In this document: in pieces, positions 1 through 64,000 of the stretch
How positions within the stretch are numbered: position 1 is the first letter of the stretch
Layout of the letters: the number at the start of each line of letters is the position of its first letter
Assembly: GCA_022841825.1 (NCBI GenBank)
Contig: JALHQT010000001.1
Span: 620,001 to 684,000, forward strand
Direction: 5' to 3'
Length of the DNA stretch: 64,000 nucleotides
From: Anaerolineae bacterium
GTDB taxonomy: Bacteria > Chloroflexota > Anaerolineae > Aggregatilineales > Phototrophicaceae
The notes under the pieces: generated by a model
Told to the model about the DNA's origin: nothing
The model's database searches: none
What the model saw: only the letters and a program-made list of their open reading frames with translations
Made by a program: the position numbers and the translations under genes

Positions 1-611
1 ACACCCAGAACTGCCGTTCCTTCTACGCCATAGAGTCGCTCCGCGAATTCCGCGCGAGTATCGAAAAACTCATCATTGATGGTTTCAATCGCGTCGCTGA
101 CTTGCAGGTTGCTACCGGAAAACACCGACTCTGGGGAAATGTCGGTCACAAAGACACGTCCGCCAATAATCTCTGGGAGACCCAAGAGCGCGACCACAGT
201 CAGAAGCACGAACGCCATCAGGAAGTTAGCAATCGACCCCGCCGCCATGAACATGATCCGTTCAAGAGGCTTTGCTTCGTAGACCGATTTCGGGTTTTGG
301 ATGCCACGCCGAAGCGCTTCGGCGCGATCGCTTTCCGTCTCCTGATCCCCACCCTGGCTGACAATACCTTCTCCGATAGGTCGCACAAACCCACCAAGCG
401 GCAGCCAGTTTAGGGTGTAATCGGTGCCACCGAGTCTGAACAGACGCAGCATCTTTGGCGGCATTCCGATCCCGAATTCAAGTATCGTGATGCCCACAGC
501 CTTGGCTGCAAGAAAGTGACCAAGCTCATGGATGATCACTGCGGGTATCAGCACCAATATGAAGGCAATGATTCCTATCAGGAGGTCGTTACCCAGAATT
601 GACTGTATCAT
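1..611 (-). CDS. rseP: Site-2 protease RseP-like, M50 family (truncated at window edge)
   Basis: Membrane zinc metalloprotease of the RseP/site-2 family, which cuts transmembrane segments such as anti-sigma factors. About 203 N-terminal residues are visible; the rest lies beyond base 1. Seen: an N-terminal membrane helix carrying the zinc motif HELGH about 28 residues in, a glycine-rich stretch (LNWLPLGGFVRP) typical of the family, a second hydrophobic helix (MAAGSIANFLMAFVLLTVV) and the start of a PDZ domain (GGRVFVTDISPESV). The ATG at 611 is chosen because the first helix follows directly. It lies 82 bases downstream of the decarboxylase gene on the same strand. Family assignment is firm; the substrate is unknown. 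Confidence 0.9.
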   Translation of the reverse strand, partial: MIQSILGNDLLIGIIAFILVLIPAVIIHELGHFLAAKAVGITILEFGIGMPPKMLRLFRLGGTDYTLNWLPLGGFVRPIGEGIVSQGGDQETESDRAEALRRGIQNPKSVYEAKPLERIMFMAAGSIANFLMAFVLLTVVALLGLPEIIGGRVFVTDISPESVFSGSNLQVSDAIETINDEFFDTRAEFAERLYGVEGTAVLG

Positions 612-693
612 TCGTGTCTGCTTTCTACCTCTATGGTATCTGCATTATAGGGTCAATGTCGCCCCTATCAGATATTTCATAATCTTCGCTCAC

Positions 694-1671
694 CTAGGCG
701 GATGAGATAATCTGAGCGCCCTCGCCCACTTCAGCAACGATCAGATCTTCAGTAATGGACAGGTTCTCTAACGCCTGCCTTACAGCTTTAGCATCGTCTC
801 TTACACAAATACAATGGACGTTCGGTCCAGCGTCGAGTGTATAGCAGACACGCAGACCATCCGCCCGCAGTTGGCGTACACGCGCCATCAGCGCGAGTGA
901 TGCTGGCAACCAGTAAAACAATGGCGGTTGGCTTGTCATCATTACGGCGTGCATTAGGTTGCTGTCATGTTCAACAACCGTTGCGAATGATGGGAAGTCG
1001 CGTTGGGCGATAGCTGCCTTGACCCGCTTCAGTCGCTCCTCCGCTCCCGCCACTCGCGCCGCCTGCAGATCGCTGGTCTTAGCTGATGCGTGCCCATCCG
1101 TCGATCCTGTCGCTTTGTGCGCTTTGCTGATGACTGCGATGATGTCGGTCAGATGCCAGTGATCCAGGGGGAAAGCGGTTTCTGCGAACGAATCCTCATG
1201 GGTATCGGCGGCGTGCCACTCCACATAACCACTCGGTATCGAGCGAGACGCTGATCCCGATCCAAGCCGCGCGAGTGTGCTTGCTTCGCGTTCGGAAACT
1301 GTCTGCCCTGAAGCCGCGATTGCCGCGACCGTCAGTGCGGCAAAAGCTGACGCTGATGAAGCAATACCTGCGCCGGTTGGAAAATTGTTTTGAGTTGTGA
1401 TTATCGCATGGGCGTGAATGTTAAAGCGGTTTCGGATTGCGTCCAGATGTCTGACCACGCGATTCGTCGCATCGTGCTGCGCTTCCATGCCATTCATGGT
1501 AAGTCGGTCGTGGTTTAGCGCTGGGTCCCAGGTCACCGTCGTCTCTGTAAATAGCCCTGAGAGATTCATGCTGACGGAGGAATTACTTGGCAAACGCAGC
1601 TCGTGATCTCGATTGCCCCAATACTTGATGAAAGCGATGTTCGGATGTGCACGCGCAGTGGCAGTATTCAC
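694..1671 (-). CDS. mvaD: Mevalonate-phosphate/diphosphate decarboxylase (GHMP family)
   Basis: ATP-dependent decarboxylase of the late mevalonate pathway, 325 residues, the family's usual size. Seen: the N-terminal substrate motif IKYWGNRD at residues 15-22 followed by LPSNSSVSM, the GHMP phosphate-binding loop PTGAGIASSASAF, and GSGSASRSIPSGYVEW. Where classical diphosphomevalonate decarboxylases have Lys after YWG, this protein has Asn20. With an isopentenyl phosphate kinase three genes away and no phosphomevalonate kinase in view, the likely substrate is mevalonate 5-phosphate and the product isopentenyl phosphate, as shown for Roseiflexus (inference here). The start is GTG at 1671, preceded by AAGGA. 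It is divergent from the UbiA-like gene. Confidence 0.88.
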   Translation of the reverse strand: MNTATARAHPNIAFIKYWGNRDHELRLPSNSSVSMNLSGLFTETTVTWDPALNHDRLTMNGMEAQHDATNRVVRHLDAIRNRFNIHAHAIITTQNNFPTGAGIASSASAFAALTVAAIAASGQTVSEREASTLARLGSGSASRSIPSGYVEWHAADTHEDSFAETAFPLDHWHLTDIIAVISKAHKATGSTDGHASAKTSDLQAARVAGAEERLKRVKAAIAQRDFPSFATVVEHDSNLMHAVMMTSQPPLFYWLPASLALMARVRQLRADGLRVCYTLDAGPNVHCICVRDDAKAVRQALENLSITEDLIVAEVGEGAQIISSA

Positions 1672-1739
1672 TGTCCTTGTTCCTTGTCAATCAGTCTGTT
1701 TGAGATCATACTTGAGATTATGCAGCGCTTCCACTGGCG

Positions 1740-1745
1740 TATAAT
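1740..1745 (+). promoter_or_regulatory. Candidate -10 box (TATAAT) upstream of the UbiA/mevalonate kinase/IPK operon
   Basis: A perfect TATAAT lies 28 bases before the ATG of the UbiA-like gene in the short divergent gap. No good -35 box is visible at the standard spacing, so this is a weak call. Confidence 0.4.
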
Positions 1746-1773
1746 GCGGTCAGGGATGAACCGAGGTTCTTGA

Positions 1774-2718
1774 ATGCCGACGACAGAAGAAGCGCGAGTA
1801 TCGCCAGCGCTGATAACGACCCCAATGAAGACATTTCGTGGACTTCTCAAGACAATGCGCCCGCATCAGTGGACGAAGAATGGCTTCGTGTTTGCGGGTG
1901 TAGTCTTTGATGGTCAGCTCTTTGTGTTGGACTCATTCATTCGAGTTCTCCTGGCATTTATTCTCCTGTGTCTGGTTGCTGGTTCTGTCTATATTGTCAA
2001 CGATCTCGCGGATATTGCTTCAGATCGCCAACATCCTCGAAAGCGGTTTCGCCCGATTGCCTCTGGGCAGTTGCCTTTGGCGGTCGCCAGGATTGCGGGA
2101 GTGCTTCTCCCGATTGCGGCGATTCTTGCAGCGACATTTCTCGGTTGGCAGTTCGCTGTGGTGTTGCTGGCGTACTACCTGCTTCAGGTTGCCTATTCTT
2201 TTCGTTTGAAGCATGTTGTCCTGATTGACCTGGTTGTGATTGTATTGGGTTTCATCATGCGTGTTGGGGCTGGCGTGTTGGTTGTGCGCGTCGAGGCGTT
2301 TTCGCCGTGGCTATACGCCTGCACTGCGACTCTTGCGCTCTTTCTGATAGTCGGCAAGCGACGCCAGGAACTGCTCTTAATGGCGGAAAAGGCGGGGAAT
2401 ATTCGCGTTACCTTGGATGAATATAACCTGCCCCTGCTCGACGAATTGTTACGCATTTCCGTGGTTGGGACGATGATGACCTATTTGTTTTATGCGGTAG
2501 AGGCACCCTCTGCGCTGCTGGCGGGGACAAATATGGCACTTCTGACGGTGCCGTTTGTCTGGTACGGGATTGCACGATATCTGTATCTCATTCATGTAAA
2601 GGGTGAAGGAAGTGCGCCCGATGAGGTGCTGCTAAAGGATCGCCCGTTACAGGTGTCGATTGTATTGTGGGCGATGGTATGTGTCATTGTGCTCTATCTC
2701 ATACCTCGAATGATGTAG
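1774..2718 (+). CDS. UbiA-family polyprenyl-phosphate transferase (DPPR synthase-like)
   Basis: Polytopic membrane prenyltransferase of 314 residues with about eight or nine hydrophobic helices. Seen: MRPHQWTKN near residue 28, then the first Asp-rich site NDLADIASDRQHPRKRFRPIA at about residues 76-96, a pattern typical of decaprenyl-phosphate phosphoribosyltransferases (Rv3806c-like), which move 5-phosphoribose onto a polyprenyl phosphate. Other UbiA substrates cannot be excluded. It is the first gene of a plus-strand run with mevalonate kinase and isopentenyl phosphate kinase, so it sits next to the enzymes that make its isoprenoid substrate. GAGG eight bases before the ATG supports the start. 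The sense strand is rich in G and T. Confidence 0.8.
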   Translation: MPTTEEARVSPALITTPMKTFRGLLKTMRPHQWTKNGFVFAGVVFDGQLFVLDSFIRVLLAFILLCLVAGSVYIVNDLADIASDRQHPRKRFRPIASGQLPLAVARIAGVLLPIAAILAATFLGWQFAVVLLAYYLLQVAYSFRLKHVVLIDLVVIVLGFIMRVGAGVLVVRVEAFSPWLYACTATLALFLIVGKRRQELLLMAEKAGNIRVTLDEYNLPLLDELLRISVVGTMMTYLFYAVEAPSALLAGTNMALLTVPFVWYGIARYLYLIHVKGEGSAPDEVLLKDRPLQVSIVLWAMVCVIVLYLIPRMM

Positions 2719-2732
2719 CCTGGGCGAATTTC

Positions 2733-3668
2733 ATGGTGGAGTATGCTGAAGCTTCCGCGCCAGGCAAGATAATTCTTGTCGGGGAACATGCTGTGGTGTA
2801 CGGTGCGCCGGCGATTGCGCTGCCTGTTTCTACGGTTAGAGTAACCGTCTCTGTCACGCCTGCCGTTGGCGGAAGTGGCATTACTTTTCGCAGTGATGCC
2901 GGTGGGCAGACTCGACCACTTGACCTTTCAGAAGATAGCCGCGATCCGATTGCACAGATGGTGCGTTCGACTCTTTCGTGCGCGGGGGTGTCTGGCGTAG
3001 ACTTCAGCCTGCAATTGAACTCTCAGATTCCTGTGGCAAGTGGCATGGGGAGTGGAGCCGCAGTATCCACAGCCATTGGTCGCGCAGTGTCGCGAGCACT
3101 TAGATTTCAGTTAAGTGATGAGCAGCTCAATCAGCTTGTGTATGAGGTTGAAAAGCTTCATCATGGCACGCCCAGTGGCATTGACAATACAGTGATTGTC
3201 TACGAGAAGCCGATCTTCTTCCAACGCGAACATCCTATTAGATCTTTTCTGGTGAGCGCCCCATTTGTGTTCTTGATTGCAGATACAGGTATCTCGGCTC
3301 CCACCAAGGCGGTAGTGGATGATGTGCGTATCTTGTGTCAACGCTATCCCTCCTTCGTAGGCTGCCTGATTGACGAGATAGCCCATATTGTTGGTGCTGC
3401 GCATGATGCATTGGCGCTTGGGCAAGAAGATCGACTTGGCGCACTGATGCTTTCTAATCATGCGCTGCTTCAGACGCTCGGGGTATCCTCGCTTGAGTTG
3501 GATGTCCTGGTCTCTGCTGCCGTTAGTGCAGGTGCTCTTGGCGCAAAGCTGAGTGGTGGCGGTCGCGGCGGAAATATGATTTCGTTGGTTCACCGTGAAG
3601 ATGTTGATGTGGTGACGGCTGCCCTGCTTACTTCAGGTGCTGTTCGGGTTACAAGTCTGTTGCTTTAG
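2733..3668 (+). CDS. mvk: Mevalonate kinase (GHMP kinase)
   Basis: Phosphorylates mevalonate to mevalonate 5-phosphate with ATP. 311 residues, close to archaeal and Chloroflexi mevalonate kinases. Seen: motif 1 APGKIILVGEHAVVYG at the N-terminus, motif 2 VASGMGSGAAVSTA (ATP phosphate loop), GTPSGIDNTV holding the catalytic Asp, and the C-terminal motif 3 AKLSGGGRGGNM. The ATG at 2733 is chosen because motif 1 follows eight residues later; an upstream in-frame start would overlap the UbiA gene by 50 bases. It lies 14 bases behind the UbiA stop and 23 ahead of the IPK start, so the three genes form one transcription unit. Confidence 0.93.
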   Translation: MVEYAEASAPGKIILVGEHAVVYGAPAIALPVSTVRVTVSVTPAVGGSGITFRSDAGGQTRPLDLSEDSRDPIAQMVRSTLSCAGVSGVDFSLQLNSQIPVASGMGSGAAVSTAIGRAVSRALRFQLSDEQLNQLVYEVEKLHHGTPSGIDNTVIVYEKPIFFQREHPIRSFLVSAPFVFLIADTGISAPTKAVVDDVRILCQRYPSFVGCLIDEIAHIVGAAHDALALGQEDRLGALMLSNHALLQTLGVSSLELDVLVSAAVSAGALGAKLSGGGRGGNMISLVHREDVDVVTAALLTSGAVRVTSLLL

Positions 3669-3691
3669 TCTCTTCTGCGGAGATGTGCTCA

Positions 3692-4480
3692 ATGCGCGTG
3701 TTTATCAAGCTGGGTGGTTCGTTCATTACCGATAAACAACAGGAAGGTGTATTTCGTCCGGCGCTTGTCCAGCAATTTGCGGATGATCTCAATTCTGCTC
3801 TCTCTGAGAATCCAAATCTTGAGGTTTTAATTGGGCATGGGAGCGGTTCTTTCGGTCATGTAGCGGCGAAACGATATGGAACGATTACGGGTGTTCACTC
3901 TCGTGAAGAATGGCTTGGTTTTGCGCGTGTTGCTCATGTTGCAGCAGACTTGAACCATCTTGTGGTCAAAATTCTTGAGGATGCTGGATTACCCGTGTTG
4001 CGTGTTCAGCCATCAGCATCGCTTGTTGCTGTTGATGGTGTCGTGAAATCGATGGCTGTGAACTCAATTGAGCGTGCATTGGCGTCGGCGTTAATCCCTG
4101 TTGTTTATGGTGATGTTGCATTTGATGACGTTCGTGGTGGGACGATCATTTCTACTGAGGCATTGTTTTTTTACTTGGCTGAAAGATTGGGTGTTGATCA
4201 GATCTTATTGCTTGGAGAGGTTGAGGGTGTTTATGACGCTTTAGGTGCGGTGATTCCTAGTATAACGCCTGCTACGTTCTCCTCGGTTCAGGGATTGCTT
4301 TCTGGTTCGCATGGCACTGATGTGACAGGTGGAATGAGTTCAAAAGTGCGTGACATGGTTGCTCTTGTAGAGCGCCTGCCTCGTGTTTCGATACGTATTT
4401 TGTCGGGTCTTCATGCTGGTGCAGTACAAGAGGTTCTTTCGAGTCGTTCGTTCGTGGGAACCTCGATTGTTTCATCGTGA
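3692..4480 (+). CDS. Isopentenyl phosphate kinase
   Basis: Phosphorylates isopentenyl phosphate to isopentenyl diphosphate; marker of the alternative mevalonate pathway. 262 residues, amino-acid-kinase fold. Seen: N-terminal FIKLGGSFITDK (Lys and Gly loop for ATP), GHGSGSFGH with the His used for substrate binding in this family, and the C-terminal nucleotide site HGTDVTGGMSSKV. The ATG at 3692 is preferred to the one at 3683 because GGAG lies nine bases before it. Last gene of the isoprenoid operon; its 3' end overlaps the convergent permease gene by nine bases. Codons are strongly T-rich compared with genes to the right. Confidence 0.92.
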   Translation: MRVFIKLGGSFITDKQQEGVFRPALVQQFADDLNSALSENPNLEVLIGHGSGSFGHVAAKRYGTITGVHSREEWLGFARVAHVAADLNHLVVKILEDAGLPVLRVQPSASLVAVDGVVKSMAVNSIERALASALIPVVYGDVAFDDVRGGTIISTEALFFYLAERLGVDQILLLGEVEGVYDALGAVIPSITPATFSSVQGLLSGSHGTDVTGGMSSKVRDMVALVERLPRVSIRILSGLHAGAVQEVLSSRSFVGTSIVSS

Positions 4481-5236
4481 TGTTTGGTCTGCGTATCGCA
4501 GCAGGATGATGTTGATGATCGTTATAGCAAGTCCGGGTGCTGCGGCGATCCAGGGTGCCTGTCGGTAAGCTTCTTTTCCTTCTCGTAGTAAATTCCCCCA
4601 CTCTGGTATCTCGGGTGAAAATCCTATTCCTAAGATGTTAAGTGCTGTGGTCAATAGGATTGTGCTCTGTACTGTTAAGATCATTTTGCCGCGTATTTGA
4701 GGGTAAAGCGTTGGCATGATGTGTTGAGCGAGTATCTGTATTTTTCTTGCTCCTAGTGCTTTTGCAGGTTCTATATGTGGCATTCTCGTAGTAATCTCTG
4801 ATACTTGTTGCGCCCACTTTATGATGTGTGGTAGTTGGCTTAGGATGGCGCTTATGATAAGTGCCTGTGTGTTATCACGTATCATGATGGAAATTGTGAT
4901 CGCTGTGGTGATAGGCGGTATCGTCGTAAGTGCGTTATTGGTGGTATTGACTATGCGAAGCACTATTCCGAAGCCAAGCCCGCTAACGCCCATCACGGTA
5001 CCCGCCGCACCGCCCAGCGCGACCGCGGCTCCTGCGGCAATCAGCGCAATGGTCATTGTCGTTCGCCCGCCATACAAGGTGCGGCTCAACACATCTCGCC
5101 CGAATTGGTCAGTGCCCAATGGATGTGCGATAGACGGTGGCTGGAAAGCATCCGAAGGCTGCGTCATCAGAGGATCATAGGGAGCAAGCGCAGGGGCGAT
5201 CAACAAAGCGGTGAACAGGATGATCAGCATCCGCAC
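4472..5236 (-). CDS. Peptide/nickel-type ABC importer permease, DppC-like
   Basis: Inner-membrane permease of a DppBC-type importer, 254 residues, shorter than the usual 280-300 because the leading cytoplasmic segment is missing. Seen: one N-terminal helix, the DppC signature HPLGTDQFGRDVLSR, and the ATPase-contact loop EPAKALGARKIQILAQHIMP (EAA motif). The GTG at 5236 is chosen because AGGAG stands eight bases before it; an ATG two codons later is the alternative. Third gene of a binding protein-DppB-DppC operon; no ATPase gene follows. The C-terminal half is unusually rich in Ile, Thr and Asn, reflecting an A/C-rich sense strand. Confidence 0.88.
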   Translation of the reverse strand: MRMLIILFTALLIAPALAPYDPLMTQPSDAFQPPSIAHPLGTDQFGRDVLSRTLYGGRTTMTIALIAAGAAVALGGAAGTVMGVSGLGFGIVLRIVNTTNNALTTIPPITTAITISIMIRDNTQALIISAILSQLPHIIKWAQQVSEITTRMPHIEPAKALGARKIQILAQHIMPTLYPQIRGKMILTVQSTILLTTALNILGIGFSPEIPEWGNLLREGKEAYRQAPWIAAAPGLAITIINIILLRYADQTSR

Positions 5237-5240
5237 GCTG

Positions 5241-6260
5241 CTAACTCCTGATCCGAGGGTCTAGTATTGTCTGCATCACAGTCGTCACCACATTCGCGAG
5301 CAGCACCATGCAGCTGCTCCAAACCACTACGCCCTGCACCACAGGAAAATCCTGGCGAACAGCAGCATCAAGCAGTAATCGCCCGAGTCCTGAGCGGGAA
5401 AACACCGACTCAGTAATCACCGTCCCGCCAAGCAGGAAGACAGCCTGCGTATTCAGGTGGGCGACTACTCCTGGCAGGATCATGCGCAGGACGTGTTTCG
5501 ACGTGACGGAGCGAGCGCTAAGCCCTTTGCCATAAGCAACGCGCACATACTCCTGACGCAAGACATCGCCAACCAACACAACGCTCATAGTCGCAACACC
5601 GCCAGCAACCCCAATTCCGAGCACAATCGCAGGCAGCAGCAACCGCTCCAATCCCCCTGCCCCACTCGCAGGTAACCAATCCAACTCGAGCGCAAACACC
5701 CAGATCAGGATCGTACCCAACCAGTAGCCCGGAACACTCAATATCAGCGCTATCACGAAATTGCGAAGCGGAAGCGCGTATGGCAGCCAAACATTGAGAC
5801 GACGATCTCCAACCACGCCATCCCAGCGTTTCGCTATGCCCCACATGCCCAGCGGGACACCGAGCACGCAGCCAATGAGCAAGCTCGATAGGGCAAGTTC
5901 CAGGGTCGGATATACATTGAATACAATGAGTTCTGCCACAGGCAGCCCGTTCAGCAGCGACACGCCCAAATCGCCCTGAACAAGCCCGCCAAGATAATGC
6001 AGGTACTGTAGAACCAGCGGAAGGTCCAGACCTAGCGCGGAGCGCCGAACCTCGATTACCTCAGACGAGACGCCAACCTCCATGAGCTGAGCGGTGATCG
6101 CATCATACGGCACCACACGCAGCGCAAAGAACGATATCGTGACGCTGACCCAGATCATCCCAACGGCACTTAGGAGCGGTGCAAATATGCGCAATGATCG
6201 CCCAATCTGACTCGGACTTAATCGACAACGAAAGCCGCGTTCGGAAGCAGCGGAAACCAA
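5241..6260 (-). CDS. Peptide/nickel-type ABC importer permease, DppB-like
   Basis: Inner-membrane permease partner of the DppC-like gene, 339 residues, six helices. Seen: the N-terminal helix ending in FFALRVVPYDAITAQ (the family motif LRLVPGDP is altered to VPYDA), a periplasmic loop with LGLDLPLVLQYLHYL, and the EAA loop YGKGLSARSVTSKHVLRMILP. The longest start is TTG at 6260, inside the preceding binding-protein gene (43-base overlap); a TTG at 6194 is possible, so the N-terminus is uncertain. The protein is rich in Val and Gly, in contrast with its DppC partner, because sense-strand composition changes between the two genes. Confidence 0.88.
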   Translation of the reverse strand: MVSAASERGFRCRLSPSQIGRSLRIFAPLLSAVGMIWVSVTISFFALRVVPYDAITAQLMEVGVSSEVIEVRRSALGLDLPLVLQYLHYLGGLVQGDLGVSLLNGLPVAELIVFNVYPTLELALSSLLIGCVLGVPLGMWGIAKRWDGVVGDRRLNVWLPYALPLRNFVIALILSVPGYWLGTILIWVFALELDWLPASGAGGLERLLLPAIVLGIGVAGGVATMSVVLVGDVLRQEYVRVAYGKGLSARSVTSKHVLRMILPGVVAHLNTQAVFLLGGTVITESVFSRSGLGRLLLDAAVRQDFPVVQGVVVWSSCMVLLANVVTTVMQTILDPRIRS

Positions 6261-7813
6261 CCAAAGTAATCAAAGGTCAGGTTACCAATCGAGCTATCCT
6301 GACCGACGACGTTGACATAGTCCCGAATCGGCAATACCAATGCCTGTGCCATGATAATCTGCTGAATCTGGGCGTATAGTGCAGCACGCAAAGTGAAGTC
6401 GTTGGTGGAAGCAGCCTGACTCAACAGCGAATCCAGCATGGAGTCCGCATAACCCGTCCAGTTTAGAGTGCCTGTGGACGCAAAATAGTTTCCGAGAAAC
6501 ACCGGATCCGCTCCAAACTCATACCATGCGACAAGGTTATAGTCGCCAGTACTGACGGCTTCAAATACCGCCGCGCGTGTTGGAACTGACTCCAACTCTG
6601 CTCGAATCCCAATGCTTCGCCATTGATCCTGCATGAGTTGAGCGACCTGCGGAATCAAACCCCAAGGCGGAACGATGACCTTAACTGTAAGATTCCCCCC
6701 CTCTGCATCATAGTAGCCATTCGCATCCGCATCGACGAAGCCCGCCTGTTCCAGGAGCGCCCGCGATTGGTCAATGTCGTATCCGTAACTTCCTTGCACG
6801 ACAGGGCTGTAAAACATCGTGGCAGCGGAGATGGGACCCCAAGCCACAGGGGAAAACCGCTGGAAAACAGCGTCAACAATCGCTTCACGCTGCGTCCCAA
6901 ACAATAGAGCCTGCCGAACTTCCAGGCTGCCAGTAGGAAATCGTGTCGTGTTCATGAGAAACTGAAGGGGTTGTCCAGGAATCGGTACCTGTTCCAAGGT
7001 TATCCCTGGCTCGGAAATCAGCGCCCGCGCATCGATTGGCAGCAGTTCGCCCACAATCTGGGCATCGCCCGCTTCGAGCACAAATGCGCGAGAACTCGCA
7101 TCAGCGAAAAATCGGAACTCGATTTCAGAAATCCAGTCAGAACTATCCGAAACGTAAAACTGCGGACCCCACGAATAACCAGGGAACCGCCGGATCACGA
7201 TCCGGTCGCCCGGAACGTATTCGACAAATTCAAAGGGTCCGGAACCGACCTGGTTGAATTGGTAGCGATCCACTGAAACGTTCGCAAGCGCTGTTGGGCT
7301 GGCGATGCCAAGATACACCTGGCTGAACGAATCAAGCAGCGCGCTGAAGGGCGTACTGAGTAGAACGCGAATAGTGTACTCGTCGATCACTTCATAGCCA
7401 GCAAACGACCCCAACAAAAAGATCGCCTTTTGCGATGCAGTATCCGGACTTGTGACACGATCCAAATTCGCTGCGACCGCCGCCGCGTTAAAGACAGTTC
7501 CGTCATGGAACGTCACACCCTGCCGCAAGTAGAAAGTATACTGAAGCCCGTCTGCCGAAATCTCCCAGGACTGCGCCAGTCCTGGGACAAACTCCCCACT
7601 CAGCGGATCGCGATACACCAGAGTGTCGTAGACCTGCCGCAGAGGAATCCCTAACTCAGACGACGCATTACGATGCGGATCGAAGCCACTCGGCTCGAAG
7701 CTTAATCCGTAGATGATGCGCTCAACCTGCGCAAAACCGGGAACCGGCGAAAGCGCCAGTACCAGTAACAACGCAAGATAGACTCTCAAGCGGAACAGGG
7801 AGATTAGATGCAT
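6218..7813 (-). CDS. ABC importer substrate-binding protein, family 5 (DppA/OppA-like)
   Basis: Extracytoplasmic solute-binding protein for peptides, nickel chelates or glycosides, 531 residues. Seen: a signal peptide (hydrophobic core VYLALLLVLALSPVPGFAQ), then YGLSFEPSGFDPH, the conserved VYDTLVYRDP, and LAQSWEISADGLQYTFYLRQGVTFHDGT, hallmark of the SBP_bac_5 family. No lipobox cysteine is present, so the anchor is unclear. First gene of the importer operon, followed by DppB and DppC. The substrate cannot be read from sequence. Confidence 0.93.
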   Translation of the reverse strand: MHLISLFRLRVYLALLLVLALSPVPGFAQVERIIYGLSFEPSGFDPHRNASSELGIPLRQVYDTLVYRDPLSGEFVPGLAQSWEISADGLQYTFYLRQGVTFHDGTVFNAAAVAANLDRVTSPDTASQKAIFLLGSFAGYEVIDEYTIRVLLSTPFSALLDSFSQVYLGIASPTALANVSVDRYQFNQVGSGPFEFVEYVPGDRIVIRRFPGYSWGPQFYVSDSSDWISEIEFRFFADASSRAFVLEAGDAQIVGELLPIDARALISEPGITLEQVPIPGQPLQFLMNTTRFPTGSLEVRQALLFGTQREAIVDAVFQRFSPVAWGPISAATMFYSPVVQGSYGYDIDQSRALLEQAGFVDADANGYYDAEGGNLTVKVIVPPWGLIPQVAQLMQDQWRSIGIRAELESVPTRAAVFEAVSTGDYNLVAWYEFGADPVFLGNYFASTGTLNWTGYADSMLDSLLSQAASTNDFTLRAALYAQIQQIIMAQALVLPIRDYVNVVGQDSSIGNLTFDYFGWFPLLPNAAFVVD

Positions 7814-7857
7814 GTCGAACGCCCCGACACTGACAGACAGTCACTTTTACGCTAGTA

Positions 7858-8808
7858 TTGCCCAGTATAGTCCACCAGACCACTGGAGTGTACGGTGAAG
7901 TGCGCGCATCCAGCCCACGCCTGATTACCCCCCCCGCGGAAGAAGGTTCTCGCTATCCCTATGCAAGGGTGTGGAGTGGTTTACGCAACGTACTCATAGG
8001 AACGCTCATGATCGCGCTCATCGGGTACGCAGTCAATCTCGTGGTCGCCGCCGAAACCCTTGCTCCACTGGCGCAACTGCATAGCGGCATCGCAATACTT
8101 CCTGGGGTATTGTGGTTCATCTTTGCACGCTTACCGGAGATGCGCGCCGAAATCCCGCGCGTTGGGCTGGCATCAACATTTTGGATCTCGGCGCTGGTTG
8201 CAAATGGCGTCGCCCTTCCATTTTCCAATGGTGTCTTGCAGTTGTCACAATGGCTCCCCGATGCAGACCCTGTCACGAGGATTGTCGGCTACACACTCGG
8301 TGCCGGTGTCGTCCAGGAGATTTGCAAGTACCTGGTAGTTTATTCGCTGACGAGAGAAGCGCGTCTGCAACAGCGCACGGATGCGGTAGCCTACGCGGTT
8401 GCTTCAGCCATGGGATACGCGACAGCCATCAATCTTGTTCAGGCGCTGGTCAGCCCGGCGACACCTGGCTATGCCTCGTTCGACACATTTTCCACCGTCG
8501 CGTTAAGCGTCACTCCGTCTCTCTTGGTTGCGTATGGCATAGCGGAAACACGGCTCGGCAAGGCATCCGCGTTTCTGATGCCGATCATGTTTGCGCTGGC
8601 AGCTTTACTCTACGGAACACTGACAACACTTCGCGGGATATTGACAAACGCCGTACTGACACTACAGGCAGACGCTCAAATCAGCCAACCAAACCCCATC
8701 ATCGATGTCGCGTTGGTGGCGGGTATCGCGACGGTCGTGGCTGTGTCTGTGGCATTTCTCATCAACAATGCTGAACGGCGCGAAGCCGAAGCCGTGGGTG
8801 GGAGGTGA
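7858..8808 (+). CDS. Polytopic membrane protein, PrsW-protease-like
   Basis: About eight membrane helices in 316 residues. It resembles the PrsW family of membrane proteases that cut anti-sigma factors: GAGVVQEICKYLVVY (residues 148-162) stands where PrsW has EExxK, and DAVAYAVASAMGYATAIN (175-192) resembles the PrsW block DGxxYGxxxGxGFA. The first Glu of the pair is Gln153, so activity is doubtful. The longest start is TTG at 7858; GTG at 7900, 12 bases after GGAG, is equally plausible. First of three closely spaced genes (gaps of 3 and -17 bases) ending in a trypsin-fold protein. Family assignment is tentative. Confidence 0.6.
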   Translation: MPSIVHQTTGVYGEVRASSPRLITPPAEEGSRYPYARVWSGLRNVLIGTLMIALIGYAVNLVVAAETLAPLAQLHSGIAILPGVLWFIFARLPEMRAEIPRVGLASTFWISALVANGVALPFSNGVLQLSQWLPDADPVTRIVGYTLGAGVVQEICKYLVVYSLTREARLQQRTDAVAYAVASAMGYATAINLVQALVSPATPGYASFDTFSTVALSVTPSLLVAYGIAETRLGKASAFLMPIMFALAALLYGTLTTLRGILTNAVLTLQADAQISQPNPIIDVALVAGIATVVAVSVAFLINNAERREAEAVGGR

Positions 8809-8811
8809 GTC

Positions 8812-9417
8812 TTGGCAGCAATTGTTGAGATCGGGCAGCAGCAGGATCAGGGCAACCTTCGACAGCGATGGAGCCACTACTTTGTTCTGGCATATGCAGC
8901 AGTAAGCATCATCGTTGCGGTCAATCTGCGGATTTCCGTACTGAATGAAACGCTTCCATACAGCGATGTCGAAACCGGCATTCGTGCTCGCTATCCTGTA
9001 GGGTGGCTGATCGAAACAGGCGAAGATTATGTCTTTCAAGTCCGCAATGTTGGACGTATTGGGTATAAGACATCGATTCAGGTCTCGATACGTCCCGTTT
9101 CATTGAATACTACAACGCGAAATCTGCTGGACGCCCTGTCGTTGAGCCGCGCGCAGACCCTGACCGCCTATCGAGTTCTTGCCATTGAAGACGGGCTGCG
9201 CATTGCGAATGACATTCCAGCAACACGGATGAGATATGTCTTCGTCGATGTATCGCCCGATGCCACGCTCCAGAGAATACCAATTGTGGTCGAGGCGTTC
9301 GACGTGATTGCCATTCAGGAGGGGCAAGCAATCATCATGTCGTTCCTGGCTGACGCTACCACCTTCGAGCAAGAGCGCCCTGCCTTTGAAAGGTTCATCA
9401 ATGAGACAGACTTTTAG
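8812..9417 (+). CDS. Single-span membrane protein of unknown function
   Basis: 201 residues with one N-terminal helix (YFVLAYAAVSIIVAVNLRI, about residues 24-42) and a soluble outer domain with a PsbP/DcrB-like flavour: ARYPVGWLIETGEDYVFQV, SIRPVSLNTT and a late SFLADATTFEQERPAFERF. Such domains occur in secreted stress or lipoprotein families, but I do not recognise the protein. The start is TTG at 8812, settled by a strong GGGAGGTGAG two bases upstream. It is three bases behind the PrsW-like gene, and its last 17 bases overlap the start of the trypsin-fold gene, so the three are translated together. Confidence 0.7.
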   Translation: MAAIVEIGQQQDQGNLRQRWSHYFVLAYAAVSIIVAVNLRISVLNETLPYSDVETGIRARYPVGWLIETGEDYVFQVRNVGRIGYKTSIQVSIRPVSLNTTTRNLLDALSLSRAQTLTAYRVLAIEDGLRIANDIPATRMRYVFVDVSPDATLQRIPIVVEAFDVIAIQEGQAIIMSFLADATTFEQERPAFERFINETDF

Positions 9418-11665
9418 AAGTCTATCATGCGCCCTGCTCTTCCTTCTATCCTTCGGCGCAGCATCATCACTTGGCGCACAGGATGCACAGCCGACACCTT
9501 CCATCTCAACGTCAGAGCTGGACATTGACTTGATTCGCCAGGCAACTGTTTTTGTAATCCAGGCATCGCGCTTCGAAGAGTCGCTCAATATCACTTGTTT
9601 TGGCTCTGGCACACTTGTCAGCCGTGACGGGCTTGTGTTGACCAATGCCCATCATGTCGTCAGCGGTGCAAGCTGTCCTGGCGACGTCATCATTATTGCA
9701 TTGTCAGTAGATCCAAATGCCCCACCCATCCCGCGCTATCGCGCTGAGATCGTTCAAAGCAATCTTGGGTTAGACCTGGCGCTTTTACGGATCAACCGCG
9801 AATACGACGGCAGACTTATTCCTACGGACAGCCTCGCACTGCCTTTCGTTACGGTTGCCGATTCGTCGTCCGTTCAGTTGGACGACACGATTACCCTGGT
9901 CGGTTTTCCGGGGATTGGAAATGACTCGGTACGCGACCAGTCAGGCACGGTGGTCACGTTTATCTCGGAACCAGGCGCAGGTAACCAGGCATGGATGAAA
10001 GCGAGTGTTAACATACCCGCCAGTATGACAGGTGGAGGTGCCTACAATCGCGAAGGGGAACTTGTGGGTATCCCAACGACAGCACCCGTCAATCCAGATC
10101 TGCCCGGTGCGAGCTGTGTTACACTTCAGGATACCAATCGTGATGGCTTCATAAATGACTCGGACATCTGTGTCCCAGTCGGAGGATTAATTAGTACGAT
10201 CCGTCCTTCGCAGTTTGCGACCCCTCTGCTTCGCGCAGCACAGCTAGGAATTAGAATTGACACTCCAAACGATGGATCTGAGCAGATGAATGCTGCATCA
10301 GGATCTCCAACGTTTTCGCGTCTATTCTTCTCGCCATCTGTCAATGAAGCTGGAATGCCTGCTCAGGTGATCCGTTCGCTGCCGCCGGGAAGTAACAGTC
10401 TTTATCTCTTTTTTGACTATGCGAATATGTCTCCTGAGACGGTCTACGAAATTCGCGTCACCACCGATGGCGTTCCCAACGCCACTTTTTCACTGACGCC
10501 TGTCCGCTGGTCCGGTGGGAGTAGAGGACTTTGGTACGTCGGCACAAGCGGGCAACCGATCCCCAACGGTGCCTATGAATTCACAATCGTCGCCAATGGC
10601 ATTCCGGCTGAGACAGCGCGTTTGAACGTGGGAGAAGGCATCGATACCAATCCCCAATTCAGCGACATCATCTTCGGCATTTCCGACAGCGAGGGAAATG
10701 TGTCAGGCAATGGTTACATTTTGCCGGTCGGCAACACTGCCAGCGCCGTGTATATCTACAGACAAATGCAGCCGGAGGTTCCCTGGGCGCAGCTCTGGTA
10801 TTATGAGGGCGTCGAAATTGCCAGGACAGAGCAGCCTTGGACCGATGGAACCAGCGGTGCAAAGACCATCACCATTCAGGACGCAGAGGGGCTGCTGCCG
10901 GGTCAGTATCGCCTTGAACTTTACATCGATGGGCGTTTGGGTGCTACTGCCGACTTCACGCTGGCAGGGGCACCGCAAGGCGCATTGCCGCAGGTATTCA
11001 CCACAGCGCGTTTCGTAAGGGCTGACACCCCTACCAGTGCACTGACAGCACCGCCCAGTAATAACTTTCCGACTGGAGAAGAAAGCATATTTTTCGCCTT
11101 TGACTGGCAGAACCTCTCGCCAGGAACCCCATGGACGGTTCGCTGGCTTGTCGATGACCTGCTCTTTTCCGAAATCACGGCACCCTGGAATCGGAGTCCG
11201 AGTGGGAATGGTTATGTGATCGGGATCAGCAACCCATCTGGATTGCCCGATGGAACATACTCTGTCGAGATTTCTCTGGGAGCACTACGCCTCAGCCGCA
11301 CCGAAGCGCGTGTTGGGATAGGTCAGTTGCCGATTGACCCATTCGCCCAGAGTGATGGCGTGCGACTACGCGGGAGAATACTGGACGTCCAAACCTCGCA
11401 GGGAATTGAAGGGGTCTCCTTCATCCTCATCAATGAGCTGTTCTCGGTCGCCGACTTCCTTGGACGCTATGACCAATCAATGGTCACCGCGCTGGCGATT
11501 ACAGATCGTGAAGGCAGGTTTGAGATTGACCGCCCATTGTCCTTCGAGACCCCCTATAGCGTTCTGATAGTCGCAGACGGGTATCTGCCCATTCAAGCCG
11601 ATGGCTTCACACTCGACCCTGAAGACCTTCCGATTGACCTGACCATCTACTTATCGCGTGGATAG
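9401..11665 (+). CDS. Secreted trypsin-fold (S1) protein with three repeat domains; nucleophile Ser replaced by Thr
   Basis: 754 residues. Signal peptide (ALLFLLSFGAASSLGAQ), then an S1 domain: His84 in VLTNAHHVV, Asp125 in GLDLALLRI, and ASMTGGGAYNREGE where HtrA-type proteases have GNSGGP. Thr210 therefore aligns with the catalytic Ser; Ser208 is two residues earlier. Next comes a calcium-loop-like segment DTNRDGFINDSD (244-255), then three similar beta domains of about 105 residues (each containing a W- or F-rich strand, PxxSGxxG and LPDGxYxxEI), and a carboxypeptidase-regulatory-like domain at the C-terminus (GRILDVQTSQGIEGVSF, TDREGRFEI). The ATG at 9401 puts the signal peptide at the N-terminus. 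Either a Thr-dependent protease or an inactive binding protein. Confidence 0.85.
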   Translation: MRQTFRSLSCALLFLLSFGAASSLGAQDAQPTPSISTSELDIDLIRQATVFVIQASRFEESLNITCFGSGTLVSRDGLVLTNAHHVVSGASCPGDVIIIALSVDPNAPPIPRYRAEIVQSNLGLDLALLRINREYDGRLIPTDSLALPFVTVADSSSVQLDDTITLVGFPGIGNDSVRDQSGTVVTFISEPGAGNQAWMKASVNIPASMTGGGAYNREGELVGIPTTAPVNPDLPGASCVTLQDTNRDGFINDSDICVPVGGLISTIRPSQFATPLLRAAQLGIRIDTPNDGSEQMNAASGSPTFSRLFFSPSVNEAGMPAQVIRSLPPGSNSLYLFFDYANMSPETVYEIRVTTDGVPNATFSLTPVRWSGGSRGLWYVGTSGQPIPNGAYEFTIVANGIPAETARLNVGEGIDTNPQFSDIIFGISDSEGNVSGNGYILPVGNTASAVYIYRQMQPEVPWAQLWYYEGVEIARTEQPWTDGTSGAKTITIQDAEGLLPGQYRLELYIDGRLGATADFTLAGAPQGALPQVFTTARFVRADTPTSALTAPPSNNFPTGEESIFFAFDWQNLSPGTPWTVRWLVDDLLFSEITAPWNRSPSGNGYVIGISNPSGLPDGTYSVEISLGALRLSRTEARVGIGQLPIDPFAQSDGVRLRGRILDVQTSQGIEGVSFILINELFSVADFLGRYDQSMVTALAITDREGRFEIDRPLSFETPYSVLIVADGYLPIQADGFTLDPEDLPIDLTIYLSRG

Positions 11666-11673
11666 AAAGTCCC

Positions 11674-12456
11674 ATGACAGCGAAAAAACGCCTTGATATG
11701 CTCGTGATAGAGCGGGGTCTCGCTCCCAGTCGTGAGAAGGCAAGAGCAATGATCATGGCTGGCGAAATCTTCGTGGATGGCAACATCGTGGACAAAGCGG
11801 GAATGCCGATCGCGGAGACAGCCGCCATTGCCGCGACCGAAAAGCCGCGCTTTGTAAGCCGAGGGGGACAGAAGCTTGCTGCCGCACTGCAAGCCTTTCC
11901 GGTAGCTGTTGAGCAGCGAATCTGCGCGGATATTGGTGCGAGCACCGGAGGCTTCACGGATTGCCTCCTCCAGCATGGCGCGGCGCGCGTCTACGCCATT
12001 GATGTCGGCTATGGGCAGATGGCACTGCCCTTACGGGACGATCCTCGCGTCATCCTCATGGAGCGCACCAATGCGCGTTTCGTCGAGCAATTGCCTGAGC
12101 CAATCGAACTTGTAGTGATAGATGCCTCATTCATCTCATTGCGATTGCTCCTTCCACGAGCAGTCTCCTGGCTCACCAGCAACGGGGACATCCTGGCGCT
12201 CATCAAACCGCAGTTTGAAGCCGGGCAGCGCGACGTCGGAAAAGGCGGCGTCGTCCGCAACGGTAATGTTCATCGCCGCGTACTGTACGAGACGTTAGAG
12301 TTCACGCGGACCATCAACCTTAAGTCAGAAGGCCTCATTCGATCTCCGCTAAAGGGTCCGGCAGGAAACATCGAGTTCCTCGTGTGGTTGCGCATCAGCG
12401 CGGATGGAGAATTCCCCGCCATAGACAGCATGATAGATCTGGTTATGCTGCCGTGA
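11674..12456 (+). CDS. tlyA: TlyA family rRNA 2'-O-methyltransferase
   Basis: 260 residues. N-terminal S4 RNA-binding domain (RLDMLVIERGLAPSREKA...IMAGEIFVDG), linker with KPRFVSRGGQKL, then a Rossmann methyltransferase domain with the SAM motif ADIGASTGGFTDCLL and KPQFEAG. These are signatures of TlyA, which methylates ribose on rRNA in both ribosomal subunits (cytidine-2'-O); older annotations call it hemolysin A. It starts nine bases after the trypsin-fold gene and its stop overlaps a GTG of the next glycosyltransferase frame, so it may share the upstream transcript. Confidence 0.95.
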   Translation: MTAKKRLDMLVIERGLAPSREKARAMIMAGEIFVDGNIVDKAGMPIAETAAIAATEKPRFVSRGGQKLAAALQAFPVAVEQRICADIGASTGGFTDCLLQHGAARVYAIDVGYGQMALPLRDDPRVILMERTNARFVEQLPEPIELVVIDASFISLRLLLPRAVSWLTSNGDILALIKPQFEAGQRDVGKGGVVRNGNVHRRVLYETLEFTRTINLKSEGLIRSPLKGPAGNIEFLVWLRISADGEFPAIDSMIDLVMLP

Positions 12457-12509
12457 GTGACCGTACGCGCTTCTCCACGTCAGAAGCACCTGGGCGCATC
12501 GAGGCAACA

Positions 12510-13625
12510 ATGCCCAGAGTCCTCCATGTCGTGCACGACTTCGGCGACAACAGCGTAACGGGAATCGTCTGCAATATCGTGCAGCACCGCCAATCTCAAC
12601 GCATAGAGTTCCACGTTGGCGCGGTGACCAGCAACGATGCACGCAGTGTTGATCTGCGCGAAGTGGGTGCCGAGACAGCCGAGTTCTTCCAGGGAAATTC
12701 GATTTCAAAGGCGATACGTAACTACGTCTGTGAGCACAATATTGACCTGGTACACAGCCATAGCCCGCGCACCGCAGTGCTCACATACCTGGCACTTCGC
12801 CCACTGAGGCACATCCCACACATCCAGACCCGACATCTTCTTACGACACCAGGCTCGCGCCGTTTCGGTATCATTTACACAGTGGTTGACCGCATCAGCT
12901 TACTCATGAGCGATTTCGTCATTCCCGTGAGTCGGACCATGGGTGACCAGATTCGCACGCTGCCGGGCATCAAATCGCAGCGGGTGCGCCCTATCCAGAA
13001 TGGTGTCGATACGCTGCGGTTCCATGTACCCGAACATCGTGATGCGACACGAAACGAGTTGGGGATTGGTCGGGAAGAAGCCGTCCTGATTTTTATTGGG
13101 CGGATCGAAGTGATGAAGAGGATAGATGTACTGCTCTCTGCATTCGCTGAACTCTGTCCAGATTTTCCACAAGCGCGCCTGCTGATTGCGGGCAATGGAT
13201 CGCTGATGCAAAAACTGGTCCTTATGACGGACAACTTAGGTATCGCAAACCACGTATCATGGCTGGGTTTCAGACGTGACGTACCAAAGCTATTGGCAGC
13301 GTCTGACATTTATGTCCAGCCATCAAGCAACGAAGGCTTGTCGTTAAGTATTCTCGAAGCCATGGCGGCTGGCAACACGATTGTCAGCACGGACGTCGGA
13401 GCCGCCCGTGAAATGTTGGAGCATGGAACCAGCGGCTTGATTGTCCCCCCAAACGACACCAGCGCCCTTTCGTCTGCCCTTCGCGCTGTACTTTCGGATA
13501 AGGCTAAGGCGGCGACGCTGGCGCAAGCTGCGCGCGAGAGGGTTATCAATAGCTTCAGCATTGAGAAGATGGCGGACGCCTATCACCACCTTTACCAGGA
13601 TGTGCTGCATGAGCAACGGAAATAA
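12510..13625 (+). CDS. Glycosyltransferase family 4
   Basis: GT-B-fold glycosyltransferase of about 371 residues. Seen: the N-terminal start of the acceptor domain (PRVLHVVHDFGDNSVTGI), VHSHSPRTAVL, then the donor domain with IQNGVDTLRFHVP, LIFIGRIEVMKRIDVLL and the nucleotide-sugar motif SSNEGLSLSILEAMAAG. The ATG at 12510 is chosen because GAGG stands five bases before it; the alternative GTG at 12453 overlaps the TlyA stop codon (GTGA) and would add 19 residues. It is followed three bases later by a family 2 glycosyltransferase. The sugar and acceptor are unknown; probably exopolysaccharide or cell-surface glycan. Confidence 0.9.
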   Translation: MPRVLHVVHDFGDNSVTGIVCNIVQHRQSQRIEFHVGAVTSNDARSVDLREVGAETAEFFQGNSISKAIRNYVCEHNIDLVHSHSPRTAVLTYLALRPLRHIPHIQTRHLLTTPGSRRFGIIYTVVDRISLLMSDFVIPVSRTMGDQIRTLPGIKSQRVRPIQNGVDTLRFHVPEHRDATRNELGIGREEAVLIFIGRIEVMKRIDVLLSAFAELCPDFPQARLLIAGNGSLMQKLVLMTDNLGIANHVSWLGFRRDVPKLLAASDIYVQPSSNEGLSLSILEAMAAGNTIVSTDVGAAREMLEHGTSGLIVPPNDTSALSSALRAVLSDKAKAATLAQAARERVINSFSIEKMADAYHHLYQDVLHEQRK

Positions 13626-13628
13626 TCC

Positions 13629-14600
13629 ATGATCGAGAGTAACCCTACCGTCACGATCGGTTTGCCCGTTTTCAATGGCATGCCATTCATCAAGGACACG
13701 CTCGAATGTATGCTGGAGCAAACCTACCGCGACTTTGAGTTTGTGATTATGGACAACGACTCCACTGATGGCACGTCCGCCGTTTGCGAGCGGTACGCAC
13801 GTCTGGACTCGCGTATTCGCTACTTTCGCAACACGACCAACATCGGCATGGCTCCCAATTTCAACAAGGCGATAGAACGCGCACGAGGGCGATACTTCAC
13901 CTACACCGCAGCCGACGATCTCTACCATCCCCAGTTCCTTGAAAAGATCGTACATGCGCTGGAAAGCAGCCCTCAAGCATCACTGGGCTTCTCCAACACA
14001 AAGTTCATTGACCATAAAGGGGCTGAGATTCCGACAAACCGCATTCGGTTCAATGGGTTCAACTGGGAATATATCGACGATTTTGGCAGCCAAATCACCT
14101 TTGAAGCCAACGATCCCGATGATCGGCAGTTGGAGTCACCGCGTCCCGATGTTCGCTTCAGCCAGTTCGTCCGCCGCTCGCGCGCGGGTTTCGAGTTATA
14201 CGGACTCGTGAGAACGGATATCCTGCGCTCGACGCGCCTCCTGGAAGGCTACTTTTCGTCTGACAAGACACTTCTGGCAGAACTTGCGCTGCGCGGTACG
14301 TTCGTCAAAGTGGCGGATGACCTGTACTACCGTCGCATTCACAGTGATCAGATCTCTGCGGTGAAAGATGCGGACGTACGGGATCAGGTTCAGGAGGTCG
14401 CAAAGTACACCAAAAAAGCGCTGCGTTTTCCCCAACAGCAGCTTCTCGCCGGGCTGATTCGCGCCGTTGGTGACGCTGAAATGACACTCGCTCAGAAGCT
14501 GAATTGCTACCTGGCAATTGGACGCTGGGCAATGCAGCCCAGGAAGATCGCCATTTATCTGCGGCAGTATGGCGCGAACATTGTGCGCCGCATACGGTAA
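13629..14600 (+). CDS. Glycosyltransferase family 2
   Basis: GT-A-fold transferase of 323 residues. Seen: TIGLPVFNGMPFIKDTLECM at residues 9-28, the nucleotide-binding EFVIMDNDSTDGT, and the metal-binding motif YTAADDLYHP (DxD variant ADD). The C-terminal half holds a helix-rich extension ending in a basic tail. It lies three bases after the family 4 glycosyltransferase and is clearly cotranscribed; tail-to-tail with a third glycosyltransferase only six bases away. No membrane helix, so it probably acts at the inner face of the membrane. Confidence 0.92.
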   Translation: MIESNPTVTIGLPVFNGMPFIKDTLECMLEQTYRDFEFVIMDNDSTDGTSAVCERYARLDSRIRYFRNTTNIGMAPNFNKAIERARGRYFTYTAADDLYHPQFLEKIVHALESSPQASLGFSNTKFIDHKGAEIPTNRIRFNGFNWEYIDDFGSQITFEANDPDDRQLESPRPDVRFSQFVRRSRAGFELYGLVRTDILRSTRLLEGYFSSDKTLLAELALRGTFVKVADDLYYRRIHSDQISAVKDADVRDQVQEVAKYTKKALRFPQQQLLAGLIRAVGDAEMTLAQKLNCYLAIGRWAMQPRKIAIYLRQYGANIVRRIR

Positions 14601-14606
14601 GCAAAG

Positions 14607-15893
14607 CTACTGTTCACTGTGGGTCCACGAAATGGTGGGTTTGTCCACATGATCCTGCACCAAAGCAGCTTCGTAGAAACCCGCAGCCCATTCGCCTCTG
14701 GTTGCCCAGCAATAATGTTCGTACACCCATTGACGTGCCAGTACCCCTTTGGAATGCGCAATCGCGGGATTCGCTGCAAGCTGCCCTAACACCACAGCCA
14801 TCGCGTCGATGGCACCTTGCGGCGTGTCGGGTTGTACCTTAAAACTGAACTTACCATCAACCAGAACCTTAGGTCCGCCCACATCCAGACAGATAACCGG
14901 ACACCCCGCTGCCTGTGCCTCCAGAATGACCATGCCGCCCGACTCATGCAGACTGGGATGGAGCAGGACATCGGCTTCGCTAAACGCCCGTAGAACCGTG
15001 CTGCGAGGCACTGCACCCCAGAACTTGACCTGATGAGAAATTCCTAGCTCGCGGGCAAGTGCTTCAAGCATACGCAAATCCGGACCTTCTCCGATGATGA
15101 CATATTCCGCATTTGAGTACTCTCTGGCGACCCGCGCAAATGCCCGTAGCCCAAGGTGAAACCCTTTCCAATGGAGCAAACGCCCCACGCTCATCACCCG
15201 CAGACCTGCGTGCTGCTCCTTCGTCGGAAGCTGACTCAGCAGTGCATAATCCTGCTCAGAGAGCGCAATATTGGACATCACCTGTACATGCTTTGCACCC
15301 AGCCTTTCGATCTCAGCCGCAGTTTCGGGCGTAGTACCGAATGCCGCCTTCGCGTTCCTTGCGCTCGCCCTTACAATCGGGCGCAAGCGTCCAACAAAGC
15401 GACCAACATCGCGCAGCATCTCATACCATCGCCCGAATAGAGTGTAGGTGCCCGCGAACGACGACGGCGTACTCTCGCCTCCTCCGACCGGTCCCCAGAC
15501 GAAATTGATCGGAAGCCGTGCAAGATGACTTCCCGACCAGAATTGGGCGTAGGTGAGGTGATGAACAATGTCAAAGCCCACCCTGGCATGGAGCTTTTTT
15601 GCCACCCCATAAATACCCCATTGCCAAAGGTTATAGTGCAAGCGCTCTCCGCGCTGCCCCCTACGCCAGAAAACCAGCCACTGAGGAAGGCGATAGAACA
15701 CCCAGTGAACATTGGGCAGAGGGTTATCGTGCAGATAGATTTCAATGGACTCTCGGTTTTCCTGTGCTGTAAATGCCCAAACCTCATGATAGCGGCTCAT
15801 CTCGCAAACCCAGGTCCATCCTACCTGGTGCTCCGAGCCTCTTTGGGGGTCACACGCATAAACAGAAGCCAGGACCTTGAGGCGTAGATGCAT
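14607..15893 (-). CDS. Glycosyltransferase family 4
   Basis: 428-residue GT-B enzyme. Seen: the N-terminal LASVYACDPQRGSEHQVGW, typical of a glycosyltransferase subfamily that binds its acceptor with GSE, then FVWGPVGGGESTP, and the donor domain with SVGRLLHWKGFHLGLRAF, LHPSLHESGGMVILEAQAAG. It is convergent with the GT2 gene and separated from the beta-helix gene by about 140 bases. Probably part of the same surface-glycan set as the two preceding genes, but on its own transcript. The donor sugar is unknown. Confidence 0.9.
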   Translation of the reverse strand: MHLRLKVLASVYACDPQRGSEHQVGWTWVCEMSRYHEVWAFTAQENRESIEIYLHDNPLPNVHWVFYRLPQWLVFWRRGQRGERLHYNLWQWGIYGVAKKLHARVGFDIVHHLTYAQFWSGSHLARLPINFVWGPVGGGESTPSSFAGTYTLFGRWYEMLRDVGRFVGRLRPIVRASARNAKAAFGTTPETAAEIERLGAKHVQVMSNIALSEQDYALLSQLPTKEQHAGLRVMSVGRLLHWKGFHLGLRAFARVAREYSNAEYVIIGEGPDLRMLEALARELGISHQVKFWGAVPRSTVLRAFSEADVLLHPSLHESGGMVILEAQAAGCPVICLDVGGPKVLVDGKFSFKVQPDTPQGAIDAMAVVLGQLAANPAIAHSKGVLARQWVYEHYCWATRGEWAAGFYEAALVQDHVDKPTISWTHSEQ

Positions 15894-16032
15894 TCAGTCC
15901 CTCATCGTAAACACAGAACCTTCACATACAATCTTAGTCTACATCGGGCTGAACACGACAGATGATAAAGTGGCTGGGTAAAGCAACACACGGTGTCACC
16001 GTCTTTTCCGGGCAATGTAGAAAGGTCTAGAC

Positions 16033-17535
16033 TTGGGTTCCCATAGATGTCACCGACCGCGTTGGGCATCACTCGTGCTCAGCAGCGCAGTCAGCCTGCT
16101 GGTCCTGACGGCAAGCCCCGCATCGCTCCACGGGCAATCGCCAATCTGCCCGGCGGAAGCTATCCATGTCCGCCCCACCGACGCCCTCCAGATGCTGGTG
16201 GATGCAAACCCAGCTGGCACAGCATTTTGTCTCCAATCCGGGACCTACACACGCATCTCGATAGTTCCCAAAGATGGACAGCAGTTTATTGGCAACGGGA
16301 CAAGCAGTCAGATTGTCTTCAATGGCGCAGGCGACACCCCCATTGCCTTCAATGGGGTGCTGGATGCAAACAACCCTTCCGCTAACCGCGAAGATGTCAC
16401 CCTCAAGAACATCACATTCATGAACTACCGCACTCAGGAACCGTTTGCCCAGGCAGTCCTGATTCCCGACAGCGGCTGGACTATCGAAAACGTCGTCATC
16501 CGTGACAGTACGTCCGGCATTCGCGGCGGAAATGTCAACTGGACGTGCGCAAACAACTTCGTGCTGCGAGATACGTTGATCGAAGACATCAGTCATGCGG
16601 CGCTCTACTGGAATGCGACCAACGGACTGACCGAGCGAGTCACGGTGAGAAACTCAGGTTTCGGTTTGAGCGATCAGGACGCGGATTTTATGGGAGTGGT
16701 CAAATATCAGAACCAGGGCATGTACGCTGGCGGCGGCAACTGGAGCGATTTCATCGAATGTCCAATCGACGCCGACCAGTCACTGATTGTGCAGGACAGT
16801 ACGTTTGAGAACCTCAACGGTGTCGGGCTGTGGTGTGACATTCACTGTCAGAACTTCGTCGCCCGCCGCAACATGATCCGCGACAATCAGTGGTCGGGCA
16901 TCATGTGGGAAATATCGGGGGGTGGCGTAAACGTCATCGAGGACAACATACTCATGTGCAACCGTCGGGGCGCACGGTATCCGAATGGCGGGTGGGGTGG
17001 CGGAGAAATATTCATCACGAACGCCTTTGGCATACAGGTCAGGAACAACGACATCACTGTCTGTGATGGCGGGCGAGCATTCTCATTCGTGTTTCACAGT
17101 GACCGGGCGGTACCTACGCGCGACATCACGCTCGAAGGCAACACGGTGCGAATGCTTTCAACCCCTGTCTACACCTTTTTGGGAAACGCGCAGAGAAACC
17201 AAATCATAGTCACCGATCTCGAAAACGGCAGCAGCAATCTCAATATCGTCTTCCGAAGCAACGTCTATTTTGTCCCAGACGTCACTGCCGATTACTTCCA
17301 CTGGGACTTTCGCAGCGATTGGGCAGCATGGAAGTCGCTCTCGCAGGACACGAGCACATTCCTGCCCTTATCGGACTTCACAGCGCTGCGAACCCGGCGC
17401 TCAAATTCCGCACCATCGCATGATATACTCACTGAATTCGGACAGGGTGGCATAGGCAGCTTGCATGGACCAATCGCATATTCGGAATTTCTCAATCATC
17501 GCCCATATCGATCACGGGAAGAGCACCCTCGCTGA
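16033..17535 (+). CDS. Secreted right-handed beta-helix protein
   Basis: 500 residues. Signal peptide (LVLSSAVSLLVLTASPASLHGQ), then a parallel beta-helix with repeated short strands (DVTLKNITFMNYR, WTIENVVIRDST, NFVLRDTLIEDIS, LIVQDSTFENLN, NFVARRNMIRDN), like pectate lyase or NosD-type families; no catalytic signature recognised, so it may be a polysaccharide lyase or a structural surface protein. Cysteines appear in CPAEAIH and in WCDIHC. The start is TTG at 16033 with AAAGG eight bases before. The 3' end overlaps the lepA start by 71 bases; the last 24 codons look unlike the domain, so the functional end may be earlier and lepA signals lie inside this frame. Confidence 0.8.
   Translation: MGSHRCHRPRWASLVLSSAVSLLVLTASPASLHGQSPICPAEAIHVRPTDALQMLVDANPAGTAFCLQSGTYTRISIVPKDGQQFIGNGTSSQIVFNGAGDTPIAFNGVLDANNPSANREDVTLKNITFMNYRTQEPFAQAVLIPDSGWTIENVVIRDSTSGIRGGNVNWTCANNFVLRDTLIEDISHAALYWNATNGLTERVTVRNSGFGLSDQDADFMGVVKYQNQGMYAGGGNWSDFIECPIDADQSLIVQDSTFENLNGVGLWCDIHCQNFVARRNMIRDNQWSGIMWEISGGGVNVIEDNILMCNRRGARYPNGGWGGGEIFITNAFGIQVRNNDITVCDGGRAFSFVFHSDRAVPTRDITLEGNTVRMLSTPVYTFLGNAQRNQIIVTDLENGSSNLNIVFRSNVYFVPDVTADYFHWDFRSDWAAWKSLSQDTSTFLPLSDFTALRTRRSNSAPSHDILTEFGQGGIGSLHGPIAYSEFLNHRPYRSREEHPR
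17424..17429 (+). promoter_or_regulatory. Candidate extended -10 box for lepA
   Basis: TGATATACT gives an extended -10 element (TG-N-TATACT) 36 bases before the lepA ATG, inside the 3' end of the beta-helix gene. The -35 region is poor, so confidence is limited. Confidence 0.4.
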
Positions 17536-19267
17536 TCGTCTTCTCCAGAGTACGAACACAGTCCTTGCACGCGACATGCAGGATCAACTCCTGGATAGCA
17601 TGGATCTTGAGCGTGAGCGTGGGGTAACAATCAAAGCCTCTGCGGTGCGGATGAGCTATAAAGCAGTCGATGGGAATACCTACGAAATCAACCTGATTGA
17701 CACACCTGGGCACGTTGACTTCACCTACGAAGTCAGTCGGGCGCTCCAATCGTGCGAGGGCGCGGTGCTCGTCGTCGATAGCAGCCAGGGCATTGAGGCG
17801 CAAACTCTCGCCAATGTCTACCTTGCTCTGGAGCAAGACCTCGAAATTATCCCAGTCGTCAACAAGATCGACCTGCCAGCAGCCCGCCCCGACGAAGTCG
17901 CCAAAGAGGTCGAAGAGCTGCTGGGCATCCCTGCCGCCGACATCTTACGTATCTCCGCAAAGTCGGGCATTGGTATTCAAGATGTTCTGGAAGCCGTTGT
18001 CGCGCGCGTCCCTCCTCCTTCCGGTAACCCGGACGCCCCTCTTCGTGCGTTGGTCTTCGATTCGCACTATGACTCCTTCAAGGGCGTCATCGCTTACATT
18101 CGCGTCGTGGATGGCAGCCTTGACAAGCGTCAATTGCTCAAGCTTGTGTCAACCGAAGCCAAGTTCGAGCCGGTCGAACTGGGCATCTTTAATCCTCGTA
18201 TGCAGCCCATTGACCGACTGAGCGCGGGCGAGGTTGGCTACGTCGCCACTGGCTTCAAGACAATTGTAGAATGCCGCGTCGGCGATACTCTGACCTATGC
18301 CATCAACGGGGCGACGGAGGGGCTGCCAGGCTACGCGCCCGCCAAACCCATGGTCTTCGCTGGCTTCTACCCGACCGACAATGACGATTACCCCGAACTC
18401 CGCGAAGCCCTCGAAAAACTGCAACTCAATGATGCATCGCTGGTGTTTGAGCCGGAAACGTCGCAGGCGTTGAATTTCGGCTTCCGTGTTGGTTTCCTGG
18501 GACTTTTTCACATGGAGATCATTCAGGAGCGGCTTGAGCGCGAGTTTGATCTCGACATCCTGGCGACAGCACCCAGCGTCGAGTACCAGATCAAGTTACG
18601 CAACGGCGAGGAAATCGCGATTGATAGCCCAGCCCAGTTGCCTGATGAAAACAGCATCGAGGAAATTCGCGAACCCTGGATGAAGATTCAGATCTATTCG
18701 CCAGACGACTACATTGGTCCGCTAATGGAACTCGTCAAGAAAAAGCGTGGCGAGTACACCACGATGGAGTACATCGACAAGAAGCGTGTGGTGCTCCACT
18801 ATCGCCTCCCCCTAGGCGAACTCATCGTCGATTTCTACGACCGCCTCAAAAGCATCACGCGAGGTTACGCCAGCCTCGACTACCAGTACGACACCTACCA
18901 GGCAGATGACCTGGTGAAGCTCGACATCATGGTCAACAACGAACCTGTTGACGCCCTGGCGATCATGGTCCACAGAGACGATGCCTATCAAAAAGGACAG
19001 AAACTCGTCACGAAGCTCAAGGAATTGATCCCGCGCCAACAGTTCGCGGTGCCCGTGCAGGCTGCCGTCGGCAAGCGCATTATTTCGCGCGCAGATGTCA
19101 AAGCCATCCGCAAGGACGTACTTTCAAAGTGTTACGGTGGCGATATTACGCGCAAGAAAAAGCTGCTGGAAAAACAGAAGAAGGGCAAGCGCCGCATGAA
19201 AATGATCGGCACTGTCGAAGTACCCCAGGAAGCGTTTATGGCATTGTTGAGCCTGGACGAGGAATAG
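17465..19267 (+). CDS. lepA: Elongation factor 4 (LepA) GTPase
   Basis: 600 residues, standard for LepA/EF-4, a ribosome-associated GTPase that affects translocation and initiation. Seen: G1 HIDHGKST at residues 14-21, G2 region ERERGVTIK, G3 DTPGHVDF, G4 NKIDLP, and the LepA-specific C-terminus with RADVKAIRKDVLSKCYGGDITRKKKLL. The start ATG at 17465 puts G1 where expected. Its first 71 bases lie inside the beta-helix frame and its last 32 overlap the convergent PyrE-like gene. Confidence 0.97.
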   Translation: MDQSHIRNFSIIAHIDHGKSTLADRLLQSTNTVLARDMQDQLLDSMDLERERGVTIKASAVRMSYKAVDGNTYEINLIDTPGHVDFTYEVSRALQSCEGAVLVVDSSQGIEAQTLANVYLALEQDLEIIPVVNKIDLPAARPDEVAKEVEELLGIPAADILRISAKSGIGIQDVLEAVVARVPPPSGNPDAPLRALVFDSHYDSFKGVIAYIRVVDGSLDKRQLLKLVSTEAKFEPVELGIFNPRMQPIDRLSAGEVGYVATGFKTIVECRVGDTLTYAINGATEGLPGYAPAKPMVFAGFYPTDNDDYPELREALEKLQLNDASLVFEPETSQALNFGFRVGFLGLFHMEIIQERLEREFDLDILATAPSVEYQIKLRNGEEIAIDSPAQLPDENSIEEIREPWMKIQIYSPDDYIGPLMELVKKKRGEYTTMEYIDKKRVVLHYRLPLGELIVDFYDRLKSITRGYASLDYQYDTYQADDLVKLDIMVNNEPVDALAIMVHRDDAYQKGQKLVTKLKELIPRQQFAVPVQAAVGKRIISRADVKAIRKDVLSKCYGGDITRKKKLLEKQKKGKRRMKMIGTVEVPQEAFMALLSLDEE

Positions 19268-19781
19268 CCAGCGCCCTGAGGATGTCAGCACGCGCAATCA
19301 ACGCATCGGTGGGAAACCCGATGCGTGATTGAGGTTCTCCCAGGTCTACGATACCCTGAACCGCAGTGATGTTGAGTCCGACACTGCCAGCACGCTGGAT
19401 CAGAGCAGCCAGTTCGGCGGGTTGTTCCAGAATGTTGACGACCAGGAGCGTTGTGTGCCCAATGTCATAGGCACCCACCAGGTCAAACACCGGGGCATCT
19501 TGCGAATTTCTGCTGTACACAAGCGGAATCCCAGTGCGCAGCGACAACCCTACTGCGAGTGGCAGCGTATCAATCCCGCACAGCAACCGGCTAAAGTCGC
19601 GCTCCAGGCGCTCGGCAGTGGCGTCTACCACCACCGCGAGTAGTTCAGGGTACGACCCCAGCAGATCGAGGCGCATGGAGAAGCTCTCGCGTTCGCCATT
19701 GGGACGCGCAAAGTCCCCACCCAGGATTAAGCCAGCAGACAAGAGTTGATCCAGTATCAAGGTAGCGTCTGAAGCACTCAT
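19236..19781 (-). CDS. Orotate phosphoribosyltransferase-like protein lacking PRPP-binding motif
   Basis: 181 residues. The order of motifs follows PyrE: GLILGGDFARPNGERESFSMRLDLLGSYPELL (PyrE: GxFxLxSGxxSxxYxDxR), LLCGIDTLPLAVGLSLRTGIPLVYSRN (PyrE: GxxxgAlPlAxalSlxxgxPxxYxRK). But the catalytic Lys block is RNSQD, and the 13-residue PRPP loop (VDDxxTTG) reads VVNILEQPAEL, so it should not bind PRPP. Stop of the PyrF-like gene and ATG here are adjacent (TAA then ATG), so the two are translationally coupled. Probably a pseudoenzyme; a diverged phosphoribosyltransferase of another kind is possible. Confidence 0.65.
   Translation of the reverse strand: MSASDATLILDQLLSAGLILGGDFARPNGERESFSMRLDLLGSYPELLAVVVDATAERLERDFSRLLCGIDTLPLAVGLSLRTGIPLVYSRNSQDAPVFDLVGAYDIGHTTLLVVNILEQPAELAALIQRAGSVGLNITAVQGIVDLGEPQSRIGFPTDALIARADILRALAIPRPGSTMP
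19295..19331. repeat. Strong hairpin behind lepA, inside the PyrE-like gene
   Basis: Arms ACGCATCGG (19301-19309) and CCGATGCGT (19318-19326) pair perfectly; five more pairs extend the stem after a one-base bulge. It lies 28 bases after the lepA stop. No T-run follows on the plus strand, so it may be an mRNA 3'-end stabiliser or a coding coincidence. Confidence 0.4.
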
Positions 19782-20384
19782 TTACTGAGCCTCACCTCTC
19801 AACCGTTCCACGCCAAGCGCAACCGCCTCTGCATAGTCATCGCCCATCCCTGAATAGACGACCGGATCGCCAACAACACGTAATCCAATCGAAGTCTCCT
19901 GCCACACCGCGTCGAGACGATACGCAGTCGCATCAAAGGTACTATGCGCCGCTCCAACCGTCCGGGCACTGGCAACAAACACCCCCGCCTGATGACGCAG
20001 GACGTAAGCGGGGATAAGTGCGGCATCCGTCACGGTCACCCCATCTGGCGCAAATGCCAACGCGCTGGTTGCCGCCGCATAATCTGGCGTAGCAAAGGGT
20101 CCGTGCAAGACCGTCAACAGGCTGCCACGCCCCGCAGCATAGGCAATCGCTCGTTCCAGCGCCACCGCACCCGCCGCCCCAAGCGCCAGATATGCCGCAA
20201 GATCGAACATCACAAGTACGATATGCGCTTGTGCTGCATCGATAACCGCTCGACTAAAGGGAAGAAATGGGTCATCAAACCGTTGAATCGGCAGCGGCAG
20301 CTTCGCCATTTGCGGGCGCAGCAGGAGCGCAAGGTCGCTCCGCTTCTCTTTCGTGATTTGCTCAAGACGATTGGCGAATGACAT
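19782..20384 (-). CDS. Orotidine 5'-phosphate decarboxylase-like protein lacking catalytic motifs
   Basis: 200 residues against about 270 for the bacterial type 2 enzyme. The N-terminus FANRLEQITKEKRSDLALLLRPQM matches PyrF (FxxxLxxxxxxxxSxLxVGLDPxx) but GLDP is replaced by LLRP. ADP of family: AVIDAAQAHIVLVMFDLAAYLALGAAGAVAL parallels the block that normally holds KPxxAFYE; the active-site DAKRGDIGxT is replaced by TVLHGPFATPDYA. DGVTVTDAALIPAYV parallels DAVTVNPYLG. The catalytic Lys-Asp-Lys-Asp set is gone and the C-terminal phosphate site is missing. Preceded by GGAGGAG. Second gene of a CinA/PyrF-like/PyrE-like operon. Read as a pseudoenzyme. Confidence 0.62.
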   Translation of the reverse strand: MSFANRLEQITKEKRSDLALLLRPQMAKLPLPIQRFDDPFLPFSRAVIDAAQAHIVLVMFDLAAYLALGAAGAVALERAIAYAAGRGSLLTVLHGPFATPDYAAATSALAFAPDGVTVTDAALIPAYVLRHQAGVFVASARTVGAAHSTFDATAYRLDAVWQETSIGLRVVGDPVVYSGMGDDYAEAVALGVERLRGEAQ

Positions 20385-20431
20385 ATGTCTCCTCCGACGA
20401 ACCCTGGCGTCGGCTCAATACACGCTCAACC

Positions 20432-21682
20432 TCACTCGTTACGGCGGCTCAACATCTGCCAGGCAGCCGATAACGCCCAGGTTGCGCTCCAGCGCACAGC
20501 ATCTTCCGAAGCGCCGCCAAAACCGTATGCGCGTGAACGCACAGAATCTCCGACGCAGACGGCAAATGCACTTCCTTCGTCTTTGTCCGCGCGATCATCC
20601 GCACGGTCTGGCTGCGCGATAACCGCGATCCCGACAACACCCGGCGCAATGCCTGCCATGTGGCGCGCCGCAGCTTCTGCCAGAGGGCGCATTCCCGACG
20701 CAGGGTCGGCTGCAGCAGCAGTCTGAGCGGTATGCAGCATTTGCAATACGCCTTGCGGGTCATCCCGCCGCTCTACACGGGTGACCAATCGACTGGCGAC
20801 CCGTTCAATCTTGCTGCTTACTGTGGGCGGTAATCCTGCCTCCAGTATCGCCACCGTCATGTTCGCGGCATCGAGTACCGTCGCCAATGCTGCTTCTAAA
20901 CTATCCTTATCTGCCCCATAGATGTGCTCACCAACCCGTGCTCGTACCAAACCTTCAGTCTCGGCGATCATCTTGTCTGCTTCTGCTTCGGTGTCCGCCT
21001 TGGCGGTAATGCGGACATCCACCTGCCCCGCGTGCGCTGCCAAGCCGATTGTGGGGTTACTCGCTTCCAGCAGATCATGCCCTAGCGCGTCATCCAGCAT
21101 GCTTTCGCCAATCCCAGCCGTCTTCAAGACCCTGGCTTTAATAATGCTGAGCCCAAAACGGTCGCGCAGAAACGGAAGCACGGACTGCTCAAACAGATAC
21201 TTCATCTCGCGCGGGACACCGGGCAAACTGATCACGAGCTTTCCCTGATGCTCGACAATGAAAGATGGAGCAGTCCCAACAGGATTCTCGATGACGATAG
21301 CTCCATCGGGGAGGAATGCCTGACGCCGATTATTTTCTGTCATTGGCGCGCGAAAACCTGCGAAGCGCGCGGCAATCTGATCCAACAGATGCTGGTGAAA
21401 CGTCAGTTTGCGTCCAGTAGCCAGCGCCACAGACTGCCGAGTTACATCGTCGACGGTTGGACCAAGTCCACCGCAAGTAATCACGACATCTGCGCGCCCA
21501 AGGGCGATCTCAATCGCGCTCGCAATCCGCTTTTCGTTGTCTCCCGCAGAGGTCATGAAATAGAGGTTAATCCCAATCGAGCGCAGCTTCTGCGCCAGAT
21601 ATACAGAATTTGTATCGGTGATCTCGCCCAGCAGAATCTCAGTTCCAATTGCAATGATTTCAGCGTTGACGCCTATCGACAT
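20432..21682 (-). CDS. cinA: CinA family protein with degenerate deamidase domain
   Basis: 416 residues from the ATG at 21682, chosen because AGAGG lies six bases before it and the domain starts at once. N-terminal MoaB-like/COG1058 domain is intact: AEIIAIGTEILLGEITDTN, CGGLGPTVDDVTRQ, NPVGTAPSF and LPGVPREM; in CinA it hydrolyses ADP-ribose. The C-terminal domain, which in CinA is nicotinamide mononucleotide deamidase with the motif AESCTGG, reads AILEAGLPPTVSS and then diverges, so deamidase activity is doubtful. It heads a minus-strand operon with two further degenerate enzyme homologues and is divergent from the ABC ATPase gene. Confidence 0.85.
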   Translation of the reverse strand: MSIGVNAEIIAIGTEILLGEITDTNSVYLAQKLRSIGINLYFMTSAGDNEKRIASAIEIALGRADVVITCGGLGPTVDDVTRQSVALATGRKLTFHQHLLDQIAARFAGFRAPMTENNRRQAFLPDGAIVIENPVGTAPSFIVEHQGKLVISLPGVPREMKYLFEQSVLPFLRDRFGLSIIKARVLKTAGIGESMLDDALGHDLLEASNPTIGLAAHAGQVDVRITAKADTEAEADKMIAETEGLVRARVGEHIYGADKDSLEAALATVLDAANMTVAILEAGLPPTVSSKIERVASRLVTRVERRDDPQGVLQMLHTAQTAAAADPASGMRPLAEAAARHMAGIAPGVVGIAVIAQPDRADDRADKDEGSAFAVCVGDSVRSRAYGFGGASEDAVRWSATWALSAAWQMLSRRNE

Positions 21683-21708
21683 AACAGCCTCTGCTTCTAT
21701 GAGAAAAC

Positions 21709-21736
21709 TTGCAAAAGTCACGCGGCGATCTATAAT
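21709..21736 (+). promoter_or_regulatory. Promoter of the orphan ABC ATPase gene
   Basis: TTGCAA, 16-base spacer, TATAAT. It predicts a transcript start near 21743 and a leader of about 110 bases before the GTG start codon. Confidence 0.6.
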
Positions 21737-21750
21737 GTCGCCGAAAGTCG

Positions 21751-21786
21751 CAATCTGGCACAGAGGCAAGTACTTTGTGCAGATTG
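21751..21786 (+). promoter_or_regulatory. Leader hairpin upstream of ABC ATPase gene
   Basis: CAATCT-G-GCACA (21751-21762) pairs with TGTGC-AGATTG (21776-21786), eleven pairs with one bulged G and a 13-base loop, near the 5' end of the predicted leader. It could stabilise the mRNA or act as a control element; no known riboswitch recognised. Confidence 0.4.
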
Positions 21787-21851
21787 TCCAAATGTCTACC
21801 TGGATAACCTTACCGCAGTAACCCGTCTATTCTGGTACGGAGGAGATAATC

Positions 21852-22997
21852 GTGGCAAGTATTAGTTTCCGTCATGTTTGGAAGAAATACGCAGGCAACA
21901 CGGTCGCTGTCCGCGACTTTAACGCGGAAGTCGTTGACAAGGAATTTCTTGTACTTGTTGGACCTTCCGGTTGTGGTAAGTCTACCACACTCCGTATGCT
22001 TGCCGGACTTGAAGAGATCAGCGAAGGCGAAATCGCCATTGGCGACCGCGTCGTCAACAACGTGGCACCGAAGGACAGAGACGTAGCCATGGTGTTCCAA
22101 AGCTATGCGCTCTACCCGCATATGACCGTTTATGAAAACATGGCATTTGGTCTGCGCCTGCGCAAGACTCCTAAGAATATTATTGACCAGCGCGTCCGCG
22201 AGGCTGCGAAGAGCCTGGGCATCGAACACCTTCTTGAGCGCCGCCCGCGTCAGCTTTCCGGTGGTCAGCGCCAGCGCGTTGCCGTCGGTCGCGCCATCGT
22301 ACGTGAGCCTGCCGTCTTCCTGATGGACGAACCGCTCTCCAATCTCGATGCCAAACTGCGCGTTGAAGCCCGCTCGTTCATCAGCAAGCTGCACCAGCGC
22401 CTTGGCACAACCTTCGTCTACGTCACGCACGACCAGGTCGAAGCCATGACGATGGGGACCCGCATCTGCGTAATGAGCGCTGGCGAAATCCAGCAGATCG
22501 ACTCCCCTTTCAATCTGTATCACAACCCGCGTAACATCTTCGTAGCGGGCTTCATCGGCAGCCCATCGATGAACTTCTTCGATGCGACGATGAAAGAAAG
22601 TGACGGAAAAGTTTCGGTCGATACCGCCAACTTCTCTCTGCCCCTGCCCGGCAAGAAGTCCGATCTCTATCGTGGAATGTCTGGCAAGCGTGTCACCCTC
22701 GGCATTCGTCCGGAAGACATCCACGATGGTGAGTTCCAGCCCGCAGGCATCAGCCCGGCACATATCGAGGCGAACGTCGATGTGGTCGAACAAATGGGCA
22801 ACGAAATGATCCTCTACCTGGAAGACGGCGGCAAGTCGTTTATCGCCCGTACAGATCCCCGCACGCGCGCGCACGTCGGCAACCGCATGAGCGTGGCGCT
22901 CAATATGGACAACGTTCACATTTTCGACGCCGACACCCAGCTTTCGCTGGCATATGACCTCAAGGAAAAGAACACCACCACCAAGCAGTTAGCGTAA
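21852..22997 (+). CDS. Sugar-type ABC transporter ATPase (MalK/UgpC/MsmX-like), orphan
   Basis: 381 residues, cytoplasmic ATPase of carbohydrate ABC importers. Seen: Walker A GPSGCGKSTT, Q-loop VFQSYALYPHM, signature LSGGQRQRVAVGRA, Walker B VFLMDEPLSNLDA, H-loop VTHDQ, and a C-terminal OB/regulatory domain (GIRPEDI). The GTG start at 21852 is set by GGAGGAGATAATC just before it. No permease or binding-protein gene is adjacent, so it probably energises several sugar importers encoded elsewhere, as MsmX does. Its own promoter and a clear terminator make it monocistronic. Confidence 0.95.
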   Translation: MASISFRHVWKKYAGNTVAVRDFNAEVVDKEFLVLVGPSGCGKSTTLRMLAGLEEISEGEIAIGDRVVNNVAPKDRDVAMVFQSYALYPHMTVYENMAFGLRLRKTPKNIIDQRVREAAKSLGIEHLLERRPRQLSGGQRQRVAVGRAIVREPAVFLMDEPLSNLDAKLRVEARSFISKLHQRLGTTFVYVTHDQVEAMTMGTRICVMSAGEIQQIDSPFNLYHNPRNIFVAGFIGSPSMNFFDATMKESDGKVSVDTANFSLPLPGKKSDLYRGMSGKRVTLGIRPEDIHDGEFQPAGISPAHIEANVDVVEQMGNEMILYLEDGGKSFIARTDPRTRAHVGNRMSVALNMDNVHIFDADTQLSLAYDLKEKNTTTKQLA

Positions 22998-23020
22998 CGG
23001 CTACACCTGCTATGTGAGGA

Positions 23021-23048
23021 ATGGGGCATGAAATATGCCCCATTTTTG
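23021..23048 (+). terminator. Rho-independent terminator of the ABC ATPase gene
   Basis: Perfect nine-pair stem ATGGGGCAT/ATGCCCCAT with a five-base loop, followed by TTTT. It ends the ATPase transcript 24 bases after its stop codon. Confidence 0.88.
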
Positions 23049-23142
23049 TTGTTGGCTAAAGACTCGATGAATACCTTCGCGTCACAGGCACTTCTCTTGC
23101 TACAATCTCCGCTCACCCGCCCTCAATATGAAGGATCGCCTC

Positions 23143-24159
23143 GTGCGACTGACCGTCCACACAACGCTTGAAAGCCTCCAGCAGCTTGCGCCCGAATGGA
23201 ATACCCTGCTGCATCAGAGTTACAGTGACCGAATTTTTAGCACCTACGAATGGCAGGAAACCTGGTGGGCAAGTTACTCACCGGGTGAACTCCTCGTGAT
23301 CGCAATCCACGATGAGGCTGGACAGCTCATTGGTATAGCCCCTTGGTTCATAGAGGTACGCACAGACGAGCGTGTGCTGCGCAGCATTGGCTGTGTCGAT
23401 GTCACCGATTATGTCGATCTCATCGTCCACCGCGATCATATCGAATCTGTCCATCGCGCACTGGCAGATTACCTCGCGCAAAACGCTTTAGCATTCGACC
23501 GTATCAATCTCTGCAACATTCCGGATGCCTCACAGAGCCTCACAACCTTCGTTGCAGCACTACAACACTGCGGGTTTCAAGTGGCAACCGAGATTCAGGA
23601 AGTCTGCCCAATCATCAAGCTCCCGGAGACGTTTGATCAGTATCTGGAGTCTCTGGAAAAAAAGCAGCGCCACGAACTCCGACGGAAGCTTCGCCGTGCC
23701 GAAGGGGATGTCGAAACGGTTGATTGGTACATCGTCGGTCCAGAACACAATCTTGATGAGGAGCTTGCCCGCTTCACCCATCTCATGGCTGCAAGCCAAC
23801 CCGCCAAAGCAGAGTTTCTCAGCAACACGCGGAATGCGGCGTTCATGCAGCACATGGCGCATCAGGCGAATGCACGAGGTTGGCTGCAGCTCAGTTTCCT
23901 GCGTGTTGATGGTGAGGCGTGTGCATCCTACATGAACTTCGACTACGGGGAGGGTATCCAGGTCTACAATTCAGGTCTCCTGCCTGAAAAGTATGGACAC
24001 CTCAGCCCAGGCATCGTCCTGCTTGCCCATAACATTCGGCACGCAATCGATACACATCACAAGACATTCGATTTTCTTCGCGGAAATGAGGTTTACAAAT
24101 ACCGCCTGGGCGCGCTTGATACGCGCGTCCACATGTTGAAAGCGCGCTTCTCCGGCTAA
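23143..24159 (+). CDS. CelD/BcsL-type GNAT acyltransferase
   Basis: About 338 residues with the tandem GNAT-fold layout of the CelD/BcsL (FemAB-like) group. Seen: the N-terminal half with FSTYEWQETWWASYSPGELLVIAI, a central EKKQRHELRRKLRRAEGD motif highly typical of the group, and a C-terminal half with LSFLRVDGEACASYMNFDYG and FDFLRGNEVYKYRLGA. Members transfer acyl or amino-acyl groups in polysaccharide or lipid modification; the substrate here is unknown. The GTG at 23143 is chosen because AAGGA lies seven bases before it; the ATG at 23128 lacks a ribosome site. A TACAAT -10-like box lies at 23101. Its stop overlaps the convergent CBS gene by four bases. Confidence 0.85.
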   Translation: MRLTVHTTLESLQQLAPEWNTLLHQSYSDRIFSTYEWQETWWASYSPGELLVIAIHDEAGQLIGIAPWFIEVRTDERVLRSIGCVDVTDYVDLIVHRDHIESVHRALADYLAQNALAFDRINLCNIPDASQSLTTFVAALQHCGFQVATEIQEVCPIIKLPETFDQYLESLEKKQRHELRRKLRRAEGDVETVDWYIVGPEHNLDEELARFTHLMAASQPAKAEFLSNTRNAAFMQHMAHQANARGWLQLSFLRVDGEACASYMNFDYGEGIQVYNSGLLPEKYGHLSPGIVLLAHNIRHAIDTHHKTFDFLRGNEVYKYRLGALDTRVHMLKARFSG

Positions 24160-24581
24160 GTGACCAGATGCGACATCGTCTGGACAAACGCGATGAGTAT
24201 GTCGCTGACGGTGATGATTCCGACAACAGTCTCGTCCAACAGTACCGGCAAACAGGTCACGTAATTAGTGAGCATTACTTTTGCTGCTTCTTGTGCCGTC
24301 ATATCAGGTTCTGCGGTGACCAGTGTCGGAGTCATGACATCTCGAACCCGCAGTTTATCCACCTGAGGCATGTGCTCCCATTCCAACCGCGCAAGTTCCG
24401 GTATGCGCAGCGAAAGACGACAGTCACGCGCTGTAACCACGCCGATCAGGTGCTTCTGGCTGCTTAAGACAGGCAAATGATGAAACTCGTGCGAGTCCAT
24501 GACTTCCAAAGCGTCGCGGAGCGACGCACTTGGATGGATGGTGATGGGGCTGGTTGTCATGATTTCTGAAACAAGCATCAT
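24156..24581 (-). CDS. CBS-domain pair protein
   Basis: About 141 residues consisting of two CBS motifs, which as a Bateman module bind adenosine nucleotides. First repeat: VSEIMTTSPITIHPSASLRDALEVM...HHLPVLSSQKHLIGVVTARD; second: VRDVMTPTLVTAEPDMTAQEAAKVM...TCLPVLLDETVVGIITVSDIL. The reading frame stays open for another 108 codons upstream; the ATG pair at 24581/24578 is preferred because the first CBS motif follows directly, but a start at 24680 would add a Cys-x-x-Cys-bearing leader and cannot be excluded. Standalone CBS proteins act as energy sensors; no partner is evident. Confidence 0.85.
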   Translation of the reverse strand: MMLVSEIMTTSPITIHPSASLRDALEVMDSHEFHHLPVLSSQKHLIGVVTARDCRLSLRIPELARLEWEHMPQVDKLRVRDVMTPTLVTAEPDMTAQEAAKVMLTNYVTCLPVLLDETVVGIITVSDILIAFVQTMSHLVT

Positions 24582-24693
24582 CACACCCGAGGCACGCTGC
24601 GCCTCTGAATAGTAACCGAACCATGAAGCGCTAAGCGCGGCAAAAGCGTACCACGAATCGCACTTGGCACATTCGTTCATGCGCGAATAAGGA

Positions 24694-24722
24694 CGGATGT
24701 CACCCATTGACCATGACATCCG
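24694..24722 (-). terminator. Hairpin after the glycosidase/M23 gene
   Basis: Arms CGGATGTCA and TGACATCCG pair over nine bases with an 11-base loop, beginning 11 bases beyond the stop codon of the minus-strand gene. The sequence after it has only a weak T-run, so it is a possible rather than clear terminator. Confidence 0.38.
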
Positions 24723-24732
24723 CCATATTCTT

Positions 24733-27576
24733 CTATTCGCTAAACACCAACAGCGGATCGATACGCGGCACACTTCGAAGCGGAATATTCGCATTTGCGT
24801 TCTGCGAGAGTTGAATCTCCAGATGAAGATGAGGGGCAGTAGAATTCCCCGTGTTCCCCATCCTGGCGATCGGCATCCCGGCGCTAACGGGCATGTTCGG
24901 CTCAATCAGAATCTCATCCAGATGGGCGTAGAGAACGTACGCGAACCACCCACGCTGACCATTACGATCCATCTCCGCACGTGCCCGTGTCGGCAGGTCA
25001 GCGTATGCAATACGAAGGACCAGCATGTTGCCAAACCCATATACCCAGGGCTTTTCATTAGAAAACGCGGCTGTCTGCTGTGCCTGGGTCAACCCCTGAC
25101 TCAGAAAATTCGGGCGTTCGCGGGTGCAGGCATCGCACACAAACCGCTTGGAGTACGTCGTGCCATTGCCTGGGGCACGGATCAGCAAACCGCTGACCCC
25201 TGCTTTGCTGACATAGTCAACGCCCTTGTGCTTACCATCCCCATACGGTACGGGTGCCAGGTATCGCCAGCCAATGACGTAGTCACCCTCGACAGGTGAG
25301 GCAAAGCGTGTTTCCGCGTTCAGGGATCGGCTTTCCCCTTGCTGGCTTTCAACCTTGATCTCGACATACAGTTCAAAGTCAAACGGGTTACCGAGTGGGT
25401 CATGAGGTTTCCACGTCGAGCGAAAGATTCCGGGTATCTTCGGAGCCTGCAGATCTATCGACACCTGCCCCTTTCTACCGGGGCGCACCTCCGGCAGACT
25501 GATTTGCGCAGCCGTACCCATCTGCTCATCACGAACATGTTTCAGTACATAGCGCTTGTCCCAGGTGGTCTTGCCGTCATTCAGGATCTCCCAAGTCTTC
25601 GTGAACCGCTGTTCCGGGCGCATCAGCGTGCCATCCGGGATGGTCACGTCGCGCGAGAAACGTGCCAGGCTGAATTCGGATTGCACATCCTTTGGCTGAA
25701 CATTGACAAACGTGTACAGTTCCTGGCGGAAAAGGCTCCCCGATGAATTCTTGAGAATCCACGCGGACTTATGCTCACCAACAGTCATCGGTGCAATCAG
25801 ATTGACGGACACCTGCACCAGCTCCCCCGGAGCAGCCTTCGGCACCTCGACGCTTGCGCCTATGCCCATTGGCACGCCGGAGAAAAACACCACCTGGTAA
25901 CGGCTGTCCCAGGTTGATGTCCCGGCGTTACGTACCTGCCAGGTGACCTTGAACCCCGTCCCCGGTTGCAGAAGCGTACCATCGGCCACATTCACGTCCG
26001 CGTTCCACCAGGCTTCATCCCGCGCGGGGAGGCTGTTCACAAGCAAAGGTGCAGGATTGATGACATCGTCTACAACATAGTTGCTCTTGCCTTTGCCAAG
26101 ATACTGCACAGTAAAGAAGAGGCATGTCTCGCTCGCGCTGCCACTCCGCCCGGCAAAGCCAATCGGATCTCCAGCGTTGACATAATCGCCCTCACGAACC
26201 GTGACACGCTCCATATGCCCGTACCATGTCGTGTAGGTGTCGCCGTACCAATCATGGCGCAGCACGACAAAATTGCCGTAGCCTGGCGGAAATGAGCCAA
26301 CCTTCTGCACATAACCGCGCTGCGCCGCGCGCAAAGGCAGTGCCACCGTGGCGTTCGTGGGCACGAACATGATGCCTTCCCGCTTCTGAAGCCGATTCCC
26401 ACCGTAATTTGCAGGATCGTCGAAGTTTGCCTGTATCTGATGTGCCCATGTCATCGGCAGAAGCAGCTTGAATTCCGGAATCGCCGGAAGTGGTGCAAGT
26501 CCCGTTGACGTAGCGCCCAGCGCCACGAAGTCGCCACCGGCACCCCCTGAAACTGTGGCAGATGTGGTTGTGATGGCTGCCACAGGATTTACATCTATAG
26601 CGGTTGCACGGATCGAAAACGATGGCACGTCATTCGCAAAAGACTTGATCACGTCTCCGATCTGAGCAAAATCTGGAAATATGCGCGCTGTTGCAAACTC
26701 ATCGCTTACGCCAACGTCGCGGTCCGAGGTATCGAATGCCCATGCCAGCGCAGAAAATGCGCCCGCCTGCTGCCATAAACGAAGCTCACCACGATAATAT
26801 CCAGGGCGATCCCCGTGATTCTTTCGTGCGCCGAACTCTCCGATGTAATAGGGTTTCTTCAGGTCACGAGCAGCCGCCAAATCAATATCGGCGAAGACCT
26901 TCTCGCCATCATGCTCATAATAGTGGATCGAAATCGCATCCACCGTCGGCAATCCATACAAACGACGTGCGTACTCAGCAACATTATCTTCCAGGAGGCT
27001 GGCAACATGCCGGCTGTTGACCAGTCCCGTTGAAACCAGATGACTGGGTGAAATCGACTTGAGTACGTCACTGGCAGCCGATGCAAATTCCAGAAATGCC
27101 TGGCTTTCACGCCTCCCCGGTTCACGGGGGTGCAGCGCGTATTCGTTTCCCAATTCCCACAATAGAATTCCTGAGTGCCCTTTTAGCGCAGTGACAAGCG
27201 CGCGAACGTGCGGTAAGTAATCCTGCAAGTACCGCTTCTCGACCCAATAGCGCGTATGGATGTGCCCCTGCGTTTCGGTGTGAAACTGCATAGAACCGGG
27301 AGTGCTATAGCCCGAATTCAACGAGTCATCCAGGCATACGATCGCCTGCATTCCGGCGGTCGCGATTTTGTCAACCGCACTACGCACTCGACCAACCATC
27401 TCCGCCGTGCTCATATCGTGGCGGCTCGCCCATATGCGCACGAGCTTCACCCCCATCGCTGTAAGCGCGGCAAGCTGACGATCCTGTAACCCCACCTGAG
27501 TATGGGGCGCAGCCGGTGTCCCATAATAGACAAATTCGCGCATGTTGACACCCGTGCGCCAGGGAAGTGTGATCAT
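24733..27576 (-). CDS. Multidomain protein: GH5-like glycosidase, two M23 peptidase-like domains, two NBR1-Ig domains
   Basis: 947 residues. 1-315: TIM-barrel glycosidase-like domain with WELGNEY (acid/base Glu145) and YYIGEFGA (nucleophile Glu247), as in clan GH-A. About 370-510: LytM/M23-like domain with WYGHMERVTVREGDYVNAGD but the HxH zinc motif replaced by CLFFTV, so probably inactive. 525-625 and 640-745: two Ig-like domains of the NBR1 type (ADGTLLQPGTGFKVTWQVRN; PDGTLMRPEQRFTKTWEI). 755-947: second M23 domain with HKGVD (His783, Asp787) and HLH (916-918), zinc ligands intact. The ATG at 27576 follows AAGGAG; a terminator just upstream rules out longer starts. No signal peptide is visible, odd for domains that act on cell walls or glycans. 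Confidence 0.85.
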   Translation of the reverse strand: MITLPWRTGVNMREFVYYGTPAAPHTQVGLQDRQLAALTAMGVKLVRIWASRHDMSTAEMVGRVRSAVDKIATAGMQAIVCLDDSLNSGYSTPGSMQFHTETQGHIHTRYWVEKRYLQDYLPHVRALVTALKGHSGILLWELGNEYALHPREPGRRESQAFLEFASAASDVLKSISPSHLVSTGLVNSRHVASLLEDNVAEYARRLYGLPTVDAISIHYYEHDGEKVFADIDLAAARDLKKPYYIGEFGARKNHGDRPGYYRGELRLWQQAGAFSALAWAFDTSDRDVGVSDEFATARIFPDFAQIGDVIKSFANDVPSFSIRATAIDVNPVAAITTTSATVSGGAGGDFVALGATSTGLAPLPAIPEFKLLLPMTWAHQIQANFDDPANYGGNRLQKREGIMFVPTNATVALPLRAAQRGYVQKVGSFPPGYGNFVVLRHDWYGDTYTTWYGHMERVTVREGDYVNAGDPIGFAGRSGSASETCLFFTVQYLGKGKSNYVVDDVINPAPLLVNSLPARDEAWWNADVNVADGTLLQPGTGFKVTWQVRNAGTSTWDSRYQVVFFSGVPMGIGASVEVPKAAPGELVQVSVNLIAPMTVGEHKSAWILKNSSGSLFRQELYTFVNVQPKDVQSEFSLARFSRDVTIPDGTLMRPEQRFTKTWEILNDGKTTWDKRYVLKHVRDEQMGTAAQISLPEVRPGRKGQVSIDLQAPKIPGIFRSTWKPHDPLGNPFDFELYVEIKVESQQGESRSLNAETRFASPVEGDYVIGWRYLAPVPYGDGKHKGVDYVSKAGVSGLLIRAPGNGTTYSKRFVCDACTRERPNFLSQGLTQAQQTAAFSNEKPWVYGFGNMLVLRIAYADLPTRARAEMDRNGQRGWFAYVLYAHLDEILIEPNMPVSAGMPIARMGNTGNSTAPHLHLEIQLSQNANANIPLRSVPRIDPLLVFSE

Positions 27577-27604
27577 GCTGCGGTCGCTCCTTGTGTACAT
27601 CTTC

Positions 27605-27632
27605 ATTATGCGCCGCATTACGCGATTGTCTA
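27605..27632 (-). promoter_or_regulatory. Candidate promoter of the glycosidase/M23 gene
   Basis: On the minus strand TAGACA (27632-27627), 16-base spacer, CATAAT (27610-27605). It lies between the upstream terminator and the ATG at 27576. Confidence 0.5.
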
Positions 27633-27636
27633 CATA

Positions 27637-27666
27637 ACAAAAGAGCATCTCGATTTGAGATGCTCT
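27637..27666 (-). terminator. Rho-independent terminator of the calcium ATPase gene
   Basis: On the minus strand AGAGCATCTC/GAGATGCTCT, ten pairs with a five-base loop, followed by TTTT. It starts about 25 bases after the P-type ATPase stop. Confidence 0.82.
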
Positions 27667-27691
27667 CTGCAACAAAGCGCCCGCCTACGGA

Positions 27692-30556
27692 TCAACCAGA
27701 CTTCAGAACTCCGCGCCGGATCAAGAGCTTTTCCAGTTCGACGACGATGAAGACGATTGAACTGAGTGCCAGACTTATCGCCAGTTGCTCGACTGTCAAC
27801 GGGTTTGTCTGGAACAGGTTGTTGAAGAATGGTGAGTACACGGCGATTAACTGGACGGCTATGGTGAAGACAATTGCCCCCAGAAGCAGCTTATTGCCCC
27901 AGAAGTTTAGCGTGAACACGGACTCGCGGTGCGAGCGAAGCCCTAATGCATGTCCCATCTGCGCTATTGTCAAATACATGAACACCATCGTGTTCCACGC
28001 GGGGTTGCCATTTGCCGCGATCTGGTTGGTAGAGTGCGCCCAAATCGCTAGCCCCAGCCCCGTCACGCCGAGGGTCAAGCCAATCAACAGGATATGCCGC
28101 GCCAGCCCACGCCCAAACACGCTCTCATTTGAAGCATACGGCGCGCGCTTCATTGCGTTCGGCTCACCCTGTTCCACGCCCAGCGCGAGTGCAGGAATGC
28201 CGTCGGTGATCAGGTTCATCCAGAGAATTTGCAGCGTTGTCAGCGGCAGCGACAGCCCCTGCACCAACTGACTCATGATCAGTACAAACAGCTCACCCGT
28301 ATTGCTTGCCAGCAAATACTTGATGAAGCGCCGCACATTCTCATAAATGGTGCGCCCTTCCTCGACTGCACTGACGATAGTCGCGAAATTGTCATCCAGG
28401 ATCACCATGCTGGATGCCTCTTTCGACACCGCTGTTCCCGTGATCCCCATTGCAACACCAATGTCGGCTCTCTTCAGCGCCGGTGCGTCATTCACACCAT
28501 CGCCGGTCATCGCGACAACATGACCGCGTGTCTGCAACGCCTGGACGATATTCAGCTTGTGTTCGGGCGCTACACGAGCAAAAACCGGCACCGTTTCTAC
28601 CGCGTTTTCAAGCTCTTTCTGCGACATCTTCGCCAGATCGTGCCCTGTCAATACGCGATCGCCCTCATTGGCAATCTTCAGCTCCTTGGCAATTGCCAGC
28701 GCTGTCAACGGGTGATCGCCCGTAATCATCACAGGGCGGATACCCGCCTGACGGCACGTCGCAACGGCATCGCGCACCTCCGCGCGTGGCGGATCGATGA
28801 TGCCAACCATGCCGACGAATATCAATTCATCTTCCATGTTTTCGACATTGGGTTTGCCAGGCAGAGTCTTCAGTCTGCGATACCCCATGCCGAGCACGCG
28901 CAAGCCTTCCTGCGCCATCTTGTTGTTAGAGGATTCAATCCGGTCACGCAGCACAGGCGTCATGGGTTCCGGCGCGCCTTCTGCCCACACAAAATCGCAG
29001 GCTTCCAGCATACTGTCTACGCCGCCCTTCGTGAAGGAAACGTACTCCCCGTTCTGTTCTGCAGCAGCAAAGAGCTTACGCGCAGCCTGTTCTTCGCTCG
29101 ATGCACCTTGGGTGATTGGCGCGATCTTGTGTATCGTCGTCATCCGCTTACGGTCACTGTCGAACGGCACTTCGCCAACACGCGGATACTGCGTGTCCAG
29201 GCGATCCTTCATCAATCCATAGCGAGCCGCGGCGACCACCAGTGCGCCTTCGGTGGGGTCACCAAGCGCCTTCAGTAGCGGGTTCCCGTCCGCATCACTT
29301 TCGTATGCCTCAAGCACAGCGTCGTTACACAACGAGTTACCTGTCAACAGTATCGCCTGCGCGACATTGACTTTCGGAGTCGACCCATTGTAGGAAACAA
29401 GGTGCATCCGCCCTTCCTCCAGAACCTCATCCAGGACCGCGCTGTTCCCAGCGACATCAACCACGCGCACGGTCATGCGATTTTCGGTAAGTGTTCCTGT
29501 CTTGTCGGAACAGATGGTTGTGACTGAGCCTAGCGTCTCGACAGCCGGCAGTTTGCGGATCAGCGCCTTGCGGCGAAGCATCCTCTGTGCGCCCAATGCC
29601 AGCGCAACCGTTACAACAGCCGGGAGTCCTTCCGGCACAACCGCTACTGCAATCGATACCGCTGTCAGGAGCACTGATTCTTGATTGGTAGGAGAATCCC
29701 CGGGCGGGAGCAAAGGCTGTCCCGTCGCGAGACCAACGATAAGCGCAAAAACCAGGATCGCCAGCGTTGCGCGAAACAGAACAATCCCCACTTCATCGAT
29801 GCGCTTCTGCATCGGCGTCTTGTCCTGCTCGACATTCTGGAGTAAATCGGCGATTTTCCCCAGTTCGGTCTTCATACCGGTCCCGGTGACGACAGCAACA
29901 CCGCGTCCATAAGTCACGGCAGTGCCCATGTAAACCATGTTGTGCCGATCACCGAGCGACACCTCATCCTTTTGCAGCGTGCTGATGTCTTTCTCGACGG
30001 GCTGGGATTCCCCGGTGAGCGCAGCCTCCGCCACCCGAAGATTTGCCGCTTCCGCAAGCCGCGCATCCGCAGGCACAACACTCCCGGCTTCCAACAGGAT
30101 CAGATCCCCAGGAACCAGCGTACGCGACTGTACATCCTGCACCTTACCATTGCGCCGTACCCGCACCAGCGGTGCCGACATCTTCTTGAGAGCAGCCATT
30201 GCCTGTTCAGCGCGGTACTCCTGGGACACGCCCAGTACAGCATTGATGATGACAATGGCGACGATGGCGATGAAGCTGTCTACTTTGCCAAGGACAGCGG
30301 ACACTGCCGCAGCCCCAATCAGAAGTAAGACCAGGGGATTGATGAGTTGTTCCCAGAGAATCGCCCACACGCTTTTTGGCGGTTTCTCTATCAGCTCATT
30401 TGCGCCATATTGTTGCAGACGCGCTTCAACCGACGAATCTGTCAACCCCTTCTCAAGCGTTGTGTCAAGCTGGCGCAGCACTTCAGAGACATCAGTCCTG
30501 AACCACTGCACACCCTGACTGGTGATCTCAGGCACAGGTTTTTCAATTGCAGCCAT
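27692..30556 (-). CDS. P-type calcium-transporting ATPase (SERCA/PMR1-like, P2A)
   Basis: 954 residues, ten membrane helices; pumps cations, most likely Ca2+, out of the cytoplasm using ATP. Seen: N-terminal cation-ATPase domain, TGES (181-184), the M4 ion-binding PEGLP (308-312), phosphorylation site DKTGT with Asp351, [13 protein letters not shown] hinge, M5 NTGELFVL and M6 [13 protein letters not shown]. The M4 Glu, M5 Asn/Glu and M6 Asn/Thr/Asp all match the two calcium sites of SERCA, which separates it from Na,K or proton pumps. Ends in its own terminator. The long antisense open frames over it are composition shadows. Confidence 0.95.
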
Positions 30557-30710
30557 TCTCTACTCCAATGAGAAGGTGAAGACCACGTCAAATATCACAA
30601 ACACGCCTAGAAGCTTGACATACACAAGTGAGGAGTGGATGAGTTGAAGAGGTCTTGACCAGAAGTTAACGAAGTATCCTCACCATAACACAAGCGCACG
30701 GATTCCTAAG

Positions 30711-30727
30711 CCCCTAAGGTTTAGGGG
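30711..30727. repeat. Short perfect hairpin between the ATPase gene and the tRNA terminator
   Basis: CCCCTAA-GGT-TTAGGGG, seven pairs and a three-base loop, in the 220-base stretch before the ATPase gene. No T-run. Nothing else recognisable was found in 30557-30738. Confidence 0.35.
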
Positions 30728-30738
30728 AAACGAGCAAC

Positions 30739-30768
30739 AAAAACGCCTCAACCTGAGGGTTAAGGCGT
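30739..30768 (-). terminator. Rho-independent terminator of the tRNA-Arg/tRNA-Glu transcript
   Basis: On the minus strand ACGCCTTAACC/GGTTGAGGCGT forms eleven pairs including one G-U, with the loop CTCA and a run of five T. It lies 11 bases beyond the 3' end of tRNA-Glu. Confidence 0.92.
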
Positions 30769-30779
30769 GTGTACGCAGG

Positions 30780-30852
30780 TGCTCCATACGGGATTCGAAC
30801 CCGTGTCTTAGCCTTGAGAGGGCTACGTCCTGGGCCTCTGGACGAATGGAGC
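30780..30852 (-). tRNA. tRNA-Glu (CTC anticodon)
   Basis: 73 bases fold as a full cloverleaf: acceptor GCTCCAT/ATGGAGC with discriminator A, D-stem GTCC/GGAC, anticodon stem TAGCC/GGCTA with loop CTCTCAA (anticodon CTC, reads GAG), T-arm ACGGG-TTCGAAT-CCCGT. No encoded CCA. Second tRNA of a two-gene transcript. Confidence 0.95.
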
Positions 30853-30916
30853 GAATTCGCATTCACTATAACAATGTGTAGAGGGCGGGTCAACCCGCAA
30901 ATCACGGCACGGATAG

Positions 30917-30989
30917 TCCGCCCGGAGGGATTCGAACCCCCGACACACGGTTCCGAAGACCGTTGCTCTATCCCCTGAGCTACGAGCGG
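30917..30989 (-). tRNA. tRNA-Arg (TCG anticodon)
   Basis: 73 bases: acceptor CCGCTCG/CGGGCGG (one T-G pair), D-stem GCTC/GAGC, anticodon stem ACGGT/ACCGT with loop CTTCGGA (anticodon TCG, reads CGA), T-arm GGGGG-TTCGAAT-CCCTC, discriminator A. No encoded CCA. First tRNA of the transcript; 64 bases separate it from tRNA-Glu. Confidence 0.94.
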
Positions 30990-30997
30990 ACTTTTAA

Positions 30998-31003
30998 ACT
31001 ATA
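30998..31003 (-). promoter_or_regulatory. Candidate -10 box of the tRNA-Arg/tRNA-Glu transcript
   Basis: TATAGT on the minus strand, eight bases before the 5' end of tRNA-Arg. No clear -35 box at standard spacing. Confidence 0.45.
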
Positions 31004-31029
31004 CCGCATTTTCATACCAATACCCACCC

Positions 31030-33438
31030 TCACTTCGGGGCTGGATGATCTAAGCTCGCGGCATTGATATTGTGCTGGGTAGCAAACAGCGCAATCGTGT
31101 CGCCCATCGCTCGCTGATCACTCTCCGCCAATCTGTATAGCGCCAGCGCATCTGAAAGCGCACCCCCTGCCTCAAGAATCGCAGTCCCCATGTTGACATA
31201 GGCTCGCGCCTTACTGTAGAAATCATCCGTCTGCTCCAGCAGCGTCAATGCCGTTTCACACTCACGTCGCGCAAGATCGAACTGCTTACGGGCGCGATGC
31301 ACGCGCGCCATCACCGTATGCAGACGTGCCCGCGTTGCCAGGTCCGCACTAGCCTCCGCAAGCAGCTCATGCAGCAGATTCGCACAGGCATCAAGGTTCC
31401 CTAATAAGCAATAGGCTTCCGCCGTCAGCATTGAAACAAGAAATGTGGGCTTCGCCGCCGATAGCGATTCCAACATCGCCGCGCCATCCTCCCGTTCGGC
31501 AGCCAACTGCGCCTGCTCCAGCGACAGCCGCTCCAATAAGTCCACCCGTCCATACCGCCGCGCCCGCCGTCCAGCATCCTGGAGACCATCAGCCGCCAGC
31601 CCCAGATAGCCCCGCTTTCTCAGCAGGATGCTGTGCTCAAGTAAGACCTCCGCCTGCAACTCGAAGCGCCCAACCTCCCCCGCCAGGCGGATCGCCGTCT
31701 GGAATGCCTGAGCACTTTCATCCCACTCCGCGGCAAAACGCGCGCAAATCCCACGCCCCATCCACAAACTCGGTTCTGCACTCTGTGCACCCTGGGTTGC
31801 CTGTCTGAGCAGGTGAAGCCAGGACGCCCAGCGCCCCACCACCACCCCAACGTGCCATCCTTGTTCCAGCCATGCGAAAGCACGCACAGGCGGGATTTTC
31901 AGCCAATCCACCTGGAGCAGTCGCTCCACGCATTGGAGTGACCCGCTGTTACCAACTCGAAGCTGCTCATCAAGAAGTTCCAACAACTTCAATGCGACAC
32001 CATAGGTCCAACCATTGTCAGTACAGTCTTGAACAAGCCAATCACGCCAGCGCGGTGCCAGGTGTAACTGCTGGTTTACGCCATGAAGCTCCAACACATG
32101 AAACGCCAGCAGTTCATCCAGTTGTTGAGCACCATGCTCATCGCCCCAGATTTGTGTGAACTCATTCACGGTCTGCCCGTCCAAACTGCTGAGCAGAAAA
32201 GCGACCAACGTCTGGCGGGCGGCATCCGAAACCAACGCGAGGCGTCGTTCAGGGCTGAAGTCATCGCGGGGAGTTCCTGCCGAACGATATCGATAGCCCT
32301 GGATATACTGCTTCAGGAGTGCCGGGCTACCACCAGACAGCCGGATCAATTCTGGCAGGTTCGCATCAGTGCTGAAATTCTGGCTTTGGTAACGATGCCA
32401 GTACTGGGTGGCAAGGCTGTGCATAGCCGCCTGACCCAGCGGTGGAACCACGACCACCGCGCTAATCTCGTCGAGTGAAACGCGCCCCTGGTGAATAAGC
32501 ACCACAGTGGCGCGCCCAAGCCTCCCAAGTAGTGACTTCATCTCACTGGGCTGTGCCAGCAGACGAGTCGGCTCATTGATCACGACCAGCAGTTGATATG
32601 CTTCCAGGTAGCGCTCCAACGCGAACCGCTGTGCAGGTTCGATACAGATCGCTTCCTGAATCCACAAGAGCACCGCACTACCACTGGGCGGGTCGTCATA
32701 CCAAAGAAGCTGGTCAATGAGATCGGCATCTATCATCTGTCGCAACAGCGCGCGCACAAGGGTCTTTTTCCCCATCCCACTTTCACCGCTCATCAGCAGC
32801 TTCTGCCCTGGCTCGCACAACAGTGTGTAGGCGCGCTGGAACAAGTCGTCACGACCAATCGGATGTGGGGACATCAATCCAGGGATGCGAGCGAGCAGCC
32901 GGAAGCGCTTCTGTTGTGCACGAGCTGCCCATTCGCGGTCGCATAAGCGATCCACCATTCGACGCACCCCATGCATGTGTAAACGACGGCAGTGGCGATC
33001 ATCGATGCCCAGGGCATCCGCGATTTCCCCCAGCTCGACACCCGCACCGACGTTGACATACCGCGCGTAGAGTATCGTCCAGGCTTTGAGTTCAGCATTC
33101 CGTGCGGGCGCAAGTCGCTTAAACTCCTCAATCAACCGCTCCTTTGTCCAATCATGTGCCATCGGGACCACACCGCAACGCTCGCGAATCGCTGCGGTTG
33201 CCGCCTCAATCTCCTCTACAAGAAGGTAGTTCAAAATGCGATGGCGGTGAGACTCCACCCTGGGAACGGCTGGGTCATGCAGCATCCGTTCCACAAGCGT
33301 GAGATACCAGAGCGGACTGGCAGCGAGTGGCACATCTGGATCGGTGTACAGCATCGCACGCAGCGCATCTCGCACTGCCTCGGCGCTGATGTAAGGGCGT
33401 TTACCAGATTTGTTCGGGAAAGGAGTTGATTCCTGCAT
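31030..33438 (-). CDS. STAND-like P-loop ATPase with helix-turn-helix and TPR-like repeats
   Basis: 802 residues from the ATG at 33438. Order: an N-terminal helical region (1-120); a helix-turn-helix-like segment (GVELGEIADALGIDDRHCRRL, about 133-155); a P-loop ATPase with Walker A GESGMGKKTLV (218-228) and a hydrophobic Walker B-like strand LLVVINEP in which the usual Asp pair is missing; a winged-helix region; and a C-terminal array of TPR-like helices. This is the layout of STAND regulators (signal-responsive ATPase switches such as MalT). The start overlaps the preceding gene by 38 bases, so the two are translationally coupled. The ligand and target are unknown. Confidence 0.75.
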   Translation of the reverse strand: MQESTPFPNKSGKRPYISAEAVRDALRAMLYTDPDVPLAASPLWYLTLVERMLHDPAVPRVESHRHRILNYLLVEEIEAATAAIRERCGVVPMAHDWTKERLIEEFKRLAPARNAELKAWTILYARYVNVGAGVELGEIADALGIDDRHCRRLHMHGVRRMVDRLCDREWAARAQQKRFRLLARIPGLMSPHPIGRDDLFQRAYTLLCEPGQKLLMSGESGMGKKTLVRALLRQMIDADLIDQLLWYDDPPSGSAVLLWIQEAICIEPAQRFALERYLEAYQLLVVINEPTRLLAQPSEMKSLLGRLGRATVVLIHQGRVSLDEISAVVVVPPLGQAAMHSLATQYWHRYQSQNFSTDANLPELIRLSGGSPALLKQYIQGYRYRSAGTPRDDFSPERRLALVSDAARQTLVAFLLSSLDGQTVNEFTQIWGDEHGAQQLDELLAFHVLELHGVNQQLHLAPRWRDWLVQDCTDNGWTYGVALKLLELLDEQLRVGNSGSLQCVERLLQVDWLKIPPVRAFAWLEQGWHVGVVVGRWASWLHLLRQATQGAQSAEPSLWMGRGICARFAAEWDESAQAFQTAIRLAGEVGRFELQAEVLLEHSILLRKRGYLGLAADGLQDAGRRARRYGRVDLLERLSLEQAQLAAEREDGAAMLESLSAAKPTFLVSMLTAEAYCLLGNLDACANLLHELLAEASADLATRARLHTVMARVHRARKQFDLARRECETALTLLEQTDDFYSKARAYVNMGTAILEAGGALSDALALYRLAESDQRAMGDTIALFATQHNINAASLDHPAPK

Positions 33439-34201
33439 GACTGCCCAGCCGTTTGTACATCTGGAACCCTGTGAACGGATGCCCCAGGATCCCATCGTGG
33501 ATTGCCCAGGAACGACCCCGCACAGTGCGCCAGGCGTCGAGTCCGCGAAATGGGTTGGAAGGTGTCAAGCGAAGGCTTAGTTCGCCGCCCGGCAAAAATT
33601 CGCGGTGAATACGCTCCATCTCCTGGAGTCCTCGCACATACGAGAACCCGTAGCGCTCGAAAATGATCGCATTGTGATATGCAAGCGGCTCGATGAAGAA
33701 CAGATCATGACCCATTCGCGCGACAAATTGCTCAAAAAGCGGAAAGGTCTGTTTGAAGACCCGCAGCCCTGCACGAACCTGCCCTGGAGCAAGACCAGCC
33801 AGCATCGCTGCTTCCTCCGCCTCCAGGTTGCGCCCCAGCGTACCTAACTGCGTCGGATTGCCGTCCTCATCGATATCAATACTGAAGCGAGTCGCAGTCG
33901 GATCGTTGATAACGACAAGCAAGACGAGAAGCTGGTAGTTGAAGGTGTCCACCATATTGAGGTAAAGCATCGGATCGGTATCACCCGCTTTACGCCGTAT
34001 CGAGACTTCGACCGCCCTGCTGCCGGAAGGGCAGCGAAACTTCACAACAGATTTACCTTCGACCGTCAGGGACGTACGGTCCACACCGCATTCCTGATAG
34101 ACCCATTCGGGTATCAGGGTTCGATAGATCGCCAGTTTCGCTTCGTCTGTCAGTCGGTTAATCTCAAAAATCGATGAACGCCATTCAAGCGCATTCTGCA
34201 T
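33401..34201 (-). CDS. Unknown soluble protein coupled to the STAND-like ATPase
   Basis: 266 residues, no membrane helix or signal peptide; I do not recognise the family. Features: an N-terminal WRSSIFEINRLTDEAKLAIYRTLIPEWV that looks helical, a CGVDRTSLTVEGKSVVKFRCPSGSRAVEVSI strand-rich part with two cysteines, FSIDIDEDGNPTQLGT, and a C-terminal region rich in aromatic residues (NAIIFERYGFSYVRGLQEMERIHREF) that resembles a small-ligand-binding or acyltransferase C-terminus. The ATG at 34201 follows GAGG. It sits between smpB and the ATPase gene and overlaps the latter, so a joint function is likely. Confidence 0.7.
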   Translation of the reverse strand: MQNALEWRSSIFEINRLTDEAKLAIYRTLIPEWVYQECGVDRTSLTVEGKSVVKFRCPSGSRAVEVSIRRKAGDTDPMLYLNMVDTFNYQLLVLLVVINDPTATRFSIDIDEDGNPTQLGTLGRNLEAEEAAMLAGLAPGQVRAGLRVFKQTFPLFEQFVARMGHDLFFIEPLAYHNAIIFERYGFSYVRGLQEMERIHREFLPGGELSLRLTPSNPFRGLDAWRTVRGRSWAIHDGILGHPFTGFQMYKRLGSHAGINSFPEQIW

Positions 34202-34205
34202 AGAC

Positions 34206-34676
34206 TCAATCCTCGTATCTGCCTGACTTCATCATCTTGTGCAGGTTTCGATCGCTATCGCGCTTCGCGTCATCCGCGCGTTTATCGTAGAGCTTTTTGC
34301 CTTTCCCCAGCGCAATCTCGACCTTTGCGCGCCCTTTCTTCAGATAAATCTCAGTCGGTATCACCGTCATCCCTTTTTCGCGGATACGACTGATAATCTG
34401 CGCAATCTGCTTCTTATGCAGCAGCAGCTTACGTGGACGCATGGGTTCTGTATACCCGTACGTCCCGCTCCGGTCATAGGGAGTGATGTGGACGTTCAGC
34501 AACCACAGCTCTCCCCCCTGCTCCTGAACAAAGCCGTCCTGCAAGTTGATCTTGTTGTCGCGGATCGACTTGATTTCTGAACCCGTCAGAACGATTCCGG
34601 CTTCATATCGATCCGATAGATGATACTCATGCGCTGCCTTGCGGTTGCGCGTGATCACTTTCACGCCATCAGCCAT
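34206..34676 (-). CDS. smpB: SsrA-binding protein SmpB
   Basis: 156 residues, normal for SmpB, which binds tmRNA and rescues stalled ribosomes. Seen: VKVITRNRKAAHEYHLSDRYEAGIVLTGSEIKSIR at the N-terminus, the OB-fold core with NVHITPYDRSGTYG, and the C-terminal basic tail KRADDAKRDSDRNLHKMMK that enters the decoding site. The ATG at 34676 is preferred over TTG at 34682. It lies 32 bases behind the S41 protease gene and four ahead of the unknown gene. No tmRNA gene was found in the window. Confidence 0.97.
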   Translation of the reverse strand: MADGVKVITRNRKAAHEYHLSDRYEAGIVLTGSEIKSIRDNKINLQDGFVQEQGGELWLLNVHITPYDRSGTYGYTEPMRPRKLLLHKKQIAQIISRIREKGMTVIPTEIYLKKGRAKVEIALGKGKKLYDKRADDAKRDSDRNLHKMMKSGRYED

Positions 34677-34708
34677 CGCCAATACTCACGATCTGGATTG
34701 CACATCTG

Positions 34709-35926
34709 CTATTCGGATAACATCGCCGTCAATTGTCGCACGGCTTCACCCAGTTCAACATCCCGTCCATTCTCATCGGGTATCATTGCGATGTTTGGCG
34801 CTAACCCCTCCCCATCCAGCGGCACTTCCGCGGGTGTGAACCATTCAGCAGCCGTCACATGCAGCGACGAGCCATCCGCAAGCCGATAGATCTGCTGAAT
34901 CGTGCCCTTTCCATACGTCCGCTGACCAATGAGCAGACCACGCTCGCGGTCTCGCAGCGCCCCCGCGAGTAGTTCAGCACCACTCGCAGTGCCGCCGTTC
35001 ACCAATACAACCAAGGGATACTCTGCACCGAGACCGCCTGCCTGCCCGCTAAACGCCTCTTCCCCAGAGCGATTCTGCTCAACTGCCAGAACACCAGCGT
35101 CGATGAACTCGTCAGCGACCGCGATAGATTCGGCAAGCAGCCCGCCTGCGTTATCGCGCAGGTCGAGCACCAGCGCTTCCACACCTTCGTCACTCAGAAA
35201 TGTGAGTCCTTCACGCACTTCATCCGGCGTCCGGCTCGTAAAGCGAAGGACATGCAGATAGCCGATACGATTGTCCTCGCTCAACACCCGCCAAATCACC
35301 GAGGGCACATTGATGACATCGAACAGAATAAACTGCTCAACCTCTTCCCCCGTTGCGGACTTCCGATAGACGAGGCGAACTCCATTGCCGTCCCCGACTT
35401 CGCCGCGCAGCGCCTGGTCGATACTATCCTGCCCGGTCGTCAGCTCTATCGCAACCCCGTTTACAGCGATCAGCACATCCCCCGTCTCAAGTCCCGCCTT
35501 TTCCGCCGGGCTATCGGCGAAGGGATAAAGGACGATCTCGCCCTGCTCATTCCGTTGAATCTCGACACCAATCCCCCCGTAGGTACCCGCCAGCACGTCA
35601 GACTCGCTCGCGGCAACGGGAGGATCGATAAAGAAGGTATAGGGATCGCCCAAGATTCCCAGCATTCCACGAATCGCGGCGTACTGGCGCTGTGTCACAT
35701 CAGGCTGATCACGAAGATAGTGCTGGTCAAGCAGCGCCTGCACCTCAAGAAGCAGCGGGTAATGCGACTCCTCGACGGCTCCAACCGCCCGCGCGGGCAG
35801 CACGGTGCCAAAAAGGTCACGCACAACGAATCCCCCGGCGAATGCCAGCGCCAAACCTGCCCCGATTGCAAAACCGACGATGACGCGGCGCAAAGTCCTC
35901 GCGCCCAGAGAACGATTACTCACCAT
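34709..35926 (-). CDS. C-terminal processing protease, S41 family (CtpA/Prc-like)
   Basis: 405 residues. N-terminal membrane anchor (VIVGFAIGAGLALAFAGGFVV), a helical lead segment, a PDZ domain (GGIGVEIQRNEQGEIVLYPFADSPAEKAGLETGDVLIAVNG), then the S41 catalytic fold with GGLLAESIAVADEF, nucleophile Ser in NGGTASGAELLAGAL and Lys in GQRTYGKGTIQ. It acts outside the membrane, cutting proteins near their C-termini. First gene of a minus-strand set with smpB and the two genes behind it; divergent from the REC-kinase gene. Confidence 0.95.
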   Translation of the reverse strand: MVSNRSLGARTLRRVIVGFAIGAGLALAFAGGFVVRDLFGTVLPARAVGAVEESHYPLLLEVQALLDQHYLRDQPDVTQRQYAAIRGMLGILGDPYTFFIDPPVAASESDVLAGTYGGIGVEIQRNEQGEIVLYPFADSPAEKAGLETGDVLIAVNGVAIELTTGQDSIDQALRGEVGDGNGVRLVYRKSATGEEVEQFILFDVINVPSVIWRVLSEDNRIGYLHVLRFTSRTPDEVREGLTFLSDEGVEALVLDLRDNAGGLLAESIAVADEFIDAGVLAVEQNRSGEEAFSGQAGGLGAEYPLVVLVNGGTASGAELLAGALRDRERGLLIGQRTYGKGTIQQIYRLADGSSLHVTAAEWFTPAEVPLDGEGLAPNIAMIPDENGRDVELGEAVRQLTAMLSE

Positions 35927-36009
35927 TTATCCAACATTCCATTATGATCCAGATCGAACTGACATACGGCAATTCTGTCGTAACCGAAAGTATAAACGAG
36001 AACCGTGCC

Positions 36010-37665
36010 ATGATGATGCAACTTGATCCTTCGCTGTTTACCCATCATCCGCCGCTCGTGCTGGTGGCAGAAGATGAAAAGATCACATCAACCATGCTGG
36101 AAACAATCTTCCAGCGTGCGGGTTTCCAGGTTGAGTGCGCCTTCAACGGCATTAAGGCGCTGGAAATGGCGCAGTATCTTCTACCAGACCTGGTCGTCCT
36201 CGACATCATGATGCCCGGGATGAATGGCTTCGAGGTGCTGCGCGGACTGCGCGAAAACGAATCGACCAAGAACATCCCTACAGTCATCGTTACAGCGGCG
36301 GCACGAGAACCGCAGGATCTTGAGCGCGGCTTAAACCTCGGTGCGGACGACTTTCTCTATAAGCCATTTCAGCCTCATGAGCTAATCGCGCGGGCTCAGG
36401 CGAAAATGCGCCAGCGTAAGCTCGAAGAAGACCTCGAGAGACGCTCGCGCGAGCTTGAAGTCCTCTTGGGGGTCAGCCAGCGGCTCAATCAAAACATTCT
36501 CCTCAGTGACCTCATCACACTCGTCCCAGATCTCACGCTCGATCTCCTGCCTGGGTCTGCCGCATCAATCTATGTCTTCGAAGAAGATCAGATGCGCGTG
36601 TCCGACTGGCGGCTCAGTCGCAAGAATGCCAGCAGTCACTCCGCTATCTTTGACGATCCCACACTCCCTGCGAAAGCACAGAAGTGGCTCGGCGACAAAC
36701 GCACGGCGCGCTGGTCCGCAGAAACCCCATTCCTGAAAGCGATGCCAAATGGCATGGTCGCGCTCCTCAGATTGGCTGACACCAACCTCGGCATGATGAT
36801 CATCTCGGGCGAAGACGCATACGACGACCGCCAGATGCGTCTATTGGAAGGGATATGCAGCCAGGCAGCACTTGCGCTCCGCAACGCTCAGTTATACGAC
36901 ATGGAAGCGCAGCACGCCCTCGTTTTGGAAGACCGTGTTCGCGAACGGACGCGCGAGCTGGAGTCCGCACAGCAGCTCCTCCTGCGCCAGGAGAAACTCG
37001 CATCAATCGGGCATCTCGCCGCCAGCATCGCGCATGAAATCAACAATCCGCTCATGCCTATCCGGAACCTGCTGGACGATCATCTTGAAGAAATCGCCCA
37101 CTATGATGTTCCCTACGACAAGAAAGCCATGAGTCTCATCCAGGAAAGCCTTGAGCGCATCCGCCGCATCGTCAGCCGCCTCCTCGACTTTACAGGCAAG
37201 CGAAACGAAGGGCTGACTTTGCTTGAAGTCTCCCCCATCCTGGAGTCCGTTATCGACCTGAACCGTAAGTTCTTTCTGACCAATAAAGTCAAGATCGCTG
37301 CCGATCTTGAGAAGATGTCGCCCATTTATGGCAGCAAAGACCAGCTTGAGCAAGTCTTCATGAATCTGGCGATAAATGCCCAGGTTGCAATGGAAAAAGG
37401 TGGCACACTCACTATCCGCGCCAAACAGATCGGCAGTGATAATGTGATCGAGTTTGAAGATACAGGCTGTGGCATAAAACCAGAACACATCGATCGAATC
37501 TTCGATCCATTCTATTCGACGAAGCCAAACGGCACCGGGCTAGGGCTGTTCGTCAGCTACGGCATCATTCAGGGACATAATGGAAGCATTGCGGTGGTGA
37601 GCAAAGTCGATGTGGGCAGTCGATTCACAATCAGACTGCCCATTCACAGCGCAGAGGGAGACTGA
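36010..37665 (+). CDS. Hybrid signalling protein: receiver, GAF and histidine kinase
   Basis: 551 residues from the ATG at 36010; an ATG at 35944 would add 22 residues but the receiver domain starts only 13 residues after the chosen start. Receiver domain: LVLVAEDEK, phosphoacceptor Asp in LVVLDIMMPG, KPF. A coiled coil (residues 130-155) leads to a GAF domain with DRQMRLLEGICSQAALALRN, a second coiled coil, HisKA with SIAHEINNPLMP (phosphorylated His) and an HATPase domain with DTGCGIKP and GTGLGLFVSYG. No membrane helix: a cytosolic kinase that itself receives phosphate. No response regulator is next to it. Confidence 0.92.
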   Translation: MMMQLDPSLFTHHPPLVLVAEDEKITSTMLETIFQRAGFQVECAFNGIKALEMAQYLLPDLVVLDIMMPGMNGFEVLRGLRENESTKNIPTVIVTAAAREPQDLERGLNLGADDFLYKPFQPHELIARAQAKMRQRKLEEDLERRSRELEVLLGVSQRLNQNILLSDLITLVPDLTLDLLPGSAASIYVFEEDQMRVSDWRLSRKNASSHSAIFDDPTLPAKAQKWLGDKRTARWSAETPFLKAMPNGMVALLRLADTNLGMMIISGEDAYDDRQMRLLEGICSQAALALRNAQLYDMEAQHALVLEDRVRERTRELESAQQLLLRQEKLASIGHLAASIAHEINNPLMPIRNLLDDHLEEIAHYDVPYDKKAMSLIQESLERIRRIVSRLLDFTGKRNEGLTLLEVSPILESVIDLNRKFFLTNKVKIAADLEKMSPIYGSKDQLEQVFMNLAINAQVAMEKGGTLTIRAKQIGSDNVIEFEDTGCGIKPEHIDRIFDPFYSTKPNGTGLGLFVSYGIIQGHNGSIAVVSKVDVGSRFTIRLPIHSAEGD

Positions 37666-37670
37666 CGCGC

Positions 37671-38828
37671 CTACTGTGGTGCCAGGCGCGCCTCAAACAC
37701 GGCTGCATCGATCACGCCGCCGGCGTACTCCACGACATCGCTCGCGGACGCAGCAAGAAAACGCAGTATCCGCGAGTCCGTCGTGCAATCGAGCAGGCGG
37801 AAGCCGACTCCACCGACCTGTGGATCAGTGACAGTCGTTTGTCCGGCGAGCAGATCAACCGCCTGGCGCAGCGTATCGCGCAGGCTCACGTTCGGCTCCT
37901 GGCTGCACAGCGTCAGCACGACGGTTTCACCCCGCGAAGTGGTCTCAATTCCTACAGCCGTGCCATCGCCCAAGGGCACAAGAGCGGCGCTCAGTGCCGA
38001 GAGGTCAATAGAGGTATCCGGTGTCACACCCGGCAGTACCTCCGGCGTGGGAGACGCGGCAGCCTGTGCGCTGCTACCTGCATCGACGGTAGCCGAGGCA
38101 ACCGGCGTCACAGCCAGCGCCGCCTCCGACGTGGGAGACGAAGCAGTCTGTACGCTGCCACCGGAATCCGCAGCAACAATCGCAGTCGCTGTCAGTACCG
38201 CTGGCTCAGTCGTACCAGAGTTCAGCAGTCCTGCGCTCGTCCCAGTCGCTGCGAACACTAAAGCAGTGGCGGTACGATCGTCGCCAGCATCGGTGGCGGT
38301 AGGAGACACAAAGGGGTTAAACAGACCCGGACCGAAAATCAGCGCCGCAATCATGGCGAATATAAAGAGTGCGGCTAAGAGCGCGATATTGCGGAAGGGG
38401 AAGCCTTCGCTTTTGCGCGCGCTAACGGCTTCCATACGCTCTTCAAAACCGCGCCGAGTGCGCTCGCCCATGTCCCCAAACGGCGCATCATCGTCGGATA
38501 CACCTGCCTCCGCATCGCTGATTGTGCGAATGGGCTGCAAGCTGATGTCATTCAGTGGGTTACCGGTATCAACACCTGCTGTTGCCTCTTCCAACATGTC
38601 CAGGAGACGCTGTGCCTCAGGATAATTGGGGCTGAGGTTTAGCACTGTCTGAAGCGCGGCACGCGCATCGTCTACATTCTCTACCGCGTGCGCATAGAGC
38701 CACCATGCATCTGGATTGTTCGGGTTTTCGGCAAGTATGGGTTTGAGCAGTGTGATCGCATCATCCAGTTGGTCAGCCTCGATGAAGCCATAAGCCTGCG
38801 AAAGCAGATTGTTGAGGGAACTGCTCAT
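37671..38828 (-). CDS. TPR membrane protein with Thr/Ala-rich outer region
   Basis: 385 residues. N-terminal TPR-like region (LLSQAYGFIEADQLDDAITLLKPILAENPNNPDAWWLYAHAVEN; PNYPEAQRLLDMLEEA), a charged linker, one membrane helix (IALLAALFIFAMIAALIFGPG) and a low-complexity Ala/Thr/Ser stretch, then a small C-terminal domain with two cysteines (TLCSQEP, LLDCTT) that reads like a ligand-binding fold. The ATG at 38828 follows AGGAG at nine bases. The topology puts the TPRs inside and the C-terminal domain outside, a common Chloroflexota layout. Function unknown. It is convergent with the REC-kinase gene, six bases away. Confidence 0.8.
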   Translation of the reverse strand: MSSSLNNLLSQAYGFIEADQLDDAITLLKPILAENPNNPDAWWLYAHAVENVDDARAALQTVLNLSPNYPEAQRLLDMLEEATAGVDTGNPLNDISLQPIRTISDAEAGVSDDDAPFGDMGERTRRGFEERMEAVSARKSEGFPFRNIALLAALFIFAMIAALIFGPGLFNPFVSPTATDAGDDRTATALVFAATGTSAGLLNSGTTEPAVLTATAIVAADSGGSVQTASSPTSEAALAVTPVASATVDAGSSAQAAASPTPEVLPGVTPDTSIDLSALSAALVPLGDGTAVGIETTSRGETVVLTLCSQEPNVSLRDTLRQAVDLLAGQTTVTDPQVGGVGFRLLDCTTDSRILRFLAASASDVVEYAGGVIDAAVFEARLAPQ

Positions 38829-38920
38829 CGAACGACACTCCTGCCTGAAAATCACGAGCGAATAATATTGAGTGTAACGTGTTCACAAGACACACGCCAG
38901 AGGCGAAGCCTCCATTAAAC

Positions 38921-38950
38921 AAAAAGAGCCTCCAGAATATCTGGAAGCCC
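38921..38950 (-). terminator. Rho-independent terminator of tRNA-Leu
   Basis: On the minus strand GGGCTTCCAGA/TCTGGAGGCTC gives eleven pairs (two G-U) with a three-base loop and five T. It starts 10 bases after the tRNA 3' end. Confidence 0.88.
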
Positions 38951-38960
38951 TTTTCTGAGG

Positions 38961-39041
38961 TGCGCTGGAGAGGAGTCGAACCTCCACCCCTTGCGGGACA
39001 TGGCCCTCAACCATGCGCGTCTGCCATTCCGCCACCAGCGC
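38961..39041 (-). tRNA. tRNA-Leu (GAG anticodon)
   Basis: 81-base class II tRNA: acceptor GCGCTGG/CCAGCGC with discriminator A, anticodon stem CATGG/CCATG with loop TTGAGGG (anticodon GAG, reads CTC and CTT), a long variable arm (TCCCGCAAGGGG) and T-arm GGAGG-TTCGACT-CCTCT. Single-gene transcript with its own promoter and terminator. Confidence 0.95.
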
Positions 39042-39055
39042 ATAGAGTAAACGAA

Positions 39056-39084
39056 ATTGTAGTCGCGCCCTGAAAGGCTGTCAA
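39056..39084 (-). promoter_or_regulatory. Promoter of tRNA-Leu
   Basis: On the minus strand TTGACA (39084-39079), exactly 17 bases, TACAAT (39061-39056). This is a near-consensus housekeeping sigma promoter, with its -10 box 15 bases from the tRNA 5' end. Confidence 0.88.
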
Positions 39085-39176
39085 TGGTCGCCATGACACG
39101 CCGTCCGTGCTGATGTACTATATGGGTGCACCCCCTCATTATTGGTCAAAAGTGTCTTCAGGAGCTTATTGTCAGA

Positions 39177-40184
39177 ATGCGAGTAGTAGTAGACGCAATG
39201 GGGACGGATGATTTCCCCGCACCCGATGTCGAGGGGGCTGTCCTCGCGGCGCGTGACTTCGGTGACCCTATCGTCCTCGTTGGGGATGAAGCCGCAATCA
39301 AGCGTGAACTCAGCAAGCACAATACTACGGGTCTCACCATCGACATTGTTCATGCCAGCGAAGTCATCACCATGGAAGACAAGCCGGCAGTCGTCGGTAA
39401 AGCCAAGCCGAACTCGTCAATGCATGTAGGCATGAACCTTGTTAAGAACGGGCAGGCAGATGCGTTTGTAAGCATGGGCAACACAGGCGCAGCTCTCAGC
39501 ATCGCGCTGCTCAACACCCTGCGCCGGATTCCGGGCGTCAAGCGCCCTGCCCTGACAGGTATCCTGCCGATGGCGAACAAACCGATCCTCACGGATGTCG
39601 GTGCCAACGCGGACTGCCGACCCGAGTGGCTTGCACAGTTTGCCATCATGGGCAGCATGTATGCCCAGGCGACGGCGGGAGTTTCCAATCCCCGTGTCGG
39701 GCTGCTCTCCAACGGCGAGGAGGAAGGCAAAGGGAACGACCTGATCCGCGAAAGCGCACGGCTAATCGAACAGCTTCCCCTCCGCTTTGTCGGAAATGTC
39801 GAGCCGAAAGATGTGCTCAAAGGCGCAGTGGACGTCGTAGTCATGGACGGTTTTGTTGGCAATATCTTCATTAAGACCCTCGAAGCCGGCACCAGCGCCC
39901 TCACCGACGCAATACGAACCGAACTGATGGCTTCGCTCACCAGCAAACTTGGAGCAGCACTTGCGCGCCCTGCGTTCCGGCGTGTACGCAAGCAGATTGA
40001 CCCGTTTGAGATTGGCGGCGCGCCACTTCTGGGAATCAACGGTGTTGTGATAATCGGTCATGGACGCTCAAGCGCGATTGCTGTTCGTAATGGTGTAAGG
40101 CAGGCACGCGCAGCGGTCCAGGGTCGCGTCATCGAAACGATACGTGAGGGGATTGCAAAAATGCCTTCGCTGTCCGATGACTAA
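39177..40184 (+). CDS. plsX: Phosphate acyltransferase PlsX
   Basis: 335 residues. Makes acyl phosphate from acyl-ACP, the first step of glycerophospholipid synthesis in bacteria using PlsY. Seen: the N-terminal VVVDAMGTDDFPAPDVEGAV, VSMGNTGAALSIALL, ADCRPEWLAQFAIMG, LLSNGEEEGKGN, and the C-terminal GAPLLGINGVVIIGHGRSSAIAV. The ATG at 39177 is chosen because the fold starts two residues later; AGGAG lies 12 bases upstream. Followed 66 bases later by fabF on the same strand, a classical lipid-synthesis pairing. Confidence 0.96.
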   Translation: MRVVVDAMGTDDFPAPDVEGAVLAARDFGDPIVLVGDEAAIKRELSKHNTTGLTIDIVHASEVITMEDKPAVVGKAKPNSSMHVGMNLVKNGQADAFVSMGNTGAALSIALLNTLRRIPGVKRPALTGILPMANKPILTDVGANADCRPEWLAQFAIMGSMYAQATAGVSNPRVGLLSNGEEEGKGNDLIRESARLIEQLPLRFVGNVEPKDVLKGAVDVVVMDGFVGNIFIKTLEAGTSALTDAIRTELMASLTSKLGAALARPAFRRVRKQIDPFEIGGAPLLGINGVVIIGHGRSSAIAVRNGVRQARAAVQGRVIETIREGIAKMPSLSDD

Positions 40185-40250
40185 TGTGTGAAAGATTGTG
40201 GCGTCTCAAAACGTCGATAAACTCATAGTGAGAGTGCTGGAGAGAGTGGT

Positions 40251-41513
40251 ATGGAACTACTGCGTAATGGACGTCCTCGTGTTGTGATCACCGGCTTGGG
40301 TGCCGTCACAGCGCTGGGCACGGTCAAGGAATTGTGGGATTCGCTCACTGCAGGGCGTTCTGGCATCCGACGTATCCAGAATGTTCCAATCGATCATGTC
40401 CCGGTACAGATCGGCGGCGAAGTCCGTGACTTTAATCCGGAAGACTTCAAAATTGATCGCAAAGAAGCGCGTCGCATGGGGCGTGCCTGCCAGCTTGCGA
40501 TTGCCGCCGCGACCATGGCTGTCGCCGATGCAGGTCTGACAACCGAGCAGATTGAGGCACAAGGTGAACGGGTTGGTACTGTGATCGGTTCCACCCTCGG
40601 TTCCCAGGAGCAGAGCGAGCAGACGACAACGAAGTATCGTGCCGACCACAAAAAGCCAAATCCCTTTGGCTTGATCAACTCCCTGCCCAATATGCCGGGA
40701 CACTATGTGAGCAAGCTCATGCGCTCACTCGGTCCCCTGAACGCACCAGCGACAGCATGTGCTGCTGGCACGCAGTCCATAGGGGAAGCGAGCGAACTTG
40801 TCAAAGGCGGTCGCTCTGATATGGTCATCACCGGCGGCGTCGAAGCCGTGATGCAGGACTACGCCATCGCCGGTTTCGATGCGATGGAGGCGCTTGCCGC
40901 AGGCTACAACGACGATCCGGAGCGCGCCAGTCGCCCGTTCGACAAGAACCGCAGCGGATTCGTCTTCTCGGAAGGCGCAGGCATCGTCATTATCGAAAGT
41001 CTTGCCCACGCCATCAAACGCGGTGCTCGCATCTACGCCGAAATCCTCGGTCATGCCTCATCGTCCGACGCCTATCATATCGCCGCCCTCGACCCGGAAG
41101 CCGGGGGTGCGATCCGATCCATGCGCTGGGCACTCGAAGACGCCCGTATTCCATTCGATGAAATTGGCTACATCAACGCACATGGCACCTCCACCCCTGC
41201 CAACGATGCGATGGAAACGTATGCCATCAAGAAGGTCTTTGGTGAGCAGGCGTACAACATCATGATCAGTTCGACCAAGAGCATGATCGGTCACGCACTG
41301 GGCGCAGCGGGCGCTATTGAGGTCATTGCCACCGTCAAGACACTGGTTGACCAGGTCATCCACCCCACCATCAACTACGAAACGCCAGATCCCGAATGCG
41401 ATCTCGACTACACGCCGAATATCGCTCGCCAGGTCACGAACCTGCGTTACGCTCTGAGCAACAGCTTCGGCTTAGGTGGGCAAAACGCCAGCATCGTCTT
41501 GGGGAAGATCTGA
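40251..41513 (+). CDS. fabF: 3-oxoacyl-ACP synthase II (KAS II)
   Basis: 420 residues. Condenses acyl-ACP with malonyl-ACP to lengthen fatty acids. Seen: RVVITGLGAVTALG near the N-terminus, the active-site Cys in ATACAAGTQ, His in INAHGTSTPAND and the second His in STKSMIGHALGAAG, plus the C-terminal NSFGLGGQNAS. GGAGAGAG precedes the ATG. It is cotranscribed with plsX and ends in a strong terminator. Confidence 0.96.
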   Translation: MELLRNGRPRVVITGLGAVTALGTVKELWDSLTAGRSGIRRIQNVPIDHVPVQIGGEVRDFNPEDFKIDRKEARRMGRACQLAIAAATMAVADAGLTTEQIEAQGERVGTVIGSTLGSQEQSEQTTTKYRADHKKPNPFGLINSLPNMPGHYVSKLMRSLGPLNAPATACAAGTQSIGEASELVKGGRSDMVITGGVEAVMQDYAIAGFDAMEALAAGYNDDPERASRPFDKNRSGFVFSEGAGIVIIESLAHAIKRGARIYAEILGHASSSDAYHIAALDPEAGGAIRSMRWALEDARIPFDEIGYINAHGTSTPANDAMETYAIKKVFGEQAYNIMISSTKSMIGHALGAAGAIEVIATVKTLVDQVIHPTINYETPDPECDLDYTPNIARQVTNLRYALSNSFGLGGQNASIVLGKI

Positions 41514-41522
41514 TCGCAGCAG

Positions 41523-41564
41523 CCGCGCCGCGCCTGTTTATCAGTGCGCGGCGCGGGTTTTGTT
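41523..41564 (+). terminator. Rho-independent terminator of plsX-fabF
   Basis: Perfect eleven-pair stem CCGCGCCGCGC/GCGCGGCGCGG with a 12-base loop, followed by GTTTTGTT. It begins 10 bases after the fabF stop; its tail touches the stop codon of the convergent thiolase. Confidence 0.88.
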
Positions 41565-42723
41565 AGCGGTTCCCCAGAATATGGGTCACGACCGTAGATC
41601 CCGCCCCACCGATATTTTGTGCCATCCCGATGGTAGCGCCTGAAACCTGGTTTTTCCCCGCGGCTCCCCGAAGCTGCATCACGACATCGCCCAATTCATA
41701 GATTCCCGTCGCCCCAATCGGGTGTCCGCGCCCCTTCAGCCCGCCCATCGTACTCACCGGGATACGTCCACCGAGCGTGATGTCGCCGTTGAGAGCAAGG
41801 TCGCAGCCATGCCCATCGGCTGCAAAGCCCGCCGCCTCCAGACTGAGCGCCGCGATAATCGAGAATGCATCATGCAGTTCAAACACATCGATGTCAGATG
41901 GCGACAGCTTTGCCTGGGCATAAGCACGTTGAGTACTTGCTTTGGCAGCGTCGAGCGATAACAAGTCTCGTCGATCCCCTATCGCAATCGTATCCGTCGC
42001 AGCAGCGCTGGCAAGGACTTGAATCGGCGCGTTCGCACTCAGATCAGCAGCCATTTCAAGCGGACACAGGATGATCGCCGCAGCGCCGTCGCAAATCGGA
42101 GCACTGTCCAGGCGATTAATCGGATCAGCAATCATTGGGGCGTGGGCGTAACTCTGCTCGCTCACCTTCATCTTGAACATTGCGTTCGGGTTGTTCATCG
42201 CGTTGCCATGCGAGTTGACAGCGAATGGCGCAAACGCCTCCCGTGTCACCCCATATTCGTGCATATAGCGCCGCATGATCATCGCGTTCAGCCCAACGAA
42301 AGTCACCCCGTGCACGCTTTCATAATCGGCATCAGCCGCCGTGGCGAGTGCCTTGAAGGTTAAGTTTGGCAGCGAGTCCGTCATCTTTTCGACGCCGCAA
42401 ACCGCTGCCACATCAATAGCACCGCTGGCAATTGCGCGCACTGCTGCCTGAAAAGCCATCCCACCAGATGCGCATGCTGCTTCGACGGTGGTTGCCTCGA
42501 TACCGCGCCATCCGACATAATCCGTGATCACCGTGGCGAGATGCGTCTGATTGCTCAACATGGATGCCATCATGTTCGACACAAATAGCGCATCTGGCGC
42601 GTTTTCCAGCCCAGCGTCCTGCATCGCATTCTGCAGCGCATCGCCCGCCAGCGAGCGAAGGCTGCGATCCCACAACTCGCCAATTTCAGTCTGACCAACC
42701 CCAATCACTGCGACCTGGCGCAT
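41563..42723 (-). CDS. Thiolase family protein (SCP-x/archaeal acetyl-CoA acetyltransferase type)
   Basis: 386 residues. Seen: the acylated Cys in VEAACASGGMAFQAAVRA, FELHDAFSIIAALSLEAAGF, GGLKGRGHPIGATGIYEL with the catalytic His, and GMAQNIGGAGSTVV at the end, where biosynthetic thiolases carry a second Cys. These features place it in the SCP-x/archaeal thiolase group. In archaea such a thiolase, with a DUF35 partner, supplies acetoacetyl-CoA to the mevalonate pathway; no DUF35 or HMG-CoA synthase gene is next to this one, so a role in beta-oxidation is as likely. Ends against the fabF terminator. Confidence 0.88.
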   Translation of the reverse strand: MRQVAVIGVGQTEIGELWDRSLRSLAGDALQNAMQDAGLENAPDALFVSNMMASMLSNQTHLATVITDYVGWRGIEATTVEAACASGGMAFQAAVRAIASGAIDVAAVCGVEKMTDSLPNLTFKALATAADADYESVHGVTFVGLNAMIMRRYMHEYGVTREAFAPFAVNSHGNAMNNPNAMFKMKVSEQSYAHAPMIADPINRLDSAPICDGAAAIILCPLEMAADLSANAPIQVLASAAATDTIAIGDRRDLLSLDAAKASTQRAYAQAKLSPSDIDVFELHDAFSIIAALSLEAAGFAADGHGCDLALNGDITLGGRIPVSTMGGLKGRGHPIGATGIYELGDVVMQLRGAAGKNQVSGATIGMAQNIGGAGSTVVTHILGNR

Positions 42724-42838
42724 AGACTATCCTCGCAACCACTTGTACACCGTTTCACAATACCCCTTAGACTAGTCGCGTTCGACTCTCAATAGCTACC
42801 AGAAACCACCGAAACCTCTCCAAGATTGCTGATCGTCC

Positions 42839-42844
42839 TATAAT
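42839..42844 (+). promoter_or_regulatory. Candidate -10 box of the TPR-protein gene
   Basis: TATAAT 39 bases before the GTG start at 42883, in a 159-base divergent gap with the thiolase. No convincing -35 box. Confidence 0.38.
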
Positions 42845-42882
42845 CAGTACTAATCACCCGCCGCAAGCAGTAAGGAACACTT

Positions 42883-44133
42883 GTGATCCAGGAAGCAATC
42901 CAGCAAATTCACGACTGGCTCATGGTCGGAGATGTCCGCCGGGCAGAGACTGCCATTGCGAAATTGCTGCGCTCCGATCTGAATTCTTCAGACGAAGCAA
43001 GGGTCATCGTCATGCGCGCGCGCGCACGGCTGTTGGCGGCACGACCGGAAGAAGCGCTGGATGACATTTCATCCGCAAAGGCAAGAATTGACGACCCAGC
43101 TTTTCAAACGGAGATCCTCGAACTCGCTGGAGATGCGCATTTCGCTCGCTTCGAGCTTGCCAGCGTCGGATTCGCGGATCGCAGCCATGTCCGCGCCGCG
43201 CAGGAGTGCTACACCACCCTCATCCGCGAACATCCCGACTACCCCAATCTTGGCTGGATACATTATCAGTCTGGGCGCATCTATCTCACCGAGGGTCAGC
43301 CTGCCGCAGCCCTGCAATGTTTCGTACAGGCATTGCTAAATCCAAGTGCGAACCCGGCACTTACCGCCTATTGTTTTGAACGCCTGGGGTTTATTCACGT
43401 TTATGAGCAGCGCGAGCTTCCGCGCGCGCTCGGCTTCCTTGATAAGGCGCTCTATACCTACCCCAGAACCGCAGCACCTGTCTGGATCGTGCGCCTGCAG
43501 ACCCTTCGTGCGCGTGTGCTCAGAGAACTCGGACGACTGGCAGAGGCGATCAACGCAATTGAGACTGCAATCGAGATCGCACAACAAACGGACGAAAATC
43601 GCATCGCGCTCGCTGACACACTGCTCACGGCAGGCGAACTCTATTCACAGGTCACTGCCCATGACAGAGATGTTGTATCGCGCTTGCAGCACTATTTACA
43701 GATCACGCGCAAGCCGCTGGGTGTTGATGTGGCTTGGTCGCGCGTTCACGAAATGCTCGGCAATGCCTATTTCAACCTCGGTCAATACGCCGCCGCGGCT
43801 GGTGCCTACCAGGACGCCTTGACTTACAATCCCTATCACCCCTGGGAAACAACGCTCCAGTATCAGACCGCGCGCGCATATTACCAGTCGGATGATTACG
43901 ACCGAGCTATCGAAGCGATTGAAAAGCTGCTCAAAGCAGCCGAGATGGAAGGTCAGGCAGTCACCGATTACCGCATCTATGACGTGCTGGCGAGCGCCCA
44001 GTTCGCGCGCAAGCGCTATGCAGAAGCGCTCACAGCCTACGACCATGCGCTGTCGCTCACACCACCCCCGGCAGATCTCGACAAGCTGAAGCGCTATCGT
44101 CAGTTCGCCGCCGAACTCATGGGGCAGGCGTAA
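42883..44133 (+). CDS. TPR-repeat protein
   Basis: 416 residues, soluble, made of tetratricopeptide-like helix pairs along its whole length. Clear repeats include LGWIHYQSGRIYLTEGQPAAALQCFVQALLNP, AWSRVHEMLGNAYFNLGQYAAAAGAYQDALTYNP and RIYDVLASAQFARKRYAEALTAYDHALSLTP, with the canonical Gly/Ala/Pro pattern. No catalytic or membrane domain. The start is GTG at 42883, six bases after AGGAA. Such proteins scaffold complexes; the partner is unknown. TrmFO follows on the same strand with its own promoter. Confidence 0.82.
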   Translation: MIQEAIQQIHDWLMVGDVRRAETAIAKLLRSDLNSSDEARVIVMRARARLLAARPEEALDDISSAKARIDDPAFQTEILELAGDAHFARFELASVGFADRSHVRAAQECYTTLIREHPDYPNLGWIHYQSGRIYLTEGQPAAALQCFVQALLNPSANPALTAYCFERLGFIHVYEQRELPRALGFLDKALYTYPRTAAPVWIVRLQTLRARVLRELGRLAEAINAIETAIEIAQQTDENRIALADTLLTAGELYSQVTAHDRDVVSRLQHYLQITRKPLGVDVAWSRVHEMLGNAYFNLGQYAAAAGAYQDALTYNPYHPWETTLQYQTARAYYQSDDYDRAIEAIEKLLKAAEMEGQAVTDYRIYDVLASAQFARKRYAEALTAYDHALSLTPPPADLDKLKRYRQFAAELMGQA

Positions 44134-44153
44134 GCCGCGGTCATGGCTGTGGA

Positions 44154-44182
44154 TTGAGAAGACCAGGTGCATCAACTAAAAT
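44154..44182 (+). promoter_or_regulatory. Promoter of trmFO
   Basis: TTGAGA, exactly 17 bases, TAAAAT. The ATG at 44212 lies 30 bases further, with AAGGTGG in between. Confidence 0.65.
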
Positions 44183-44211
44183 GCCGTCCGTGAGCACAGA
44201 TAAGGTGGATT

Positions 44212-45573
44212 ATGGCAGCGTCAGTCACGGTCATTGGTGGTGGATTAGCAGGAACTGAGGCTGCCTGGCAAATTGCACAGCGAGGCATTCATGTCGCGCT
44301 CTACGAAATGCGCCCAACGCGGCAAACGGGCGCGCATGTCAGTGACCGCCTTGCCGAACTCGTGTGCAGCAACTCATTTGGCAGCAAACTTCCCGACCGC
44401 GCTTCAGGCTTGCTCAAGACCGAGTGCCAGCGCCTGGGCTGTCTTCTGCTTGACATCGCAGATCAGACCGCTGTTCCCGCGGGCGGCGCGCTTGCCGTAG
44501 ACCGCGAGGCATTCGCCCAGCGCGTCACGGATGTCATTGCCAACCACCCACGTATCACCCTCATACGCGAAGAAATGCCCACCATCCCGGAGACGCCCAC
44601 GATTATCGCGTCGGGACCGCTCACATCAGAGGCGCTTTCCGGCGAGATCGCAAAGTTGAGCGGCTCTGAATACCTGTACTTCTATGACGCAATCTCCCCG
44701 ATTGTCACGTTGGAAAGCATCGACTTCGGGATCGCCTTTCGCGCCAGTCGCTACGAGCGCGGTGATGAGGAAGAAGGCGACTACGTCAACTGCCCGATGA
44801 ATCGTGACGAGTACGAAGCATTTGTTGACGCGCTGCTGATCGGCGAGACAATCGAACTGAAGCAGTTCGAACGTGAAGACCCGCACTTCTTTGAAGGCTG
44901 CTTACCTATCGAGCAAATTGCCGCGCGCGGGCGTGATTCGCTGGCATATGGACCCATGCGTCCGATAGGACTGCGCGATCCTCGCACGGGCAAGCGCCCA
45001 CACGCCGTCGTGCAATTACGCAAAGACAATCTGATCGGCTCACTCTACAATATCGTCGGATTTCAAACCAATCTCAAGTGGGGCGACCAGAAGCGCATCT
45101 TGCAGATGATCCCCGGTTTGGGCAGCGCAGACTTTGTCCGCTACGGCATGATGCACCGGAATACGTTCATCAACTCCCCCACACTGCTCTATCCGACGTT
45201 ACAGTTCAGAAAGCGCGACGACCTGTACTTTGCTGGACAAATCACAGGCGTGGAAGGCTATATGGGTAACGTCGCGACAGGCTTACTTGCCGGGATCAAC
45301 ACGGCACGCTTGATGGCAGGCGAGGAACCTTTTGCGCTGCCCAAGACGACCATGCTCGGGGCGCTGTGCCATTACGTCACACATGCCGAACCCACGAACT
45401 TCCAGCCCATGAAGGCAAACTTCGGCATCATGCCGCCGTTGGGCACGCCCATCAAGGACAAACGAGTGCGTTATCAAACATACGTGAATCGAGCACTCGC
45501 CGACCTTGAGGCAGCCGTCGAAGCAGCAGGTGTCACAACCGGAACGGCATCCGGCGAAACCGCCGCCCCGTGA
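44212..45573 (+). CDS. trmFO: tRNA uracil-54 methyltransferase, folate-dependent (TrmFO)
   Basis: 453 residues, typical size. Methylates U54 in the tRNA T-loop using methylenetetrahydrofolate and FAD. Seen: the N-terminal FAD site [36 protein letters not shown] with its conserved Cys, the FYDAISPIV segment, [25 protein letters not shown] and the C-terminal FAD-binding block [24 protein letters not shown]. The last 41 bases overlap the convergent molybdenum hydroxylase gene; the affected C-terminal residues ([10 protein letters not shown]) are low complexity. Confidence 0.97.
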
Positions 45574-47734
45574 TCGCTGCCAGCGCGTTGGCAATCGCGG
45601 GCGGAACAGCACCAACAACCGGTTCGCCTAGACCTCCAACGGGCGTATCGCCGCTGCTGATCGGGAGGACGGTGATCTCCGGAGTCTGCGCAATCGTCAG
45701 CAGCGGATAACCGTCGAAATTCTGACTGGTTGACATGCCATTCGCGATCACTTGCTCCTCAATCAGCGCAGAGCCAACGCCCCAGACGATACTTCCCTGA
45801 ACCTGGGCAGCGGCTCCATCCGGGTTGACCACCAAGCCCGGATCAACAGCGCACCATACGCGCTCGACGCGAATGTTCGCATCTGTGACCGACACTTCCG
45901 CGACCACCCCCACGACGGTTCCACGATCATAAGCGGATGCAAATCCCAGCCCGCGCCCGGCAGGCAGCGAGTCACGCTCGTGCCATCCCGATGCATCCGC
46001 GACGGCGTTAAGCACCGTCGAGAAACGCTCGCCTAACTCGCCTTCCGGCAGATACCGAAGCCTGAAATCAAGCGCATCACTGGACGTCGCTTCGGCGAGT
46101 TCATCAATGAAGCTCTCAATCGCAAATGTATTTGGAAAAGACCCCAAACCGCGCCAGTAGGCAGTGGGCACAGGGATCGGGCAGTGATGGTAGACCACGC
46201 GCCGATTCGGAATTGCGTAGTGGATCAGTCCGCCATAGGCTGCCAGCGGGTCAGTTCCAAGCACGGTGCCCAGAAACGCGCTGCCCACCTGCGGATTCAG
46301 CAGAATGTCGCTGCTGGCAATTTCGTGATGTATTGCCAGCACTTCGCCCGCATCGCTCACAGTCGCCCAAAGGAAATTGGCAGCAGGTGGTCTCCGATAG
46401 CCGTAGCGGGTATCTTCCTCGCGCGTCCACCCCACATGCACGGGCACACCTGCCGCCTGCGAAAGAAGCGCCGCCTCAACCCCCACATCAACGCCGGTCT
46501 TGCGACCAAAACCGCCGCCCACCATCGTCGGGACGACGTGAATGGCTTGCTCGTCAAGAGCGATTGCCGCGGCGATTCGCTCACGAGTCAGCCCAGGTGC
46601 CTGGGTTGAGCAGAAAATCATCGCCCGGTCACCCTGCACATGCGCGGCAGCGGCTTGGGGTTCCATTTGTGCATGGATAGCCATCGGGACGCGATAGGCT
46701 GCTTCAACACGCCGCCCACCTGCGCCATCGACATCTCCGTCACGTTGAATCAGCGTCCCACCTTCACGCGGGACGGATACAATCGCCTCGATCTCTGGCT
46801 GAGTAATCGTCGTCCCACCCTCCCACTCGAGATCGAGATGTTCAAGGGCAGCCCGCGCCTTCCGACGCGACTCCGCGACGACGCCAGCAAATCCGTCCTG
46901 AATGACCACCGCAAACACACCAGGCTGCGACTCCGCGTCGCCCGCTGCCGCACGCTTGAGTGTCGCGCCATACTGCGGCGGGCGTGCTACCGCACCATAG
47001 AGCATGCCGTCCAGGCGCACATCGTAGCCGTACATAGCGCGCCCGGTCACCTTGTCGCGCAGGTCTACACGCTGTACCGACTGACCAATATAGCGAAACT
47101 CTGAGGAGGGCTTTAGGGCAGCCTGAGTTGTGGGCAGCACCCACTCGCCTTGCTTTGCTGCGATGATTTCGCCATAGGTCAGCCGCCTCTGCTCATCCTC
47201 CACGACAAACACCGCACTGTTCCCCACACGCACCGCTGCGACATCCAGACCAAACTGACGTGCCCCTTCGACGCGCAGCATCTCGCGCAGAGTCGCACCA
47301 ATCTCTCGAATGGGTGCGTAGAGCGACGTGACCGACGTGCTACCAAACGTGAAGATCAACTGAGGATCAAAACCGCGCTCAGTATCCGCCTGCCGAGCGG
47401 TCACCTGCTGCCAATCAAGTTCCATCTCGTCCGCAGCGATCTGCGCCAGCGTCGTGTGAATCCCCTGCCCCAGTTCGACCTTCGGGATATACAGATATGC
47501 CTGGTTATCTGCGCCAATCTCAATCCACACAAACGGAGACTCAGGCGGTGGCGAGGTCGGGGCATCTCCGCTGAGGAAAGCCTGATTGATGCGCAGTCGT
47601 GCTTCGCGCACGATCGTCGGACCTCCGATGACAACACCAACCGCCAGCGCTGCCGTCCCGCCCCCCAACACCTTCAGGAATGTCCGGCGGTTCATCCCAC
47701 GCTTTTCCGGTTTTGACTGTTCCGTGTCGCTCAT
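45533..47734 (-). CDS. Molybdopterin-binding large subunit of an aldehyde/isoquinoline oxidoreductase (IorB-like)
   Basis: 733 residues, xanthine-oxidase superfamily. Tat signal [18 protein letters not shown] near residue 16 directs the folded enzyme across the membrane. Seen: the aldehyde oxidase-type domains with [61 protein letters not shown], and near the C-terminus the catalytic Glu in [25 protein letters not shown]. With the adjacent 2Fe-2S subunit it forms a two-subunit hydroxylase that oxidises an aldehyde or N-heterocycle, with electrons leaving probably through cytochrome c. No FAD subunit or cofactor-insertion gene is next to it. The substrate cannot be deduced. Confidence 0.92.
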
Positions 47735-47737
47735 CGT

Positions 47738-48220
47738 CTATGCCTCCCCACGTTCGCGAGCCAGTTCAGCCGCGCGTGCGACAGCCACTTTGATGCGCGT
47801 GTAACACCCGCAGCGGCAGTAGTTTGCCCCCATCGCAACATTGATTTCTTCATCCGTAGGCGCAGCATTGGTCTCGATGAAAGCCGCTGCTGTCATCATC
47901 TGCCCACTCATGCACCAGGCGCATTGCGGCACCTGTTCGTCGATGAATGCCTGCTGCACGGGATGCAGCACTTCCACGTCATCGACAAGCTGGGCAAGCC
48001 CTTCGATGGTCGTGATTGCACGCCCTTCAATGGTGCTAACGGGCGTAACGCAGCTCCTGGTCGCCACCCCATCAAGATGCACGGTGCAGGAGCCACAGAT
48101 TCCCAAGCCACAGCCATACTTGGTGCCGGTCAGCCCCAGTGCATCGCGCAGCACCCACAGCAGCGGTTCATCTGGCTCTGCGTCAACCTCATAGGCTCGC
48201 CCATTGATACTCAGTTGCAT
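47738..48220 (-). CDS. 2Fe-2S small subunit of the molybdenum hydroxylase (IorA-like)
   Basis: 160 residues. N-terminal plant-type ferredoxin domain with the cluster ligands in KYGCGLGICGSCTVHLDG and later RSC; C-terminal four-helix [2Fe-2S] domain with QCAWCMSGQMM and NYCRCGCYTRI. It passes electrons from the molybdenum site. Its stop lies three bases before the large-subunit start, so the pair is cotranscribed; the subunit has no own signal peptide and is probably exported with its Tat-tagged partner. Confidence 0.95.
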   Translation of the reverse strand: MQLSINGRAYEVDAEPDEPLLWVLRDALGLTGTKYGCGLGICGSCTVHLDGVATRSCVTPVSTIEGRAITTIEGLAQLVDDVEVLHPVQQAFIDEQVPQCAWCMSGQMMTAAAFIETNAAPTDEEINVAMGANYCRCGCYTRIKVAVARAAELARERGEA

Positions 48221-48316
48221 AGATAAGCTCTCCAGTCAGATGGACAGATGACTTTGGGCGAGAGTAGCACAAAAGCCCACACAAAACGAAACACAACCCG
48301 AACGACGCTGCTGCGC

Positions 48317-48322
48317 TATAAT
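48317..48322 (+). promoter_or_regulatory. Candidate -10 box of the aminotransferase gene
   Basis: TATAAT in GCTATAATGCG, 36 bases before the ATG at 48359; the -35 region is weak. Confidence 0.45.
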
Positions 48323-48358
48323 GCGTCCATAAATCACTTCACCAGCGGAGAGCACTCA

Positions 48359-49531
48359 ATGCCAACCCCGGCTGCGCGCCTCACACGTTTGACGACATAT
48401 CCCCTTGCTGTTCTGGGTGCGCGTGTCCAGCAAATGTTGGCAAAAGGCATCCCCGTCATCCGTCTCGACATTGGTAGTCCAGATATGCCACCCTCGGCAA
48501 ATGTCGTCGAAACGCTGGCGAATGCCGCCTGCCGTGACGATGCGCACGGCTATGCAGGCTACAAGGGTACTCCGGCGATCCGTCGCGCATTTGCCGATTA
48601 CTATTCGCGCAGGTTTGGCGTCGAACTAGATCCGGAGCGCGAAATCCTGCCACTCCTGGGAAGTAAAGAAGGCATTGTAAATCTCTGCCTCGCCTATCTC
48701 GATGAAGGCGATATCGCGCTCGTGCCCTCAATTGGTTATCCCTCTTATTCGCTGGGGGCGCTCCTTGCAGGTGCAGAAGTCCACTGGATGCCCATTTCTG
48801 AAGAAAATGGCTACCTGCCCGATTTCGACGCCATTCCTGAACATGCGCTGGATCGCGCGAAACTCCTGTGGGTGAACTATCCCAACAACCCAACAGGGGC
48901 GACCGTCGGCATCGAGTTCTACCAACGTGCGGTCGAATTCTGCGAACGTCATGATTTGCTGCTTGCGTCCGATAATCCCTACGCCGACGTGACGTTTGAC
49001 CAGTATCGTGCCCCTAGCGCCTTGCAGGTTGACGGCGCAAAGCGTCATACGGTCGAGTTCACGTCAATGAGCAAGACGTTCAATATGGCGGGATGGCGTG
49101 TCGGTGCTGCGGTCGGCAATCCCGATTGCATCAAAAACCTACTCCAGGTCAAGAGTAACGTGGACAGTGGGCACTTCATCCCCATTTATGAGGCGGCAGC
49201 ATACGCGCTGCGCGAAACATCCGACGAGTGGATGGCGCAGCGCAACAGAATCTATCAGCGCCGCCGTGATGTACTGCTTGCCGCGCTACCGGAAATTGGA
49301 CTGACGGCTCAGGTGCCGCGCGGCTCGCTCTATGTGTGGGGGCGAGTCCCCACCGGGATGCTGGGCGCGGATTACTGTACGCAAGCGCTTGAACATGCGC
49401 ATGTCGCCCTCGTCCCTGGTGATGCCTACGGACCAGACGGCACGAACTACGTTCGCATCAGCATCGGTATGGACGACGCGCATTTTGATGAGGCAATTTC
49501 TCGACTCAGGCGTTGGTGGGCAGCGCGTTAG
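48359..49531 (+). CDS. PLP-dependent aminotransferase class I/II
   Basis: About 390 residues. Seen: RLDIGSPDMPPS near the N-terminus, GYAGYKGTPAIRRAFADYY, WVNYPNNPTGAT, ASDNPYADVTFD and the PLP lysine in FTSMSKTFNMAGWRVG, with the C-terminal Arg in NYVRISIG. The overall pattern is like LL-diaminopimelate aminotransferase (DapL) and related aspartate/alanine enzymes, but the substrate cannot be fixed. The ATG at 48359 follows GGAGAG. The gene stops 47 bases before the chosen hflX start. Confidence 0.93.
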   Translation: MPTPAARLTRLTTYPLAVLGARVQQMLAKGIPVIRLDIGSPDMPPSANVVETLANAACRDDAHGYAGYKGTPAIRRAFADYYSRRFGVELDPEREILPLLGSKEGIVNLCLAYLDEGDIALVPSIGYPSYSLGALLAGAEVHWMPISEENGYLPDFDAIPEHALDRAKLLWVNYPNNPTGATVGIEFYQRAVEFCERHDLLLASDNPYADVTFDQYRAPSALQVDGAKRHTVEFTSMSKTFNMAGWRVGAAVGNPDCIKNLLQVKSNVDSGHFIPIYEAAAYALRETSDEWMAQRNRIYQRRRDVLLAALPEIGLTAQVPRGSLYVWGRVPTGMLGADYCTQALEHAHVALVPGDAYGPDGTNYVRISIGMDDAHFDEAISRLRRWWAAR

Positions 49532-49544
49532 CCACCTTGCCCCT

Positions 49545-49572
49545 TTGCGCCGCCCGCATTCGCACTTACACT
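49545..49572 (+). promoter_or_regulatory. Candidate promoter of hflX
   Basis: TTGCGC, 16 bases, TACACT, ending six bases before the ATG at 49579. If used, the mRNA would be leaderless, in agreement with the lack of a ribosome-binding site. Confidence 0.3.
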
Positions 49573-49578
49573 TACGCT

Positions 49579-50904
49579 ATGCATCAAGTCACATCTACAA
49601 CCCCACTTCCGGAGCGCGCTATACTCGTCGCCGTGAATGAAAAGGGCAGCCGGCCACTTATGTCGCTTACCGATTCACTGCGCGAATTGGAACTACTCGC
49701 CGATACAGCCGGCATGTCCGTCGTCGGGCAGGTTACACAGAATGTCAGTCGCATTGATCCGGCAACGTTCGTTGGCAGTGGCAAGGTCGAAGAGATAAAG
49801 GATCTTCTGCTTGCCACCGACACCAAAGCCGTCGTCTTCGACGACGAACTCTCACCTCGTCATCAGCGCGAATTGGAAGAGCGCTTCGGTATCGACACAA
49901 AAGTCCTCGACCGGAGCGCCCTAATCCTCGACATCTTTGCTCAGCACGCCCGAACCCGCGAAGGAGCGCTTCAGGTCGAACTGGCACAATACGAATACCG
50001 ACTCCCCCGCTTGACCCGCGCCTGGACGCATCTCTCGCGGCAGGCAGGCGGTAGCGGTGGTCGCGGCGGCAACGGTGGCGTTGGGTTGCGTGGTCCCGGC
50101 GAAACGCAGCTCGAAGTCGATCAGCGCGATATCAATCGCCGCATCAGCAAGCTCAAGAAAGAGCTTCTACAGGTGCGCGAGCATCGCAAGCGCCATCGTC
50201 AGCAGCGTGAACGCAGCGGCATCCCCCTTGTCGCCTTGGTCGGTTACACCAATGCGGGCAAGTCTTCATTGCTGAAGGCGATCAGTGGCGCGGATGTCTA
50301 CATCGCCGATCAGCTCTTTGCAACACTCGATCCCACCACGCGACGGGTCGATCTGCCAGGGGGTCGCCAGATCTTGCTGACCGACACGGTGGGATTCATC
50401 CAGAAACTGCCAACAACACTCGTCGCAGCGTTTCGAGCCACGCTTGAGGAAATCGCGGAAGCCGACCTGATCCTCACGGTCGTCGACAGTACTGACATAA
50501 ATGCGATCCGCCATATTGAAACCGTTGATGACACACTCGCAGCAATCGAAATTCCCCCAATTCCTCGTATGATTGTGTGGAACAAGATCGACGCGCACGA
50601 CACCATTGATGATGATGCGACCCTGAATTCCCACGGCGGAGACGCCGAATACGTTAGCCAGGTGCGTGTATCGGCGCATTCTGGCGAAGGAATTGCGCAG
50701 CTTCTCGAAACGATTGACAGACTCCTGAGCGAAACACAACGCTCGCTGTCACTCATCATTCCCTATGATCGTGGTGACCTCGTCGCGTTGCTCCATCAAT
50801 CGGCAACCGTGATCAAAGTGGACAACGTTGAGGAAGGCATGCGCATCACAGCCCGCATTCCTCAGGCAATTGCCGCCAAATTCACCCCATACCGCGTGGA
50901 GTAA
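49579..50904 (+). CDS. hflX: Ribosome-splitting GTPase HflX
   Basis: 441 residues from the ATG at 49579; the frame is open 22 codons further up but the family starts here. Seen: the N-terminal HflX domain with NVSRIDPATFVGSGKVEEIKDLL and VFDDELSPRHQRELEE, the glycine-rich linker GGSGGRGGNGGVGLRGPGETQLE, then the G domain: G1 GYTNAGKSSLL, G3 DTVGFIQKLP, G4 NKID. It splits stalled ribosomes. No ribosome-binding site precedes the ATG. A small membrane-protein gene follows after three bases. Confidence 0.95.
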   Translation: MHQVTSTTPLPERAILVAVNEKGSRPLMSLTDSLRELELLADTAGMSVVGQVTQNVSRIDPATFVGSGKVEEIKDLLLATDTKAVVFDDELSPRHQRELEERFGIDTKVLDRSALILDIFAQHARTREGALQVELAQYEYRLPRLTRAWTHLSRQAGGSGGRGGNGGVGLRGPGETQLEVDQRDINRRISKLKKELLQVREHRKRHRQQRERSGIPLVALVGYTNAGKSSLLKAISGADVYIADQLFATLDPTTRRVDLPGGRQILLTDTVGFIQKLPTTLVAAFRATLEEIAEADLILTVVDSTDINAIRHIETVDDTLAAIEIPPIPRMIVWNKIDAHDTIDDDATLNSHGGDAEYVSQVRVSAHSGEGIAQLLETIDRLLSETQRSLSLIIPYDRGDLVALLHQSATVIKVDNVEEGMRITARIPQAIAAKFTPYRVE

Positions 50905-50907
50905 CCT

Positions 50908-51165
50908 ATGTTTCGAGGCATTGACCGTTCCAAGACGCTCTCTCGATCCCTTGAAGGCATGTCAAATACGCTGGCAAAACGGCGTGGTCTCCTCCCGCTT
51001 ATGGGAATACTACTCGTCATCGTCAGCTTCATCATCCGACTGATTATGCCATTCACGGTGGGCTTGCCCGCCTATGCCGTGCTCGATCTCCTCTGGACAA
51101 TCACACATCACCTCGGCATTCTCATGGCACTCATTGGCATCCTGCTCATCGAACCGCTGGGGTGA
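50908..51165 (+). CDS. Small two-helix membrane protein
   Basis: 85 residues. A basic, soluble first third (MFRGIDRSKTLSRSLEGMSNTLAKRRG) and two hydrophobic helices (LLPLMGILLVIVSFIIRLI; LGILMALIGILLIEPLG). I do not recognise the family. It is sandwiched between hflX (three bases upstream) and the GNAT/GIY-YIG gene (whose GTGATCATG start region overlaps its stop), so it is translated as part of that operon and is very probably a real gene. Confidence 0.75.
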   Translation: MFRGIDRSKTLSRSLEGMSNTLAKRRGLLPLMGILLVIVSFIIRLIMPFTVGLPAYAVLDLLWTITHHLGILMALIGILLIEPLG

Positions 51166-51167
51166 TC

Positions 51168-52235
51168 ATGCCTGACATAAGAGTCCTCGGCACGCCTGCC
51201 GAATTCAACCAGATTCCCGACTTGGAAATCGCCGTTTGGGGACTTCCAGCGAAGGACGTGGTATCTGGGAACATCATCCGCGCCATAACGCTGAACGGAG
51301 GCGTCGCGCATGGCGCGTTTGATGGCTCGCGCATGGTTGGCATGTCGCTGGCGCTAGTCGGGCTGCGCAGCAGGAAAGCGATCCTCTGGTCGCACATGGC
51401 AGCCGTCATCCCGGATCTTCAAGGGCAAGGCATCGGATTCGCCATCAAGCAGGCGCAGCGGGATTGGGCATTGGCGCACGGGTACGATGAGATGCGTTGG
51501 ACGTTTGACCCCATCCAACGTGGAAATGCGCACTTCAACCTTCATCTCCTGGGCTGCACGACCGAGATCTACCATGTGGATTTCTATGGCAGCATGGCGG
51601 ATGCCATTAACGTAGCGGCACCGACAGATCGGCTGGAAGCGATCTGGAAGCTCAAGGACGCGCGCGTCAAACAGCTTGCGATTGGCGACCTCCCCCGAAC
51701 ACATAGCGCAGCCACGCTTGAGCAATCCCTCCTTCTCCGCGACGACGCTGGCACGCCTCTACCGCTCCAAGTGCAGCGCTCTCCAGAGTTCGTCTACGTC
51801 CAGATTCCGCGCCGAGCACGCGACCTGGATGCCGCCGGGATGAACGTCTGGCGACACGCTTTGCGTTCTGCGCTGCAAACGGCGTTTGCGAATGGCTACC
51901 GCGCGGTTGACCTGATGGAAAGTGACCAGGGTACGTATTATGTCCTGGAACGTCAGCCCGGCTACGTACTTTATGTAGTTGAATGTGCGGACAGAACGCT
52001 CTACACAGGGATAGCCAGGGACGTGCAGGCGCGTGTGCAGCAGCACAACGCCGGAAAAGGTGCGGCATACACCGCAGCGCGTCGTCCCGTTCGCCTGCTC
52101 GCCGCTTGGTCCTTCCCAAATCGTTCAGCCGCATTGAAGGCAGAGGCATCGTTCAAGAAGCAGTCGCGCGCGCAGAAAACGCAGAACATCAGCAACCAAC
52201 AGGAATTTCAGGGTGGATTGCCTGTGCAGCTTTAG
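51168..52235 (+). CDS. Fusion of a GNAT-type acetyltransferase and a GIY-YIG nuclease domain
   Basis: 355 residues. 1-255: COG3375-like acetyltransferase with VAHGAFDGSRMVGMSLAL, WSHMAAVIPDLQGQGIGFAIKQAQRDWAL (acetyl-CoA loop) and MRWTFDPIQRGNAHFNLHLLG. 265-340: GIY-YIG domain of the YhbQ (UPF0213) type with GYVLYVVECADRTLYTGIA, the basic residue in DVQARVQQHN, GKGAAYTAARRPVRLL and the metal-binding Glu in ALKAEASFKK. In most genomes these are separate small proteins; here they are one. The ATG at 51168 may be replaced by GTG at 51162, which overlaps the previous stop (GTGA). Confidence 0.85.
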   Translation: MPDIRVLGTPAEFNQIPDLEIAVWGLPAKDVVSGNIIRAITLNGGVAHGAFDGSRMVGMSLALVGLRSRKAILWSHMAAVIPDLQGQGIGFAIKQAQRDWALAHGYDEMRWTFDPIQRGNAHFNLHLLGCTTEIYHVDFYGSMADAINVAAPTDRLEAIWKLKDARVKQLAIGDLPRTHSAATLEQSLLLRDDAGTPLPLQVQRSPEFVYVQIPRRARDLDAAGMNVWRHALRSALQTAFANGYRAVDLMESDQGTYYVLERQPGYVLYVVECADRTLYTGIARDVQARVQQHNAGKGAAYTAARRPVRLLAAWSFPNRSAALKAEASFKKQSRAQKTQNISNQQEFQGGLPVQL

Positions 52236-52361
52236 CCTAGTTCAGGCAGATTGTGCAGAAACAACGATTTTTCACCCAAACGGCTGGTCAAGGTGATATT
52301 GCACACCCCTTCACACCTTGTTAACCTTATTAAACAACAAGAGCACTTCAGGAGGCTTGGA

Positions 52362-53831
52362 ATGCGTTCACGTCTTTCTATTGGTTTGCTGTCTGTACTG
52401 CTGGTATTGCTGATCGTTCCTGCGACATTCGCACAGACTTCTCTGCCCGACCTGGGCGGGCGGACGGTGGCGATTGCGGTCGAGAATGCCTACATTCCGT
52501 TCAACTACATCGACGAAGCATCGGGTGAAGCCGTCGGTTTCGACTACGATGTCATGAACGAAATCTGCGCGCGCATCAACTGCACCCCCGAGTTCGTCCA
52601 GACCACCTGGGATGCCCTGCTGGTCGGCGTCGCCGCCGGAGAATTCGATGTCGGCGCGTCCGGCATCACCATCACCGAAGAGCGCGAGCAAACCGTCGAC
52701 TTCTCGATGGGCGTCATCGCAACCTCCCAGGTGCTGCTCACCCGCCTCGGCGAAGACCGCTTTGCCTCCGTCCAGGAATTCGTCGATGGCGACTTCTTCC
52801 TCGGCACGCAGCGCGGCACCACCAACTATGACCTCGCGGTCGAACTGGTCGGCGAAGCGCGCATCGTCGCCTTCGAGGAATTCGGACCCACCATCCAGGC
52901 GCTGGTCAACGGCGATGTCGATGCCGTCATCATCGACAGCACCTCCGGTCAGGGTTACGTTGGCGAGAACGATGAATTGCTCACCATCATCAACGAACCT
53001 CTGACCTCCGACTTCCTCGGCTATGCCTTCGTCGAAGGTTCCGACCTTGTTGAGCCGTTCGATGCCGCCCTTGTCTCCATGATGGACGACGGCACACTCG
53101 CGATCATCAGTGCGACCTGGTTCCCGCCTGTGTTGCCGGATCTCGGCGGAAGCACAGTCGCGATTGCGGTCGAGAATGCCTACATTCCGTTCAACTACAT
53201 CGACGAAGCATCGGGTGAAGCCGTCGGTTTCGACTACGATGTCATGAACGAAATCTGCGCGCGCATCAACTGCACCCCCGAGTTCGTCCAGACCACCTGG
53301 GATGCCCTGCTGGTCGGCGTCGCCGCCGGAGAATTCGATGTCGGCGCGTCCGGCATCACCATCACCGAAGAGCGCGAGCAAACCGTCGACTTCTCGATGG
53401 GCGTCATCGCAACCTCCCAGGTGCTGCTCACCCGCCTCGGCGAAGACCGCTTTGCCTCCGTCCAGGAATTCGTCGATGGCGACTTCTTCCTCGGCACGCA
53501 GCGCGGCACCACCAACTATGACCTCGCGGTCGAACTGGTCGGCGAAGCGCGCATCGTCGCCTTCGAGGAATTCGGACCCACCATCCAGGCGCTGGTCAAC
53601 GGCGATGTCGATGCCGTCATCATCGACAGCACCTCCGGTCAGGGTTACGTTGGCGAGAACGATGAATTGCTCACCATCATCAACGAACCTCTGACCTCCG
53701 ACTTCCTCGGCTATGCCTTCGTCGAAGGTTCCGACCTTGTTGAGCCGTTCGATGCCGCCCTTGTCTCCATGATGGACGACGGCACGCTCGCCGAGATCAT
53801 CGCCACCTGGTTCCCACCCGTGAGTCCCTAA
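52362..53831 (+). CDS. Tandem-duplicated amino-acid-type binding protein (SBP family 3)
   Basis: 489 residues: signal peptide (IGLLSVLLVLLIVPATFA) then two complete family 3 solute-binding domains, residues about 28-255 and 258-489, joined by VLPDLGG. Each has VAIAVENAYIPFNYIDEASGEAVGFDYDVMNEI, GITITEEREQTVDFS and the second lobe FFLGTQRGTTNYDL...DAVIIDSTSGQGYV. The two are identical except at their edges. No lipobox, so the way it is held at the membrane is unclear. AGGAGG stands before the ATG at 52362. It binds a small polar solute such as an amino acid for the permease that follows; no ATPase gene is nearby. Confidence 0.92.
   Translation: MRSRLSIGLLSVLLVLLIVPATFAQTSLPDLGGRTVAIAVENAYIPFNYIDEASGEAVGFDYDVMNEICARINCTPEFVQTTWDALLVGVAAGEFDVGASGITITEEREQTVDFSMGVIATSQVLLTRLGEDRFASVQEFVDGDFFLGTQRGTTNYDLAVELVGEARIVAFEEFGPTIQALVNGDVDAVIIDSTSGQGYVGENDELLTIINEPLTSDFLGYAFVEGSDLVEPFDAALVSMMDDGTLAIISATWFPPVLPDLGGSTVAIAVENAYIPFNYIDEASGEAVGFDYDVMNEICARINCTPEFVQTTWDALLVGVAAGEFDVGASGITITEEREQTVDFSMGVIATSQVLLTRLGEDRFASVQEFVDGDFFLGTQRGTTNYDLAVELVGEARIVAFEEFGPTIQALVNGDVDAVIIDSTSGQGYVGENDELLTIINEPLTSDFLGYAFVEGSDLVEPFDAALVSMMDDGTLAEIIATWFPPVSP
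52470..53095 (+). repeat. Exact 626-base repeat, copy 1
   Basis: Identical base for base with 53160-53785 (offset 690). Just outside, homologous coding sequence is diverged: the 27 bases before each copy (52443-52469 and 53133-53159) encode nearly the same peptide with nine mismatches. Confidence 0.97.
53160..53785 (+). repeat. Exact 626-base repeat, copy 2
   Basis: Second copy of the repeat, forming the second binding domain of the same gene. The first mismatches lie at 53159 and 53786 relative to copy 1. Confidence 0.97.
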
Positions 53832-53859
53832 CCTGGACGTCTAACCGAGTCGGTTTTTT

Positions 53860-53892
53860 GCCGGGATGTTCTTGTACATCCCGGCAGCATTT
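53860..53892 (+). terminator. Hairpin between binding protein and permease (attenuator or terminator)
   Basis: Perfect ten-pair stem GCCGGGATGT/ACATCCCGGC with a six-base loop, followed by AGCATTTT, 28 bases after the binding-protein stop. Such a partial terminator is common where binding protein must outnumber permease. Confidence 0.65.
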
Positions 53893-53914
53893 TCCCTCCA
53901 AGGCACATGACATA

Positions 53915-55075
53915 ATGACAATTGCTCCCAAAACAAGTGAACAGAATTCTTCCAGGCTTACCCCCGCGTCCGGCAGCGGCGCACTGAAGACACTATTTTC
54001 TTTCCCCTGGTGGCTGCTGGTCATGGCGCTCGTGCTGGTCTGGTTGATCTACCTGATCGCAGTTGGCAACACGCCTGTCATCCTGTCCAGTGTCGGTAAT
54101 CTAGCCTATGTAGGCGTCAACGACTTTGAAGACCTCGAAGACCTGGATTTCTCGATGGGTGTAGTCGCGGGCAGCCCACAGGTCGAAGAGGCGCTCGAAT
54201 ATGTCGGCAGCGAACGCTTAACAGAATTCGAGACCTTTGATGACGCGATACGCGCGCTGCTGTCAAACGAAGTCGGTGGCGTCGTGGTTGAGCCGTTTTT
54301 CGGGCAAAACTACGCACGCAGCAATACGTCAACGGTTGACCTCCATACGGATAATTTCTTCGCGGATACGTTTCGCGAAGTCAGTGAAGGTCTCCCAATC
54401 ACGCTTGGAGTGGTCGCAATTGCCTACTCCTCCGCTATCCTGATCGGGCTGCTGGTCGGACTCATCCGCTCCTCGCCGCCCAAACCAGGAATCGGCTTTC
54501 AGAATGGGCTTGCTGCCTTCGGTCGCCTGATCGTGTATCAGCTTGCCACCCTTTACGTATCGATCCTGCGCGGACTGCCGATCCTGGTCACACTCCTGGT
54601 GACAGCCTTCGTCCTCATGCCCATCTTTCGCAGCACATTGACGAACCTCGGTGTCACGCTGCCTCGGCAGCTCTTCCTCCAGGCAGGCATTGTTGCGCTG
54701 GCTATCGCATACGGCGCGTTCCTGTCCGAGACGTTTCGCGCAGGCATTCAGTCGATTGAACGGGGACAGATCGAAGCTGCACGTTCACTAGGCATGTCCT
54801 ACATCCAGGTCATCCGCCACATCGTCCTGCCACAGGCGATCCGGCGCATCCTTCCGCCGCTCGGCAACGACATGATCGCCATGATCAAAGACACATCACT
54901 GGTCTCCGCCCTCGGCGTGAACGACATCACACAACTTGCATCACTCTGGTCAGCCACCACATTTCGCTATCCGGAGGTGCTATTTGTCCTGGCGATGATC
55001 TATCTCACCATGACTATCCTTGGGTCACTCTTCGTGCGCTGGATTGAAGGGCGGATGGCAATACCAGGTCGATGA
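53915..55075 (+). CDS. Amino-acid ABC permease with half binding-protein lobe inserted after first helix
   Basis: 386 residues. First helix WWLLVMALVLVWLIYLIAV (about 31-50), then an outer segment of about 100 residues (65-165) that aligns with the second lobe of the upstream binding protein: DLDFSMGVVAGSPQVEEALEYVG / DGDFFLGTQRGTTNYDLAVELVG, and FETFDDAIRALLSNEVGGVVVEPFFGQNY / FEEFGPTIQALVNGDVDAVIIDSTSGQGY. After it comes a normal HisM/GlnP-type permease with ILRGLPILVTLL and the ATPase-contact loop EAARSLGMSYIQVIRHIVLPQAIR. The ATG at 53915 begins a short cytosolic tail. Lies downstream of the duplicated binding protein; no ATPase gene follows. Confidence 0.9.
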   Translation: MTIAPKTSEQNSSRLTPASGSGALKTLFSFPWWLLVMALVLVWLIYLIAVGNTPVILSSVGNLAYVGVNDFEDLEDLDFSMGVVAGSPQVEEALEYVGSERLTEFETFDDAIRALLSNEVGGVVVEPFFGQNYARSNTSTVDLHTDNFFADTFREVSEGLPITLGVVAIAYSSAILIGLLVGLIRSSPPKPGIGFQNGLAAFGRLIVYQLATLYVSILRGLPILVTLLVTAFVLMPIFRSTLTNLGVTLPRQLFLQAGIVALAIAYGAFLSETFRAGIQSIERGQIEAARSLGMSYIQVIRHIVLPQAIRRILPPLGNDMIAMIKDTSLVSALGVNDITQLASLWSATTFRYPEVLFVLAMIYLTMTILGSLFVRWIEGRMAIPGR

Positions 55076-55127
55076 CGACCTATCATCATCGAGACGACAT
55101 GACTTGGCACTGCCTCACCCACGCGCT

Positions 55128-56141
55128 CTAGGGAAGCTGTGCCCAATAAATATCCGGTGCGAACATTGTATGGATAAACATGCGACGATCCGGCGAGATG
55201 GTCAAACCCGCAAGCGGCGATGCCAGTTCACTGTACAGCACGACTTCGACATCATCCCCTGTACAGCCACCGTCGGCAATACATTCCAGCGGATTCACTC
55301 GTCCGACCACACCGCGTGTTCCCAGTGAGTACGCGACATACAGCATGCCCTGGTCATCCATCGCCAAGCCCGTCGCGCTGGACAACCCGCTGATCAGGGT
55401 CGCGCCTTCTCGTTCCGCAGGCGTGGCATCTGCGCGTGCCCCGGCAGACGGATACCACTCAACCGCACGGCGCGTGCTGCCATTGTTGGCGATGAACAGG
55501 TAATCGCGATACAAGACTATCCCAGTCGGTGAGGCAAGGTCTTCCAGGATGGGTCGTGTTTCTCCCGTTCGGGCGACCGCGACCAGCGTATCGCCGAGGA
55601 GGTTCGTGACGAGAAACTCATTCTCAGTCAGAAACGTCATCCCCCAGGGTCCATTGAACGCATCCCCTTCAGCAACGGTTGTGCTCTGCCCGCGCGTAGA
55701 GCGCACAAACGAATTCAGGCGGAAATCTGCTGCCCAGATGACTGCCAAGCCGTTGCTTCCAGACTCCGCGTAAAGCGCATGGGCATCGCGCAACCCGCCT
55801 GCATAGGTGATTGTCCGCCCATCGTCCGCTTGAATTTCGTAGAGCGTCCAGTCACCGCTGCACGCCACATATAACATCCCATCTAGCCACGCTATCCCAT
55901 TCGGGCGCTGGACATTGCCAGTCAGGACAGTGAGGTCAGATTGATCGAGAGGCAGCGAGATAGGCTCGGACGGCGTCGCAGGTGCAGACGTCGCGTTTGT
56001 TGGGGCGGTAAAGGTTGGATCAAGGGTGGGTACAGGCGTCTGCGTGACGGTTTGAGCACTTACGAGCGAAGAGAAACCAGGTTGTAAAGAGACAGCCAGC
56101 GCGAGCAGGCAAAGAACAACGACGATGGAGTTGCGAAACAT
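55128..56141 (-). CDS. Secreted beta-propeller (NHL/SMP-30-like) protein
   Basis: 337 residues from the ATG at 56141. Signal peptide (SIVVVLCLLALAVSLQPGFSSLVSAQ), a Thr/Pro-rich linker, then a propeller of repeated blades: RPNGIAWLDGMLYVACSGDWTLYEI, LAVIWAADFRLNSFV, GPWGMTFLTENEFLVTNLLGDTL, SPTGIVLYRDYLFIANN and ATGLAMDDQGMLYVAYS. The pattern matches NHL/SMP-30-like propellers that bind ligands or hydrolyse lactones; no catalytic residues could be fixed. Cysteines in VACSGD and CIADGGC. Downstream of the histidine kinase in the opposite sense to the permease; function unknown. Confidence 0.82.
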   Translation of the reverse strand: MFRNSIVVVLCLLALAVSLQPGFSSLVSAQTVTQTPVPTLDPTFTAPTNATSAPATPSEPISLPLDQSDLTVLTGNVQRPNGIAWLDGMLYVACSGDWTLYEIQADDGRTITYAGGLRDAHALYAESGSNGLAVIWAADFRLNSFVRSTRGQSTTVAEGDAFNGPWGMTFLTENEFLVTNLLGDTLVAVARTGETRPILEDLASPTGIVLYRDYLFIANNGSTRRAVEWYPSAGARADATPAEREGATLISGLSSATGLAMDDQGMLYVAYSLGTRGVVGRVNPLECIADGGCTGDDVEVVLYSELASPLAGLTISPDRRMFIHTMFAPDIYWAQLP

Positions 56142-56214
56142 GCTTACACTCGATTGAAGTTGACAGAGCCGACAGCATAGCGCGAATTGACCAAGTCCGA
56201 AAGCCACTTAACGG

Positions 56215-58458
56215 TTACTTCATACCATCCGCCTCTACTTCATCAGTCAGGCTGCTACTCACCACTGGCAGCTCGACGAAGAATTCGGTGCCCTGACCAG
56301 GCTGACTGGTGAACCAAACACGCCCCTGGTGCTGTTCCACAATTGCTTTGACCAGGCTTAATCCCAACCCCGAACCCGTGACATGTTCGGTGCCGGATTG
56401 GTTGACACGATAAAAGCGATCAAACACCCGTTCACCGGCTGCCGCAGGGATACCAATTCCGGTGTCGTGGATAGAAAACCGGACGAATGAACCACTTGCC
56501 CGCACACTCGCCGACACAGTTCCACCCTGAGGTGTGAACTTCAGGGCGTTTTCCAACAGGTTCACGATTGCCTGCTTGAGCTGTTCCGTATCCCCCAACA
56601 CATGCGGCAAACGCTCTGGAATGTTCGTGACCAGATTGACTTTGCTGGTCTGGACAAGGTGCTGAAGTTCATCGACTGCCTGCCGTATAAGCGCAGCGGG
56701 ATCGTTCGGCGAAAACGTGAAGACCCCGGTTCGCGCGCGCTCGACATCCAGTATTCCGCGAATAATTCGGTTCATCCGGTTGAGCTGGCGCTCGATGACA
56801 TCCAGTGATAGCTCAATTTCTGGGTTTGGTTGCTGCAGAAGCTCGTCTTTCGCAAGGTCTACATTGGCGAGCGCCGCTTGCAGCGGATTCTTGAGGTCAT
56901 GGCTCGTCATGCGAACCATTTCATTTTTCATGCGATCCAATTCTTTAAGCTGCGTAATGTCATTGAGAATCGCGACAAAACCTTTTTCATTAGGCGTATT
57001 CAACTCCGTGATAGTACAAAGAAAGACTTGTCCTCCCAGTATGAGTTCCGTTGTGTATCGTCCGCTGCTCTTGATCGCCCGGAGCATCGTCCGAAGCGAG
57101 AGCGAAACATTGCTCCTGACGGCGTCGTCGCGCAGTTTTGCGCTATCGTTCCCCGTAATCTCGCGGAGCAGATTACGTGCAGCGAGATTCGTGAACACGA
57201 TCTCGAAGTCTCTATTGATGGCGATGACGAGCGACGGCGTGCTGGAAAGCACCGTGTCCATTTGACTACGCGAAAGCTCCACTGCCTGAGCGAGTGCGCG
57301 CTGCTCGGCAAACAAATGACTGTTCGCTATCGCGACCGCAGCCTGAGCGCCCAGCAAATCAAGCTGATACACATCGTCACGGTCGAACATACGCCCCTCG
57401 CGCGAGGCGATGACCAACAGCACCCCAATGGTGTCTTCTCGATAGGACAAAGGCGCTGCAATGACAGAACCAAACGTCTCGCGCGCAAGCGGCAAATCCT
57501 GCACACCCTGCCAATCGCGTCCATAGTTGTCTAGATGCATGATTTGCCGGGACTGCGCGACAGTGCCGATCACCCCCTGCCCCAAGCCAACCTGCCGATG
57601 AAGGTATTGCGTTGGCAGATTATGAACGGTCGTCAGTTCCAGCCGCCCATTTTCCAACAACCAGATTCCGGTTGCCTCTGCACCCAACCATTTCGCCGCC
57701 TGAACCGCGATCTGATCGAGAACTGTGTCGAGAGCGATCTGGCTCGTGATCGCCAGCGAAACGCGGTGAATGGCTTCGACTTGCGACATCCGTTCTGTCA
57801 AAGGGTTGATGATTTCCTGACGCAGAATGGCAAAGCTCATCACCAACCCGGCGACCGAACTGACCAGCGTCGCCAGCGCAAACGCCTGGAGTTCCGGGTT
57901 GAGAAAACTCAGGCTTTGCCCAAGGACGAAGATGGCGATCCCACTCAGTATCCCTTGGGACCGAAAGCGGCGGCGGTTGCGCCAAATCAGGTACAGCGTT
58001 GTACCGTCAAAGACGAGATAGAACACCACCAGCAATGGCTGAAGCTGGAAGTTCAGCAGGCGCGGCGCATCCAGCGTCGGGTTCACAACGCCTGCACCGA
58101 CGCTGACGAAAAGACGATAGCCGAGCACGAACGCCAGTGACAAGTACGCCAACGCTGCGAATGACCGTGTCTGCGCACGTACAAGGACAGTGGTCAACGC
58201 GAATACGCCAACACTTGCCCCACTAAATCCCAGTTCCATCATCAGTACGGTTCCGCGCACCAGTGTCGCATCCATGCCGATCAGCGTCGCCGCCTGCGTC
58301 AGAAGTGCGCCCCCATTCCACACCAGCACCATGAGCAGAAACACCGCAAAAAACTGGTGGAGCAGCTTGCGAACATCGTACCAAAGGACGATCAGGAGAA
58401 TCCCGAACGCCAGAGACAACGTGATTCCGTTGACGATAATCGTTAGCGTATCCAGCAT
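56215..58458 (-). CDS. Membrane sensor histidine kinase (multi-span input, GAF, PAS)
   Basis: 747 residues. 1-225: seven or eight membrane helices, like 7TM-type input modules. 245-390: GAF domain (LDQIAVQAAKWLGAEATGIWLL ... VIAAPLSYREDTIGVLLVI). About 400-515: PAS domain (MDTVLSSTPSLVIAINRDFEIVFTNLAARNLL). 520-590: HisKA with MVRMTSHDLKNPLQAAL (phosphorylated His). 620-735: ATPase domain with NLLENALKFTPQGG, DTGIGIP and GSGLGLSLVKAIV. It sits 30 bases behind the OmpR-type regulator gene, and the two form a two-component pair. The signal is unknown. Confidence 0.94.
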   Translation of the reverse strand: MLDTLTIIVNGITLSLAFGILLIVLWYDVRKLLHQFFAVFLLMVLVWNGGALLTQAATLIGMDATLVRGTVLMMELGFSGASVGVFALTTVLVRAQTRSFAALAYLSLAFVLGYRLFVSVGAGVVNPTLDAPRLLNFQLQPLLVVFYLVFDGTTLYLIWRNRRRFRSQGILSGIAIFVLGQSLSFLNPELQAFALATLVSSVAGLVMSFAILRQEIINPLTERMSQVEAIHRVSLAITSQIALDTVLDQIAVQAAKWLGAEATGIWLLENGRLELTTVHNLPTQYLHRQVGLGQGVIGTVAQSRQIMHLDNYGRDWQGVQDLPLARETFGSVIAAPLSYREDTIGVLLVIASREGRMFDRDDVYQLDLLGAQAAVAIANSHLFAEQRALAQAVELSRSQMDTVLSSTPSLVIAINRDFEIVFTNLAARNLLREITGNDSAKLRDDAVRSNVSLSLRTMLRAIKSSGRYTTELILGGQVFLCTITELNTPNEKGFVAILNDITQLKELDRMKNEMVRMTSHDLKNPLQAALANVDLAKDELLQQPNPEIELSLDVIERQLNRMNRIIRGILDVERARTGVFTFSPNDPAALIRQAVDELQHLVQTSKVNLVTNIPERLPHVLGDTEQLKQAIVNLLENALKFTPQGGTVSASVRASGSFVRFSIHDTGIGIPAAAGERVFDRFYRVNQSGTEHVTGSGLGLSLVKAIVEQHQGRVWFTSQPGQGTEFFVELPVVSSSLTDEVEADGMK

Positions 58459-58488
58459 GAGAAGAACCCGCTCTTTCAGGCGGGTGGA

Positions 58489-59190
58489 TCAAATCGCATT
58501 CGGTGACCGCTCAAAGCGATAACCGATGCGATGTTCGGTCAAAATGTATTGCGGATTGGCGGCGTCACGTTCGATCTTACGTCGAAGCTGGCTCACATAA
58601 ACACGCGGATAGTAGATGTCGTTCAGATACCCATCACCCCACACCTGTTCAAGAAGCTCAGTCTGCTGCACAACGCGCCCGCTGTTCTCCATCAGCACCG
58701 CCAGCAGTTTGAACTCGGTCGGCGTAAGATGAATGCGCCTCCCCTCGACATGCACATGCCTGCGGTGGAGATCAACTGCTAGATAGCCATCATCATAGCG
58801 TAAGGCAATATCAGCAGTCGCCAACTGGGAACGACGCAGCATTGCTTTCACACGAGCCGCAAACTCGTTCAAGCGTATCGGCTTGATCAGATACTCATCC
58901 GCCCCAGCGTTCAGTCCATCGATGATGTCGTCCTCCGTGACTGCCTGTGCGGACAACATCATGATGGGCGTATCCGCAACCTCGCGCAGTCTGCGGCATA
59001 CTTCAAGACCATCAAAACCGTCGGGCATGATGATGTCGAGAATGACCAGATCAGGACGTTCACTGTTGAAAGCTCGAATCGCCTGATGTCCGCTCTCGCA
59101 CAAGACGATATCATGACCGTCACGTCGAAGCTTACGCCCCAGAGCCTCGCGGATTGCCTGCTCATCGTCCACAACCATGACTTTTGACAT
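58489..59190 (-). CDS. OmpR-family response regulator
   Basis: 233 residues from the ATG at 59190, which follows AAGGA. Receiver domain: VMVVDDEQ, phosphoacceptor Asp in PDLVILDIIMPDGFDG, KPIR. DNA-binding winged helix: RRIHLTPTEFKLLAVLMENSGRVVQQTELLEQVWGDGYLNDIYYPRVYVSQLRRKIE, and YILTEHRIGYRFE. First gene of the regulator-kinase pair and divergent from the PKD lipoprotein gene, with a 209-base gap between them in which its target site could lie; the gap shows only a CATAAT -10-like box at 59332. Confidence 0.95.
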   Translation of the reverse strand: MSKVMVVDDEQAIREALGRKLRRDGHDIVLCESGHQAIRAFNSERPDLVILDIIMPDGFDGLEVCRRLREVADTPIMMLSAQAVTEDDIIDGLNAGADEYLIKPIRLNEFAARVKAMLRRSQLATADIALRYDDGYLAVDLHRRHVHVEGRRIHLTPTEFKLLAVLMENSGRVVQQTELLEQVWGDGYLNDIYYPRVYVSQLRRKIERDAANPQYILTEHRIGYRFERSPNAI

Positions 59191-59399
59191 GAGGCTTTTC
59201 CTTCCTGCCATGCTCAGTCTATCTTTAGATTATGCACGCGCTACCTGCGGAAGTGATGCAGGATTTTTCACCTATCACCCTGAATGCCCCACGTTTAGGC
59301 TACGCCGTGTGCAAAATTCGCGCGGCAGGTGCATAATTGGCTTTGAAAGTGCCGTGTCTATGGATCGCGTTTTGCGCGTCCTTATCGGAGAAGCAAGCC

Positions 59400-62300
59400 A
59401 TGCCTTCATTGACTCGCCCGTCTCGTGCGCTCGTCGGCATCCTCCTGGCGCTCGTCAGCTTGATGCTGGCGACAGTGGCATGCAATCTGATCGCGGGAGA
59501 ACCTACCGCAGAAGCGCTCCCCACCATCAGCGATATTCTCACGCAGACACTGCCGCCAAGCCGGACGCCGCAAACGACCAGCGGCGCGCCGACGCCTCTA
59601 CCAGGCGTCACGCTTCCTGCGCAAAGCGTGCCCACCCAGGTCTTGGTCGTGCCGACAGCAGTACGCCCACCGAGCCTGCCTACGCCAACACCGCTGCCCA
59701 TCAGTATCGTCATCCTGGCACCCGTGCCAGGGAACGTTCTGGCGGGTAACGTACAGGTAGTCGGTGCGGCAACCCATCCCAATTTCCTGCAATACCAGGT
59801 CGAAGTCGGACCTGACCCCAATCCCAGCAATCTCTGGTACCCCATCACCGCCGCAATACAGACGCCCGTCATCAACGGCGTTCTCAGCATCTGGAATACA
59901 ACGACTGTCAGCGACGCAACTTACGCCCTCCGCCTCCGTGTATATCTGCGTGATGGCACTACGCTCACGACCGTCGTCAACAACATCCGCGTGCAGAATC
60001 AGATTCCCACGCCGGTTCCATCTCCGACCCCGAATATCCCGCGCCCCATCGCTGCCTTCACTCAGGACCGCGTCGTCGGCAATGTTCCGATGACCGTCCG
60101 GTTCTCGAACCAATCCAGCGGCAGCATCACTGGCTATCAGTGGAGTTTCGGCGACGGCAGTAGCAGCACAGAAATCAACCCCGTCAAGACCTACAATACG
60201 CCGGGACTGTTCACCGTCACGCTGACGGTCAACGGACCGGGCGGGTCATCCAATGTATCACAGCAAATCAATGTTCAGAGTCCCACTGTGCCAGTTGCCA
60301 ATTTCGATGCGAATCCGCTCGTCGGCAACGCACCGCTGGCGGTTGCATTCACCGATCGCTCGACCGGTGGTCAAATCACGAGCTGGGCTTGGAACTTCAG
60401 TGATGGCGGCAGCGCAAACATCCAGAACCCGACTTACGTCTTCAACGCCGCTGGCACATTCAATGTCATCCTGACCGTCTCCGGTCCCGGCGGCACATCA
60501 ACCTTCACTCGCCAAATCGTCGTCAACGTTCCATTCACGCCGACGCCAACCGCCACCAGCACGCCAGTTCCTGCGACAGAAACTCCCACCGCAACCGGAA
60601 CCCAAACGCCGACCCAGGTGGCAATGGCGTTTACGGCGACTCCAACCGAAACGCCGACCAGCACCATCATTCCACCAACCGAGACCCCGACAAGCACTCT
60701 GGTACCGCCCACCGAAACGCCAACCAACACTTCGGTTCCACCGACGGAAACGGCAACATCGACAGTTCCTCCGCCAACAGAAACACCAACCAACACAGTC
60801 GTGCCACCAACCGAGACCCCTACGAGCACCCTGGTGCCGCCGACTGAGACCCCCACAAACACCGTGGTACCGCCGACCGAGACGCCAGAGCCGCCGACGG
60901 CGACCCCTGTGCCAGCCACCCAAACGCCGACGAACACGCCAGAACCTACGCCGACGGACACGCCGATCCCGTTCATCGTTCCTGTTCCGGGCTTCACGGC
61001 AATCCCTGACCCGGTGAACACGCTGTTCTGGTCGTTCAGCAGCACCTCGACGGGCGACATCGCCAGCTATGCCTGGGACTTTGACGGCAATGGCACCATT
61101 GACAGCTCCGATGCCAACACAAGCTTCGCCTTCCCCACATCAGGCACCTACACGGCAACTCTGACGGTCACCGGCACCGACGGGCTGCCCTACGCCACGT
61201 CCCAGACGCTCAACGTAGTGCTCCCGTTTGCAGCACCCGTCGCAGCAATCACAACCGAGTTCCCTGACCCATCGAACCCGCTCCTGGTGCAGTTCCGTGC
61301 CAATGCCAGCGGGAACATCGCGGCTTACGCCTGGGATTTCGGAGACACGGTAGGCTTCAGCGATCAGGTTGATCCGCAGTATCAGTACCTCACGGGCGGC
61401 ATCACCTACACCGTTACGCTAACGCTGACGGGCACAGACGGAAATGCCTACCCGTTCAGCACCCAGGTCACCGTCACGTCACCTGTGCAGCCACCAACGT
61501 CGGCTTTCAGCTTTGCTATTCCCGACCCGAATGCGCCGCTGACCGTTCAGTTCACCGACTTGTCGTCCGGTGACTTCGATACATACCAGTGGGAGTTCGG
61601 TGACGGGGCTGGATTCAGTGGAGATGCAAACCCGATCTACACCTACGCGGCAGGCGGCACCTACACCGTTCGACTCACGGTGATCAACAGCAGCACCACC
61701 GAGTCAAACACAAGCGAGCAGCAGGTCAGCGTCGCCACGCCATCGCCGACAATTCCGCCGATTGTCACCGACACCTCTGTCCGACCCAACATTCCGAACC
61801 TATCAGGCGCACTATCCGGTGTCTACAGCGTTGGGCAGACTACGCCGCCTTCCGGCACGCCGAATAACCCGCTCGTCTTCACGGTGGCTGGCGATGAATA
61901 CATCGATGGCGCAGGCATCATCGAGGTCTTCAGCACATACGACCTGGCAAGCATTCCGCAGGACAATCTTCGCTCGGTCGTTGAAGGCTTCAGCACGACC
62001 ATCCTGCCCGACAACACCAACAGCTTTAGTAACGCATCGGCGGCGGCCGAACCCGGATGGACCGCTGCCGATCTGCTCGACCCAAGTGTCGCTAACCCAG
62101 CGATCTGCTCTGGGACAACACCACTTGCCTGCGAAATTGCGCGCAATCGTCCAAGCATCATGCTCATCAGTGTGGGCTACCACGATGCGCTCGCATCCAC
62201 CGATCCATCCGTTTTCGCCGTCCAGCTTCAGGACATCATCAACACGGTTACGGCACAAGGCGTCATACCAGTACTGGTCACCGCGCCCCCGCGCAATGAC

Positions 62301-62573
62301 GGCGACAGCGCACTCACACAGCGTATTGGTGCGATCAATGAGGTCATCATCAATACCGCGAATGCCAACAACGTCCCTGTCCTGAACCTCTATCGCCTCC
62401 TGAGCGAACTGCCCAACTCAGGGCTGCAGGATGGCATTTCGCTGAGTTTTGATCCCTCGAACGGCAGTGGCAACCTGGCTGACAGCGCGACCACACAGTA
62501 CGGCGAGAATGCTTTCAACAAGGCGCTGCTCGAAGTCCTGGCAGATCTCCGTTCAATCATCATTCAGCAATAG
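59400..62573 (+). CDS. PKD-domain lipoprotein with Thr/Pro repeat linker and degenerate SGNH domain
   Basis: 1057 residues from the ATG at 59400 (GGAG nine bases before). N-terminus with lipobox-like LATVAC; an Ig-like domain; two PKD domains ([52 protein letters not shown]); a Thr/Pro/Glu linker of 11-residue repeats; three more PKD-type domains ([36 protein letters not shown]); and a C-terminal SGNH/GDSL-like domain in which the nucleophile block reads GDEY instead of GDS, the GxND block reads GYHD, and the final DxxH reads DGISLS. So the hydrolase is probably inactive and serves as a binding domain. Cell-surface protein, adhesion or glycan binding inferred. Confidence 0.88.
60640..60900 (+). 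repeat. 33-base (11-residue) Thr/Pro/Glu repeat
   Basis: About eight units of [11 protein letters not shown] and variants (NTSV, NTVV, STVP) form the rigid linker inside the PKD lipoprotein. At DNA level the units are imperfect, so this is a coding repeat. Confidence 0.9.
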
Positions 62574-62584
62574 ACGACCGATGC

Positions 62585-62590
62585 TATAAT
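62585..62590 (+). promoter_or_regulatory. Candidate -10 box of the DUF348/G5 lipoprotein gene
   Basis: TATAAT, 93 bases before the ATG at 62678. If used, transcription would start inside the following inverted repeat. Confidence 0.4.
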
Positions 62591-62632
62591 GCTGACCGAA
62601 ATCGAGAGTTGATCTCGATTTCGGTCAGCATT
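62588..62632. repeat. Perfect 20-pair inverted repeat after the PKD gene, overlapping a -10 box
   Basis: Arms 62588-62607 and 62613-62632 are exact complements with a five-base loop GTTGA. It lies 14 bases after the PKD gene stop, so it can end or protect that mRNA, although no long T-run follows. The TATAAT box at 62585-62590 runs into the left arm. Confidence 0.9.
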
Positions 62633-62677
62633 CGCATTCATGAAGCGCACTCAGCAAACACCATGCAGTTTGTACCC

Positions 62678-64000
62678 ATGCTCATAAGAAATTCTCTTGT
62701 TTGCTTACTCATCATCGTGTCAATGGCGGGATGTACTCAAGCAACCCAGCAAGACCGCCTGATTGTGTCGCTTATGGTGGATGGTCGTGAGCGCACCTTT
62801 GAGTACCCTTCACCGATTACGGTTGGAGAATTCCTGCGTGATGCCGACGTTACGCTCGGAGATCTGGATGATGTCAATCCACCGCCGTTCACCCAGATCG
62901 CGGATGGGCTGCGTGTCACCGTTGTTCGAGTCACACAAGCCGAAGAATGTGTGGAAGAGATCCTCCCGTACCGTAGGCAGACATCACCCTACGAAGGACT
63001 GCAAGCCGGCGAAGAGCGAATCGCACGCCAGGGGCAGAACGGCGTGACCCAGATTTGCTTCAGCATTGAGATCAGGGACGGTGTGCCAGCGGGTCGTACC
63101 GAGACCAGCCGCACGATCATCACATCTCCCCTCGACGAAATCGTCTATGTCGGTCCCGCAGGAGAACTTGACGCAGTCGATGTTCCCGGAACCCTTGCCT
63201 ATGTGAACAACGGCAACGCATGGGTGATGGCAGGCAGCAGCATTACGAGGCGCAATCTCACCAACACCGGGGATGTCGATGGACGGGTGTTCAGTCTCTC
63301 GCCGGATGGCAGACGACTGCTCCTATCGCGCAGAGAAGCCGATGCGAGCAACGGTGGGTTCGCAAATCGGCTGTACTTGATCAGCAACACGAACGACAAT
63401 GCCGACCCGATTCCCCTGCAACCCAGCAATATCCTGGATGCAGTGTGGGTACCGGGAATGGAAAATACCATCGCCTACTCCACCGCCGAATCGCGCGCAG
63501 CGCCTCCCGGTTGGCAGGCATACAACGATCTTTGGATCATGCGCATCGATCCGGAGACGGGGGAAGCCCTGAGCGTGCAGGAAGTCGTCGAGAGCAACAA
63601 TGGCGGTTTCGCAGGATGGTGGGGCACGGGGTACTTCTGGTCGCCCGATGGCTCGCAGCTCGCGTTCTCACGTGCAAACGGTGTCGGCTTGGTCGATCTG
63701 AGCAGCGGCGAATTTCGGTCGCTCGTCCAATATACGCCGTTCAGCAGCCCGGCATCATGGTCGTGGCGCGCCCATGTGTCTTGGTCGGCAGATGGCAGTT
63801 TACTGCTCACAACTGTGCATGGCGCACCGATCGGCAGCGAGCCGGCAGAAGCCAGCCCCGCCTTCCATGTCGCGGTTACCAGCTCAACCGGTCAGTTCGT
63901 CGCGGAAATTGGCGAAAACGCCGGGATATGGTCGCATCCAGAGTATTCACCGCCCGTTCAGGACGAAGCGGGTGCTCTGCTCGACTCTCAAATCGCGTAC
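62678..64000 (+). CDS. DUF348/G5/propeller lipoprotein (truncated at window edge)
   Basis: 441 residues visible, no stop before the window ends. Lipoprotein signal with SMAGC lipobox (Cys about residue 19). Then a DUF348-like domain (VSLMVDGRERTFEYPSPITVGEFLRDADVTLGDLDDV), a G5 domain (AEECVEEILPYRRQTSPYEGLQAGEERIARQGQNGVTQ), and a beta-propeller with WD40/TolB-like blades (RVFSLSPDGRRLLLSRE; YFWSPDGSQLAFSRANGVGLVD; VSWSADGSLLLTTVHG). DUF348-G5 pairs are known from resuscitation factors and cell-wall proteins of Gram-positive bacteria, where G5 binds glycans. The ATG at 62678 is chosen; an in-frame ATG at 62663 is possible. Confidence 0.85.
   Translation, partial: MLIRNSLVCLLIIVSMAGCTQATQQDRLIVSLMVDGRERTFEYPSPITVGEFLRDADVTLGDLDDVNPPPFTQIADGLRVTVVRVTQAEECVEEILPYRRQTSPYEGLQAGEERIARQGQNGVTQICFSIEIRDGVPAGRTETSRTIITSPLDEIVYVGPAGELDAVDVPGTLAYVNNGNAWVMAGSSITRRNLTNTGDVDGRVFSLSPDGRRLLLSRREADASNGGFANRLYLISNTNDNADPIPLQPSNILDAVWVPGMENTIAYSTAESRAAPPGWQAYNDLWIMRIDPETGEALSVQEVVESNNGGFAGWWGTGYFWSPDGSQLAFSRANGVGLVDLSSGEFRSLVQYTPFSSPASWSWRAHVSWSADGSLLLTTVHGAPIGSEPAEASPAFHVAVTSSTGQFVAEIGENAGIWSHPEYSPPVQDEAGALLDSQIAY

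Follow-up and report, generated by a model that had tools for sequence, protein, structure and literature searches.

A secreted binding protein of an ABC importer in an Anaerolineae bacterium very probably owes its form to an old in-frame duplication whose two halves have since been homogenised by homologous exchange, with relatives across the order found both in this trapped state and in a drifted one. The gene occupies 52362-53831 of the window, the whole stretch of 64,000 nucleotides that was analysed, and is an open frame of 489 amino acids running on the plus strand from an ATG at 52362 to a TAA at 53831. Below, G000 is the code of the window's genome, and h1 and h2 are the first and second half of a two-domain gene.

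The product would be a secreted substrate-binding protein of a polar-amino-acid-type ABC importer in which one family 3 domain follows another. The SBP_bac_3 profile (PF00497) matches it in two stretches that cover both domains (E 6e-67, 223.9 bits against a curated cut-off of 26.4), so the two complete binding domains claimed in the sequence-only reading are indeed present in one open frame. They are also complete in the predicted structure of the 489-residue protein (mean pLDDT 92, pTM 0.70), and each half resembles amino-acid-binding proteins of known structure, for example ArtJ and glutamine-binding proteins, with Z about 30. The translation begins with a hydrophobic signal segment (52362-52442, plus strand) that ends in ATFAQTS and lacks a lipobox cysteine. 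No lipobox was found in the translations of the tandem protein or of the genome's two other matches to the binding domain. We infer that the signal is cleaved and the protein secreted.

The identity between the two halves is confirmed base for base. At an offset of 690 nt, the plus-strand cores at 52470-53095 and 53160-53785 agree at all 626 bases, a repeat that exceeds chance expectation. The diverged homologous edges were likewise read correctly. The 27 bases 5′ of each copy (52443-52469, LPDLGGRTV; 53133-53159, LPDLGGSTV) encode nearly the same peptide and differ at 9 of 27 positions. On the 3′ side the copies differ again from 53096 and 53786 onward, with LAIISATWF at the edge of copy 1 (52470 copy, edge 53096-53123) and LAEIIATWF in copy 2, whose edge, tail and stop fill 53786-53831. 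A linker of nine residues, PPVLPDLGG (53124-53150), joins the domains, and G031, G032, G013, G017, G054 and G053 have one of similar sequence and length. Used as a DNA query against its own genome (5.9 Mb, 21 contigs), the 626-nt core gave two matches, both here, on a contig of 1.46 Mb. A search of the window for direct repeats (14-nt seed, minimum 60 nt) returned one other family only: at 60609-60920, seven imperfect 33-nt repeats lie within the gene for a large protein and encode PPTETPT-like peptide repeats. Overall the G000 halves are 0.982 identical to each other, and the best match of either to a half of any other gene is 0.706. In the lineage of the window, the central 626 nt of one half would have been overwritten recently from the other half via homologous exchange, and the edges, which adjoin unlike flanks, would have escaped.

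Long identical repeats invite the suspicion of an assembly or polishing artefact, in which slightly unlike copies were made identical or a second copy was invented. The gene is in fact broken by contig ends in G007, G011, G033, G035, G059, G072, G077 and G079, and by N in G062; most family genomes are in many contigs, and polishing may blur small differences. An invented copy would have identical edges, however, and any differences close to the diverged edges should have been preserved by reads that anchor there, yet identity starts directly at those edges. Many assemblies show intermediate, patchy divergence, and the one-contig genome G058 has halves 0.993 identical. We consider an artefact very unlikely; our trust in the individual bases of the G000 core comes from seeing the same pattern in many assemblies and from the onset of identity at the anchoring edges. 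We had also considered contig ends as evidence of true identical repeats. They fall inside the gene in 8 genomes against 12.0 expected (n=86), and in 4 against 0.9 expected among the 31 assemblies with no more than 100 contigs; with no overall excess, this line of evidence was dropped. Short-read assemblies may hide or merge copies of this kind.

Tandem genes of this type are common in the family. Among 98 same-family genomes, 86 match one domain at 1e-30 or better, and loci were taken from 81 of these (G038, G042, G052, G060 and G074 were left out). Pairing was limited to genes uninterrupted by contig ends or N. The survey yielded 52 in-frame two-domain genes in at least 50 of the 98 genomes, and a homologous permease lies on the same strand within the examined stretch at 47 of the 52 loci. 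Single-domain relatives were found too, and other lineages have two unlike halves in one gene. The nearest relatives of the window gene, in G031 and G032, share 63-67% identity per domain with it and have the permease downstream. Half-to-half identity across the 52 genes runs from 1.000 (G090, 669 nt) through 0.999 (G047 and G048) down to 0.628. In 28 genes, G000 included, the closest half to each is its own partner rather than one from a different gene, at synonymous sites as well and in several lineages, as concerted evolution would have it. The sequence-only reading had looked to just such greater likeness within than between genomes for support; it appears in these 28 and fails to appear in the other 24, whose halves are not each other's nearest.

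The age of the duplication can be judged from the linkers. An EP.A junction is common to G046, G047, G048 and G050, and GDGEAEEE-type junctions occur in eight species. The halves in G047 and G048 are 0.957-0.960 identical between the species and 0.999 within each gene, a difference of about 4% versus 0.1%. Since these linkers are common to several species whose halves are nonetheless alike, the duplication is older than the identity in those groups, and wherever a group of species shares a unique linker we regard this order of events as shown by the sequences. The linker of G000 consists of tail plus head only and has no unique junction, so the evidence for an old duplication of the window gene comes from its short homologous edges, which have diverged, and from orthologues whose halves have done so too. 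Inherited linkers, edges and orthologues support the earlier claim of an old rather than a fresh duplication.

The competing view is that a single-domain gene was duplicated in tandem recently and independently, lineage by lineage. The near-identical halves of some lineages, the tail-plus-head linker of G000 and the existence of single-domain relatives would all suit it. It is contradicted for the groups in which species with homogenised halves have unique linker junctions in common, and it does not agree with diverged homologous edges around a perfect core. Two-domain orthologues with separated halves (dS between halves 0.55 in G031 and 0.31 in G032), both beside the same permease, also speak against it. 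Repeated fresh duplication is a very unlikely explanation, and an old duplication with later homogenisation is preferred.

Trees gave a mixed picture. In a quick protein tree the halves were sisters within many genes; h1 grouped with h1 and h2 with h2 in G031/G032, G023/G026 and G021/G022, and G073/G069/G089 were sorted likewise. A more careful tree of 14 rows did not resolve the G031/G032 halves by position, and the G032 halves are 0.890 identical to each other versus 0.835 to those of G031. A clade of G000_h1, G031_h1 and G032_h1 was rejected (p-AU 2.7e-89), a necessary outcome because the G000 halves are so alike.

Homogenisation is not confined to one family. In family f3 of the same order, G112, G127, G150 and G153 (four genera) agree pairwise at 12-13 of 19 linker residues, an agreement that is partly the LPDL.G motif common to all. 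Half-to-half identity there is 1.000 in G112 (669 nt exact), 0.962 in G127 (546 nt exact), 0.728 in G150 and 0.821 in G153. In family f6, G108 reaches 0.941. This order-level sample consists of nine loci among many matches, and G102 did not pair. Order-wide, there would be two states, one in which halves are trapped in repeated homogenisation and one in which they have drifted apart.

Overwriting should leave tracts, and some genes have them. Synonymous differences were shuffled along each gene with at least 5 of them (n=48), and the longest unbroken run of identity was compared with 2000 shuffles. A significant tract (p<0.01) was present in 8 of 48 genes (G000, p 0.0005; G064, G015b, G066, G032, G084, G091 and G067), as against 13 of 376 between-genome control pairs (protein identity at least 0.8, 5-120 synonymous differences, 500 shuffles), which are mutually non-independent. 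The other 40 genes had none, among them some that are highly similar throughout: G082 (p 0.28), G030b (0.26), G046 (0.26) and G075 (0.63). At the order level, G127 (p 0.0005) and G153 (0.0075) were significant and G150 (0.39) and G108 (0.92) were not. The domain edges tell a similar story. We divided third-position divergence within the 21 genes whose halves reach at least 0.85 identity by that between genomes, along 11 bins; the ratio stays at 0.20-0.29 in bins 2-9 and rises to 0.45, 0.40 and 0.38 in bins 1, 10 and 11. Such fading of identity is expected at the edges because exchanging repeats have unlike flanks. The synonymous profile between orthologue halves, proposed in advance as a check, is thus patchy in some genes and raised at the domain edges. 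Internal exact tracts that are diverged on both sides measure 419 nt in G066, 176 nt in G084 and 219 nt in G032; these three are among the 8 of 48 tract-bearing genes, which together with the edge effect give the signature of conversion, internal tracts bounded by diverged sequence.

Close species offer a second view of overwriting. G066 and G094 are 0.921 identical between first halves and 0.725 between second halves, and G066 h1 and h2 are 0.966 identical to each other. For G088 and G073 the corresponding values are 0.944 and 0.748, with 0.851 between the G088 halves. All four genes have GDGEAEEE-type linkers in common. Read most simply, these comparisons mean that the second half of G066 and that of G088 were replaced by sequence from the first. 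It is possible instead that G094 acquired a foreign second half by transfer, because its h2 is near that of G073 (0.891) and the first halves are less so (0.811).

The homogenised pattern is plain, and the route that we infer behind it would be either gene conversion or an unequal exchange after which the array went back to two copies. The sequence-only reading had invoked gene conversion. In the broad sense of homologous exchange, this agrees with the tracts, the edge effect and the 28 of 52 genes; the narrow sense goes further than these data, as unequal exchange leaves similar traces. Adjacent direct repeats are the classic substrate for unequal crossing-over, and the two domains are such repeats. 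An array that passed through one or three domains and back to two would be homogenised without non-reciprocal conversion, and its outer edges and linker would be preserved, as observed. Single-domain relatives exist, and in four genomes a third domain lies 42 nt downstream, in frame behind a stop. Against this, no uninterrupted run of three full-length domains occurs among the 52 in-frame arrays, a set made up of arrays that contig ends do not cut, and the internal exact tracts of G066, G084 and G032 need two exchange points, so that conversion fits them better. Both observations appear to favour conversion, and unequal crossing-over, though it deserves some weight, is the less likely route.

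The third domain is of interest in its own right. In L026, L029, L031 and L033 (G089, G088, G073 and G069), it stands in frame behind a single TGA (ATG TGA CTG) and has no signal segment of its own. It is not homogenised, being 0.64-0.68 identical to h2 and 0.66-0.69 to h1. Between species its dN/dS is 0.14-0.22; for the first two domains, 9 of 12 comparisons give 0.03-0.06. The stop may be read through, or the third domain may be a decaying gene. The four h2-h3 pairs with a stop were excluded from the tandem counts.

Purifying selection could in principle keep two domains equal without any exchange. dN/dS between halves is very low in some genes (G075, dS 0.42 with dN 0; G087, dS 0.63 with dN 0.008); in G000 it is 0.207, based on few edge changes. 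Above dS 0.7 the median is lower within than between genomes, 0.131 (n=9) versus 0.377 (n=243) and 0.151 (n=9) versus 0.216 (n=1410), with between-genome pairs that mix half types. Below dS 0.7 the medians within and between are alike (0.049 and 0.033, 0.027 and 0.038, 0.105 and 0.114). Given this split, and the mixing of half types, we do not claim selection for equal halves from dN/dS. Selection on the protein gives no account of identity at synonymous sites, which refutes it as the cause of the 626-nt identity. It may act alongside exchange, and as the sole explanation it is hardly credible.

Several neighbouring genes deserve mention. The permease gene at 53915-55075 (plus strand; BPD_transp_1, Pfam 1.4e-24) presumably belongs to the same importer as the tandem protein. 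Its first outer loop, about 54062-54349, contains a stretch of about 95 residues that resembles lobe 2 of the binding domain (29% identity to binding-domain residues 86-178, E 1.7e-8). Among 21 aligned permeases, the insert occurs in G000 and G013 only. The loop alone gave only weak matches against Pfam and PDB sequences, and confidence in the permease model (mean pLDDT 73.8) is low on either side of the loop. The protein at 51162-52235, encoded upstream of the tandem gene, combines a GIY-YIG domain (E 1.4e-13) with a weak acetyltransferase match in front of it (19.9 bits, below the cut-off). Homologues of it occur in 13 of 52 tandem loci; in the longer G031 record (L037) one lies about 3 kb upstream, with another gene between. 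Elsewhere in G000, the binding lobes of another family-3-like protein (L006 1375-2454, C1 near 808043) are separated by two hydrophobic stretches, and we take the protein to resemble a prokaryote glutamate-receptor-like channel.

The TxxR-motif arginine and the second-lobe aspartate, which we take to be ligand contacts in SBP_bac_3 proteins, are kept in 104 of 104 and 103 of 104 halves of the family's two-domain genes. Nearly all halves therefore look able to bind an amino-acid-like ligand. At 17 candidate pocket positions, chosen by motif, the two halves have the same residues in all 21 genes whose halves are at least 0.85 identical. Differences occur in 22 of the remaining 31 genes, often D versus G in DGIT or in the residue after AY, and are largely due to overall divergence. 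Identical halves would give each secreted molecule twice as many equal sites, and separated halves may differ in ligand. Fused domains may also raise the capture rate, as the sequence-only reading suggested with GlnPQ in mind. A change in the drifted genes from doubled dose to two ligands would agree with the pocket differences, which do not prove it. A bolder proposal, which we offer as speculation and think doubtful, is that the gene acts across the order as a natural recombination switch: homogenised halves would provide dose, escaped halves two specificities, and reconversion in either direction would reset the gene, with intragenic conversion, not point mutation, editing the range of ligands.

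Neither ingredient of this system is new by itself: family 3 domains in tandem and concerted evolution among prokaryotes have each been described. GlnPQ of Lactococcus lactis likewise has two family 3 amino-acid-binding domains in series in one importer, and its SBD1 and SBD2 are unlike in ligand and largely independent in action (PMC8025302). The window domain matches the GlnPQ tandem chain 6h30 in two stretches. The GlnPQ domains are joined to the transmembrane part and differ in ligand, whereas those of the window form a separate secreted protein and are identical. There is no GlnPQ-type fusion to the permease here, the genes at 52362-53831 and 53915-55075 being separate. Long-lasting concerted evolution is described for tuf and other prokaryote gene pairs, in which, as here, paralogues are recurrently more similar within than between species, at synonymous sites too (PMC6053082). 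Those units are whole gene pairs, unlike the domains within a single gene considered here. In the main text of that paper, neither the term transporter nor the term binding protein appears. In polyketide and nonribosomal peptide synthases, repeated domains are homogenised by internal recombination, and the trapped-then-break-out model outlined in that work fits the two states seen here (PMC4256081). Those synthases are multi-module enzymes, in contrast to a two-domain binding protein. No description of concerted evolution of binding-protein domains was among the matches listed, in a search that covers subscription journals thinly. As far as the literature was searched, what is new is that both features are joined in one small gene across an order, with trapped and separated states side by side.

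The 52 genes, with halves from 100% to 63% identical, amount to a natural experiment on concerted evolution inside one gene. Such a range makes the point at which recombination stops holding the domains together measurable. It also means that the specificity of such domains is untraceable by position alone.
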